This document shows positions 1 through 39,010 of a stretch of 39,010 bases of DNA, one piece after another. Location: assembly GCA_029561105.1 (NCBI GenBank), contig JAKQJQ010000033.1, forward strand, positions 1-39,010, read 5' to 3'. Position numbers and translations under genes: made by a program. Numbering within the stretch: the stretch's first letter is position 1; each line of letters starts with the position of its first letter. The stretch is from Bacteroidota bacterium (GTDB lineage Bacteria; Bacteroidota; Bacteroidia; Flavobacteriales; Flavobacteriaceae). The notes under the pieces are model-generated. The model was not told the origin of the DNA, ran no database searches, and saw nothing but the letters and a program-made list of their open reading frames with translations.

Positions 1-617
1 ATAATCTTATCGCCTTTCACATCGAGCCAACTGCCTTCGCGCAAGCCCAAAACCGGTACATTGTTGAACTGATGGAATTCGGCAATCCTGGTCTCGCGTG
101 TTTCCCCCATATGTTTGGATTGCAAATCGGGATCGAGGTAATGCGGGTTCAGGTTAAACGGGATCATGCCCAATGTCTGGAAACTCGGCGGATAAATGAT
201 GGGCATATCATTGGTAGTTTGCATGGTGAGCCCGGTGATATTGCTTCCGGCACTTGTACCAAGGTAAGGCGTTCCGTTTTTGAGCGCTTCGGCCAAAACG
301 TCCATCACTTTGTTTTTGTACAATTGGTAGACGAGTAGGAACGTATTGCCGCCACCTGTAAAAATGCCTTGTGCCGAACGGATCGCATCGGCGGCGGATT
401 CAAACTCATGCAATCCTTTTACGTTGACGTTTATGCCCGTGAAAGCCTCACAAACTTTTTGGGTGTATGCCTCATGCGATAGGCCTCCAGGTCTTGCATA
501 AGGAATGAATACAATGGTTTCACAATTTTTAAAATGGAGAGCCAGCTCGGGCAGAAGGTATTCCAGATAGCCGCTGCCGTGCAAAGTGGAGGTGCTTGCA
601 ATCAGAAGATTTTTCAT
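1..617 (-). CDS. pepE: dipeptidase E (peptidase family S51), partial
   Basis: Cytoplasmic serine peptidase of the class I glutamine-amidotransferase-like fold. The family cleaves N-terminal Asp-X dipeptides. The reverse strand reads MKNLLIASTSTLHG from the ATG at 617 and is open to the window edge, with about 205 codons visible of a usual 230 or so, so the C-terminus is missing. The nucleophile elbow GTSAGSN places Ser122. Asp137 (NDMP) and His159 (NPHYLD) complete a triad with the same spacing as E. coli PepE Ser120/Asp135/His157. The GGGNTF motif at about 88-93 is also family-typical. It is transcribed divergently from the secreted protein at 770. Family assignment is secure; substrate is inferred from the family. 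Confidence 0.93.
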   Translation of the reverse strand, partial: MKNLLIASTSTLHGSGYLEYLLPELALHFKNCETIVFIPYARPGGLSHEAYTQKVCEAFTGINVNVKGLHEFESAADAIRSAQGIFTGGGNTFLLVYQLYKNKVMDVLAEALKNGTPYLGTSAGSNITGLTMQTTNDMPIIYPPSFQTLGMIPFNLNPHYLDPDLQSKHMGETRETRIAEFHQFNNVPVLGLREGSWLDVKGDKI

Positions 618-640
618 GGTTGTAGAAGGTTCGTCGTTGT

Positions 641-650
641 CGTAAAGATA
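641..650 (-). promoter_or_regulatory. putative -7 element of pepE
   Basis: The reverse strand reads TATCTTTACG, one base off the Bacteroidetes consensus TAnnTTTG, about 24 bases upstream of the pepE ATG. The -33 TTG element is not convincing. Confidence 0.4.
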
Positions 651-741
651 AAGAATACTTGTCTGTCAGCGCCTGACGTGATGGATTTAAATTAACATTT
701 AATTATCACGCTGTTGGCAATTTATTGGCAGGCGCCGCTTC

Positions 742-749
742 TATATTTA
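742..749 (+). promoter_or_regulatory. putative promoter of the paralogue pair
   Basis: TATATTTA resembles TAnnTTTG. A TTG-containing stretch (TTGGCA, 725-730) lies upstream at roughly suitable distance. The ATG follows about 20 bases downstream at 770. Confidence 0.45.
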
Positions 750-769
750 CCCTCGATTAAACCAAACCA

Positions 770-1519
770 ATGAACAAAATCCTGCTGGCATTCGTGTTAT
801 TTAGCATTTTTCCCAATGCTTCTATTGCGCAAACTACGCGCAAGATTATCAAAGGCAAAGTAATGGCCGACGCCAATGATATTGACGGTATCTATGTAAT
901 CAACCTCAAAACGCAGGACGCAACGATTACCCAGAAAGGCGGCTATTTTTCTATTGCGATGGGCATTGGCGATACGTTGATGCTGTCGTCTATCCAATTC
1001 AAGGCTTTGCGGTATGAAGTCAAAGCCTCGGATATGATCAATACCGATTTGCTCTTCCTGAAGATGACTCCCATCATGAACCAACTCAATGAAGTGATGG
1101 TTTACCAATACAAAAACATCAACGCCGAAGCACTTGGGATTATCCCAATGGGCAGAAAAACCTACACGCCCGCCGAGCGCAAACTCAAAGCAGCTACTGG
1201 TTGGAGCGGGCAAGGAGGCGGTGTATCGATAGACCCATTGTTCAATATTTTTTCAGGCCGTACGGCGATGCTCAAAAAGGAGCTTGTGGTAGAAGGGAAG
1301 GAAAAATTATTGGATCAGATTGATTATTTGTTCGAGCCCGAATATTTCACGCACAAACTCAAAATCCCACAAGAATATGTCAAGGGATTCCAATATTATT
1401 TGGCCGAAAACAATAGATTTGCAGCGGCAATCAAAGCCAAAAATAAAACGCTGGCTACTTTTCTCATGGGAGAATACGCGGTTAAATATTTAGAGATTAT
1501 CGCAAGTGAAAACAAATAA
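770..1519 (+). CDS. secreted protein of unknown function, carboxypeptidase-regulatory-like N-terminus (paralogue 1)
   Basis: 249 aa. An N-terminal signal peptide (about residues 1-20, ending around SIAQ) indicates export. Residues about 25-105 have the pattern of a CarboxypepD_reg-like beta-sandwich (IIKGKVMAD, then ITQKGGYFSI and DTLMLSSIQF), common in Bacteroidetes envelope proteins. The C-terminal half is a separate module with YTPAERKLKAATG (about 132-144), GRTAMLKKE and LKIPQEYVKGFQYYLAE, all closely mirrored in the next gene. I do not recognise a named family for this module. It overlaps the next gene by 14 bases, so the two are probably co-transcribed. The function is unknown; the periplasm or outer-membrane periphery is the likely location. 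Confidence 0.8.
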   Translation: MNKILLAFVLFSIFPNASIAQTTRKIIKGKVMADANDIDGIYVINLKTQDATITQKGGYFSIAMGIGDTLMLSSIQFKALRYEVKASDMINTDLLFLKMTPIMNQLNEVMVYQYKNINAEALGIIPMGRKTYTPAERKLKAATGWSGQGGGVSIDPLFNIFSGRTAMLKKELVVEGKEKLLDQIDYLFEPEYFTHKLKIPQEYVKGFQYYLAENNRFAAAIKAKNKTLATFLMGEYAVKYLEIIASENK

Positions 1520-2243
1520 CATTCTATTTTTTCTTTTGATGTTGTGCGCGCAGCTGGTTTGGGGACAATCGCCCGCGAAACTTGTGACGGCCAAAATCGT
1601 AGCCGATTCGTCTGCCATCGACAAGGTCAACGTACTCAATCTTCGCGATTACAAGACTGCCATTACCAACAAAGAAGGTATCTTTACGATCTTGCTTCGC
1701 GAAGGCGATGTACTTGTGATTACTGGGATAAACCTTGAAACCAGGCGAAAAATCATTTCTGCCGACGACCTCAAAGAAGAAATCCTGCTCATCAAGGCCA
1801 GCACCAAAATGACCCAGCTCAATGAAGTCGATGTTAACGCGCATCCCCAAATCAACTCAGAACAAATGGGGATTACTCAAAAGGGCCAGAAGCGCTACAC
1901 GCCAGCCGAGCGTAAACTCCGCACTGCCACTACCGGATTACTAGATCCGCTGCTCAATAAAATGTCGGGACGCACCGCACAGCTCAAAAAGGAGATTCAG
2001 GTAGAACGCAATGAGCGATTGCTCATCAAACTCGATGGTTGGTTTGAGGACAAATACTACACGCAAACCTTGAAAATCCCAGAAGACTACATACAAGGTT
2101 TTCAGTACTACATTATTGAAGACGAGGATTTTGCCCGTGCACTCAACGACAAAAATAAAACCTTAACTATGTTTTATGTCAAAAGGCTTGCGGTAGAGTA
2201 CAACGACCTGATTGCTACGCCAGAGCCTGTAAAAACCGAGTGA
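1506..2243 (+). CDS. secreted protein of unknown function, carboxypeptidase-regulatory-like N-terminus (paralogue 2)
   Basis: 245 aa from a GTG start (1506) inside the end of the preceding gene. The start is supported by an immediate signal peptide (MKTNNILFFLLMLCAQ, cleaved near WGQ). The architecture matches the upstream paralogue: a beta-sandwich-like N-terminus with TNKEGIFTI, then YTPAERKLRTATT, GRTAQLKKE and LKIPEDYIQGFQYYIIE. The pair is best explained by tandem duplication followed by divergence. It lacks the Gly-rich insertion (GWSGQGGG) of paralogue 1. No enzyme motif is seen and the function is unknown. Confidence 0.8.
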   Translation: MKTNNILFFLLMLCAQLVWGQSPAKLVTAKIVADSSAIDKVNVLNLRDYKTAITNKEGIFTILLREGDVLVITGINLETRRKIISADDLKEEILLIKASTKMTQLNEVDVNAHPQINSEQMGITQKGQKRYTPAERKLRTATTGLLDPLLNKMSGRTAQLKKEIQVERNERLLIKLDGWFEDKYYTQTLKIPEDYIQGFQYYIIEDEDFARALNDKNKTLTMFYVKRLAVEYNDLIATPEPVKTE

Positions 2244-2288
2244 GGCTTAAAATATGGTTAATTTGAGGATTTGAACTTCAAAAACGCA

Positions 2289-2296
2289 TAACTTTG
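2289..2296 (+). promoter_or_regulatory. putative -7 element of tatA
   Basis: TAACTTTG matches TAnnTTTG exactly, 18 bases before the tatA ATG. TTTG stretches at 2262 and 2270 are possible -33 elements, but neither has ideal spacing. Confidence 0.6.
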
Positions 2297-2314
2297 CTAA
2301 AAAAATAAGAAAAT

Positions 2315-2659
2315 ATGTTTGGAATTGGCGGCGGCGAGTTGGTCTTCATCCTCTTTATAGTTTTGATGTTGTTCGGATCGGATAAAATCCCCGAAATCGC
2401 CCGTACCATGGGCAAAGCGATGGCGCAGCTTAAAAACGCCACCAACGACATCAAAAGTGAAATCCAGAAAGGCGCAGATGCCAACGGGCTTACCGATACT
2501 TTTAAGGACATCCATGGCAATTTCACCGACGTTTCGCAAAACATCCAAGCCGAAATCAGCAAAGCCAAAGACAACCTCGCCAACCAAGTGACGCCGAAAA
2601 TCGAAGGGGTTCACCAAGAAATCGAAGAAATTACCGGCCCAATCAAAAGACAAAACTAG
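2315..2659 (+). CDS. tatA: twin-arginine translocase subunit TatA/TatE family
   Basis: 114 aa. It forms the membrane pore component of the Tat pathway, which exports folded proteins across the inner membrane. It begins MFGIGGGELVFIL, the typical short N-terminus plus a single transmembrane helix (about residues 6-20). The FGSDKIPEIARTMGKAM hinge and amphipathic helix that define TatA/B follow. The remaining 70 residues are a charged, partly helical tail. It ends directly before the PAP2 gene, so the two are likely one transcript. TatB versus TatA cannot be settled by eye; the length and Gly-rich start favour TatA. Confidence 0.92.
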   Translation: MFGIGGGELVFILFIVLMLFGSDKIPEIARTMGKAMAQLKNATNDIKSEIQKGADANGLTDTFKDIHGNFTDVSQNIQAEISKAKDNLANQVTPKIEGVHQEIEEITGPIKRQN

Positions 2660-3223
2660 ATGCTAGAGAAACTGCTGCAACTGGATCACGACTTATTTAA
2701 GTTCTTCAACGGTTTGGGTTCAGAGCAATACGACCCGTTTTGGCTCTACATCACCCAACAAATCCACTGGATTCCTTTTTTTCTATTGCTTTTTTACCTG
2801 ATCTACAAGAAAATCGGCGGCAAGCAAACCCTTTACCTGCTCTTTTTTATTGCCATTTTAATTGCCTTTACAGACCAGCTTACCAACGTTTTCAAGAATG
2901 GTTTTGAGCGGCTGCGACCTTGCAACAACCCCAATCTTGGGCCTAACATCCGCAAGGTTCTGATTCGCGATTCGTACAGTTTCTTTTCGGGACATGCCTC
3001 TAATACTTCGGCGGTAGCCACGTTGTTGTACCTGATTATGAAAAAACACTACAAGTATTTTTGGCAGATTTTCTTCTGGCCGCTCGTCTTTGGCTACAGT
3101 CGTATTTACCTGGGCTTGCATTTTCCGTCCGACATTCTTTTTGGGTATTTCATGGGCGCACTTACTGGGTTTGGCTGCTATAAGTTATACCGATTGGCGC
3201 AGCAGAAGTATTTTCCCGGGTAA
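2660..3223 (+). CDS. PAP2 superfamily membrane phosphatase
   Basis: 187 aa integral membrane protein, likely a lipid or isoprenoid-pyrophosphate phosphatase (undecaprenyl-PP or phosphatidic acid type). It carries the three PAP2 motifs: KNGFERLRP (motif 1, about 75-83), FFSGHAS (motif 2, about 108-114) and SRIYLGLHFPSD (motif 3, about 147-158, containing the catalytic His). Hydrophobic segments flank the motifs (about 30-46, 56-70, 135-146, 158-176). The ATG follows the tatA stop codon without a gap. The substrate cannot be told from sequence. A role in recycling the undecaprenyl carrier is plausible but inferred. Confidence 0.9.
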   Translation: MLEKLLQLDHDLFKFFNGLGSEQYDPFWLYITQQIHWIPFFLLLFYLIYKKIGGKQTLYLLFFIAILIAFTDQLTNVFKNGFERLRPCNNPNLGPNIRKVLIRDSYSFFSGHASNTSAVATLLYLIMKKHYKYFWQIFFWPLVFGYSRIYLGLHFPSDILFGYFMGALTGFGCYKLYRLAQQKYFPG

Positions 3224-3230
3224 ATTTTCA

Positions 3231-3336
3231 GGAGCTATTCCGGCTATACGTTGCAATCTTTTGACAAAAAGGATTTCCCTACGCAGGTCCCGCACTATCC
3301 TTTTTGCAAAAGGATTTCCACTGCTATCCGGGCTAG
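3231..3336 (+). repeat. dispersed hairpin repeat, copy 1 (diverged)
   Basis: About 106 bp starting near GCTATTCCGGCTATACG and ending CTGCTATCCGGGCTAG. It shares its ends with copies at 10871, 14751 and 34084. The centre contains the inverted pair AAAAAGGAT / ATCCTTTTT. It lies between convergent genes (PAP2 and the O-methyltransferase), where it could also act as a terminator. The rest of the gap to 3399 holds TTGAAC/GTGAAC-type degenerate repeats and no gene. Confidence 0.65.
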
Positions 3337-3399
3337 GCCGAGCAAGCTCGCAAATTTAAAAGTTTTGAACAACCAACGTGAACCAACGAATGTTGAGGT

Positions 3400-4041
3400 T
3401 TAAAGCACCCGACTCACCGTCAATCCATCGCGAATCGGCAAAAGCACCGTTTCTACACGCGGATCATTTTTTAAACGTTCATTGTATTCTAAAAGCACTT
3501 TCGTGCTGAGGTCGTTGGGTTGTAACGGCTCAAGGACTTTTCCGCTCCAAAGGACATTGTCAGACAATATAATTCCTCCTTTGTTCATCTTGGGAACCAT
3601 CAATTCAAAATAGTTGAGGTAGTTTTCCTTGTCGGCGTCAATGAACACCAGATCGAATTTTAAATCCAATGTAGGAATCACATCTACCGCTTCTCCCAAA
3701 TGCTGGAAAATCTGGCTTCCCCAAGGCGAACGGTCAAAGTATTTGCGCTGAAAATCCACGAGTTCTTCCTTAATGTCAATGGTGTGCAACTGGCCATTTT
3801 CGTGCATGCCTTCGCAAAGGCACAGTGCAGCATAACCGGTGTAGGTTCCGATCTCCAGGATGTTCACCGGTCGAATCAGCTTAGACAGCATACTTAAAAC
3901 CCTACCCTGGAAATGTCCGCTGAGCATGCGTGGCAACAAAACTTTCTGGTAGGTTTCCTTGTTCAATGCGGCGAGCAATTCGGGTTCTTGCTGGGAGTGT
4001 TGCTCGATATAATCCTCAAGTTCGGGCGAAATGAAGTGCAT
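3400..4041 (-). CDS. SAM-dependent O-methyltransferase (catechol/caffeoyl-CoA OMT-like family)
   Basis: 213 aa from the ATG at 4041 (MHFISPELEDYI). An upstream in-frame TTG at 4074 is rejected because it would lie across the probable promoter. SAM-binding motif I is ILEIGTYTGYAAL (61-73), and the metal/substrate-binding region FDLVFIDADKENYLNYFE follows, both typical of the class I, Mg-dependent O-methyltransferase 3 family. ILSDNVLWSGKV is the next conserved block. It is soluble and cytoplasmic. The substrate is unknown; catechols or small hydroxylated compounds are the family norm. It is divergent from rlmN. Confidence 0.9.
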   Translation of the reverse strand: MHFISPELEDYIEQHSQQEPELLAALNKETYQKVLLPRMLSGHFQGRVLSMLSKLIRPVNILEIGTYTGYAALCLCEGMHENGQLHTIDIKEELVDFQRKYFDRSPWGSQIFQHLGEAVDVIPTLDLKFDLVFIDADKENYLNYFELMVPKMNKGGIILSDNVLWSGKVLEPLQPNDLSTKVLLEYNERLKNDPRVETVLLPIRDGLTVSRVL

Positions 4042-4053
4042 GTGGCTTTGTTT

Positions 4054-4070
4054 TAGATTTGCCAAAGTTA
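4054..4070. promoter_or_regulatory. face-to-face TAnnTTTG promoter pair (O-methyltransferase side)
   Basis: The plus strand reads TAGATTTG-C-CAAAGTTA. The reverse-strand half, TAACTTTG (4063-4070), is an exact -7 consensus about 20 bases before the O-methyltransferase ATG. The plus-strand half (4054-4061) is also a consensus match facing rlmN. Similar sites occur at 14723 and 16757. Confidence 0.55.
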
Positions 4071-4093
4071 TCAATTATCCCGTAAATAGTGCT

Positions 4094-4101
4094 TAAATTT
4101 G
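4094..4101 (+). promoter_or_regulatory. putative -7 element of rlmN
   Basis: TAAATTTG matches TAnnTTTG exactly and ends 4 bases before the rlmN ATG at 4106. Initiation at the usual distance would give a leaderless or nearly leaderless mRNA. Confidence 0.55.
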
Positions 4102-4105
4102 CGCC

Positions 4106-5149
4106 ATGGAAATCCAAAAGCAAGACATCCGCGCCTTATCACAAGAGCAATTGCGCGCATTTTTCGTCAGTAATGGCGACAAGGCATTCCGCGGCAACCA
4201 GGTTTACGAATGGCTGTGGAGCAAAAACGCGCACCGTTTTGAGGATATGACCAATGTTTCTAAGGAAACACGCGCCATGCTCGAAGCCCATTTCGTGATC
4301 AACCACATCCAGGTAGATACCATGCAGCGTTCCAGCGACGGCACCGTAAAAAACGCGGTACGGTTGCACGACGGCCTCGTGGTGGAGTCGGTATTGATTC
4401 CCACCGAAACCCGTACAACTGCCTGTGTATCGAGCCAGGTGGGTTGTAGTCTCGATTGTAATTTCTGCGCAACAGCAAGGCTCAAGCGCATGCGCAACCT
4501 CAATGCCGACGAAATTTACGACCAGGTCGCCGCCATTGACAGGGAAAGTCGACTCTATCATAACCATCCGTTGTCGAATATCGTCTTTATGGGAATGGGT
4601 GAACCGCTCATGAATTACAACAACGTGATCAAGGCCATTGACATGATTACTTCGCCTACCGGATTGGGAATGTCGCCCAAAAGAATTACGGTCTCCACTT
4701 CGGGGATTCCAAAAATGATTAAGAAACTGGCCGATGATGAGGTAAAGTTCAAACTCGCCGTATCACTACATTCTGCCATTGACAGCATCCGTTCGCGCAT
4801 TATGCCGTTCAGCAGCAATTTTCCGCTCGCCGATTTGCGCGAATCGCTCGAATATTGGTACCGCAAAACCGGAAGCAAAATTACCTACGAATACGTCGTC
4901 TGGAAAGACATCAATGACAACAAGGAATCTGTCGATGCGCTCGTGAAGTTCTGTAAATATGTACCGTGTAAGGTCAACCTGATTGAATACAATCCAATCG
5001 ACGACGGTGAATTCCAACAAGCCTCAGAAGCGGCTATCAATGCCTACATCGACGCGCTCGAAGCCAACGGCATCGTGGCCAAAGTACGCCGCAGCCGGGG
5101 CAAGGACATCGATGCGGCTTGTGGGCAACTCGCCAACAAAGAAGCATAA
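4106..5149 (+). CDS. rlmN: dual-specificity 23S rRNA/tRNA adenine C2-methyltransferase RlmN
   Basis: 347 aa radical-SAM enzyme that methylates C2 of A2503 in 23S rRNA and A37 in some tRNAs, supporting translational fidelity. The [4Fe-4S]-binding CxxxCxxC is VGCSLDCNFC (Cys114, Cys118, Cys121). The methyl-carrying cysteine lies in the C-terminal AACGQL motif (Cys339). The family blocks VFMGMGEPLMNY and ITVSTSGIPKMI are present, and the length matches the family. It is a single gene with its own promoter and a strong terminator 2 bases after the stop. Confidence 0.97.
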   Translation: MEIQKQDIRALSQEQLRAFFVSNGDKAFRGNQVYEWLWSKNAHRFEDMTNVSKETRAMLEAHFVINHIQVDTMQRSSDGTVKNAVRLHDGLVVESVLIPTETRTTACVSSQVGCSLDCNFCATARLKRMRNLNADEIYDQVAAIDRESRLYHNHPLSNIVFMGMGEPLMNYNNVIKAIDMITSPTGLGMSPKRITVSTSGIPKMIKKLADDEVKFKLAVSLHSAIDSIRSRIMPFSSNFPLADLRESLEYWYRKTGSKITYEYVVWKDINDNKESVDALVKFCKYVPCKVNLIEYNPIDDGEFQQASEAAINAYIDALEANGIVAKVRRSRGKDIDAACGQLANKEA

Positions 5150-5151
5150 AA

Positions 5152-5189
5152 AAATCCCGGAAGTTTTAAATTTCCGGGATTTCTTTTTT
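5152..5189 (+). terminator. rho-independent terminator of rlmN
   Basis: AAATCCCGGAA (5152-5162) pairs with TTCCGGGATTT (5172-5182) around a 9-base loop and is followed by CTTTTTT. A-rich sequence before the stem lets it also serve the convergent lipoprotein gene. Confidence 0.9.
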
Positions 5190-5200
5190 ATAGACGTTCG

Positions 5201-6016
5201 TTAAATCCCCAAATCAATCGGGTAAACATTGCCATTGATGGTGAGCGTGGCCATATCATCGCAGCTGCCATTACCATAATCCAGGACGGCGGTTGCCGAA
5301 GAATTGTTGCGCGTAAACGAAATCGAGCCGCTCATGATGTGCGCGCAATCCCAGTGTACGATTAGCGGCGCTATGATATTGGCGCTTTGGATGGTTCCGC
5401 TGGGGAAAGTAGTGACCCAACTTCCGGTGATTGAGAATTGGTTGTCTGATAAAATAAGGTTGCCGAAACCGGATACAAAATCCCTGACGCGTTGCCCTGT
5501 CCGTTGGTATACGGCACCTTGCGGCGTGGTCACGGTAAGGTTCAAATCGATTACCGCCCTCGGATGCCCATTGACGATCGTCCTCCCTACGGTGCGGTTG
5601 CCTTCTACATGGCGGTTATTGTGGTAGAAATTTTCAAAACTGTAGTTGATGGTTCTGGTGGCGGCATCAAAATCATCCGAGAAAACGATGATGATTTTAC
5701 CGCGTACCGAGTTTCCGTTGTAAAGCGTGCAGTTGGTGGCGCCAAAATCGATGATTCTCGTCCAGGTATTTCCCGAAATTGTAGTGATCACCTGGGCACA
5801 GCCACTTAAAAAACTGGGTTGCCCGCCGCGCCCGGCGGTAGAAGTCGCGTCGGATTCTGATTCGGCAATGGCGCTGACGTCGTCGGAGATGTTGTCCATG
5901 TCGGCGTTGGCTTTAATTTCTGTAGCGGTTAAAGGCGATGTTTTGTCGTCGTCTTTGTTGCAACCCACCGTCAAAAACATTAGTGCCATCGCGCAAGCTA
6001 AAATTGGTGTTTTCAT
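5201..6016 (-). CDS. lipoprotein of unknown function (paralogue A)
   Basis: 271 aa. A lipoprotein signal peptide ends in the lipobox LTVGC with Cys19, followed by NKDDDK. The body is beta-rich. Distinctive stretches shared with the neighbour are STAGRGGQPSFL, TTISGNTWTRIIDFGATNC, GKIIIVFSDDF, ENFYHNNRHVEGN, TFPSGT and a C-terminal YGNGSCDDMATL. Paired cysteines around LSGC, ATNC, WDCAH and GSCDD may form disulfides in the envelope. No enzyme motif is recognised. The function is unknown; it is membrane-anchored in the envelope. It probably shares a transcript with paralogue B upstream. Confidence 0.82.
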   Translation of the reverse strand: MKTPILACAMALMFLTVGCNKDDDKTSPLTATEIKANADMDNISDDVSAIAESESDATSTAGRGGQPSFLSGCAQVITTISGNTWTRIIDFGATNCTLYNGNSVRGKIIIVFSDDFDAATRTINYSFENFYHNNRHVEGNRTVGRTIVNGHPRAVIDLNLTVTTPQGAVYQRTGQRVRDFVSGFGNLILSDNQFSITGSWVTTFPSGTIQSANIIAPLIVHWDCAHIMSGSISFTRNNSSATAVLDYGNGSCDDMATLTINGNVYPIDLGI

Positions 6017-6126
6017 AATGTCTATTTTTTAAGTTTTCCCTAAGACGTGAGTGACTAGAAAAGGTTTAACATATCCGTAAAATTTTGAGAAAAACCAGCC
6101 CTGACGTTGCCTGGAACGCTTTGAAA

Positions 6127-6945
6127 TTATAGGCTGATGACAGACGGATTCCCGTTTACATAAAGTGTGGCCTGGTTGTCACAAGTGCCGTTGCCATAGT
6201 CCAGAAGTCCGGCAGCAGACGCATTGTCTCTGGTAAATTTGATGGTTCCGCCAAGGATATGTTCACAATCGCTCTTTATAATCAACGGAGAATTTACAGT
6301 AGAGAAGTGTACCGTTCTATTTGGGAAAGACGTGCTCCAGCTCCCAGTGACTGAAAATTGATCGTCAGACCAGGCTAGCGTGTTGTATCCGGATGTAAAC
6401 TCGCGCAGGCGCCGTCCCATTCGCTGAAGAACAAACCCGGTAGGCGTTGTCACCGTCATGCTCAAATTTAAGGCAGCCGTCGGATGGCCGTTTACAAAAG
6501 TCTTTCCTAAGCTGTCGTTCCCTTGTACAAACCGACTGTTATGGTAGAAATTTTCAAGTCGATACCTGACCGTTCGAACTGCGGCCGGAAAGTCGTCAGA
6601 AAAAGTTAGGATTATTTTTCCGCGTACCTTGTTACCGTTAGCCAGACTGCAGTCAGACGTTCCAAAATCAATGATCCTGGTCCAGGTGTTGCCGGATATT
6701 GTGGTTGTTGTTTGCGTACATTCACCCAATAATCCGGGCTGGCTACCTCTTCCGGCAGTTGAAACGGCTTCTGATTCAATTTGTGCGATGTCGCTCAGGT
6801 CGTCGGCAATATTGTCTATGCTATAGTTGGCCACTATGTCTGTGGCCTTCATTGGATAGTACCTGGAATCGTCTCTTTCTCCTTTGCTGCAACCTACAAC
6901 AAATAAAAAAAGTATTATCGCTAACGCTGTAATCGTTGTTTTCAT
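6127..6945 (-). CDS. lipoprotein of unknown function (paralogue B)
   Basis: 272 aa from the ATG at 6945 (MKTTITALAIILFLF); a longer frame starting at 6972 would add 9 residues ahead of a good lipoprotein signal. The lipobox is FVVGC (Cys19). It is clearly paralogous to the gene at 5201 along its full length: STAGRGSQPGLL, TTISGNTWTRIIDFGTSDC, GKIILTFSDDF, ENFYHNSRFVQGN and YGNGTCDNQATL. The cysteine positions are conserved. The 110-base gap between the two holds no clear terminator, so co-transcription is possible. The function is unknown. Confidence 0.82.
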   Translation of the reverse strand: MKTTITALAIILFLFVVGCSKGERDDSRYYPMKATDIVANYSIDNIADDLSDIAQIESEAVSTAGRGSQPGLLGECTQTTTTISGNTWTRIIDFGTSDCSLANGNKVRGKIILTFSDDFPAAVRTVRYRLENFYHNSRFVQGNDSLGKTFVNGHPTAALNLSMTVTTPTGFVLQRMGRRLREFTSGYNTLAWSDDQFSVTGSWSTSFPNRTVHFSTVNSPLIIKSDCEHILGGTIKFTRDNASAAGLLDYGNGTCDNQATLYVNGNPSVISL

Positions 6946-7052
6946 GGCCTTTAGTTTTGGTTTTTGCCCCACTTAACAACGTACAGAAAAGTAGCAGCGG
7001 CGTTAAAAATACAAAATTTCGTACCCTAAAGTATAAAATAAAACTTAATAAG

Positions 7053-7060
7053 TATCTTTG
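7053..7060 (+). promoter_or_regulatory. putative -7 element of the polyprenyl synthetase gene
   Basis: TATCTTTG matches TAnnTTTG exactly and ends 6 bases before the chosen ATG at 7067. An in-frame TTG at 7058 falls inside this element, which argues against it as the start codon. Confidence 0.6.
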
Positions 7061-7066
7061 GAAACG

Positions 7067-8044
7067 ATGAATGTCACCGCGCAAATAAAGCAGCCCATAC
7101 AAGCCGAAATGGAACTTTTTGAAAGGAAGTTCTACGAATCGATGACCTCTAAGGTGGCCCTGCTCAACCGAATCACCTATTATATCGTAAACCGTAAAGG
7201 CAAGCAGATGCGTCCGATGTTCGTGTTTTTGACTGCCAAAATGTTATCCAACGGAAACGTAAACGAACGCACCTATCGTGGCGCCTCGGTGATTGAACTC
7301 ATCCACACGGCGACTTTGGTTCACGACGATGTGGTGGATGACAGCAACCGTCGCCGCGGATTTTTCTCAATCAACGCACTCTGGAAAAACAAGATCGCCG
7401 TTTTGGTAGGCGATTATTTACTTTCAAAAGGATTATTGCTTTCTATTGACCATGGTGATTTTGACTTGCTCAGGATTATTTCGGTTGCCGTTCGGGAAAT
7501 GAGTGAAGGCGAACTCTTGCAGATTGAAAAGGCGAGAAGGCTTGATATCGTGGAGGAGGTTTACTATGAAATCATCCGCAAGAAAACTGCGACTCTGATT
7601 GCTGCTTGTTGTGCGCTCGGTGCCAAATCAGTGGTCGAGGATGATATAAAAGTAGAGCAGATGCGTAAATTTGGCGAACTCATCGGGATGGCTTTCCAGA
7701 TCAAAGACGATTTGTTCGATTATACGCAGGATGCCATCGGCAAGCCCACGGGAATCGACATCAAAGAACAAAAGATGACCTTGCCGCTCATCCACGTGCT
7801 AAACAATTGTACCAAGAAAGAAAAAGATTGGGTGATCAACTCGATCAAAAACCACAATAAGGACAAGAAACGCGTCAAGGAAGTCATAGCATTTGTCAAA
7901 AACAACAACGGTTTGGCTTATGCCGAGCAGAAAATGGCCCAATTCCAGCAAGAGGCATTACAAATCTTGGCCGATTTTCCCGAATCGGAATTCAAGGCAG
8001 CTTTGACTTTGATGGTCAACTATGTGATTGAAAGGAAAATATAG
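7067..8044 (+). CDS. polyprenyl (all-trans) diphosphate synthase
   Basis: 325 aa from the ATG at 7067 (MNVTAQIKQPIQAEMELFER). It condenses isopentenyl diphosphate onto allylic diphosphates, probably making the octaprenyl-type side chain of menaquinone (family knowledge; chain length not determinable here). The first Asp-rich motif is VHDDVVDDSNRRRG and the second IKDDLFDY, both needed for Mg-diphosphate binding. KGKQMRPMFVFLTA is the conserved N-terminal substrate-binding block. It is soluble and all-helical. It stands alone, with its own promoter and a long non-coding gap behind it. Confidence 0.95.
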   Translation: MNVTAQIKQPIQAEMELFERKFYESMTSKVALLNRITYYIVNRKGKQMRPMFVFLTAKMLSNGNVNERTYRGASVIELIHTATLVHDDVVDDSNRRRGFFSINALWKNKIAVLVGDYLLSKGLLLSIDHGDFDLLRIISVAVREMSEGELLQIEKARRLDIVEEVYYEIIRKKTATLIAACCALGAKSVVEDDIKVEQMRKFGELIGMAFQIKDDLFDYTQDAIGKPTGIDIKEQKMTLPLIHVLNNCTKKEKDWVINSIKNHNKDKKRVKEVIAFVKNNNGLAYAEQKMAQFQQEALQILADFPESEFKAALTLMVNYVIERKI

Positions 8045-8082
8045 GTGGTTTTATAGGCAGGATTAGCATTTGGTGCAGAATA

Positions 8083-8174
8083 TCTGCATTAGAGATGTTT
8101 CCGGGATTCGTAAATTACCTTCAGGGAAGGGGCTTTACCGTCCCTAGTGAAAAATCGAATGCCGCAGATGCAGA
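8083..8174 (+). ncRNA. candidate structured RNA, possibly 6S-Flavo-like
   Basis: The gap folds by eye into one long interrupted rod. TCTGCAT (8083-8089) pairs with ATGCAGA (8168-8174). CGGGATTCG (8102-8110) pairs with CGAATGCCG (8156-8164) with one mismatch. TTCA-GGGA (8120-8127) pairs with TCCC-TAG-TGAA (8141-8151), closing on a GG/CC mini-hairpin with a CTTTA loop. Asymmetric internal loops separate the helices. A rod of about 90-110 nt with internal loops is the general plan of 6S RNA, and a flavobacterial form (6S-Flavo) is known. The identity is a guess from shape, not a motif match. The strand is assumed from the orientation of the flanking genes. Confidence 0.4.
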
Positions 8175-8451
8175 AAAACCGGATACTTTGTTAAATTAAT
8201 GGCGCTTCAATAAATAACCCACTAAGACCATCTCAAAACAAAGTGAGCTGTCGGCTCCGGGGTTTTGATGACACAATATTGTCAGGAAACTGCAACAGCG
8301 ATAAAAATTTTAAAAAAATAATTCGCTCGAATCGCCTGATTTTAAAGGGTTTTTAAAAATACTCCCCAGAAAAATCCATTATTTTAATACCATTGTACAA
8401 CGTTTTTGGATTGGTTCCCGTCTATGCTAACAGAAACCCTTTAGAAAGATT
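8175..8451. other. non-coding region upstream of the sigma factor gene
   Basis: No gene is seen. It contains a hairpin, CAAAAC (8234-8239) with GTTTTG (8262-8267) enclosing GAGC-TGTCG-GCTC, and a perfect palindrome ACAATATTGT (8273-8282) that could be an operator. The promoter of the sigma factor operon must lie here, but no TAnnTTTG match was found close to its start. This would fit control by an alternative sigma factor. Confidence 0.4.
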
Positions 8452-9012
8452 TTGAAAGTAATCCATTTACATCAGGAAGAAAAGGAGATCATCCAAATGG
8501 CTGTCGAGAACAACAGGCAGGCACAACAGCTGGTCTACAACAAGTACGCTTCTAAAATGTTGAGCGTTTGCCGACAATACATCAAGGATTTACACCACGC
8601 CGAAGATTTAATGATCAGCGCTTTCATGAAAGTGTTCACCCACATGAAAAATTTTGAACACAAAGGCAGTTTTGAAGGCTGGATCAGAAGAATCATGATC
8701 AACGAGTGCATTTCCTACATCAGAGCGCAAAAAAAAGTCAGTTTCCTGGAAGACGAATATTACAAGGAAGACAGTTTCAATAACATCGAAAGCAACCTCA
8801 GCGTAGAAGACATCCAGTTTTTGATAGACAGTTTACCCGACGGATACAAAATGATTTTCAACCTATACGCGATAGAAGGCTACAAGCACCTCGAGATCGC
8901 AGACCTGCTGGGCATTTCAGAAAGTACGTCGAAGTCGCAGTTGCACCATGCGAGAAAAATGTTGCAGGAACAAATATCCAAATTAAAAAACTACAGCCAT
9001 GGCACAGCATAA
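8452..9012 (+). CDS. RNA polymerase sigma-70 family factor (ECF-like)
   Basis: 186 aa from a TTG start at 8452 (MKVIHLHQEEKEII), preceded by an AGAAAG purine stretch. The next in-frame ATG (MAVENN) would remove 16 residues. Region 2 is present at about 27-90, with HHAEDLMISAFMKVF and FEGWIRRIMINECISYIR. The DNA-binding region 4 helix-turn-helix is at about 125-175, with EGYKHLEIADLLGISESTSKSQLHHAR. Region 3 is absent, as in ECF (group 4) sigma factors. The following gene overlaps by 14 bases and encodes a membrane protein that may be its anti-sigma partner. The signal sensed is unknown. Confidence 0.9.
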   Translation: MKVIHLHQEEKEIIQMAVENNRQAQQLVYNKYASKMLSVCRQYIKDLHHAEDLMISAFMKVFTHMKNFEHKGSFEGWIRRIMINECISYIRAQKKVSFLEDEYYKEDSFNNIESNLSVEDIQFLIDSLPDGYKMIFNLYAIEGYKHLEIADLLGISESTSKSQLHHARKMLQEQISKLKNYSHGTA

Positions 9013-9733
9013 GATAGATAAGGATTTTAGGAGTAAACTTGCCCAGCGCGAGATTACGCCCACAGCCAACGCCTGGGACAGACTCGATGCAATGCTTACT
9101 GTAGCCGAGGAAAAAAAGCCAAAGAAAGATTTTGGCTGGCTCTATATCGCTGCAAGTGTGGTTGGTTTTTTGCTCATGGGGACGGTTTATTTCAACAATA
9201 TTCCCGAACTCAAAGACGTAAGAAGGGAAGGGAATAATGAGATTGTCCTTCAAAATAACAAAGAGGAAAAGACAACCCAACCAGCAACAACAGAAATCCT
9301 TCCAACAGTTTCCGATTCACAAAGCATCGCAGCAGTAACGCCTACAAATACAAAGCAATCATCAATCAAAACCAATAATTCAATCATCAATCAAGAAGCG
9401 AACAATCGACACGCAATCAATCAAAATCAATCCATCAACCCGGTTCAAACGGTTAACGACCTTCCTAATCAGTCGCAGTTAATCGCAGAGAACCAACCAT
9501 CAGCCAAAACCGGGCAGACCATCACCAACCAATCAGTTGACGAACTGCTTGCCAATGCCGGAACCGCCCAACAATCACCCGCCAAAAGTTCGGTCAAAGT
9601 CAACGCCAAAAGCCTCTTGTCACAGGTAGACGGCGAAGTCAACCAGACTTTTCGCGAGAAAATCATCCGCAAAATCGGACGGAATTACCAGGAGGTTGCC
9701 CAAGCCGTCTCCACCCGAAACATCCAACAATAA
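8999..9733 (+). CDS. single-pass membrane protein, putative anti-sigma factor
   Basis: 244 aa. The N-terminal 45 residues are cytoplasmic and include NAWDRLDAMLTVAEEKKP. One transmembrane segment follows at about 46-66 (WLYIAASVVGFLLMGTVYF). The periplasmic part is low-complexity, rich in Gln, Asn, Thr and Ser (about 75-185), and ends in a conserved-looking C-terminal helix (LLSQVDGEVNQTFREKIIRKI). The layout and the 14-base overlap with the sigma factor gene suggest an anti-sigma factor. No zinc-binding HxxxCxxC motif is present, so the role is inferred from context only. Confidence 0.7.
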   Translation: MAQHKIDKDFRSKLAQREITPTANAWDRLDAMLTVAEEKKPKKDFGWLYIAASVVGFLLMGTVYFNNIPELKDVRREGNNEIVLQNNKEEKTTQPATTEILPTVSDSQSIAAVTPTNTKQSSIKTNNSIINQEANNRHAINQNQSINPVQTVNDLPNQSQLIAENQPSAKTGQTITNQSVDELLANAGTAQQSPAKSSVKVNAKSLLSQVDGEVNQTFREKIIRKIGRNYQEVAQAVSTRNIQQ

Positions 9734-9762
9734 TCATTAATCAGCATTTAAATCCAAAACAC

Positions 9763-10812
9763 ATGAGAAATTTAACCATTTACTTAACCGGTTTCCTATG
9801 CCTTTTTTTGACCAACCTTTTCGGGCAGGCAACCTTCGAATCGCGCGCTAAAGACATTGCCGCAAAGATTGAAACCATCACCAAAGAAGAGAAGGCCGCG
9901 CTCAAAACCGAAGTAGAATTGATTAACGGCCAACTCGAAAGCGGGGCCATAACCGCCGCGCAAGCCGAATCCCAAAAACAGCAAGTTGCCGACAAACGCG
10001 CCAAAAACATCGAAACGCGTGTAGCCAGCGCCGAAGAAGAACTCAAAGCGCTCGTACAGGAAAAAGTAGACGGCAAAATCTCCGAAAATGACTCGGTTCA
10101 TAAGAAAAATAAAATCTCCATCGGCTGGGACAACAAAGAAGATCGTAAAAAGAAAGAAGAAAACGGCGAACCCAGAACCACTTCGCAATTTGTACTCGCC
10201 GGAGGTTTCAATAACCTGGTTACCGATGGCGCCGTAGCCAACTCCGATTTCGGCTATCTCAGATCGGTTTTTTTTGAATGGGGATTCACGCACAACACCA
10301 GAATCCTCAAAGAAAGCAACCTACTTCATTTCAAATACGGGCTTTCCTTTACCTACAATATGCTTACCGCTACAGACAACCGCGCGTTTGTAGACACAGG
10401 CAACCAAACCGTTTTGGCCGTTTCGCCACACCATTTGCGCGCCAAAGACACCTATTTTAAAAATGTATTCCTTGAACTTCCCCTGCATTTGGAGTTCGAT
10501 TTCAGCAAGAACGAAACCAAAGACGGCAAGAAAATCTTCAGGAGCCACCAAGGATTCAGGATGGGATTTGGCGGATTCGTGGGCTACAACGTCAACTCCA
10601 AACAATTCCTTTCGTACAAAGAAAACGGCTACCGCATCAAGGAACGTCAAAAAGGCAACTGGAATATAGACGACTGGAACTACGGTGTGAGCGCTTACAT
10701 CGGTTATAAAGAAACCAGTTTGTATGTGAAGTACGACCTGAACCCCATGTTCAAGAACAATGCGGTAGACCAGAACAACATTTCGGCAGGCATCCGATTT
10801 GACCTCAATTAA
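9763..10812 (+). CDS. putative outer-membrane protein with N-terminal coiled coil
   Basis: 349 aa. The signal peptide (about 1-21, MRNLTIYLTGFLCLFLTNLFGQ) is followed by an Ala/Glu/Lys-rich coiled-coil region (about 25-105). A charged linker (NKEDRKKKEENGE) leads to about 200 residues of alternating hydrophobic/aromatic strands (SQFVLAGGFNN, YGLSFTYNML, GFRMGFGGFVGYNV, YGVSAYIGYKETSLYVKYDL) ending in SAGIRFDLN. The final pattern, with an aromatic near the C-terminus, fits a small beta-barrel. It lies 29 bases behind the putative anti-sigma gene, so it is probably the third gene of that operon and may be an envelope target or sensor. The function is unknown. Confidence 0.75.
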   Translation: MRNLTIYLTGFLCLFLTNLFGQATFESRAKDIAAKIETITKEEKAALKTEVELINGQLESGAITAAQAESQKQQVADKRAKNIETRVASAEEELKALVQEKVDGKISENDSVHKKNKISIGWDNKEDRKKKEENGEPRTTSQFVLAGGFNNLVTDGAVANSDFGYLRSVFFEWGFTHNTRILKESNLLHFKYGLSFTYNMLTATDNRAFVDTGNQTVLAVSPHHLRAKDTYFKNVFLELPLHLEFDFSKNETKDGKKIFRSHQGFRMGFGGFVGYNVNSKQFLSYKENGYRIKERQKGNWNIDDWNYGVSAYIGYKETSLYVKYDLNPMFKNNAVDQNNISAGIRFDLN

Positions 10813-10839
10813 ATTTTGTTTAGTTATTCATACTTGGAG

Positions 10840-10869
10840 AAGCGCTTTGAAAGAGGCGCTTTTTTTTTT
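10840..10869 (+). terminator. rho-independent terminator of the sigma factor operon
   Basis: AAGCGC (10840-10845) pairs with GCGCTT (10856-10861) around a 10-base loop and is followed by an uninterrupted run of T to 10869. Confidence 0.88.
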
Positions 10870-10870
10870 G

Positions 10871-11010
10871 AAGCCCATCCGGCTGTACGCTGCAAGCTTT
10901 TCTTCAAAAATGCTTTTTTGCTCCCACCGCAAAGCGCTTCGGTTGGTCGCGTTTGCAGTTGGGCAAAAAAAGCATTTTTATCCAAAAGGCTTTCCGCTGC
11001 CATCCGGGCT
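10871..11010 (+). repeat. dispersed hairpin repeat, copy 2
   Basis: About 140 bp starting AAGCCCATCCGGCTGTACG and ending CTGCCATCCGGGCT. AAAAATGCTTTTTTGC in the left half is complementary to GCAAAAAAAGCATTTTT in the right half, so the element can fold on itself. It is nearly identical in plan to copy 4 (34084). It sits between the sigma-operon terminator and the dnaG promoter. No protein is likely. Confidence 0.85.
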
Positions 11011-11050
11011 AAAAAACGCCGTGCCCATTTCAGCACCACAGAAAACTTCC

Positions 11051-11058
11051 TATCTTTG
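11051..11058 (+). promoter_or_regulatory. putative promoter of dnaG
   Basis: TATCTTTG matches TAnnTTTG exactly, with TTTC at 11028 as a possible -33 element. The predicted leader runs about 50 bases to the TTG start and contains the heptad repeats at 11071. Confidence 0.55.
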
Positions 11059-11070
11059 ACGCTTGCAACG

Positions 11071-11098
11071 TTCGACTTTCGACTTTCGACTTTCGACT
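11071..11098 (+). repeat. tandem heptad repeat (TTCGACT) in the dnaG leader
   Basis: Four exact tandem copies of TTCGACT (11071-11098) are followed by a degenerate fifth. The reverse complement is AGTCGAA, the same heptad family found before murG and around murC. It ends 12 bases before the dnaG start codon. Confidence 0.9.
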
Positions 11099-11110
11099 TT
11101 TCACTGAACT

Positions 11111-13087
11111 TTGATCTCAAAAAACACCATCGATACCGTTTTTGAAACCGCCCGCGTTGAGGAGGTCATTGGTGATTTTGTACAACTCAAGCGCGCCGGT
11201 AGTAACTTTAAGGGACTCAGCCCATTTTCTGACGAGCGTTCACCGTCATTTATGGTGTCGCCCGCCAAACAAATCTGGAAGGATTTCAGTTCGGGCAAAG
11301 GCGGCAACGCGGTTGCTTTTTTGATGGAACACGAACATTTCACTTATCCTGAAGCCATCCGTTACCTCGCCAAAAAGTACAACATCGAGATCGAGGAAAC
11401 CGAGCGCACCGACGAGGAAAAAGCCGTCACCGACATCAAAGAGAGCATGTACCTGGTTTCTGAATACGCCAAAGACTATTTCCACGACATCCTTTTACAT
11501 TCCGAGGAAGGCAAGGCCATCGGTTATTCCTATTTCAAAGAGCGCGGCTTTACTTCAGACACCATCAAAAAATTCGCCCTCGGATATTCGCCCGAACAAT
11601 GGGACGCGTTCTCAAAAGAAGCGCTCGGCAAAGGTTACAAGCTTGAGTTTCTTGAAAGTACCGGGCTTACCATCAACAAAGAAGAACGGCTCATAGACCG
11701 ATTCCGCGGCCGCGTGATGTTCCCAATCCAAAGCATGTCGGGTCGTGTGCTCGGTTTTGGTGGACGGATTTTGGGCAATGACAAAAAAGCAGCCAAATAC
11801 CTCAATTCGCCCGAAAGCGACATCTACCACAAAAGCAAAGTTTTATACGGGATTTTCCAGGCCAAGCAAGCCATTGCCAAAAACAACCTTTGTTATCTGG
11901 TGGAAGGTTACACCGATGTTATCCAGTTCAACCAGGCCGGTATAGAAAACGTGGTTGCCTCGTCTGGAACGGCGCTCACACCAGACCAAATTCGTCTTGT
12001 CAACCGATTGACCAAAAATATCACCGTTTTATACGATGGCGATGCGGCGGGTTTGCGAGCCTCGATCCGCGGAGTCGATTTGATCCTCGAGGAAGGCATG
12101 AATGTTCGCGTTTGTACCTTTCCAGAAGGCGAAGATCCTGATAGTTTTGCGCGCAAGCATTCGTCCGGGGAAATCCTGGCATACCTCGACAAAAATTCCA
12201 ACGATTTCATCCAGTTCAAGGCGTCACTCTTGATGGATGAAGCCAAACACGATCCCATCAAAAAAGCCGATTTGATCCGCGATATGGTACTTAGTATCTC
12301 CAAAATCCCAGACCGTATCAAGCGCGAAATCTACATACAGGAAACCTCGCGCATCATGGACATTTCAGAGCAGGTCTTGCTCAATACGCTCGCACAGCTT
12401 GTCCAAAAAGACTTAAGCGAGGCCGGTAAGAAAGCCAAACAGGAACAAAAGGCGTTTGAGGTCGTTAAAGACCAAGACGAGGCCGTTGCGGTAGAAAAGG
12501 TCGATATCCTGTACGGACTGGAACGCAAAATCATCGAAATCCTGCTACTTTACGGCGACAAGATCGAGGAATTTGAAGATGTCTTGCTCAAAACCAACGA
12601 AGAAGGCGAAATAGAGGAAGTCATCGAAAAAAAAGACTACAAAGTGTACCAACGCATATTCCTGAGTTTGCAGGAAGATGAGGTAGAGCTCGCCAATCCG
12701 TTGTTTAGGAGCATCTATAACCACCTCGTGGATTATTTCCACCAGAATGAACACTTCCAGATTGAGCAATACCTGCAAAACCTCGAACCCGAATTCAACC
12801 AGGAAGTCACCGATATCCTCATGCTCGAAGAACAACAATCGCTGCACAATTGGGAAGGCCAACACATCATTGTGAAGCTCAAAGACCAAACCGTTGGGCA
12901 ATACGTTTCAGAAACGATACTCACGTTGCGTTGGTTTTTGGTGAGCCGTATCATAGAAGAACTTAAAGGTGAAATCTCCCATGAGCCTGACTCCGACAAC
13001 ACAGAGCCACTCTCTATGGCTATGGATTATTCGCGCTTGATTAATACTTTTTCAAAGAAATTAGGAAGGGTAATGTCACGGTATTAG
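11111..13087 (+). CDS. dnaG: DNA primase
   Basis: 658 aa from a TTG start (MISKNTIDTVFE); no ATG or GTG fits upstream. It synthesises RNA primers for the replication fork. The N-terminal CHC2-type zinc-finger fold is recognisable, but the four metal ligands are replaced: GLSPFSDE has Ser37 and Ser40 where Cys and His are expected, and KDFSSGKGG has Asp58 and Ser61 in place of the Cys pair. The polymerase core is intact, with the TOPRIM motifs VEGYTDV, SSGTAL, LYDGDAAG and GEDPDSF. The C-terminal 200 residues are the helicase-binding region. The leader holds heptad repeats. Catalytic function is expected to be retained. Confidence 0.96.
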   Translation: MISKNTIDTVFETARVEEVIGDFVQLKRAGSNFKGLSPFSDERSPSFMVSPAKQIWKDFSSGKGGNAVAFLMEHEHFTYPEAIRYLAKKYNIEIEETERTDEEKAVTDIKESMYLVSEYAKDYFHDILLHSEEGKAIGYSYFKERGFTSDTIKKFALGYSPEQWDAFSKEALGKGYKLEFLESTGLTINKEERLIDRFRGRVMFPIQSMSGRVLGFGGRILGNDKKAAKYLNSPESDIYHKSKVLYGIFQAKQAIAKNNLCYLVEGYTDVIQFNQAGIENVVASSGTALTPDQIRLVNRLTKNITVLYDGDAAGLRASIRGVDLILEEGMNVRVCTFPEGEDPDSFARKHSSGEILAYLDKNSNDFIQFKASLLMDEAKHDPIKKADLIRDMVLSISKIPDRIKREIYIQETSRIMDISEQVLLNTLAQLVQKDLSEAGKKAKQEQKAFEVVKDQDEAVAVEKVDILYGLERKIIEILLLYGDKIEEFEDVLLKTNEEGEIEEVIEKKDYKVYQRIFLSLQEDEVELANPLFRSIYNHLVDYFHQNEHFQIEQYLQNLEPEFNQEVTDILMLEEQQSLHNWEGQHIIVKLKDQTVGQYVSETILTLRWFLVSRIIEELKGEISHEPDSDNTEPLSMAMDYSRLINTFSKKLGRVMSRY

Positions 13088-13118
13088 TGCTTGAGTTTTT
13101 TCTGACTGCGTATAAAAA

Positions 13119-13138
13119 AACGTCCCAAAAAGGACGTT
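13119..13138. terminator. bidirectional terminator between dnaG and the response regulator
   Basis: AACGTCC (13119-13125) pairs with GGACGTT (13132-13138) around CAAAAA. The A run before the stem serves the minus-strand gene; on the plus strand a T-containing tail (CTATTATTT) follows. Confidence 0.75.
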
Positions 13139-13173
13139 CTATTATTTCTCAGCTATTTTTACCTTAGCACCTT

Positions 13174-13803
13174 CTAAACAATCTCAAGCGTTTTCGCCTT
13201 ATTGACCAAATCTACCAGGTTTGTAACATTCAATTTCGTGAGCAATCGCAACTTATAAGTACTGATTGTTTTTTCATTGAGCCCTAAAATAGAAGAGATT
13301 TCGTTGTTTTTCTTACCGTTGCTCAAATAACGCAACACCTCGATTTCACGGTTAGACAGTTTGCGGTACAAACGCTCGCTTTTGTTTTGTTTGGCAATCA
13401 GGGCGAGGTTTTTCTTGATGACATCGTTTAAAATGACTTGTCCCTGATGTACCTTCATAATCGCGATACCCAAACTTTCGAGTTTCGCGGTTTTGTGTAC
13501 ATAACCTGCGACTCCTGCTTTTATGGCGTTTGGTGCGTAGATTTGCTCCGAGTAGCTGCTAAAAACGATGATCTTGGTTTTTGTGTAATTCTTAATAATG
13601 GCTTTGAGTTCGTATATACTCGAAAGACCGTCGAGGTCGAGATCCAAAACCAATACATCTATCTCCTTAGTATATAGTACATCTTTGACCATTGAAAAAT
13701 TTCCAACATTGGCAACGATGCTGATATCGATATGATCTTTGAAGTACGATTTTACCCCAAAGTGAACCACAGGATAATTATCCGCTAGACAAACTTTTAT
13801 CAT
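13174..13803 (-). CDS. NarL/LuxR-family response regulator
   Basis: 209 aa transcription factor. The receiver domain (about 1-120) has phosphoacceptor Asp54 in VLVLDLDLDG, acidic Asp8 and the conserved Lys in YVHKTAK (about 104). The C-terminal LuxR-type helix-turn-helix (about 145-205) has LSNREIEVLRYLSNGKKNNEISSILGLNEKTISTYK. No sensor kinase is adjacent, so its partner is encoded elsewhere. It lies 90 bases downstream of nadE on the same strand. An AT-rich TAAATTTA element (13841-13848) could be its own promoter. The target genes are unknown. Confidence 0.93.
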   Translation of the reverse strand: MIKVCLADNYPVVHFGVKSYFKDHIDISIVANVGNFSMVKDVLYTKEIDVLVLDLDLDGLSSIYELKAIIKNYTKTKIIVFSSYSEQIYAPNAIKAGVAGYVHKTAKLESLGIAIMKVHQGQVILNDVIKKNLALIAKQNKSERLYRKLSNREIEVLRYLSNGKKNNEISSILGLNEKTISTYKLRLLTKLNVTNLVDLVNKAKTLEIV

Positions 13804-13892
13804 AATGCTATTTTTATGGGTTTTAACCCGAATGAGACTATAAATTTAGTTAATAAAAACTTAATAACTAAAATTTTTTAGATGAAACGCCA

Positions 13893-14693
13893 TTAATCCC
13901 GATGAACTAAACAAACTGGTATAGGGTTCATTTTGTGTTGGTTAGATTTGTTCAGGTGTTTGTAAATCTCAAAAACGTGTTTTTCGCGGCCAGAGAAATC
14001 GTTGGCGGTTTTCCCGTCGGCATCGGCAAGCATCGCCCATTCCAGTTCGTCATAGTTTGCACCAATCTGGTCCTCATCGGTGCGGTCGTCGCCAAAAAGC
14101 CCGTCGGTAGGCGCTGCAGTCAGGATCGACTGGGGGATTTTGAGGTATTCCCCAAGCGCATAAACGTCCGATTTCATCAAATCGGCAATCGGGCTCAAAT
14201 CTACGCCGCCATCGCCATATTTGGTGTAAAATCCAACGCCAAAATCCTCTACCTTATTCCCGGTTCCCGCCACAAGCAATCCGTGGATGCCTGCAAAGTA
14301 ATATAAGGTAGTCATGCGCAAACGCGCACGGGTATTGGCCAAGGCGAGATTGCCACGCACCACATCGTCGGTCTCGGGTACCGCTTTTTTGAAAATTTCA
14401 AAAGCATGCGTCAAATCGGCTTCGGCATTCCAGACATTCGGGAAACGTTTTTTGAGTTGCTCGATGTGCTCGCGTCCTCGTGTGACCTGGCTCTGTGCCT
14501 GATGGATGGGCATCTCCACACACAACACCTCAAAACCGGTCTGTGCACACAAAGTTGAGGTCACCGCCGAGTCTACACCGCCCGAAATCCCCACTACAAA
14601 CCCCTTCACATTAGCATTATCGGCATAGGCTGTTAGCCAACTCACAATCTGATCGTTGACGCTTTGAACATTAATCGTACTTTTTTTAGGCAT
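13893..14693 (-). CDS. nadE: NAD synthetase (ammonia-dependent)
   Basis: 266 aa from the ATG at 14693 (MPKKSTINVQSV). A longer frame from a TTG at 14735 would overlap the promoter and is rejected. It converts deamido-NAD to NAD using ATP and ammonia. The ATP-pyrophosphatase P-loop SGGVDS is at 37-42. Family motifs NTRARLRMTTLYYFA, AGTGNKVEDFGVGFYTKYGDGG and PTDGLFGDDRTDEDQIGANYDELE follow. There is no N-terminal glutaminase domain, which fits the ammonia-dependent short form. It is divergent from gldB, the arrangement known in flavobacteria. Confidence 0.96.
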   Translation of the reverse strand: MPKKSTINVQSVNDQIVSWLTAYADNANVKGFVVGISGGVDSAVTSTLCAQTGFEVLCVEMPIHQAQSQVTRGREHIEQLKKRFPNVWNAEADLTHAFEIFKKAVPETDDVVRGNLALANTRARLRMTTLYYFAGIHGLLVAGTGNKVEDFGVGFYTKYGDGGVDLSPIADLMKSDVYALGEYLKIPQSILTAAPTDGLFGDDRTDEDQIGANYDELEWAMLADADGKTANDFSGREKHVFEIYKHLNKSNQHKMNPIPVCLVHRD

Positions 14694-14722
14694 ATTTTCA
14701 GAAAATTTAAAACTGTCGGATG

Positions 14723-14740
14723 TATCTTTGCCCAAAGTTA
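14723..14740. promoter_or_regulatory. face-to-face TAnnTTTG promoter pair (gldB / nadE)
   Basis: TATCTTTG (plus, 14723-14730) and CAAAGTTA (minus TAACTTTG, 14733-14740) are separated by 2 bases and form an 18-bp near-palindrome. The plus half would drive gldB through a leader of about 100 bases; the minus half would drive nadE with a leader of about 35 bases. Two polymerases could not occupy both at once. Confidence 0.55.
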
Positions 14741-14750
14741 ATTAATTTTT

Positions 14751-14828
14751 GAAGCTATTTCCTGCTGTACGCTGTATCTTTTCTGTCTTAAAGAAAGCCA
14801 GAAAAGGATGCCGCTTCCATCAGGGCTA
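14751..14828 (+). repeat. dispersed hairpin repeat, copy 3 (short form)
   Basis: About 78 bp from GAAGCTATTTCCTGCTGTACG to TTCCATCAGGGCT. Its ends match copies 2 and 4, but the centre is shorter: CTTTTCTG pairs with CAGAAAAG. It lies entirely in the predicted gldB leader, so it would be a hairpin in the gldBC mRNA ending about 11 bases before the ATG. Confidence 0.65.
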
Positions 14829-14839
14829 GAACACCGTCT

Positions 14840-15805
14840 ATGAAACAATATTTCTGGTTGCCGTTGCTGTTTTGCGTCCTTTTGGTGTCTTGTGATAAGA
14901 AAACCAAGGTAGAAAAAGCCGTAGAGCAAATCCCGATGCAGGTCGATGTGGATCGATTCGACAAAGCTTTTTTTCAGACCAAACCCGCAGACTTGGCGCA
15001 ACTCAAGGCGCAATATCCGTTCTTTTTCCCAGCCGGAAACGATGATCAGGTCTGGATTGAAAAAATGCAAAATCCACAATGGCGTGAACTCTACGCCGAA
15101 GTCGAGAAGCAATACGGCGATTTCAGCGGCGAAACGCAAAAGATCGAGGAATTGTTCAAACACATCAAATACTATTTTCCAAAGGCGAAGATTCCCAAAA
15201 TCTACACCGTCATTTCAGAAATGGATTACCAAAACAAGGTCATCTACGCCAACAATATGTTGATCATCTCGCTCGAGCTTTACTTGGGCAAAGACCACAA
15301 ATTTTACCAATTTCCCGAATACCTGAAACAAAATTTCACCAAAAGCCAGATTTTGCCCGATATCGCGCACACTTTTGCAATAGGCCAGATTCCGCCGCCA
15401 ACAGAAAGCACCTTTTTGTCGCAAATGATATACGCGGGCAAGGAACTTTACCTCAAGGATTTGCTGCTGCCAGAAACCACCGACGCCGATAAAATTGGTT
15501 ACAAACCTGAACAAATCCAATGGTGTCAGGAGAATGAAGGTTATATGTGGCGCTATTTCATCGAAAACAAAATGCTCTATGACACTGACCAGAAATTGAT
15601 CCCGAGGTTCATCGCGCCGGCGCCGTTCTCTAAATTTTACCTAGAGATAGACAATGAATCGCCTGGGCGCACCGGCTGTTGGATTGGTTGGCAAATCGTA
15701 CGCTCGTACATGGAAAACAACGAGGTTTCGCTTCCTGAACTATTGCGTAACGATGCCAAGGAAATTTTCGAAAAATCAAAATACAAACCCAAAAAGGATG
15801 AGTAA
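14840..15805 (+). CDS. gldB: gliding motility lipoprotein GldB
   Basis: 321 aa. The lipoprotein signal peptide MKQYFWLPLLFCVLLVSC places lipidated Cys18, followed by DKKTKVEKA. In Flavobacterium johnsoniae GldB is an envelope lipoprotein required for gliding (established knowledge). Internal features typical of the family are VDVDRFDKAFF, LKAQYPFFFP, a central LYLGKDHKFYQFPEYL and a C-terminal GCWIGWQIVRSYM. It overlaps gldC by 8 bases (ATGAGTAA), indicating translational coupling. The leader contains a dispersed hairpin repeat. The identification rests on sequence pattern and the nadE-gldB-gldC context. Confidence 0.93.
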   Translation: MKQYFWLPLLFCVLLVSCDKKTKVEKAVEQIPMQVDVDRFDKAFFQTKPADLAQLKAQYPFFFPAGNDDQVWIEKMQNPQWRELYAEVEKQYGDFSGETQKIEELFKHIKYYFPKAKIPKIYTVISEMDYQNKVIYANNMLIISLELYLGKDHKFYQFPEYLKQNFTKSQILPDIAHTFAIGQIPPPTESTFLSQMIYAGKELYLKDLLLPETTDADKIGYKPEQIQWCQENEGYMWRYFIENKMLYDTDQKLIPRFIAPAPFSKFYLEIDNESPGRTGCWIGWQIVRSYMENNEVSLPELLRNDAKEIFEKSKYKPKKDE

Positions 15806-16133
15806 TACAATCAAATCAGAAATTAAATTCACGGTAGAACTAGACGAAAACCGTGTTCCCGAAAAACTTCTATGGACGGCACAAGACGGCGGTATAGAGG
15901 CCGAGGAAGCCAAAGCCATGATGCTCTCCATTTGGGACTCCAATGCGCAGGAAACCTTGCGCATCGACCTTTGGACCAAGGACATGCCGGTCGACGAAAT
16001 GAAGAAATTTTTTCACCAGACGCTTGTGGCCATGGCCGATACCTTCAACCGCGCCACAGCCGACGAGAAAATGACCGATACGATGAAGGATTTCTGCGAT
16101 TATTTTGCAGAGAAATTAGAATTGACCAAGTAG
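15798..16133 (+). CDS. gldC: gliding motility protein GldC
   Basis: 111 aa from the ATG at 15798 (MSNTIKSEIKFTVELDENRVPEKL), which overlaps the gldB stop. A longer open frame begins at 15654 but only reads through gldB in another frame. It is a small soluble protein without a signal peptide, with the family block ITWTAQDGG-like LLWTAQDGG and the C-terminal MKDFCDYFAEKL. In F. johnsoniae GldC is needed for efficient but not absolute gliding. Its stop codon abuts the stop codon of convergent engB with no intervening base. Confidence 0.93.
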   Translation: MSNTIKSEIKFTVELDENRVPEKLLWTAQDGGIEAEEAKAMMLSIWDSNAQETLRIDLWTKDMPVDEMKKFFHQTLVAMADTFNRATADEKMTDTMKDFCDYFAEKLELTK

Positions 16134-16751
16134 TTAAAATTCATCTGAGCTGAAAATCCCTTGGTTGAGTGCGTCGATGTATTCGAGCAACGGTTCTTTC
16201 CCGATTTGCTCGGTGGCCGATGTGACGAAGTACGGCGGCATCTCGGCCCAGTTGTTCTGCATCATCTGCTTTTTGTAGGCGGCGATATGCTGGTCAACTT
16301 TCCCTTTCGAGATTTTGTCGGCTTTGGTAAAAATAATGCAGAATGGGATTTCGCTGTCGCCCATATATTCCATGAACTCGAGGTCGATCTTTTGCGCCTC
16401 GTGGCGGATGTCGATCAATACAAACCCGCAAACGAGTTGTTCCCTTTTTTCAAAATAGTCGGTAATGAACTGCTGGAAAACCGATTTGGTTTTTTTAGAA
16501 ACCTTGGCATAGCCATAACCCGGCAAATCCACCAAAAACCAATTGTTGTTGATTTTGAAATGGTTGATCAACTGCGTTTTTCCCGGCCTACCCGAGGTTT
16601 TTGCGAGGTTTTTATGGTTGGTGAGCATGTTGATCAGCGATGACTTCCCCACGTTAGAACGGCCAATGAAAGCGTATTCGGGAATCATCTCCTTTGGGCA
16701 TTTGTCTACTTGTGAGTTGCTGATGATGAATTCTGCCGTATTGATTTTCAT
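16134..16751 (-). CDS. engB: ribosome biogenesis GTP-binding protein EngB/YihA/YsxC
   Basis: 205 aa from the ATG at 16751 (MKINTAEFIISNSQ). An upstream start at 16769 would fall in the promoter. It is an essential small TRAFAC GTPase acting in late 50S subunit assembly. The P-loop GRSNVGKS is at 30-37, the G3 motif DLPG at 75-78, and the G4 motif TKAD at 142-145. GRPGKTQLIN in switch I and the C-terminal FVTSATEQIGK (G5) are also present. The length matches the family. It has its own predicted promoter and a leader of about 11 bases. Confidence 0.97.
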   Translation of the reverse strand: MKINTAEFIISNSQVDKCPKEMIPEYAFIGRSNVGKSSLINMLTNHKNLAKTSGRPGKTQLINHFKINNNWFLVDLPGYGYAKVSKKTKSVFQQFITDYFEKREQLVCGFVLIDIRHEAQKIDLEFMEYMGDSEIPFCIIFTKADKISKGKVDQHIAAYKKQMMQNNWAEMPPYFVTSATEQIGKEPLLEYIDALNQGIFSSDEF

Positions 16752-16756
16752 GCTTT

Positions 16757-16774
16757 TAAATTTGGGCAAAGTTA
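16757..16774. promoter_or_regulatory. face-to-face TAnnTTTG promoter pair (engB)
   Basis: TAAATTTG (plus, 16757-16764) and CAAAGTTA (minus TAACTTTG, 16767-16774) have the same 2-base spacing as the nadE/gldB site. The minus half fits engB. The plus half has no sense gene downstream and would make a transcript antisense to the hydrolase gene. Confidence 0.5.
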
Positions 16775-16784
16775 GCTAAAAAAG

Positions 16785-16805
16785 AAGCCGCTTACAGAGC
16801 GGCTT
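16785..16805 (-). terminator. rho-independent terminator of the alpha/beta hydrolase gene
   Basis: On the minus strand AAGCCGC pairs with GCGGCTT around TCTGTAA, followed by CTTTTTT. It lies just beyond the hydrolase stop codon. Confidence 0.85.
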
Positions 16806-16809
16806 TGTG

Positions 16810-17574
16810 TTATAAGTGTTTTTCTTTCAACCAGTCGTACATCAGCGAATTGAATTCGTCGGGATGTTCCATCATCGCGGCGTGTCCGCATTTGTCAATC
16901 CAATAGAGTGAGGAATTGGGCAACAACTGATGGAATTCCTCGGCCACTTCTGGCGGCGTGACTTTGTCATTTTTACCCCAAATGATGCAAGTGGGCACGT
17001 GCATTTTGGGCAAATCTTTGGCCATATTGTGTCTTATGGCGCTCTTGGCGATTGTCAGGGTCTTGATCAATTTGATGCGATCGTTGGCCATAGTGTAGAC
17101 TTCCTCCACGATTTCAGGCGTTGCGATTTTGGGATCATAGAATACGTCTTCTGCTTTTTTCTGGATGTAATCGCGATCGCCACGGCGCGGATAGCTGTCG
17201 CCCATAGCACTTTCATACAAACCAGAGCTTCCCGTAATGACAAGCCCGAGCATTTTTTCGGGATACATTTTGGTGTGGTACAAAGCGATGTGTCCGCCAA
17301 GCGAATTGCCTAAAAGGATCACGCGATCAAAGCCTTTATACGTGATGAAATCTTTTACGAATTTGGCAAAAGCCTTCACATTGGTCTTGAGGATGTTTTG
17401 GGTGTAAATGGGCAATTCTGGGATGACCACTTTGTAACCTTTCTCGGGAAAAAAATTGGCCACGCCGTCAAAATTGCTAAGCCCGCCCATGAGTCCGTGG
17501 AGGATGATGATTGGCGTGCCTTCTCCGGCTTCAAAATAACTGTAACGGCCTTCTTTTTTTAAGTCTTTATCCAT
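16810..17574 (-). CDS. alpha/beta-fold hydrolase
   Basis: 254 aa soluble enzyme starting MDKDLKKEGRYSYFEAGEG. The oxyanion-hole region is LHGLMGG (25-31). The nucleophile elbow GNSLGG gives Ser91. The acid is Asp203 (WGKNDKVTPP) and the general base His231 (KCGHAAMMEHP). The cap region (about 120-185) is helical and charged. This is the classic esterase/C-C hydrolase fold, but the substrate cannot be read from sequence. It has its own promoter and terminator and no metabolic neighbours, so it is a single-gene unit. Confidence 0.92.
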   Translation of the reverse strand: MDKDLKKEGRYSYFEAGEGTPIIILHGLMGGLSNFDGVANFFPEKGYKVVIPELPIYTQNILKTNVKAFAKFVKDFITYKGFDRVILLGNSLGGHIALYHTKMYPEKMLGLVITGSSGLYESAMGDSYPRRGDRDYIQKKAEDVFYDPKIATPEIVEEVYTMANDRIKLIKTLTIAKSAIRHNMAKDLPKMHVPTCIIWGKNDKVTPPEVAEEFHQLLPNSSLYWIDKCGHAAMMEHPDEFNSLMYDWLKEKHL

Positions 17575-17613
17575 CTGTTTTTTTGGCGTTTTGTCCGCGG
17601 TTTAGGCGGCGCA

Positions 17614-17621
17614 CAAATATA
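17614..17621 (-). promoter_or_regulatory. putative -7 element of the alpha/beta hydrolase gene
   Basis: The reverse strand reads TATATTTG, an exact TAnnTTTG match about 40 bases before the ATG at 17574. From 17622 to 17863 the sequence is AT-rich and I see no gene in it. Confidence 0.6.
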
Positions 17622-17863
17622 GGATTTTTCGATTAAAAGAAAGCAGTTTCAATCAATTTGAACAGTTCGCCGCTTAAGAAAACCATTCTTAATTCTAAAA
17701 ACCGGCTGTTTTCACGCTTTTTATTTTGTTGAATTAACGATAATGGATTTACAATTCCAATGGCTTTTTTGTACTATTCTTTTCAATCCTTTAGATTTCT
17801 TAACAATTCGTTAAAGAACTGATTCTGTGTAGCCCTGCACTAGTTCTTGTGCACGATGTTAAA

Positions 17864-17910
17864 GTGGGAAAACTTATCAACAAAGTGGGAGATTGTGGTA
17901 AAATGTGGTA
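17864..17910 (+). promoter_or_regulatory. putative MraZ operator (four GTGGGA/GTGGTA boxes)
   Basis: GTGGGA occurs at 17864 and 17885, and GTGGTA at 17895 and 17905, all in the same orientation. The last three are spaced exactly 10 bp and the first is 21 bp upstream, so all lie close to one face of the helix. MraZ in other bacteria binds short G-rich direct repeats about 10 bp apart just upstream of its own promoter (TGGGN-type boxes in E. coli). The cluster ends 10 bases before the predicted -7 element of mraZ, so bound MraZ should block the promoter. Autoregulation of the dcw operon is inferred. Confidence 0.7.
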
Positions 17911-17920
17911 ATTATTTTTA

Positions 17921-17928
17921 TATTTTTG
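17921..17928 (+). promoter_or_regulatory. putative -7 element of the dcw operon
   Basis: TATTTTTG matches TAnnTTTG, 25 bases before the mraZ TTG start and directly downstream of the GTGGGA boxes, which would occupy the -33 region. Confidence 0.55.
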
Positions 17929-17953
17929 CTCCAAATCATTAAATCCAGTTTCC

Positions 17954-18427
17954 TTGAACTCCATAATCGGGACATACGAATGTAAAATAGATGCCAAAGG
18001 AAGGCTGCTGCTGCCGGCGCCTTTAAAGAAGCAACTATCGGCTTCGCTTCAGGACGGCTTCGTTTTGAAGCGTTCTGTTTTTCAGCCGTGTCTCGAGTTG
18101 TACCCGATGTCAGAGTGGAACCTGATGATGCAGAAAATCAACAAGCTCAACCGTTTTGTCAAAAAGAACAATGATTTCATCCGTCGTTTTACGGCTGGGG
18201 TTAAAGTCATTGAAGTGGATGACCTCGGACGTATTTTAATCCCAAAAGACCTGACCGTTTTTGCCAAGGTTTCAAAAGACATCGTGCTTTCTTCTGCTGT
18301 GAACATCGTGGAAATCTGGGATAAGGAGCTGTATGAAAAGTCAATCGATGATTCGGTGGTAGATTTTGCTGATCTCGCCGAAGACGTAATGGGAGGTGTA
18401 AATGATGATGACAATGGAATATCATAA
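17954..18427 (+). CDS. mraZ: transcriptional regulator MraZ
   Basis: 157 aa from a TTG start (MNSIIGTYECKIDAKGRL). The start is supported because the family begins with this segment and no ATG fits upstream. It is a DNA-binding repressor of the division and cell-wall cluster. Two SpoVT/AbrB-like swapped-hairpin repeats are seen, each with the DxxxR signature: DAKGR (residues 13-17) and DDLGR (about 94-98), each followed by a proline-containing strand. It is the first gene of the dcw operon and has a probable operator immediately upstream. The 3' end overlaps rsmH by 26 bases. Confidence 0.95.
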   Translation: MNSIIGTYECKIDAKGRLLLPAPLKKQLSASLQDGFVLKRSVFQPCLELYPMSEWNLMMQKINKLNRFVKKNNDFIRRFTAGVKVIEVDDLGRILIPKDLTVFAKVSKDIVLSSAVNIVEIWDKELYEKSIDDSVVDFADLAEDVMGGVNDDDNGIS

Positions 18428-19310
18428 TCCGGTTTTACTCTTGCCAACAGTGGGAGGTCTCGCCATCAAGCCCGACGGTGTTTATGTAGACGTGACTTTT
18501 GGTGGCGGCGGACACTCGCGCGAAATCCTGCGCCAGCTTGGTCCGGATGGGAAGTTGTTTGCTTTCGATCAGGATACCGATGCGTTGGCCAATGCCATTC
18601 CAGACGACAGGTTCACCTTAATCAATGAAAATTTCAGGTACATCAAGAGGTTTCTGAGATTTCATGGCGTGAGAAGTGTAGACGGCATTCTTGCCGATTT
18701 AGGTGTTTCTTCCCACCAATTTGATGTCGCCGAACGCGGATTTTCTACCCGTTTCGATGCCGAACTAGACATGCGCATGAACCAAAAAGGAACCTTAAGC
18801 GCCTATCACGTGGTCAACGAATACGACCAGGCCAACCTAAGCCGCGTGTTCCTTGATTATGGCGAACTCAAAAATGCACCCGCGATTGCGCGTGTCATCA
18901 TCGAAGCGCGCGAAAGTCATCCAATCAAGAATACCGAAGAACTAAAACATGTGCTCGGTCGATTTTTGCCCGCACACAAAAGCAATAAGATCCTTGCGCA
19001 AATGTACCAGGCGATCCGCATCGAGGTCAACCAGGAAATGGAAGCCTTGCGCGAATTCCTCGAGCAATCACTAGAAATATTAAAGCCGGGCGGTCGTCTG
19101 AGCGTGATTTCGTACCATTCGCTCGAAGATCGGCTTGTCAAGAGATTTGTCAAAAACGGCCTGTTTGAAGGCGAACCCGAACGCGATTTCTTTGGGAATT
19201 TCTCGGTTCCGTTTAAAACGATAGAGAAGCTCATTGTGCCCGACGCCGAGGAAATCAAAAGCAACAACCGCGCAAGAAGTGCCAAATTAAGGGTGGCCGA
19301 AAAAATATAA
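18402..19310 (+). CDS. rsmH: 16S rRNA (cytosine-1402-N4)-methyltransferase RsmH
   Basis: 302 aa. It methylates N4 of C1402 in the P-site region of 16S rRNA. The SAM-binding loop is VDVTFGGGGHSREIL (about 28-42), followed by DQDTDAL, the substrate block ILADLGVSSHQFDVAERGFSTR and a C-terminal ISYHSLEDRLVKRF. Several in-frame ATGs lie together (18402, 18405, 18408, 18414). An unusually strong GGGAGG ribosome-binding site (18391-18396) best suits the first two. All starts lie inside mraZ, suggesting coupled translation. Confidence 0.96.
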   Translation: MMMTMEYHNPVLLLPTVGGLAIKPDGVYVDVTFGGGGHSREILRQLGPDGKLFAFDQDTDALANAIPDDRFTLINENFRYIKRFLRFHGVRSVDGILADLGVSSHQFDVAERGFSTRFDAELDMRMNQKGTLSAYHVVNEYDQANLSRVFLDYGELKNAPAIARVIIEARESHPIKNTEELKHVLGRFLPAHKSNKILAQMYQAIRIEVNQEMEALREFLEQSLEILKPGGRLSVISYHSLEDRLVKRFVKNGLFEGEPERDFFGNFSVPFKTIEKLIVPDAEEIKSNNRARSAKLRVAEKI

Positions 19311-19312
19311 GC

Positions 19313-19669
19313 ATGAAGAACGGCGGGGTTTACAGCATATTGAAAGCAAGGTTCCTGATTAACGAGGACGCCAATGCAGCCAAAAACTGGCGGTTCATCG
19401 TGTTTTTGATTGCGCTAGGCATCATTATGATTGCCAACACCCAGCGTTACGAACAAAAGGTTTTCAAGATTGTGGCACTCACCAGTGAAGTCAAGGAATT
19501 GCGGTCTGAGTTTGTAGACCGTCGCTCAGAATTGATGCAACTCAAAATGGAATCGACGGTATCCGAAAAAATGGTGGCCAAGAACATCTTTCCATCATCG
19601 GTTCCGCCGGTAAAAATAAAAGTCAAAAAACCAGAAGAAAAAGGATTTTTCAAAAGATTATGGCAGTAG
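19313..19669 (+). CDS. ftsL: FtsL-like cell division protein
   Basis: 118 aa bitopic membrane protein. A cytoplasmic N-terminus of about 26 residues (MKNGGVYSILKARFLINEDANAAKN) precedes a single transmembrane helix (about 28-41, FIVFLIALGIIMIA). A periplasmic leucine-zipper-like coil follows (about 45-85, with regular hydrophobics in VFKIVALTSEVKELRSEF). Size, topology and position between rsmH and ftsI match FtsL, which holds the divisome together with FtsQ and FtsB. Sequence conservation in this family is weak, so the call leans on topology and synteny. It overlaps ftsI by 10 bases. Confidence 0.85.
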   Translation: MKNGGVYSILKARFLINEDANAAKNWRFIVFLIALGIIMIANTQRYEQKVFKIVALTSEVKELRSEFVDRRSELMQLKMESTVSEKMVAKNIFPSSVPPVKIKVKKPEEKGFFKRLWQ

Positions 19670-21672
19670 AGGACAAGCACATCACGTACCGGATTTACCT
19701 GGTTGCCTTTGGGATTTTCCTGATGGCAATTGCCGTTGCTGTCAAGCTGACCAACATCCAATGGGTGGAGGGCGATTATTATCGCAAACTCGCCAAGGAA
19801 CGCACGGTACGCAATTTTGTGATTCCCGCCAATAAAGGCAATATCTATTCTGCAGACGGCAGTTTGCTTGCGACCTCGATCCCCAATTACGTCATCCGTT
19901 TTGATGCGGTGGCTCCAAAAACAGAAGCCTTTGAGAAAAATGTAAAGGCATTGGCCGATTCATTGTCATTTCTTTTAGGTAAACCCGCCAGTAATTTTCA
20001 CTCGGAATTACGCAAGGCACGAGCCAACCACAACCGGTATTACCTTGTGGCGCGCGACCTGAGCTACACGCAGTACATGAAAATCAAAAGTTTTCCGCTG
20101 TTCAACTTGGGCGCCTACAAAGGCGGAATCATCGTAGAGCAAAAAACCGTGCGCGAACATCCTATTGGTAAAATTGCCGAAAGAACCATTGGATACGAAC
20201 GCTTAAAACCCGACGGAACGCCCGACGGCAAAGGTATTGAGTGGGCATACCGCAAATACCTGAACGGCAAAGACGGCAAAATTCTTAAACAGAAGATTGC
20301 CAAAGGCCAGTGGAAACCCATCCGCGATGTCAATGAAGTAGACCCGCAAGACGGTTATGACGTGGTTTCAACCATTGACGTTTATATTCAGGATATCGCG
20401 CACCACGCATTACTCAAGCAATTGCAATTGTACAAAGCCGATCATGGCTGTGTGGTGGTGATGGAAACCAAAACCGGTTACATCAAGGCAATCTCCAACC
20501 TCGGGCGCGGCTCTGACAAAGATTCTACCTATTACGAAACCACCAATTACGCCATAGCAGAATCGCATGAACCGGGCTCGACCTATAAACTTGCCGATCT
20601 GATGGCGTTGCTCGAAGACAAGAAAGTCGACACCAGCGCGGTCTATGACAGCCAAGGCGGAATCATCACCTATTCGGGTAAAAAAGTCCGCGATTCGCAC
20701 GAAGGCGGTTATGGGAAAATTTCGCTTGCCAGAGGTTTTGAAGTATCGTCGAATACGGTTTTGGTACAGGCCGTTTATAACAATTACAAGAACAACCCGG
20801 AGGAATTCGTCGATCATCTCAACAACTTTGGGCTCAACAAACCACTTGGATTGCCCATTCAGGGCGAAGGCAAGCCGTATGTGCCGCAACCGTCCGACAA
20901 AAATCGCTGGAGCGCCATTTCACTCCCGTGGATGGCATTCGGTTACGGGGTTTCGATCACGCCATTGCAAACCTTGACGTTCTACAATTCGGTTGCCAAC
21001 AATGGCGAAATGGTCAAGCCGCAATTCGTCTCAGAAATCAAGGAATGGAACAAAACCATCAAGAAATTCAACAAAGAAGTGATCAATCCCAAAGTGTGTT
21101 CAAAGGAAACGCTAGACAAGGTGCAGGCGGTTTTAGAGAATGTTGTCAAGAGAGGAACCGGTTCAAAATTGTATTCTAAGGATTTCTCGATGGCCGGAAA
21201 AACGGGGACTGCACAAGCCAATTACAACCGCAAGGACGGCACCGAAAAGCACTATATCTCGTCATTCGTTGGCTATTTCCCTGCCGACAAACCCAAATAT
21301 TCTTGTATTGTCGTAGTGCACGAACCCAATACATCGTTGAATAATTATTACGGAGCCGATGTGGCTGGGCCCGTTTTCAAACGAATCGCTCAAAAGATTT
21401 TTACCGACGCGCCATCGATGAACGAGATCAAAAATCTCAATAAAAAAGACGCACAGCAAGAGAACAGCTATGCCGCTTATTATAAAAAAGCAAGCCAAAA
21501 ACAAACCGTAGTTCCCAACCTCAAAGGTATGTCTGGTATGGACGCCGTGGCGCTGCTGGGTAATTTGCGCATCAAGGTGAAAGTGGTTGGATTCGGGAAA
21601 GTAAAAAAACAATCGGTGCAACCCGGACAAAGGTTCGATGAAAGCACTGTCATCACACTAGAATTATCATGA
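19660..21672 (+). CDS. ftsI: septal peptidoglycan transpeptidase (class B PBP) with PASTA domain
   Basis: 670 aa class B penicillin-binding protein that crosslinks septal peptidoglycan together with FtsW. One N-terminal transmembrane anchor (about 11-28) precedes the dimerisation/pedestal domain with RGNIYS-like NKGNIYSADGSLLATS. The transpeptidase domain has all three motifs: STYK with catalytic Ser307, SSN at 363-365 and KTG at 514-516. A single C-terminal PASTA domain follows (about 610-670, VVPNLKGMSGMDAVALL). PASTA domains are common in Bacteroidetes FtsI but absent in E. coli FtsI. Start and stop overlap ftsL and murE. Confidence 0.96.
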   Translation: MAVEDKHITYRIYLVAFGIFLMAIAVAVKLTNIQWVEGDYYRKLAKERTVRNFVIPANKGNIYSADGSLLATSIPNYVIRFDAVAPKTEAFEKNVKALADSLSFLLGKPASNFHSELRKARANHNRYYLVARDLSYTQYMKIKSFPLFNLGAYKGGIIVEQKTVREHPIGKIAERTIGYERLKPDGTPDGKGIEWAYRKYLNGKDGKILKQKIAKGQWKPIRDVNEVDPQDGYDVVSTIDVYIQDIAHHALLKQLQLYKADHGCVVVMETKTGYIKAISNLGRGSDKDSTYYETTNYAIAESHEPGSTYKLADLMALLEDKKVDTSAVYDSQGGIITYSGKKVRDSHEGGYGKISLARGFEVSSNTVLVQAVYNNYKNNPEEFVDHLNNFGLNKPLGLPIQGEGKPYVPQPSDKNRWSAISLPWMAFGYGVSITPLQTLTFYNSVANNGEMVKPQFVSEIKEWNKTIKKFNKEVINPKVCSKETLDKVQAVLENVVKRGTGSKLYSKDFSMAGKTGTAQANYNRKDGTEKHYISSFVGYFPADKPKYSCIVVVHEPNTSLNNYYGADVAGPVFKRIAQKIFTDAPSMNEIKNLNKKDAQQENSYAAYYKKASQKQTVVPNLKGMSGMDAVALLGNLRIKVKVVGFGKVKKQSVQPGQRFDESTVITLELS

Positions 21673-23132
21673 TCGTCTTAAAGGACATATTGTACAAAGT
21701 GGCCATCGAGGCCGTAAAAGGACCTACCGACATCTGCATCAATGCGCTCGATTTCGATTCGCGCAAGATCGTGGCCAATGATGTCTTTGTGGCCATCCGC
21801 GGAAGCGTTTCCGACGGGCACGACTATATACAAAAGGCGATCGAGATGGGCGCAGTGGCCATCGTTTGCGATACTTTCCCCGAGGCTATCGCAAGCGGTG
21901 TCACTTACATTCAGGTAAAAGATACCAATGCCGCGCTGGCGTTTTTGGCGGCGAATTTCTACGGAAACCCATCGCAGAATTTGCAATTGGTGGGCATAAC
22001 GGGAACCAATGGCAAAACGACGATTGCGTCGCTGTTGTACCAGATGTTTAAGAAAGCGGGTTACAAAGTTGGCTTGCTCTCGACGGTAAAAATCATGGTG
22101 GATGAAACCCAGTACAAAGCCACGCACACCACACCCGATTCGATTACCATCAACCGGTATTTGGCCGAGATGTCGCACGAAGGCGTCGAGTATTGCTTTA
22201 TGGAAGTGAGCTCGCACGGCGTACACCAAAAGCGCACCGAAGCTTTGCAGTTTGCAGGCGGCGTGTTTACCAACCTCTCGCACGACCATTTGGATTACCA
22301 TCCGACGTTTGCAGAATACCGCGATGTGAAGAAGTCATTTTTTGACCACTTACCCAAGTCGGCGTTTGCACTTACGAATATCGATGACAAGAATGGGCTG
22401 GTGATGTTGCAGAATACCTATGCTAGGAAACTTACTTACGCGCTTAAATCTTACGCCGATTATAAAGCGCAGATCCTGGAGAACCAACTATCGGGTTTAT
22501 TATTGAAAATCAATGAAAATGATGTTTGGGTTCGACTCATCGGCACTTTCAACGCCTATAATTTACTCGCGATTTACGGAACGGCGATCGAACTCGGCAT
22601 GGACAAACTGGAAGCCTTGCGATTGCTGTCGGAACTTGAAAGCGTTTCAGGTCGCTTTCAGTTCATCGTTTCGGAAGCTAAAATCACCGCAATTGTCGAC
22701 TACGCACATACGCCCGATGCACTCGAGAATGTACTGAGCACCATCAACGATATCCGCACCAAAAATGAGCAACTTATTACAGTTGTGGGTTGCGGCGGTG
22801 ACCGTGACAAAACCAAGCGCCCAGTGATGGCCAACATCGCATCGACTTTGAGTGACAAGGCGATCATCACCTCCGACAATCCACGTACAGAAGATCCACA
22901 AAGCATTATTGCCGATATGGAAAAAGGGGTAGAAGCGCAGAATTACAAAAAAACGCTTTCGATCATTGACCGCAAGCAAGCGATTAAAACCGCCTGTCAA
23001 CTCGCCCAACCCAATGACATCATCCTCATAGCCGGAAAAGGACATGAGACCTATCAGGAAATCCAAGGCGTACGCTACGATTTCGACGATATGGCCATCG
23101 TAAAAGAACTGTTAACCCAACTCAATAAATAG
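21669..23132 (+). CDS. murE: UDP-MurNAc-L-Ala-D-Glu:meso-diaminopimelate ligase
   Basis: 487 aa Mur ligase adding the third residue of the stem peptide. The P-loop GTNGKTT starts near residue 112. The HTTPDS substrate loop and LSHDHLDYH carbamate-lysine region are present. DNPR at 403-406 is the signature for meso-diaminopimelate rather than lysine specificity. GKGHET near the C-terminus is also typical. It overlaps ftsI by 4 bases (ATGA), so the two are translationally coupled. Confidence 0.97.
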   Translation: MIVLKDILYKVAIEAVKGPTDICINALDFDSRKIVANDVFVAIRGSVSDGHDYIQKAIEMGAVAIVCDTFPEAIASGVTYIQVKDTNAALAFLAANFYGNPSQNLQLVGITGTNGKTTIASLLYQMFKKAGYKVGLLSTVKIMVDETQYKATHTTPDSITINRYLAEMSHEGVEYCFMEVSSHGVHQKRTEALQFAGGVFTNLSHDHLDYHPTFAEYRDVKKSFFDHLPKSAFALTNIDDKNGLVMLQNTYARKLTYALKSYADYKAQILENQLSGLLLKINENDVWVRLIGTFNAYNLLAIYGTAIELGMDKLEALRLLSELESVSGRFQFIVSEAKITAIVDYAHTPDALENVLSTINDIRTKNEQLITVVGCGGDRDKTKRPVMANIASTLSDKAIITSDNPRTEDPQSIIADMEKGVEAQNYKKTLSIIDRKQAIKTACQLAQPNDIILIAGKGHETYQEIQGVRYDFDDMAIVKELLTQLNK

Positions 23133-23138
23133 AAAACC

Positions 23139-24365
23139 ATGCTGTACTATTTGTTTGAATACCTGTATAAGACGCTGAACATTCCGGGTACCGGCGTATT
23201 CCAGTACATCACGTTCCGTTCGGGATTGGCAGTGATTTTGTCGCTGATGATCTCTACGATTTACGGAAAAAAGATCATCGGGTTCCTCAGAAACCAACAG
23301 GTGGGTGAAACGGTACGTGAACTTGGCCTGCAGGGACAGAATGAAAAAGCGGGGACGCCAACAATGGGTGGGCTTATCATCATTATCGCCACGCTGATTC
23401 CTGTATTATTACTGACCAAACTCAACAACATTTACATCATCCTGTTGATCGTTACCACTTTGTGGATGGGGACGATAGGCTTCATCGACGACTATATCAA
23501 GATTTTCAAGAAAGACAAGCAAGGCCTCAAAGGGATTTTTAAAGTCATCGGGCAAGTGGGTTTGGGTGTCATCGTGGGTTCTGTTTTGTATCTGCACCCG
23601 GGCGTGACCATCAGAAACGAGAAGCTAAAAACAATAGAAATCAATCGTACCGAGAATGTGATTTCGCAAGCGGCACCCGAAATAAAATCGACAGCCACCA
23701 CCATCCCATTTGTCAAAAACAACGAATTCGATTACGCGCAGCTTTTGCAATGGGCCGGCGAAGGTTATGAAAACTGGGCCTGGATTGTGTTCATCCCGAT
23801 AGTGATTTTCATCATTACCGCAGTATCCAACGGCGCCAACCTAACCGACGGCATCGATGGATTGGCTGCGGGAACCTCGGCCATTTCGGTCGTCGCGCTG
23901 GGTTTGTTCACGTTCGTTTCGGGTAACATCATCTTTTCGAGTTATCTCAACATCATGTACATCCCCAATTCGGGAGAAATGACGGTATTCATCGCGGCTT
24001 TTGCCGGAGCGCTCATCGGGTTTTTGTGGTACAATTCATATCCGGCAGCAGTATTTATGGGCGATACGGGAAGCTTGACCATTGGTGGAATCATTGCCGT
24101 TTTGGCCATTGCCGTTCGTAAGGAATTACTCATTCCGCTATTGTGTGGGATTTTCCTGGTGGAGAATTTCTCGGTCGTGCTACAGGTTTCCTATTTCAAA
24201 TGGACCAAGAAACGCACCGGCGAAGGCAAACGGATTTTCCTGATGTCGCCGTTGCACCACCACTATCAGAAAAAAGGCTATCACGAAAGCAAGATCGTGA
24301 CGCGCTTTTGGATTGTTGGGATTATCCTTGCGATTTTATCCATCGTCACGCTAAAACTCCGATAG
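23139..24365 (+). CDS. mraY: phospho-N-acetylmuramoyl-pentapeptide transferase
   Basis: 408 aa polytopic membrane enzyme that moves phospho-MurNAc-pentapeptide onto undecaprenyl phosphate, forming lipid I. Motifs are [27 protein letters not shown] (catalytic DD), [10 protein letters not shown] and MGDTGSL with a later [12 protein letters not shown]. An extra soluble loop of about 55 residues (about 155-210, rich in Glu, Ile and Thr) lies between two membrane segments. E. coli MraY (about 360 aa) lacks it, while Bacteroidetes proteins often carry one. Only 6 bases separate it from murE, and its stop directly touches the murD ATG. Confidence 0.97.
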
Positions 24366-25700
24366 ATGCAGCGGTTGGTCATATTAGGCGGAGGTGAAAG
24401 CGGCGTGGGCACCGCGATTCTCGGAAAACAAAAAGGCTACGAGGTTTTCGTATCCGATTTCGGAAAAATCAAAGACCACTACAAAGAAGTTCTTACAATT
24501 AATGGCATCAAATGGGAAGAGGAAACCCATACCGATAAGAAGATTTTCAACGCCAACGTGGTGATGAAAAGTCCGGGAATCCCAGACAAATCGGATATCG
24601 TCAAACGATTGCGCGAGGCGAAAATCCCGATTATTTCAGAAATCGAGTTTGCGATACAATTCACCAAGGCGAAAACCATCGGGATTACCGGAAGCAACGG
24701 CAAGACGACTACCACAATGCTCACTTACCACCTTTTAAAATCGGGAGGGCTCAATGTGGGGCTTGGCGGAAACATCGGGAAGAGTTTTGCCTGGCAAGTG
24801 GCCGAAGACAAGTATGATTTTTATGTGCTGGAGCTCAGCAGTTTTCAGCTCGACGGGATTGTGAATTACCGGCCTGATATTGCGATCCTCACCAACATCA
24901 GTCCAGACCACCTCGACCGATACGATTACAAGTATGAGAAATACATCGACTCTAAATTCAGGATCACCATGAACCAGACCAAGGACGATTTCTTCATCTA
25001 TGATGCCGACGACGAAGCGATGGCCAATTGGTTCAAAAACAACAAAACAAATGCTCAATTAATTCCTTTTTCTCTTACCCAAACGTTCAAAAAAGGAGCC
25101 TACTTAAACAACAATAAAATGGAAGTAAACATCAACGAAGAAGAGTTCATCATGGAAACCGAAAGCATCGCCCTTGAGGGCAAACACAACCTCAAGAATG
25201 CGATGGCGGCAACCTCAGTGGCCAAACTGATGAAGATCCGAAAGGAAACCATCCGCGAGAGCCTGTCTAATTTTCAGGGCGTTGAACACCGTTTAGAAAA
25301 AGTGCTTAAAATCCAGAATGTACAATACATCAATGACTCTAAGGCCACCAATGTCAACGCGACGTTCTTTGCCTTGGATTCTATGACCGTGCCAACGGTC
25401 TGGATTGTAGGTGGCGTCGACAAAGGAAACGACTACGCCGAACTCATGCCGCTGGTGCGCGAAAAAGTAAAAGCAATCGTTTGCCTGGGTGTAGACAACA
25501 AGAAAATCATCGATGCTTTTGGGAGCGTCGTAGATGTGATGATCGAGGTACACAGCATGGCCGATGCCGTAAAGATGTCGTCGCGCATGGCCGAGAAAGG
25601 CGATGCGGTGTTGCTTTCGCCGGCTTGTGCGTCTTTCGATTTATTTGAGAATTACGAAGACCGTGGCCGACAGTTCAAGCAGGCTGTTCAAAATTTATAG
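24366..25700 (+). CDS. murD: UDP-MurNAc-L-alanine:D-glutamate ligase
   Basis: 444 aa Mur ligase adding D-glutamate to UDP-MurNAc-L-Ala. The N-terminal Rossmann part is LVILGGGESGVGTA. The ATP loop GSNGKTTTT is at 109-117. LELSSFQLD, TNISPDHLDRY, the hinge motif EHRLEKV and NDSKATN are all family-specific. The C-terminal block LLSPACASFDLFENYEDRGRQF identifies MurD over other Mur ligases. It starts directly after the mraY stop. A repeat-rich gap of about 110 bases separates it from ftsW. Confidence 0.97.
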   Translation: MQRLVILGGGESGVGTAILGKQKGYEVFVSDFGKIKDHYKEVLTINGIKWEEETHTDKKIFNANVVMKSPGIPDKSDIVKRLREAKIPIISEIEFAIQFTKAKTIGITGSNGKTTTTMLTYHLLKSGGLNVGLGGNIGKSFAWQVAEDKYDFYVLELSSFQLDGIVNYRPDIAILTNISPDHLDRYDYKYEKYIDSKFRITMNQTKDDFFIYDADDEAMANWFKNNKTNAQLIPFSLTQTFKKGAYLNNNKMEVNINEEEFIMETESIALEGKHNLKNAMAATSVAKLMKIRKETIRESLSNFQGVEHRLEKVLKIQNVQYINDSKATNVNATFFALDSMTVPTVWIVGGVDKGNDYAELMPLVREKVKAIVCLGVDNKKIIDAFGSVVDVMIEVHSMADAVKMSSRMAEKGDAVLLSPACASFDLFENYEDRGRQFKQAVQNL

Positions 25701-25710
25701 CTGTTCCAAA

Positions 25711-25788
25711 CTTCAACATTCGACATTCGTTGATCAACGTTCAACGGTTCGAATAAAAAAAAGAAATGTTGAACAACGAACGTTCAAC
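25711..25788 (+). repeat. degenerate heptad/inverted repeats in the murD-ftsW junction
   Basis: CGTTCAAC occurs at 25738 and 25781, with the inverted GTTGAAC at 25768. GTTGAAC-AACGAAC-GTTCAAC (25768-25788) is a hairpin with 7-bp arms and a 7-base loop. It ends one base before the first ATG of the ftsW frame, so the hairpin would hide that start. Confidence 0.7.
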
Positions 25789-25810
25789 AATGAATATTGA
25801 AATAAAGAAA

Positions 25811-27145
25811 ATGATTCCACTAATCAGAAACCTCAAAGGAGACAAAGTCATCTGGACGTTCGTAGCATTGCTCGGGCTGTTCTCCTTTATGCCTGTATTT
25901 AGTGCGAGCAGCAACCTGGCCTACATGGGTCACGGTACCGGAAATACGCTTGGATATCTTATCAAGCACTTTGCGCACATCTGCATCGGGTTTTTGATTA
26001 TTTATTGGGTACATAAAGTGCCGTACCATTATTTCCGCGCGCTGTCTATTTTGGCATTGCCTGTCGTCTGGGTGCTTTTGGCCTATACGATGATCAAAGG
26101 AACGGTCATTGCCGGAGCCAATGCCAGCCGTTGGATCCAGGTGCCGTTTATAGGAATCACGTTCCAGACTTCTACTTTGGCCTCGATTGTACTCATGGTA
26201 TTCGTTGCGCGTTATTTATCCAAGAAACGCGAAACGCCCATTACCTTCAAGAATTCGTTGTGGGAGTTGTGGACACCGGTTTTTGTCACTTTGGGATTCA
26301 TCCTGCCGTCGAATTTCTCGACTGCGGCACTGATGTTTTCTATGGTCTTGATGTTGGTTTTTATCGGTAAATATCCGCTCAAGTATATCGGGATTATTAT
26401 GGGTTGCGGTGTCGCGGCGTTGGTACTTTTCGTGCTCATGGCCAAGGCATTTCCCGATGCCAGGTTTTTCAACAGGGTGCATACCTGGGAAAGTCGCATC
26501 GAAAGTTTCTCCTCGAACGATAGCGACAAAGACACCGATGATGAACATTACCAGATAGAAAAGGCAAAAATCGCCATCGCATCGGGCGGAATACAAGGAC
26601 TTGGGCCAGGAAAAAGCGTACAGAAAAACTTTCTGCCACAATCGTCTTCGGATTTTATCTACGCGATTATTGTTGAAGAATATGGTTTAATCGGAGGATT
26701 TTTAGTCCTCGGCTTGTACCTGCTCTTGTTCTTCAGGTTCATCGTCGCGGCGCACAAAGCCAATTCGCTGTTCGGGCGACTCGTTGTGGTAGGTGTGGGT
26801 TTCCCGATTGTATTCCAGGCGCTGATCAATATGGCCGTGGCGGTAGAACTGCTTCCGGTAACGGGGCAAACGCTGCCGTTGATTTCAAGTGGAGGAAGCT
26901 CTATTTGGATGACTTGTATTGCGCTGGGCATCATCATCGGCGTGACCAAAAAAGAAGAAGAAGTCGCTGCCGAAAAACAAGAAAAAGAACAACGTGAAGA
27001 GACGCTGCGTCGCATGATCGACGCGCAAATCCTGCGCGAAGAAGCCGCCGAAGCCGAACTCCGTGAAATCGAACCTGCCAAAGCGAGCGGCAATTATTCT
27101 ATAGAAGACAAAACCAACCCGATGAACGCAGTTCTCGGCAAATAG
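25811..27145 (+). CDS. ftsW: septal peptidoglycan glycosyltransferase FtsW (SEDS family)
   Basis: 444 aa if started at the ATG at 25811 (MIPLIRNLKGDKVIW). The frame is open further up, with ATGs at 25766 and 25790, but these lie in or against repeat DNA and the family begins near NLKGDK. It is a polytopic inner-membrane protein polymerising lipid II at the septum with FtsI. SEDS features include about ten hydrophobic segments, ANASRWIQVPF, a large periplasmic loop with the RVHTW and IASGGIQGLGPG region, SSDFIYAIIVEEYG and LPLISSGGSS. A charged cytoplasmic tail of about 60 residues (KKEEEVAAEKQEKEQREE) follows the last helix. Confidence 0.94.
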   Translation: MIPLIRNLKGDKVIWTFVALLGLFSFMPVFSASSNLAYMGHGTGNTLGYLIKHFAHICIGFLIIYWVHKVPYHYFRALSILALPVVWVLLAYTMIKGTVIAGANASRWIQVPFIGITFQTSTLASIVLMVFVARYLSKKRETPITFKNSLWELWTPVFVTLGFILPSNFSTAALMFSMVLMLVFIGKYPLKYIGIIMGCGVAALVLFVLMAKAFPDARFFNRVHTWESRIESFSSNDSDKDTDDEHYQIEKAKIAIASGGIQGLGPGKSVQKNFLPQSSSDFIYAIIVEEYGLIGGFLVLGLYLLLFFRFIVAAHKANSLFGRLVVVGVGFPIVFQALINMAVAVELLPVTGQTLPLISSGGSSIWMTCIALGIIIGVTKKEEEVAAEKQEKEQREETLRRMIDAQILREEAAEAELREIEPAKASGNYSIEDKTNPMNAVLGK

Positions 27146-27151
27146 TAGTCA

Positions 27152-27235
27152 GTCGAAAGTCAAAAGTCAAAAGTCAAAAGTCAAAAGTCAAAAGTTGAAA
27201 GTTGAAAGTTGAAAGGCGAAAGTTGAAAGGCGAAA
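27152..27235 (+). repeat. twelve tandem heptads in the ftsW-murG junction
   Basis: Twelve 7-bp units run without a break from 27152 to 27235: GTCGAAA once, GTCAAAA five times, GTTGAAA three times, then GGCGAAA, GTTGAAA, GGCGAAA. They end 10 bases before the murG ATG, so the last unit is adjacent to the ribosome-binding region (AAAGAAAAGAG). Confidence 0.92.
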
Positions 27236-27245
27236 GAAAAGAGAT

Positions 27246-28343
27246 ATGGGAAAACCAAGATTCATACTAAGCGGCGGCGGAACCGGTGGGCACATCTACC
27301 CGGCGATTGCCATTGCCGATGCGTTGAAGTCGCGGTTTCCCGAAGCAGAATTCCTGTTCGTCGGTGCCAAGGATAAAATGGAGATGCAGAAGGTGCCGCA
27401 AGCGGGCTACAATATCCGCGGTTTGTGGATTGCCGGTTTGCAGCGAAGACTTACCCTTGATAATACCATGTTCCCGGTGAAACTCATCACCAGTTTGCTC
27501 AAGGCCCGACGGATTGTCGCCGAGTTCAAACCCGATGTCGTAATCGGAACCGGCGGTTTTGCCAGCGGGCCGTTGTTGCAGGTTGCCGGATTTGCGGGCA
27601 TTCCTACGGTAATCCAGGAACAAAACTCGTATCCGGGAATCACCAATAAAATGCTCGCCAGGAAAGCAGACAAGATTTGCGTGGCGTATGAAGGGTTGGA
27701 GCGGTTTTTCCCGAAGCAGAAAATCGTCCTCACCGGAAATCCCGTGAGGCAAGACCTGGTCGCGATGGCAGATAAGGCCAAACGCAAGGAAGCCAAGGAA
27801 TATTTCAAGCTCGATCCCGACAAAAAGACCCTACTGGTTTTGGGTGGCAGTTTGGGTTCGCGTCGCATCAACCAATTGATTGCAAAGGAAATCGTGAATT
27901 TTGTCGCGCAAGGCGTGCAGGTCATTTGGCAGTGCGGTAAGTTTTACCTCGAGGAATACCAGCATTATTCCGACAAAGAAAACATACAAGTGGTGTCGTT
28001 CATCGATAGGATGGATTTGGTTTACGCTGCGGCGGATATCGTGATTTCGCGTGCCGGGGCATCATCGGTTTCTGAGTTGTGCTTGGTGGGCAAACCGGTG
28101 ATTTTTATCCCGTCGCCCAACGTGGCCGAGGACCATCAGACCAAGAATGCCCAAGCCATCGTTGAGAAGAAAGGCGCGATTCTGCTCAGGGAAGTAGAAC
28201 TCGACACCCAATTTCAAACGGTATTTAACGGATTGCTCTCTAGCGAAGCGCTCCAAAATGAATTGTCGGAAAATATATTAAAGCTCGCCAAACCGGATGC
28301 TACAAAAGATATCGTCGAGGAAATAGTAAAATTGATTAAATAG
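27246..28343 (+). CDS. murG: UDP-GlcNAc:lipid I N-acetylglucosaminyltransferase
   Basis: 365 aa membrane-associated GT-B enzyme making lipid II from lipid I. The N-terminal Gly-rich loop [12 protein letters not shown] (9-20) is the G-loop signature. [31 protein letters not shown] and [17 protein letters not shown] with [13 protein letters not shown] cover the acceptor- and UDP-GlcNAc-binding sites. The length is normal for the family. It is preceded by tandem heptads and followed by an inverted pair of the same repeats, so this gene is flanked by repeats on both sides within the operon. Confidence 0.96.
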
Positions 28344-28469
28344 TCGAAAGAGGAAAGTCTAAAGTCGAACGGCTTGGGCATCCGATTGAGACGGAATATC
28401 GTAGTAAACAACCAATAAAAAGATAGTCGCAATCTAGAGTCTTTTGACTTTCGACTTTCGACTTTCAAC
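28343..28469. repeat. inverted pair of heptad blocks in the murG-murC junction
   Basis: The left block (28343-28370) has GTCGAAA, GAGGAAA, GTCTAAA, GTCGAAC. The right block (28442-28469) has TTTTGAC, TTTCGAC twice and TTTCAAC, the reverse complement of the same family. The blocks can pair, closing a loop of about 70 bases that contains no gene. The right block ends 7 bases before the murC ATG. Confidence 0.88.
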
Positions 28470-28476
28470 TGAAAAA

Positions 28477-29820
28477 ATGAACCTAAACCAAATACATAAC
28501 GTCTATTTCATCGGAATAGGAGGCATCGGAATGAGCGCGCTTGCCCGCTACTTCCAAGCCATCGGAAAAAATGTATGCGGTTACGACAAGACCCAGACCG
28601 AGTTGACTACCGAGCTTATTTCCGACGGAATCGACATACATTTTGAGGACAATATCAACCTGATTCCATCAGATTATTATCAGGGAAATACGCTCGTGAT
28701 TATCACGCCGGCCGTTCCAATCACGCATTCAGAATGGAATTATTTCCTCGAAAGGGAATACCTCGTGATGAAACGCGCCGCCGTTTTGGGTTTGATTACC
28801 AAAGATACCTTTTGCTTTGCCGTTGCAGGGACACATGGAAAAACTACAACCTCAAGCATACTCGGCCACATCTTATACCAAAGTGGCGCAGATGTGACCG
28901 CTTTCATTGGCGGGATTGTAGAGAATTACGACTCCAATTTGATAGGGACAGGAAAAACCGTGACGGTGGTCGAGGCCGACGAATTCGATAGGTCGTTTTT
29001 GCATCTGCATCCCGATATTGCCTGCGTGACCTCTACCGACGCAGACCATCTGGACATTTACGGCGACAGTTCGGCCATCGAGGCATCATTCCAGGAATTT
29101 GCCGATAAGGTAGAAGATAAAAGTAAATTGTTCGTTGCCAAAGGCCTAAAGCTAAATGGCGGCATCACGGTTGCGGTCAATGAAGACGCACAATTCAAGG
29201 CGTTCAACGTGCGTATTGAAAACAGCGAATATGTTTTTGATGTGCAAACACCAACCGAAACGATTCAAGGGTTAAGGTTCGCCTTGCCCGGAAAACACAA
29301 CCTGACCAACGCACTTATGGCGCTCGCGATGGCAAAGACTTACGGGTTATCCAACGAGGATATTGCCCATGCGCTTTTGACTTTTAGGGGAATCAAGCGC
29401 CGTTTCTCGTATCAGGTAAAAACCGATCGTTTGGTGTACATCGATGATTATGCGCACCATCCAACAGAAATCAACGCCGTTCACCAAGCGGTGCGCGAAC
29501 TCTACCCCAATGAAAAAGTACTCGCGATTTTCCAGCCACACCTGTTTAGCAGAACCAAAGATTTTGCCGATGGATTTGCAGCGAGTTTGTCGCAATTCGA
29601 TGAAATCCTGTTGCTCGATATTTATCCGGCGAGAGAATTGCCGATGGAGGGAATTACAACCGGTTGGCTCATGCAAAAAATGACCAATCCGCATAAAAAA
29701 TTGATTTCAAAAGCCGATTTGATTACCCATATTTTAGCCAGCGATGCCAAAATAATTGTGACCATTGGAGCGGGTGACATCGGGGAGGAAGTTTCTAAAA
29801 TTAAAAAAGCGTTGTCATGA
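28477..29820 (+). CDS. murC: UDP-N-acetylmuramate:L-alanine ligase
   Basis: 447 aa from the ATG at 28477 (MNLNQIHNVYFIGIGGIGMSALA). A TTG at 28444 would read through the heptad repeats and is rejected. It adds L-alanine to UDP-MurNAc, the first Mur ligase step. The Rossmann GIGGIGMS (13-20) and ATP loop GTHGKTTT (118-125) are intact. VEADEFDRSFL, TSTDADHLDIYGD and DDYAHHPTEI are MurC signatures. The stop overlaps the ftsQ start by 4 bases (ATGA). Confidence 0.97.
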   Translation: MNLNQIHNVYFIGIGGIGMSALARYFQAIGKNVCGYDKTQTELTTELISDGIDIHFEDNINLIPSDYYQGNTLVIITPAVPITHSEWNYFLEREYLVMKRAAVLGLITKDTFCFAVAGTHGKTTTSSILGHILYQSGADVTAFIGGIVENYDSNLIGTGKTVTVVEADEFDRSFLHLHPDIACVTSTDADHLDIYGDSSAIEASFQEFADKVEDKSKLFVAKGLKLNGGITVAVNEDAQFKAFNVRIENSEYVFDVQTPTETIQGLRFALPGKHNLTNALMALAMAKTYGLSNEDIAHALLTFRGIKRRFSYQVKTDRLVYIDDYAHHPTEINAVHQAVRELYPNEKVLAIFQPHLFSRTKDFADGFAASLSQFDEILLLDIYPARELPMEGITTGWLMQKMTNPHKKLISKADLITHILASDAKIIVTIGAGDIGEEVSKIKKALS

Positions 29821-30551
29821 AGATTTTTAATTGGACAAATATTCGCTTAGCCCTTATGTTTGCTGCAATTGTGTTTTTGTACGCGTTCACCACGCAAAGA
29901 AACCAGCATCGTAAATTGAAGAAAGCCGAGGTTGTTTTTGAACACCAGAATCGCGAAGAAATCTACCCGTACATCAGGCCTGAAACGGTTAATAAATTGT
30001 TAATAGAAAATAAATCCGATGCCGCAGCCATCCAAAAAGTTGCTTTAGATTTGAACAAGTTGGAGCAGTCGGTCAACAAGAACGAAATGATAGAAAAATC
30101 TGAGGTTTTTGTGAGCATCGACGGTGTCTTAAAAGCTGTTGTCAAACAAAAAACGCCAATAGCCAGAGTGTTCACAGATGAAGGGTCTTTCTATATTGAT
30201 TACCAAGGAAGTACCATGCCTTTGTCTGATGAATATACTGCCAGGGTTCCAATTGTTTCGGGGGAAATTAACGGTCAAAACAGGGACGATTTGTACAAAT
30301 TGTTGCGATTTGTTTACGACGATGCGTTTTTGAAAAAAAACATCATCGGCATACAGGTTTTGCCGTCGGGTAGCTTAAAAATGTTGAGTAGGGATTTCAA
30401 TTACACGATAGAATTCGGGAAAACCATCAACGTAGAAAGAAAGTTCAACAATTACAAAGCTTTTTATCAAAAGGCGGTTTTAGACAGTTCGTTGTATCAT
30501 TATAAAAACATCAACCTCAAGTTCACCCAACAGGTGGTTTGCACAAAATAA
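29817..30551 (+). CDS. ftsQ: cell division protein FtsQ
   Basis: 244 aa bitopic membrane protein of the divisome core. A short cytoplasmic start (MKIFNWTNIR), a transmembrane helix (about 11-24, LALMFAAIVFLYAF) and a POTRA-like periplasmic region are seen. The region about 60-115 (VALDLNKLEQSVNKNEMIEKSEVFVSIDGVLKAVVKQKTPIARVF) matches the FtsQ beta-alpha-beta pattern ending in the conserved PIAR. The YIDYQGSTMPLSDEYTARVPIV block is also family-like. Position between murC and ftsA supports the call. Confidence 0.92.
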   Translation: MKIFNWTNIRLALMFAAIVFLYAFTTQRNQHRKLKKAEVVFEHQNREEIYPYIRPETVNKLLIENKSDAAAIQKVALDLNKLEQSVNKNEMIEKSEVFVSIDGVLKAVVKQKTPIARVFTDEGSFYIDYQGSTMPLSDEYTARVPIVSGEINGQNRDDLYKLLRFVYDDAFLKKNIIGIQVLPSGSLKMLSRDFNYTIEFGKTINVERKFNNYKAFYQKAVLDSSLYHYKNINLKFTQQVVCTK

Positions 30552-30557
30552 AAGGGT

Positions 30558-31967
30558 ATGGAAAAGGAACATATTGCAGTCGGTTTAGATATCGGGACAA
30601 CCAAGATTGTTGCCATGATCGGCAAGAAGAATGAGTATGGTAAGCTCGAGATTTTAGGCGTTGGTAAATCCAAAAGCTTAGGCGTGGCGCGCGGTGTGGT
30701 CAATAACATCACCCAAACAATCCATTCGATTCAACAGGCCATTTTTGAAGCCGAGAACAATTCGGGTTACAAAATCAAGGATGTCGTTGTGGGCATCGCC
30801 GGGCAACACATCCGCAGCATCCAGCACTCCGATTACATCAGCCGTGCCAATGCCGAGGAAGTGATCGGCGGCAAAGACATCGACTTGCTCATCAACCAGG
30901 TACACAAACTGGCCATGCTTCCCGGCGAAGAAATCATTCACGTATTGCCACAGGAATTCAAGATTGACGGGCAATCCGACATCAAAGAACCCATCGGCAT
31001 GTACGGCGGACGTTTGGAAAGCAGTTTTCACGTTGTAGTTGGGCAAGCCTCATCGATCAGGAATGTCGGGCGTTGCATCCAAAGTTCGGGCATTGAATTG
31101 TCTGGATTGACTCTGGAACCGCTTGCTTCAGCCGACGCGGTTTTGAGCCAGGAAGAAAAAGAAGCCGGTGTGGCACTCATCGATATCGGTGGCGGAACAA
31201 CCGATTTGGCGATTTTCAAAGATGGTATCATCCGTCATACGGCAGTGATTCCATTCGGTGGCAATGTGATTACAGACGACATCAAAGAAGGCTGTTCGAT
31301 CATCGAAAAACAAGCCGAACTCCTGAAAGTAAAATTCGGATCGGCTTGGCCGGGAGAAAATAAAGACAACGAAATCGTTTCGATTCCCGGATTGCGCGGA
31401 AGAGAACCAAAAGAAATTTCACTCAAAAACCTATCGAAAATCATCCACGCACGCGTGGTAGAAATCATCGAGCAGGTGTTTGCAGAAATAAAAGCATACG
31501 GACACGAAGATCCACGTAAGAAATTGATTGCAGGAATCGTTTTAACCGGTGGGGGATCCCAGTTAAAGCACATCAAGCAATTGGTAGAATACATCACCGG
31601 AATGGACACGCGCATCGGTTATCCCAACGAGCATTTGGCCGGCAATTCAGACGAGGAAATCTCAAGCCCGCTTTACGCTACTGCGGTTGGGCTCGTGATG
31701 AACTCGATTGAGAACAAAACGCAAAGCGCGGTGAAGTTCGAGACCAAGGTGGTGCCCGAGAAAGTGACCTTCAAGACCGAACAGGTTTTTGAACCCATCA
31801 AGCTTCCCGAAGAACCAAAGGCAGAAGAAGTGATCGCCGAGAAGGAGCTAGAAATCCAACTTCCGGTGGCGCCTATGAAGCCAGAGTCGACCGAGACCAA
31901 AATCAGAAGGTCGTTCTTCGACAAGTATGTAGATAAGATTAAAGAGTTTTTAGACAACGCAGAATAG
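30558..31967 (+). CDS. ftsA: cell division protein FtsA
   Basis: 469 aa actin-like ATPase that tethers FtsZ to the membrane and recruits the divisome. Phosphate 1 motif is GLDIGTTKIVAMIG (about 9-22), phosphate 2 LIDIGGGTTDLAIF (about 206-219) and the adenosine motif GIVLTGGGSQLKHI (about 322-335). The 1C domain specific to FtsA (about 85-170) includes HVLPQEFKIDGQ. The tail after about 390 is a Glu/Pro/Lys-rich linker followed by a probable amphipathic membrane-targeting helix, SFFDKYVDKIKEFLD. Confidence 0.96.
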   Translation: MEKEHIAVGLDIGTTKIVAMIGKKNEYGKLEILGVGKSKSLGVARGVVNNITQTIHSIQQAIFEAENNSGYKIKDVVVGIAGQHIRSIQHSDYISRANAEEVIGGKDIDLLINQVHKLAMLPGEEIIHVLPQEFKIDGQSDIKEPIGMYGGRLESSFHVVVGQASSIRNVGRCIQSSGIELSGLTLEPLASADAVLSQEEKEAGVALIDIGGGTTDLAIFKDGIIRHTAVIPFGGNVITDDIKEGCSIIEKQAELLKVKFGSAWPGENKDNEIVSIPGLRGREPKEISLKNLSKIIHARVVEIIEQVFAEIKAYGHEDPRKKLIAGIVLTGGGSQLKHIKQLVEYITGMDTRIGYPNEHLAGNSDEEISSPLYATAVGLVMNSIENKTQSAVKFETKVVPEKVTFKTEQVFEPIKLPEEPKAEEVIAEKELEIQLPVAPMKPESTETKIRRSFFDKYVDKIKEFLDNAE

Positions 31968-32011
31968 GCGAGCCCTGAATCAGAATAAAGAATATCAAAA
32001 CACCAAATATT

Positions 32012-34000
32012 ATGACAAGCAACTCAGATTTTGGCAGCATTTCATTTGATTTACCAAAAAATCAATCGAATGTGATTAAAGTAATAGGAGTAGGCGGCGG
32101 CGGAAGCAACGCCATCAATCACATGTTCAAGCAAGGCATCAAAGGCGTAGACTTTATCGTTTGCAATACCGATGCACAAGCCTTGCAAAACAGCGCGGTA
32201 CCAAACAAAATCCAATTGGGAATGCACCTGACAGAAGGACTCGGCGCTGGTGCCAATCCAGAAGTTGGGCAACAATCGGCCATTGAAAGCATCTCAGAAA
32301 TCGAGAAAATGCTCGACACCAACACCAAGATGGTTTTCATCACTGCCGGAATGGGCGGCGGAACCGGAACCGGTGCGGCTCCTGTAATTGCGCAATTGGC
32401 CAAAGAGCGCGACATTCTTACGGTGGGTATCGTTACGATTCCGTTCCAGTTTGAAGGAAAAGTGCGTTCGGATCAGGCATTGCTCGGCGTTGAAAAATTG
32501 CGCAAACAAGTCGATTCGTTAATTGTCATCAACAACAACAAACTACGTGAAGTATACGGAAACTTAGGCTTCAAAGCCGGTTTCTCTAAAGCCGATGAAG
32601 TGTTGGCTACTGCGTCTCGCGGTATCGCCGAAGTCATCACGCACCACTACACGCAAAACATTGACTTAAAAGACGCGAAAACCGTATTGTCGAACTCAGG
32701 AACCGCCATTATGGGTTCTGCAACCGCCATCGGTGACAACCGCGCCAAAGAAGCCATTATCGCTGCTTTGGATTCACCATTGCTCAACGACAACAAAATT
32801 TCTGGTGCCAAAAACGTATTGTTGCTTATCGTTTCGGGAACCAACGAGATCACGATTGACGAAATCGGAGAAATCAACGACCACATCCAAACCGAGGCTG
32901 GTTTCAACGCCAACATCATCATGGGTGTAGGTGAAGACGAGTCTTTAGGAGATTCTATCGCCGTGACCATCATCGCTACGGGTTTCAACGTAGAACAACA
33001 GAACGAAATCGTCAATACCGAGCCAAAAAAAATTATCCACTCACTTGACGGTGAGCAAAAATTAGAGCGCGACCTCATGAGCAAGCCGGTTGCCTCGTTT
33101 CAGGTAGAAGCCGAGGTAGTCGTGCCCGAAGTAAAAGCACAAACCGAGGAGAAAATCGTTTTTGAATTGATCGAAGACGAACTCCCAGCCGTTGCCGCGG
33201 TAGAAGCCATCGTAGAAGAACCTGTTTTAGATACCAACGAACTCATCATCATCTCAGAATTCATCAAGAATCTCGACGTGACTTTTGAGATCGTATCGCC
33301 AGAGCAACCACTCGACTTTACCTTCACCGCACCGGTCACCGAAGTGAAAAACGTCGCCGAGATTAAAGTGACCGATCACATAGAAGTCAAAGAAGAGCAA
33401 GCTGCGTTTTCATTCGATTTGCCCATCGCAAAACCAGAAGTCAACGAGCCGTTTATCGACGAGAACAAAATCCTTTTCGAGCTCACCAACGAAACCAAAA
33501 ACATCAAGGTCAACGAGCCTGTAGAATTTGTTCCGGTAACCGAGGTGAACGAAAACGGCGTCATCAAATATTCGCTGGAGGAATACATGGAAATCGAGAA
33601 CGAATTGCTCAATTCTAAACCGGTTGAAACGACGGCCGAGCCTATCCAGGAAGAGCTCAACATCACGATGAAAAAAACTGAGGAGCCAAAAGCAGAAATC
33701 CCGTCTAACTTCTCTGCCGCGTTCGAGGAAGTTTCGCCCATGGAAATGTCTATCGAAGAAAGCCTTAAATTCCGCGCCGACGAAAGAAGACGCAAATTAA
33801 AAGAGTTCAATTACAAGTTCCACAACAACCCATCGCGTATGGAGGAACTCGAGAAAGAACCCGCTTACAAAAGGTTAGGGGTTGACATCACCAGCCAGCC
33901 GCAAACCAACAGCAACTCACGCACCTCACTAGGAACAGACAGCAACGACGACATCCAGTTGCGCTCCAACAATTCGTTCCTGCACGATAACGTTGATTAA
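32012..34000 (+). CDS. ftsZ: cell division protein FtsZ, long C-terminal extension
   Basis: 662 aa tubulin-like GTPase forming the Z ring. The GTPase fold occupies residues 1 to about 325, with GVGGGGSNAINHM, the tubulin signature GMGGGTGTGAAP (about 112-123) and the T7 synergy loop NIDLKDAKTVL with its catalytic acidic residues. The remaining 335 residues greatly exceed the roughly 60-residue tail of E. coli FtsZ. They are acidic and Glu/Val/Pro-rich with short motif-like pieces, plus a basic RADERRRKLKEFNYKF segment. They end in DIQLRSNNSFLHDNVD, a likely conserved C-terminal peptide for FtsA binding. It is the last dcw gene, before a strong terminator. Confidence 0.97.
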   Translation: MTSNSDFGSISFDLPKNQSNVIKVIGVGGGGSNAINHMFKQGIKGVDFIVCNTDAQALQNSAVPNKIQLGMHLTEGLGAGANPEVGQQSAIESISEIEKMLDTNTKMVFITAGMGGGTGTGAAPVIAQLAKERDILTVGIVTIPFQFEGKVRSDQALLGVEKLRKQVDSLIVINNNKLREVYGNLGFKAGFSKADEVLATASRGIAEVITHHYTQNIDLKDAKTVLSNSGTAIMGSATAIGDNRAKEAIIAALDSPLLNDNKISGAKNVLLLIVSGTNEITIDEIGEINDHIQTEAGFNANIIMGVGEDESLGDSIAVTIIATGFNVEQQNEIVNTEPKKIIHSLDGEQKLERDLMSKPVASFQVEAEVVVPEVKAQTEEKIVFELIEDELPAVAAVEAIVEEPVLDTNELIIISEFIKNLDVTFEIVSPEQPLDFTFTAPVTEVKNVAEIKVTDHIEVKEEQAAFSFDLPIAKPEVNEPFIDENKILFELTNETKNIKVNEPVEFVPVTEVNENGVIKYSLEEYMEIENELLNSKPVETTAEPIQEELNITMKKTEEPKAEIPSNFSAAFEEVSPMEMSIEESLKFRADERRRKLKEFNYKFHNNPSRMEELEKEPAYKRLGVDITSQPQTNSNSRTSLGTDSNDDIQLRSNNSFLHDNVD

Positions 34001-34020
34001 CTAACTCAAATCAATTGCTG

Positions 34021-34062
34021 ATAACCCGAAAATTTCCTCAAGTTTTCGGGTTATTTTTTTTA
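34021..34062 (+). terminator. rho-independent terminator of the dcw operon
   Basis: ATAACCCGAAAA (34021-34032) pairs perfectly with TTTTCGGGTTAT (34043-34054) around a 10-base loop, followed by TTTTTTTTAT. Confidence 0.95.
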
Positions 34063-34083
34063 TATTCGCACTCAGAATTTTTT

Positions 34084-34225
34084 GGGCCCGAATCCGGCTG
34101 TACGCTGCAAGCTTTTGTTCCAAAATGCTTTTTTTCTCCAACCATAAAGCGCTTCCTTTGGTCGCGTTTCTGCTTGAGCAAAAAATGCATTTTCTCCAAA
34201 AGGCTTTCCGCTGCCATCCGGGGCC
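34084..34225 (+). repeat. dispersed hairpin repeat, copy 4
   Basis: About 142 bp from GGGCCCGAATCCGGCTGTACG to CTGCCATCCGGGGCC. It is closely similar to copy 2 (10871) in both ends and centre, with AAAATGC/GCATTTT inverted around a variable loop. It lies between the ftsZ terminator and yqeY. The bases 34226-34310 that follow hold short ATCAATTGTCAATT-type repeats and presumably the yqeY promoter. Confidence 0.85.
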
Positions 34226-34310
34226 AAGCTCCAACAACCCAAGGACAATCCAGGTAATTATCAATTGTCCACTATCATTATGATTTATCAATTGTCAATT
34301 ATCAATTAAT

Positions 34311-34760
34311 ATGAGTTTATCAATACAAATCATGGACGAGATCAAAAACGCCATGAGAGCCAAAGATACCGTCGCCCTCGAAGCCTTGCGCTCCATCAAA
34401 TCAGAATTGTTGCTTGCGCAAACCGCATCAGGAAACAAGGAAGAAATCTCTGCAGACGACGAGATAAAATTGCTGCAACGCCTTGTCAAAACCCGTAAGG
34501 AAAGTGCACGCATCTTCACCGAACAAAACCGCCCCGACCTTGCCGAGCCAGAATTGGCGCAGATCGCCGTGATAGAGAAGTTTCTTCCTGCACAACTCAG
34601 CGAAGCAGAAGTAGAAGCGGTAGTCGCTAAGATTATCGCAGAAACCGGTGCCTCGGGTATCGCCTCAATGGGTAAAGTCATGGGCCTTGCCAGTGCCCAA
34701 CTCGGTGGCACCGCCGAAGGCAAAACCATTTCAACAATTGTAAAAAAACTATTGACCTAA
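34311..34760 (+). CDS. GatB/YqeY domain-containing protein
   Basis: 149 aa. It is a stand-alone homologue of the C-terminal tRNA-binding tail domain of GatB, the amidotransferase B subunit. It starts MSLSIQIMDEIKNAMRAKD and has the family block LEALRSIKSELLLAQT, LLQRLVKTRKESARIF and IEKFLPAQLSEAEVEAVVAKIIAETGASGIASMGKVMG. The protein is small, helical and cytoplasmic. Its precise role is not established in the family. The stop is 10 bases before the tRNA-Arg gene, so the two may be read together. Confidence 0.93.
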   Translation: MSLSIQIMDEIKNAMRAKDTVALEALRSIKSELLLAQTASGNKEEISADDEIKLLQRLVKTRKESARIFTEQNRPDLAEPELAQIAVIEKFLPAQLSEAEVEAVVAKIIAETGASGIASMGKVMGLASAQLGGTAEGKTISTIVKKLLT

Positions 34761-34770
34761 ACGTCAAAAC

Positions 34771-34842
34771 GGCTGCGTAGTTCAACGGATAGAATGTCAG
34801 ATTCCGGTTCTGATGATGGAGGTTCGAGTCCTCTCGCGGTCA
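34771..34842 (+). tRNA. tRNA-Arg (anticodon CCG)
   Basis: A complete cloverleaf can be drawn. The acceptor GGCTGCG pairs with CGCGGTC, including two G-U pairs, with discriminator A. The D stem is GTTC/GAAT, and the anticodon stem TCAGA/TCTGA carries the loop TTCCGGT with anticodon CCG. The T stem is GGAGG/CCTCT with loop TTCGAGT. CCA is not encoded. The 3' end runs into the repeat array at 34911. Confidence 0.95.
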
Positions 34843-34850
34843 CGAATAAA

Positions 34851-34908
34851 TAGAAAAGTCCAAAAAGAAAAGAAAGCTCGCTTTCAATTTTCTTTTTGGA
34901 CTTTTCTA
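34851..34908 (+). terminator. long perfect hairpin behind tRNA-Arg, probable terminator
   Basis: The 21-base arm 34851-34871 is exactly complementary to 34888-34908. GAAAG/CTTTC extends it inward around a CTCG tetraloop, with only AA unpaired on one side. The T-rich right arm and following TTTTC suit termination. Confidence 0.75.
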
Positions 34909-34910
34909 TT

Positions 34911-35461
34911 TTCAGCGCGGAGCGCTATGAGGAACGGCGCAGCCGATTCCTCTCGTGACTGTTGACGATTAGACAAATCTCTTTTTCAATTTCTTTTTTG
35001 GCCTTCGGCTTTTTCAGCGCGGAGCGCTATAAGGAACGGCGCAGCCGATTCCTCTCGTGACTGTTGACGATTAAATAAATCTCCCTTTCAATTTGCTTGG
35101 CGTTCGGCATTTTCAGCGCGGAGCGCTGTGAGCAGTGGCGCAGCCGATTCCTCTCGCGATTTGTTGATTGGAGATAAATTTCCTTTTCAATTTGCTTTTT
35201 TTGGCCTTCGGCTTTTTCAGCGCGGAGCGCTATGAGGAACGGCGCAGCCGATTCCTCTCGTGATTGTTGACGATTAGACAAATCTCCCTTTCAATTTACT
35301 TGGCGTTCGGCATTTTCAGCGCGGAGCGCTATGAGCAGCAGAGCAGCCGATTCCTCTCGTGATTGTAGACGATTAGGCAAATCTCGCTTTCAATTTCTTC
35401 TTTCTGTCTTTTGCTTTTTCAGGGTAGAATGCCGTAATGAAAGGCGCTCTCGTTTTCTCTC
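34911..35461 (+). repeat. tRNA-linked tandem repeat array, five units of about 100 bp plus a degenerate sixth
   Basis: Units start with TTCAGCGCGGAGCGCT at 34911, 35013, 35112, 35216 and 35315 (periods 102, 99, 104, 99), with a decayed sixth at 35418. Each unit has hairpin 1 (AGCGC-GGA-GCGCT). In the better units this is followed by hairpin 2 (GAGGAA-CGGC-GCA-GCCG-A-TTCCTC). Next come CTCGTGA, a GACGATTAGACAAATCTC-like stretch, CTTTCAATTT and a spacer that alternates between GGCCTTCGGCTTT and GGCGTTCGGCATT. The CCTCTCG-to-CAATTT part also aligns with the tRNA 3' end and tail (34830-34890), which looks like unit zero. No gene is supported here or in the rest of the gap to 35508. Confidence 0.9.
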
Positions 35462-35508
35462 GCAAAAAGAAGCCTACATTAGATTTCACTGAAAAGCCAT
35501 CATCCCAA

Positions 35509-36237
35509 TCACAAACTATAACCAAACAAAAACACTATCGCCATAAACACAATCACAAAAGCTGCCAAAAAGATCAAATGGCTCAAAATAGAAAGCGCGA
35601 GTACCTTGGCTTTGCTTAACTTATTGAAAAATTGAAAATTGGTCCAATATATCAGGACGATGTCTAACACATACAACCACAACATGACGGTTTTGATCGT
35701 TGGGGTTGCGTTGAAATGCAAAACAACAGGAAAGGTTACGATATGAAGCAGCAAACGCTGTGAAGCTTTAAATGTATTCAGCACAAATAACTCAATATAA
35801 TTGTATCCTTGGCTTTTAAAACTCACATACGTACCAAGCGTGTAGAGCGGAATCGTAGCCAAAGTCAACCATGAATAATGCTGGGCCATCCAGTTGTTGA
35901 GGACCTGGTCTGGTTTAGGGATTTCGGTCCCATTGGTTTTAAATAGGTTAAGGTCATAGGAATGGTATAACAAACCATAAGTAGTGGCCAGTACAATGAC
36001 CAATGAAATTGGCTTAAAATGGCTGACTCTTTTTCCTTCAATGAACTCGCGGATGGAATGTCCGGGCCGCAAGTACAATTCCTTGGCCGAATAATACATC
36101 CCTTTGTCAAAATGAAACAAACCGTGCTGGACGTCATGCCAGAGAAAATGCGCATTGAGTTTGTGCGTTTGTGCCGATTGTCCGCAATTGTTGCAGAAGT
36201 TTCCTTCAAAGATGGTATGGCAATTTTTGCAGGTCAT
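35509..36237 (-). CDS. DUF3667 domain-containing membrane protein
   Basis: 242 aa from the ATG at 36237 (MTCKNCHTIFEGNFCNNCGQ); the frame extends one codon further to a TTG. The N-terminus is a zinc-ribbon with Cys3, Cys6, Cys15 and Cys18. A conserved cytoplasmic block follows (FLWHDVQHGLFHFDKGMYYSAKELYLRPGHSIREFIEGKRVSHF in short pieces). Then come about five hydrophobic segments (about 76-92, 120-138, 162-176, 182-198, 212-240). This is the standard DUF3667 layout, common in Bacteroidetes. The function is unknown. It stands alone next to the tRNA-linked array and its C-terminal end faces it. Confidence 0.88.
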   Translation of the reverse strand: MTCKNCHTIFEGNFCNNCGQSAQTHKLNAHFLWHDVQHGLFHFDKGMYYSAKELYLRPGHSIREFIEGKRVSHFKPISLVIVLATTYGLLYHSYDLNLFKTNGTEIPKPDQVLNNWMAQHYSWLTLATIPLYTLGTYVSFKSQGYNYIELFVLNTFKASQRLLLHIVTFPVVLHFNATPTIKTVMLWLYVLDIVLIYWTNFQFFNKLSKAKVLALSILSHLIFLAAFVIVFMAIVFLFGYSL

Positions 36238-36439
36238 CAACTCATTGTTATACTATACGGGTTGAAGCTACAATTTTTTTGTTATTTCTCGGGGTTTTGC
36301 GATAAAAATTTGGTTCCGATTGCTTTCTTATTGATGTAGTTTTTTTCCTTTCAATTAAATCATTTAAAGCCCAAGTTAGGGTAAGTCCAATCAAGGCTGT
36401 TTCATAAACAACCCGCTCTCGTTAACGTTGAAAAAACAG

Positions 36440-36447
36440 TATATTTG
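36440..36447 (+). promoter_or_regulatory. putative -7 element of the T9SS-exported protein gene
   Basis: TATATTTG matches TAnnTTTG exactly, 18 bases before the ATG at 36466. The rest of the gap 36238-36465 shows no gene. Confidence 0.55.
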
Positions 36448-36465
36448 ATTCAAATACAAACCGCT

Positions 36466-39010
36466 ATGAAAAAACAACTACTTCTGCTTGTATGCATTTT
36501 AATCGGCCAGTTTGGCTTTGCGCTTGACACGAGCCTTCCGCCAACGGCTGTTATTTCCTATAATACGCCCATCTGTAACGATAATCCAAATGAACAAGCG
36601 GTGGTGATTACCGGCACGGGGAACTACACCGGTGGGATTTATGCGGCCACACCGATCGGGTTATCCATTTCGCCGAACACAGGAACAATCAACCCGATGT
36701 TGAGTGTTGCGGGTATTTACCAGGTGACGTATACGATCCCGGCTGGTGTTGACCCGGAATTACAGGTAATGACCACGGTACAAATTCTACCTGTGCCCCA
36801 TGCAGGCAACGACGGGAACACAACGGTTTGCAGTACATCAACTGGCGTCATCGATCTGTTTTCGCTGATTTTAGGCGAGCAGGCAGGCGGAACCTGGACA
36901 AGAACTGCGGGTACCGGCGGCACATTCAACGCCATTGCAGGTGTGTTTACTCCTGCGTTCGGCGCGACGACCTCGACCTTTACTTATACCGTAAACGGTA
37001 TTTTTCCCTGTGTTAACGACGTAAGCACTGCAACGGTTACGATTAACCAACAGCCCATCGCCGGATATGGAGGCGCTGTTTCTGTATGCAACACCGATGC
37101 AACTCCAATAAGCCTCTCGGATATCTTATATGGCGAGCAGCCCGGAGGGACGTGGGCGAGGACTTCGGGAACCGGCGGTTCATTGAACGTTGCGACTGGT
37201 GTTTTTACGCCTGCTCCCGGAAGTACAACGAGCAGCGACTTTGTTTATACCGTGACAGGACCTCCGCCTTGCTCAACCAACACCGCGATGGTCACACTGA
37301 ATTTTGGGACAGAAATAACAATTATCGATACATTTCCCGATGTTACAGAGTGTATGTCATATGTATTGCCAACGCTTCAAAATGGGAATTACTACACCGG
37401 ACCCGGCGGTACCGGGCAAATGCTGCAACCGGGAACCGAGATCCCGTGGAGCCAAACCATTTATGTTTATGTGCAGTCTGGGAACTGTTCTGGCGAAGTA
37501 TCTTTCAATGTGACTATAACGCCGATGAGCATACCAATTTTTGATCCGATACCGCCAATTTGTGCGGGATCTATTGCACCTAACTTGCCTACAGTTTCAT
37601 CAAATGGAATTGTAGGAACCTGGACACCCGCTACGGTTGATACATGGTTGCCTGCAACATATACTTTTATGCCAGATTTTGGTACCGACTTTTGCTCCGA
37701 AATTTATACTTTTACGACAACCATCGTGAACTGTTTCGGAATCAGTTTGAATGCTTTTCTTGATCTCGATGCAGACGGTATAAAGGATAACGGTGAGCCC
37801 GATTTCCCATTGGGACAGTTTCATTTTGAAAGAAACAACGATGGTGTTATTCACAATGTGTTATCGCCCACCGGGAATTGTGAGATTGGCAACTATAACC
37901 TTACTGATACTTTTGATGTGAGTTTTTCAATAGCATCGCCCGACGACGTGCGATACCAAGTCACAACGGAAGCATACTATAATATTAGCGCTTCAGAGAT
38001 TCCACAAACCTATAATTTTCCCGTAACCGTAGTACAGGTTTATAGTGCTCTTTCGGTAACATTTAGCCCAAGTGGTTTTCCGCGCGCCGGCAACAATTGG
38101 AGAAATTGGATTTCCTACACTAACCAAGGGAATACAGCTATAGCTAGTGGTACAATTAATTTTACCCATGACCCGATACTCACTTTAGATGCTAATAATA
38201 GTCCTGAAGTCATTCCAACGTCCAACGGCTGTACTTACAATTTTACCGATCTGGCACCTTTCGAAACGAGACATCTTCGGGTTGAACTAATAGTTCCGGC
38301 AATACCCACGGTGTCGTTGGGGCAATTTATAATGAACTCAGTTATTGCGAGTGCGGGCAACTTGTCGGATAGCGCGAGCTTGAGTGCCCCGATCGTAAAC
38401 TCCTACGACCCGAATGACAAGGTAGAAAACCACGGAGGAAAAATTGTTTTTGCCGATTTTACGGCCGACGATTACCTCTATTACACGATTCGTTTTGAGA
38501 ACACCGGAAACGCCGATGCCTTTGACGTAAGGATCAACGATGTACTCGATGCCCAACTCGACGAAAGCACCGTAAAACTCGTTTCGGGCAGCCATCCGTA
38601 TGTGTTGGAAAGAATGGGAAGCGAGCTGAATTTTGTATTTGCCGATATCAACCTGCCGCCATCGGTAGCAGATACCGAGATCGGGAAAGGCTATGTGAGC
38701 TTTAAGGTAAAACCCAAAGCGGGTTATGCCGTTGGCGATATTATACCAAATGCTGCTTCGATTTATTTCGATACCAATCCGGCCATCGATACCAACACCT
38801 TCAACACCGAGTTCGTGACGAACTTAGCGAAAACGGATTTTGACAACAGTTCTTTTGTACTTTATCCGAATCCGGCCAACACGGCATTCCGAATCCAATC
38901 AAATAAAAACACACCAGTCGATTTGATTCGAATTTTTGACCTGCTTGGCAAATTAGTGTTGTCTGAAGAGCCAAAATCGGAGGGAAGTATTGGTGTTCAA
39001 TCCCTCGATG
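36466..39010 (+). CDS. large secreted protein with Ig-like repeats and a T9SS type A sorting domain, 3' end cut
   Basis: 848 codons are open to the window edge with no stop. The signal peptide is MKKQLLLLVCILIGQFGFA. Two related modules of about 86 residues follow (from about 113 and 199), each with a GEQ.GGTW.R..GTGG core and a VFTPA...T..F.YTV strand, typical of Bacteroidetes adhesin-like repeats. Further beta-rich segments include SLNAFLDLDADGIKDNGEPD and a DUF11/DUF7619-like module (YDPNDKVENHGG, YTIRFENTGNADAFDVRI, about 645-780). The C-terminus (about 798 on) has LYPNPANTAF and IRIFDLLGKLVL, the T9SS type A sorting signal, so only about 15-20 residues should be missing. It is probably a surface or secreted protein; its ligand is unknown. 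Confidence 0.88.
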   Translation, partial: MKKQLLLLVCILIGQFGFALDTSLPPTAVISYNTPICNDNPNEQAVVITGTGNYTGGIYAATPIGLSISPNTGTINPMLSVAGIYQVTYTIPAGVDPELQVMTTVQILPVPHAGNDGNTTVCSTSTGVIDLFSLILGEQAGGTWTRTAGTGGTFNAIAGVFTPAFGATTSTFTYTVNGIFPCVNDVSTATVTINQQPIAGYGGAVSVCNTDATPISLSDILYGEQPGGTWARTSGTGGSLNVATGVFTPAPGSTTSSDFVYTVTGPPPCSTNTAMVTLNFGTEITIIDTFPDVTECMSYVLPTLQNGNYYTGPGGTGQMLQPGTEIPWSQTIYVYVQSGNCSGEVSFNVTITPMSIPIFDPIPPICAGSIAPNLPTVSSNGIVGTWTPATVDTWLPATYTFMPDFGTDFCSEIYTFTTTIVNCFGISLNAFLDLDADGIKDNGEPDFPLGQFHFERNNDGVIHNVLSPTGNCEIGNYNLTDTFDVSFSIASPDDVRYQVTTEAYYNISASEIPQTYNFPVTVVQVYSALSVTFSPSGFPRAGNNWRNWISYTNQGNTAIASGTINFTHDPILTLDANNSPEVIPTSNGCTYNFTDLAPFETRHLRVELIVPAIPTVSLGQFIMNSVIASAGNLSDSASLSAPIVNSYDPNDKVENHGGKIVFADFTADDYLYYTIRFENTGNADAFDVRINDVLDAQLDESTVKLVSGSHPYVLERMGSELNFVFADINLPPSVADTEIGKGYVSFKVKPKAGYAVGDIIPNAASIYFDTNPAIDTNTFNTEFVTNLAKTDFDNSSFVLYPNPANTAFRIQSNKNTPVDLIRIFDLLGKLVLSEEPKSEGSIGVQSLD

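Follow-up and report, generated by a model that had tools for sequence, protein, structure and literature searches.

What kind of sequence grows out of the 3′ end of a tRNA gene as a chain of folded repeats? The question is raised by a stretch of 39,010 nt from a Bacteroidota bacterium (the window), in which a first-pass annotation described five units of about 100 bp and a decayed sixth directly behind tRNA-Arg(CCG). It took the tRNA end as unit zero of the array and offered three roles, namely a chain of small RNAs, repeated attachment-like targets, or a selfish tRNA-tail repeat.

The array is present as described. Five units begin with AGCGCGGAGCGCT, a sixth is decayed (Table 1), and the 14-nt motif CGATTCCTCTCGTG is found at 34825, in the tRNA T-arm, and again at 34944, 35046, 35145, 35249 and 35348, with at least 74% identity to the tRNA copy. 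The spacings from the tRNA through the units (119, 102, 99, 104 and 99) are those claimed, and the tRNA end does act like a unit zero. A pair of GC-rich hairpins had been assigned to each unit. AGCGC-GGA-GCGCT holds; CGGC-GCA-GCCG was drawn too short, since the fold in units 1, 2 and 4 is GAGGAACGGCGCAGCCGATTCCTC, or the same less one pair, with outer arms that match the tRNA T-stem; this fold is not kept in units 3 and 5. Overlooked was an inverted repeat of 24 bp without mismatch (34848-34871 and 34888-34911), which separates the tRNA from unit 1 and is part of the element. We name the three hairpins HP1 (with the inverted repeat), HP2 and HP3, and call the 17-nt tRNA 3′ end the core.

Table 1. 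Features of the array and its host tRNA gene in the window
Feature	Position	Strand	Basis
tRNA-Arg(CCG), host gene of the array	34771..34843	+	ARAGORN; Rfam tRNA, 59.5 bits
Core, 17-nt tRNA 3′ end AGTCCTCTCGCGGTCAC, left one of the two direct repeats that border the element in relatives	34827..34843	+	Sequence; compare L346, L348, L124
HP1: GAATAAAT and near-perfect 29-bp hairpin, apex AAAG-CTCG-CTTT, then TTTTC	34844..34913	+	
HP2 of unit 1, AGCGC-GGA-GCGCT; counterpart in relatives CAAAGC-GGA-GCTTTG	34914..34926	+	
HP3 of unit 1, T-arm-like hairpin GAGGAA-CGGC-GCA-GCCG-A-TTCCTC	34929..34952	+	
Decayed right copy of the tRNA 3′ end, CGATTCCTCTCGTGACT	34944..34960	+	
Array unit 1, 102 bp	34914..35015	+	
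Array unit 2, 99 bp	35016..35114	+	
Array unit 3, 104 bp; HP3 outer arm decayed	35115..35218	+	
Array unit 4, 99 bp	35219..35317	+	
Array unit 5, 102 bp; HP3 decayed	35318..35419	+	
Decayed sixth unit	35420..35473	+	Limits by eye

Judged by eye, units after the first keep only the recognisable 3′ half of HP1, the 5′ half being gone; they continue through HP2 and HP3 (decayed in units 3 and 5) to the start of a core copy. Because the units share the local 3′ half of HP1, we take the array to be a local tandem duplication reaching from mid-HP1 to the core copy, and it is best read as tandem growth after one insertion rather than as repeated insertion. Arrays in relatives also drop the HP1 5′ half, with periods that vary by locus from 42 to 190 bp. 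The period of about 100 bp is secondary; in relatives the element measures about 115-120 bp and has a complete first hairpin. A BLAST search with unit 4 gave five matches in its own genome at E<=0.001, all inside the array, and only four matches, of 27-31 nt, in the other genomes of a 199-genome draw from the genus. Since these own-genome matches all fall in the array, and covariance-model relatives stand behind three other tRNAs of the genome, a chance origin is excluded.

The tRNA-Arg loci of relatives have the same plan as the window in different letters. Their HP2 pattern, CAAAGCGGAGCTTTG, was found at 94 places, spread over 42 of the 199 genus genomes, an exact-pattern count that is a lower bound for presence of the element; the reversed control pattern occurs nowhere. 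One of the 94 places (G065 contig 13) was left out of the fetched set. Among the 64 pattern loci fetched, two of them fetched twice, 53 have a same-strand tRNA-Arg (ACG, TCG, CCG or TCT) or tRNA-Leu(GAG) directly upstream. The other 11 include some at contig ends, five preceded by a displaced fragment from the end of one of these tRNAs (L051, L070, L091, L092 and L103) and three that follow an unexplained end (L067, L074 and L084); one anatomy step used 51 of the 64 loci, leaving out these 11 and the two duplicates. In named genomes, the HP2 pattern combined with the HP1 spacing marked at least 118 stretches, and 80 of them were analysed. Titles of the stretches listed name Flavobacterium, Maribacter, Tamlana, Eudoraea, Euzebyella, Winogradskyella, Dokdonia, Christiangramia, Mesonia, Gillisia, Psychroflexus, Nonlabens and others, together with a few metagenome-assembled genomes labelled Nitrotoga, Rhizobium or Chitinophaga, labels taken from the titles alone. 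With one viral contig added to the 80 stretches, 66 of 81 follow tRNA-Arg or tRNA-Leu(GAG) (TCG 30, ACG 26, TCT 2, CCG 1 and Leu 7). About eight in ten located copies thus lie directly behind one of these tRNA genes and on the same strand. A scatter of copies without regard to tRNAs, named beforehand as the contrary outcome, did not occur. The exact window-type pattern was absent from the named genomes, and a DNA search of a phage collection matched only a 56-nt tRNA stretch, in four Listeria phage records.

A covariance model was built from an alignment (A1) of 43 copies, consisting of the window copy and 42 of 45 extracted first copies (L053, L090 and L096 were left out). In the genome of the window, where 45 tRNA matches were found and the tails of 36 inspected, it places the element behind four tRNAs: Arg-ACG, one of two Arg-TCT, Leu-GAG and the Arg-CCG of the window. 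Within the order it matched 22 of 395 genomes, in 14 of 108 genera, and in a phylum draw that overlaps the order draw, 16 of 395 genomes. Model searches over 40 genomes used strict filters at which weak copies are lost. Every listed match falls in one family, apparently Flavobacteriaceae. The tRNA loci with a gene for an M90 peptidase (Pfam PF06167, Peptidase_M90) behind them carry a complete element in 4 of 43 cases, 27 of the 70 loci fetched having no upstream tRNA.

Several other structures were seen at or near these loci. In the genome of the window, the tails L351, L352, L362, L369 and L373, behind tRNA-Val(TAC) and tRNA-Tyr(GTA), are long imperfect hairpins with differing outer stems and the common apex TCGAAAGCTCGCTTTCG, possibly a second family of tail hairpins. 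The window itself holds two similar imperfect hairpins of about 78 nt, 23 kb apart, at 10901-10979 (AAAATGCTTTTTTGCTCC...) and 34117-34193 (AAAATGCTTTTTTTCTCC...). In L223, L225, L226, L248, L255, L267, L271, L279, L067 and L074 the element stands behind a non-tRNA end, TTCGAACTnnnGTAnGTTTGGGTCAC or TTTGAAAATAGGTCTATATCGCTCAC, in tandem in L271; these ends are perhaps the right end of an island family. The idea that such 5′ junctions ('type B': L223, L267, L271 and others) are tmRNA or RNase P ends found no support from ARAGORN -m (17 loci) or Rfam (L084, L067 and L074). The tRNA-like gene in front of the element at L140 (G194 C1, near 836822) is recognised by ARAGORN only if a 103-nt intron-like insert is allowed, and the two lie directly upstream of a gene for an RtcB RNA ligase (Pfam PF01139, E 2e-33). 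In L247, L288, L289, L127 and L340 the element is chained with longer units, some of about 170 bp as judged by eye; most start with (C)TTAA.G. These units have a self-closing long-range stem and GNA or GNNA hairpins, and several are terminated by an HP3-like hairpin together with a copy of the tRNA end.

The element is a non-coding unit of about 115 bases, made of HP1 (about 29 bp), HP2 (6 bp) and the T-arm-like HP3. A first copy reads from the tRNA, ending ...AATCCnnnCGnGGTCAC, through GAATRAAT, HP1, TTTTC, HP2, HP3 and a second, more or less complete copy of the tRNA end to the old flank. In 46 copies HP1 spans 64-72 nt with 23-31 pairs; its apex is, for example, CAAG-CTYG-CTTG and its 3′ side usually carries a bulge of 1-2 nt. 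HP1-like hairpins without HP2 and HP3 also occur behind some tRNAs. HP2 of relatives is CAAAGC-GGA-GCTTTG. Where the element is intact, it closes with this repeat of its local tRNA 3′ end. A minority of copies have the repeat complete: it is identical at 15 or more of 17 positions in 19 of 97 first copies, and at 12 or more in 30. A separate count of 117 copies found 18 in which the final 9 nt of the core survive, 18 that end in TCGTGA and 81 with neither. The TCGTGA motif lies at positions 22-25 in all 18, as against 1.3% in shuffles, and is complementary to the left junction TCACGAAT. A four-way junction with a closing stem is predicted, under DNA and RNA parameters alike, in 21 of 21 TCGTGA units, a set chosen for the motif.

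Evidence of insertion comes from tRNA-Arg(ACG), where 11 of the 199 genomes hold the flank sequence GTCGAGGTCACTTAAG. It lies behind the element in three genomes (L342, L346 and L348), directly behind the tRNA in seven (L339, L340, L341, L343, L344, L345 and L347) and displaced in one (L349). The extra block in the filled loci is 114 bp (L342), 122 bp (L346) or 118 bp (L348), against 0 in the seven empty ones, and its last part repeats the 17-bp tRNA end. The filled L346 is 86%, 82% and 81% identical to the empty L345, L340 and L347 over 400 bp upstream, and 83%, 87% and 77% identical downstream from the first base after the core. For the filled L342 and the empty L340 the values are 70% upstream and 75% downstream; L348, from the genome of the window, aligns with the empty loci only in short stretches. 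Two 114-bp elements stand in tandem in L124, with the full core on each, and at L148, behind tRNA-Tyr, the right end is a 16/17 copy of the end of that tRNA. The element thus has a tRNA 3′-end repeat on both sides and a matching empty site, as at attachment sites (L346 and L342 against L340, L345 and L347; L124). Alternatively, the 'empty' loci could have lost the element by deletion between their 17-bp repeats.

The body of the element is shared between different tRNAs while its end is local. HP1 is 98% identical between L269, at Arg-ACG, and L291, at Arg-TCG; 95% between L237 (Eudoraea, Arg-ACG) and L291 (Gelidibacter); and 95% between L220, at Leu, and L054, at Arg-TCG, both from Flavobacterium. 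Mean HP1 identity over all pairs is about 0.70 when gaps are allowed, and an ungapped comparison of the 5′ arm in 46 copies gives 52%. Pairs between tRNA labels ('none' and 'edge' included) average 0.69, with 345 of 5539 at 0.85 or above, and pairs within a label 0.73, with 209 of 1842. Since HP1 is slightly more alike within labels than between them, vertical descent at each tRNA also contributes; this difference and the incompleteness of most right copies count against mobility as the sole explanation. By comparison, the 5′ arm of HP3 matches its own T-stem at 4.52 of 5 positions, against 3.64 when permuted (n=97; 2000 permutations, maximum 3.88), and the right copy matches its own core at 10.9 of 17, against 9.67 (n=97; 500 permutations, maximum 9.94). 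Within one isoacceptor the right copy still scores 10.89, against 10.17 permuted (best 10.39; n=95). To judge from these sequences, a shared HP1 with a local HP3 and end would result from a body that moves from one tRNA end to another; tandem exchange and gene conversion may also have had a share.

The idea that compensatory change conserves the structure, its absence having been named beforehand as a contrary outcome, is supported. In the consensus structure 94.3% of cells are paired, and 26 of 34 pairs show two-sided changes, 264 in all; none of 500 shuffles scored as high, and slid structures drop to 39-55%. The consensus was derived from the alignment on which it was counted. As HP2 was the search key, its conservation in the pattern-selected set is no evidence; independent HP2 variants come from the model and M90-locus searches. 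Template switching at palindromes can keep arms complementary without selection. It could explain complementary arms, but not the usual HP1 bulge or the GNA loops.

The loops and pairs themselves have a DNA-like character. HP3 is closed by C-GNA-G, with all four N present, in 108 of 200 hairpins and by C-GNNA-G in 15, against 8 and 12 of 1932 in shuffles and 38 and 9 of 917 in equally stable windows, a control that is conservative because the windows may include unpurged element copies; a hairpin control with stems of at least 6 fits HP2 and is too strict for HP3. GNRA tetraloops are rare in HP3 (2-3 of 200-204). Of 124 HP1s, 113 were measurable, and their tetraloops have C..G ends in 74 and T..A ends in 36, which implies a further pair closing a two-nucleotide loop. 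Such loops are familiar in DNA and rare in RNA. The d(GCGNAGC) loops are reportedly extraordinarily stable DNA mini-hairpins (Hirao 1994 and Yoshizawa 1997, cited in PMC6479982). G-U makes up 2.4% of the element's pairs (3.3% in single folds of 109 HP1s) and 11.1% in 73 tRNAs from the same loci. By these sequence criteria, C-GNA-G triloops, two-nucleotide loops and few G-U pairs point to folding as DNA over folding as RNA.

The element is too short for any gene, an integrase of its own included. The 3′ ends of tRNA genes are classic docking sites for phages and islands, and integrase genes adjoin the displaced tails at L070 and L338 (Pfam Phage_int_SAM_5 / Phage_integrase); at L091 and L092 similar frames are candidate integrase genes. 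The prophage at L338, whose integrase is Pfam-confirmed, shares the tRNA-end core of the element, while its left arm behind the tRNA has no HP1. A pattern scan of viral contigs gave one match, a prophage whose attR abuts a host copy of the element. Relatives of the L070 and L338 integrases were sought near the 80 named loci, a search that covers these two families only, and none was found. As candidate mobilisers, transposases of the Y1 (IS200-type) or RAYT kind were rejected: Y1 genes occur as often in genomes that have the exact HP2 pattern (27 of 42) as in those that lack it (25 of 38), and the genome of the window has none.

There is in our judgement an even chance that these sequences form a family of non-autonomous, non-coding mini-elements of about 115-120 bp that fold as single strands, insert exactly at certain tRNA 3′ ends and restore them. 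The tRNA-sense strand would fold as single-stranded DNA, either in replication or as the displaced strand of the transcribed tRNA gene, and the element would be carried from one tRNA 3′ end to another by an enzyme supplied in trans, most probably a tyrosine recombinase from phages or islands that use the same tRNA ends. After insertion HP1 may double as the tRNA terminator. The window array would be a later product, the stretch between mid-HP1 and the core copy having been duplicated locally in tandem. We infer the movement, no mobilising gene having been found near the 80 loci for the two integrases tried. More tentatively, it is possible that this is a new selfish DNA, a gene-less folded strand of about 115 nt moving between tRNA 3′ ends with HP1 and HP2 as its body, its HP3 arms pairing with and copying the T-arm of the target, the tRNA left intact, and the GNA triloops and two-base loops serving as recognition marks. 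Among the three roles first offered, repeated attachment-like targets or a selfish tRNA-tail repeat fits best.

The chain of small RNAs is less favoured, the loop types and scarce G-U pairs pointing to DNA. It belongs to a broader reading that we consider unlikely, a structured RNA trailer co-transcribed with the tRNA and acting as a terminator, an RNase III processing site or a small RNA of about 115 nt, one class of which closes as a four-way junction. The upstream, co-oriented tRNA in 53 of 64 and 66 of 81 loci would suit a trailer, as would the terminator-like HP1 with its A-rich 5′ arm and T-rich 3′ arm and the TCGTGA class (18 of 117), which pairs with TCACGAAT and has its closing stem predicted in 21 of 21 of the motif-chosen units. 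Speaking against it are the preference for C-GNA-G triloops over GNRA tetraloops (108 against 2-3 of 200-204), the two-nucleotide loops whose closing pair covaries and the G-U share of 2.4%, as opposed to 11.1% in tRNAs of the same loci; nor does any Rfam family cover it. The element also looks dispensable, because 39 of 43 M90-associated tRNA loci show no complete copy, though an HP1-like hairpin is present in several of them and L155 matches the model weakly.

Of similarly low probability is the reading of the units as by-products of attachment, either scars of integration at tRNA ends or decoy sites that spare the tRNA. The tRNAs concerned are integration targets (integrases at L070 and L338, similar frames at L091 and L092), prophage L338 shares the core, and other unit types that end in tRNA-end copies are chained with the element (L247, L288 and L289). 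Scars, however, are not expected to keep a three-hairpin plan over 14 of 108 genera with heavy covariation, and the left arm of L338 lacks HP1. A neutral origin, with tRNA terminators grown by replication slippage and template switching at palindromes and neither mobility nor function, is more improbable still. It accords with arrays that are local, have locus-dependent periods of 42 to 190 bp and consist of units sharing the local HP1 3′ half, and with HP1-like hairpins lacking HP2 and HP3 behind some tRNAs; against it stand near-identical bodies behind different tRNAs in different genera, the usual HP1 bulge and apex, and precise insertion between tRNA and old flank.

If the reading as a mobile mini-element is right, a minimal element lives on a classic phage and island docking site across a bacterial family. 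The combination of C-GNA-G loops with almost no G-U is a signature that may let comparative genomics separate DNA-level from RNA-level folding. The element makes a case for studying single-strand DNA structure in recombination, would account for unstable arrays behind tRNA genes, and bears on the annotation of tRNA 3′ ends and the prediction of island boundaries in Flavobacteriaceae.

The first-pass remark that no named element fits agrees with our searches of Rfam 15 and the open literature. In Rfam 15, searched with the window stretch and the loci of 12 relatives, matches at the element were all below gathering and mostly miRNA-like matches to HP1; above gathering there were only tRNA and one Flavo-1 elsewhere in L058. 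A known RNA family was therefore rejected. In the parts of the open PubMed Central literature consulted, no description of such tRNA tails was found.

The nearest likenesses are to elements recognised by their folds. REP/BIME sequences with RAYT (IS200/IS605-like) transposases are likewise short non-coding palindromes with very short loops; TY and CMA are among the REP loops in the parts of that account consulted, where GTAG REPs are put forward as miniature transposons (PMC3733652). REP feet carry GTAG or CGTC, according to the same parts (PMC3733652), whereas none was seen by eye at the feet of HP1-HP3 in alignment A1. The element also differs in lying at tRNA 3′ ends, in its length of about 115 bp, in having three different hairpins, in tracking its target and in showing no association with Y1 transposases. 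Integron attC cassettes have variable sequences and conserved folded sites with a bulge, with boxes GTTRRRY / RYYYAAC. The attC sites are recognised by structure over sequence, in the portion of the source consulted (PMC2727003). The element resembles them in its structure-conserved bulged folds, the variable terminal part of HP3 and its chains of units that end attachment-like, and differs in that its unit has no gene and its host site is a tRNA end. Like MITEs it is small, non-coding, structured and without an enzyme of its own; unlike them it is bounded by a target-derived 17-bp copy, and the scans made found no autonomous partner. With tRNA-targeting prophages and islands it shares flanking direct repeats of the tRNA 3′ end, the restored tRNA and the same target tRNAs, although it measures about 115 bp and carries neither integrase nor genes. 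Among these systems we would place it with the non-autonomous elements at tRNA attachment sites, though the chance that it forms a kind apart is considerable.
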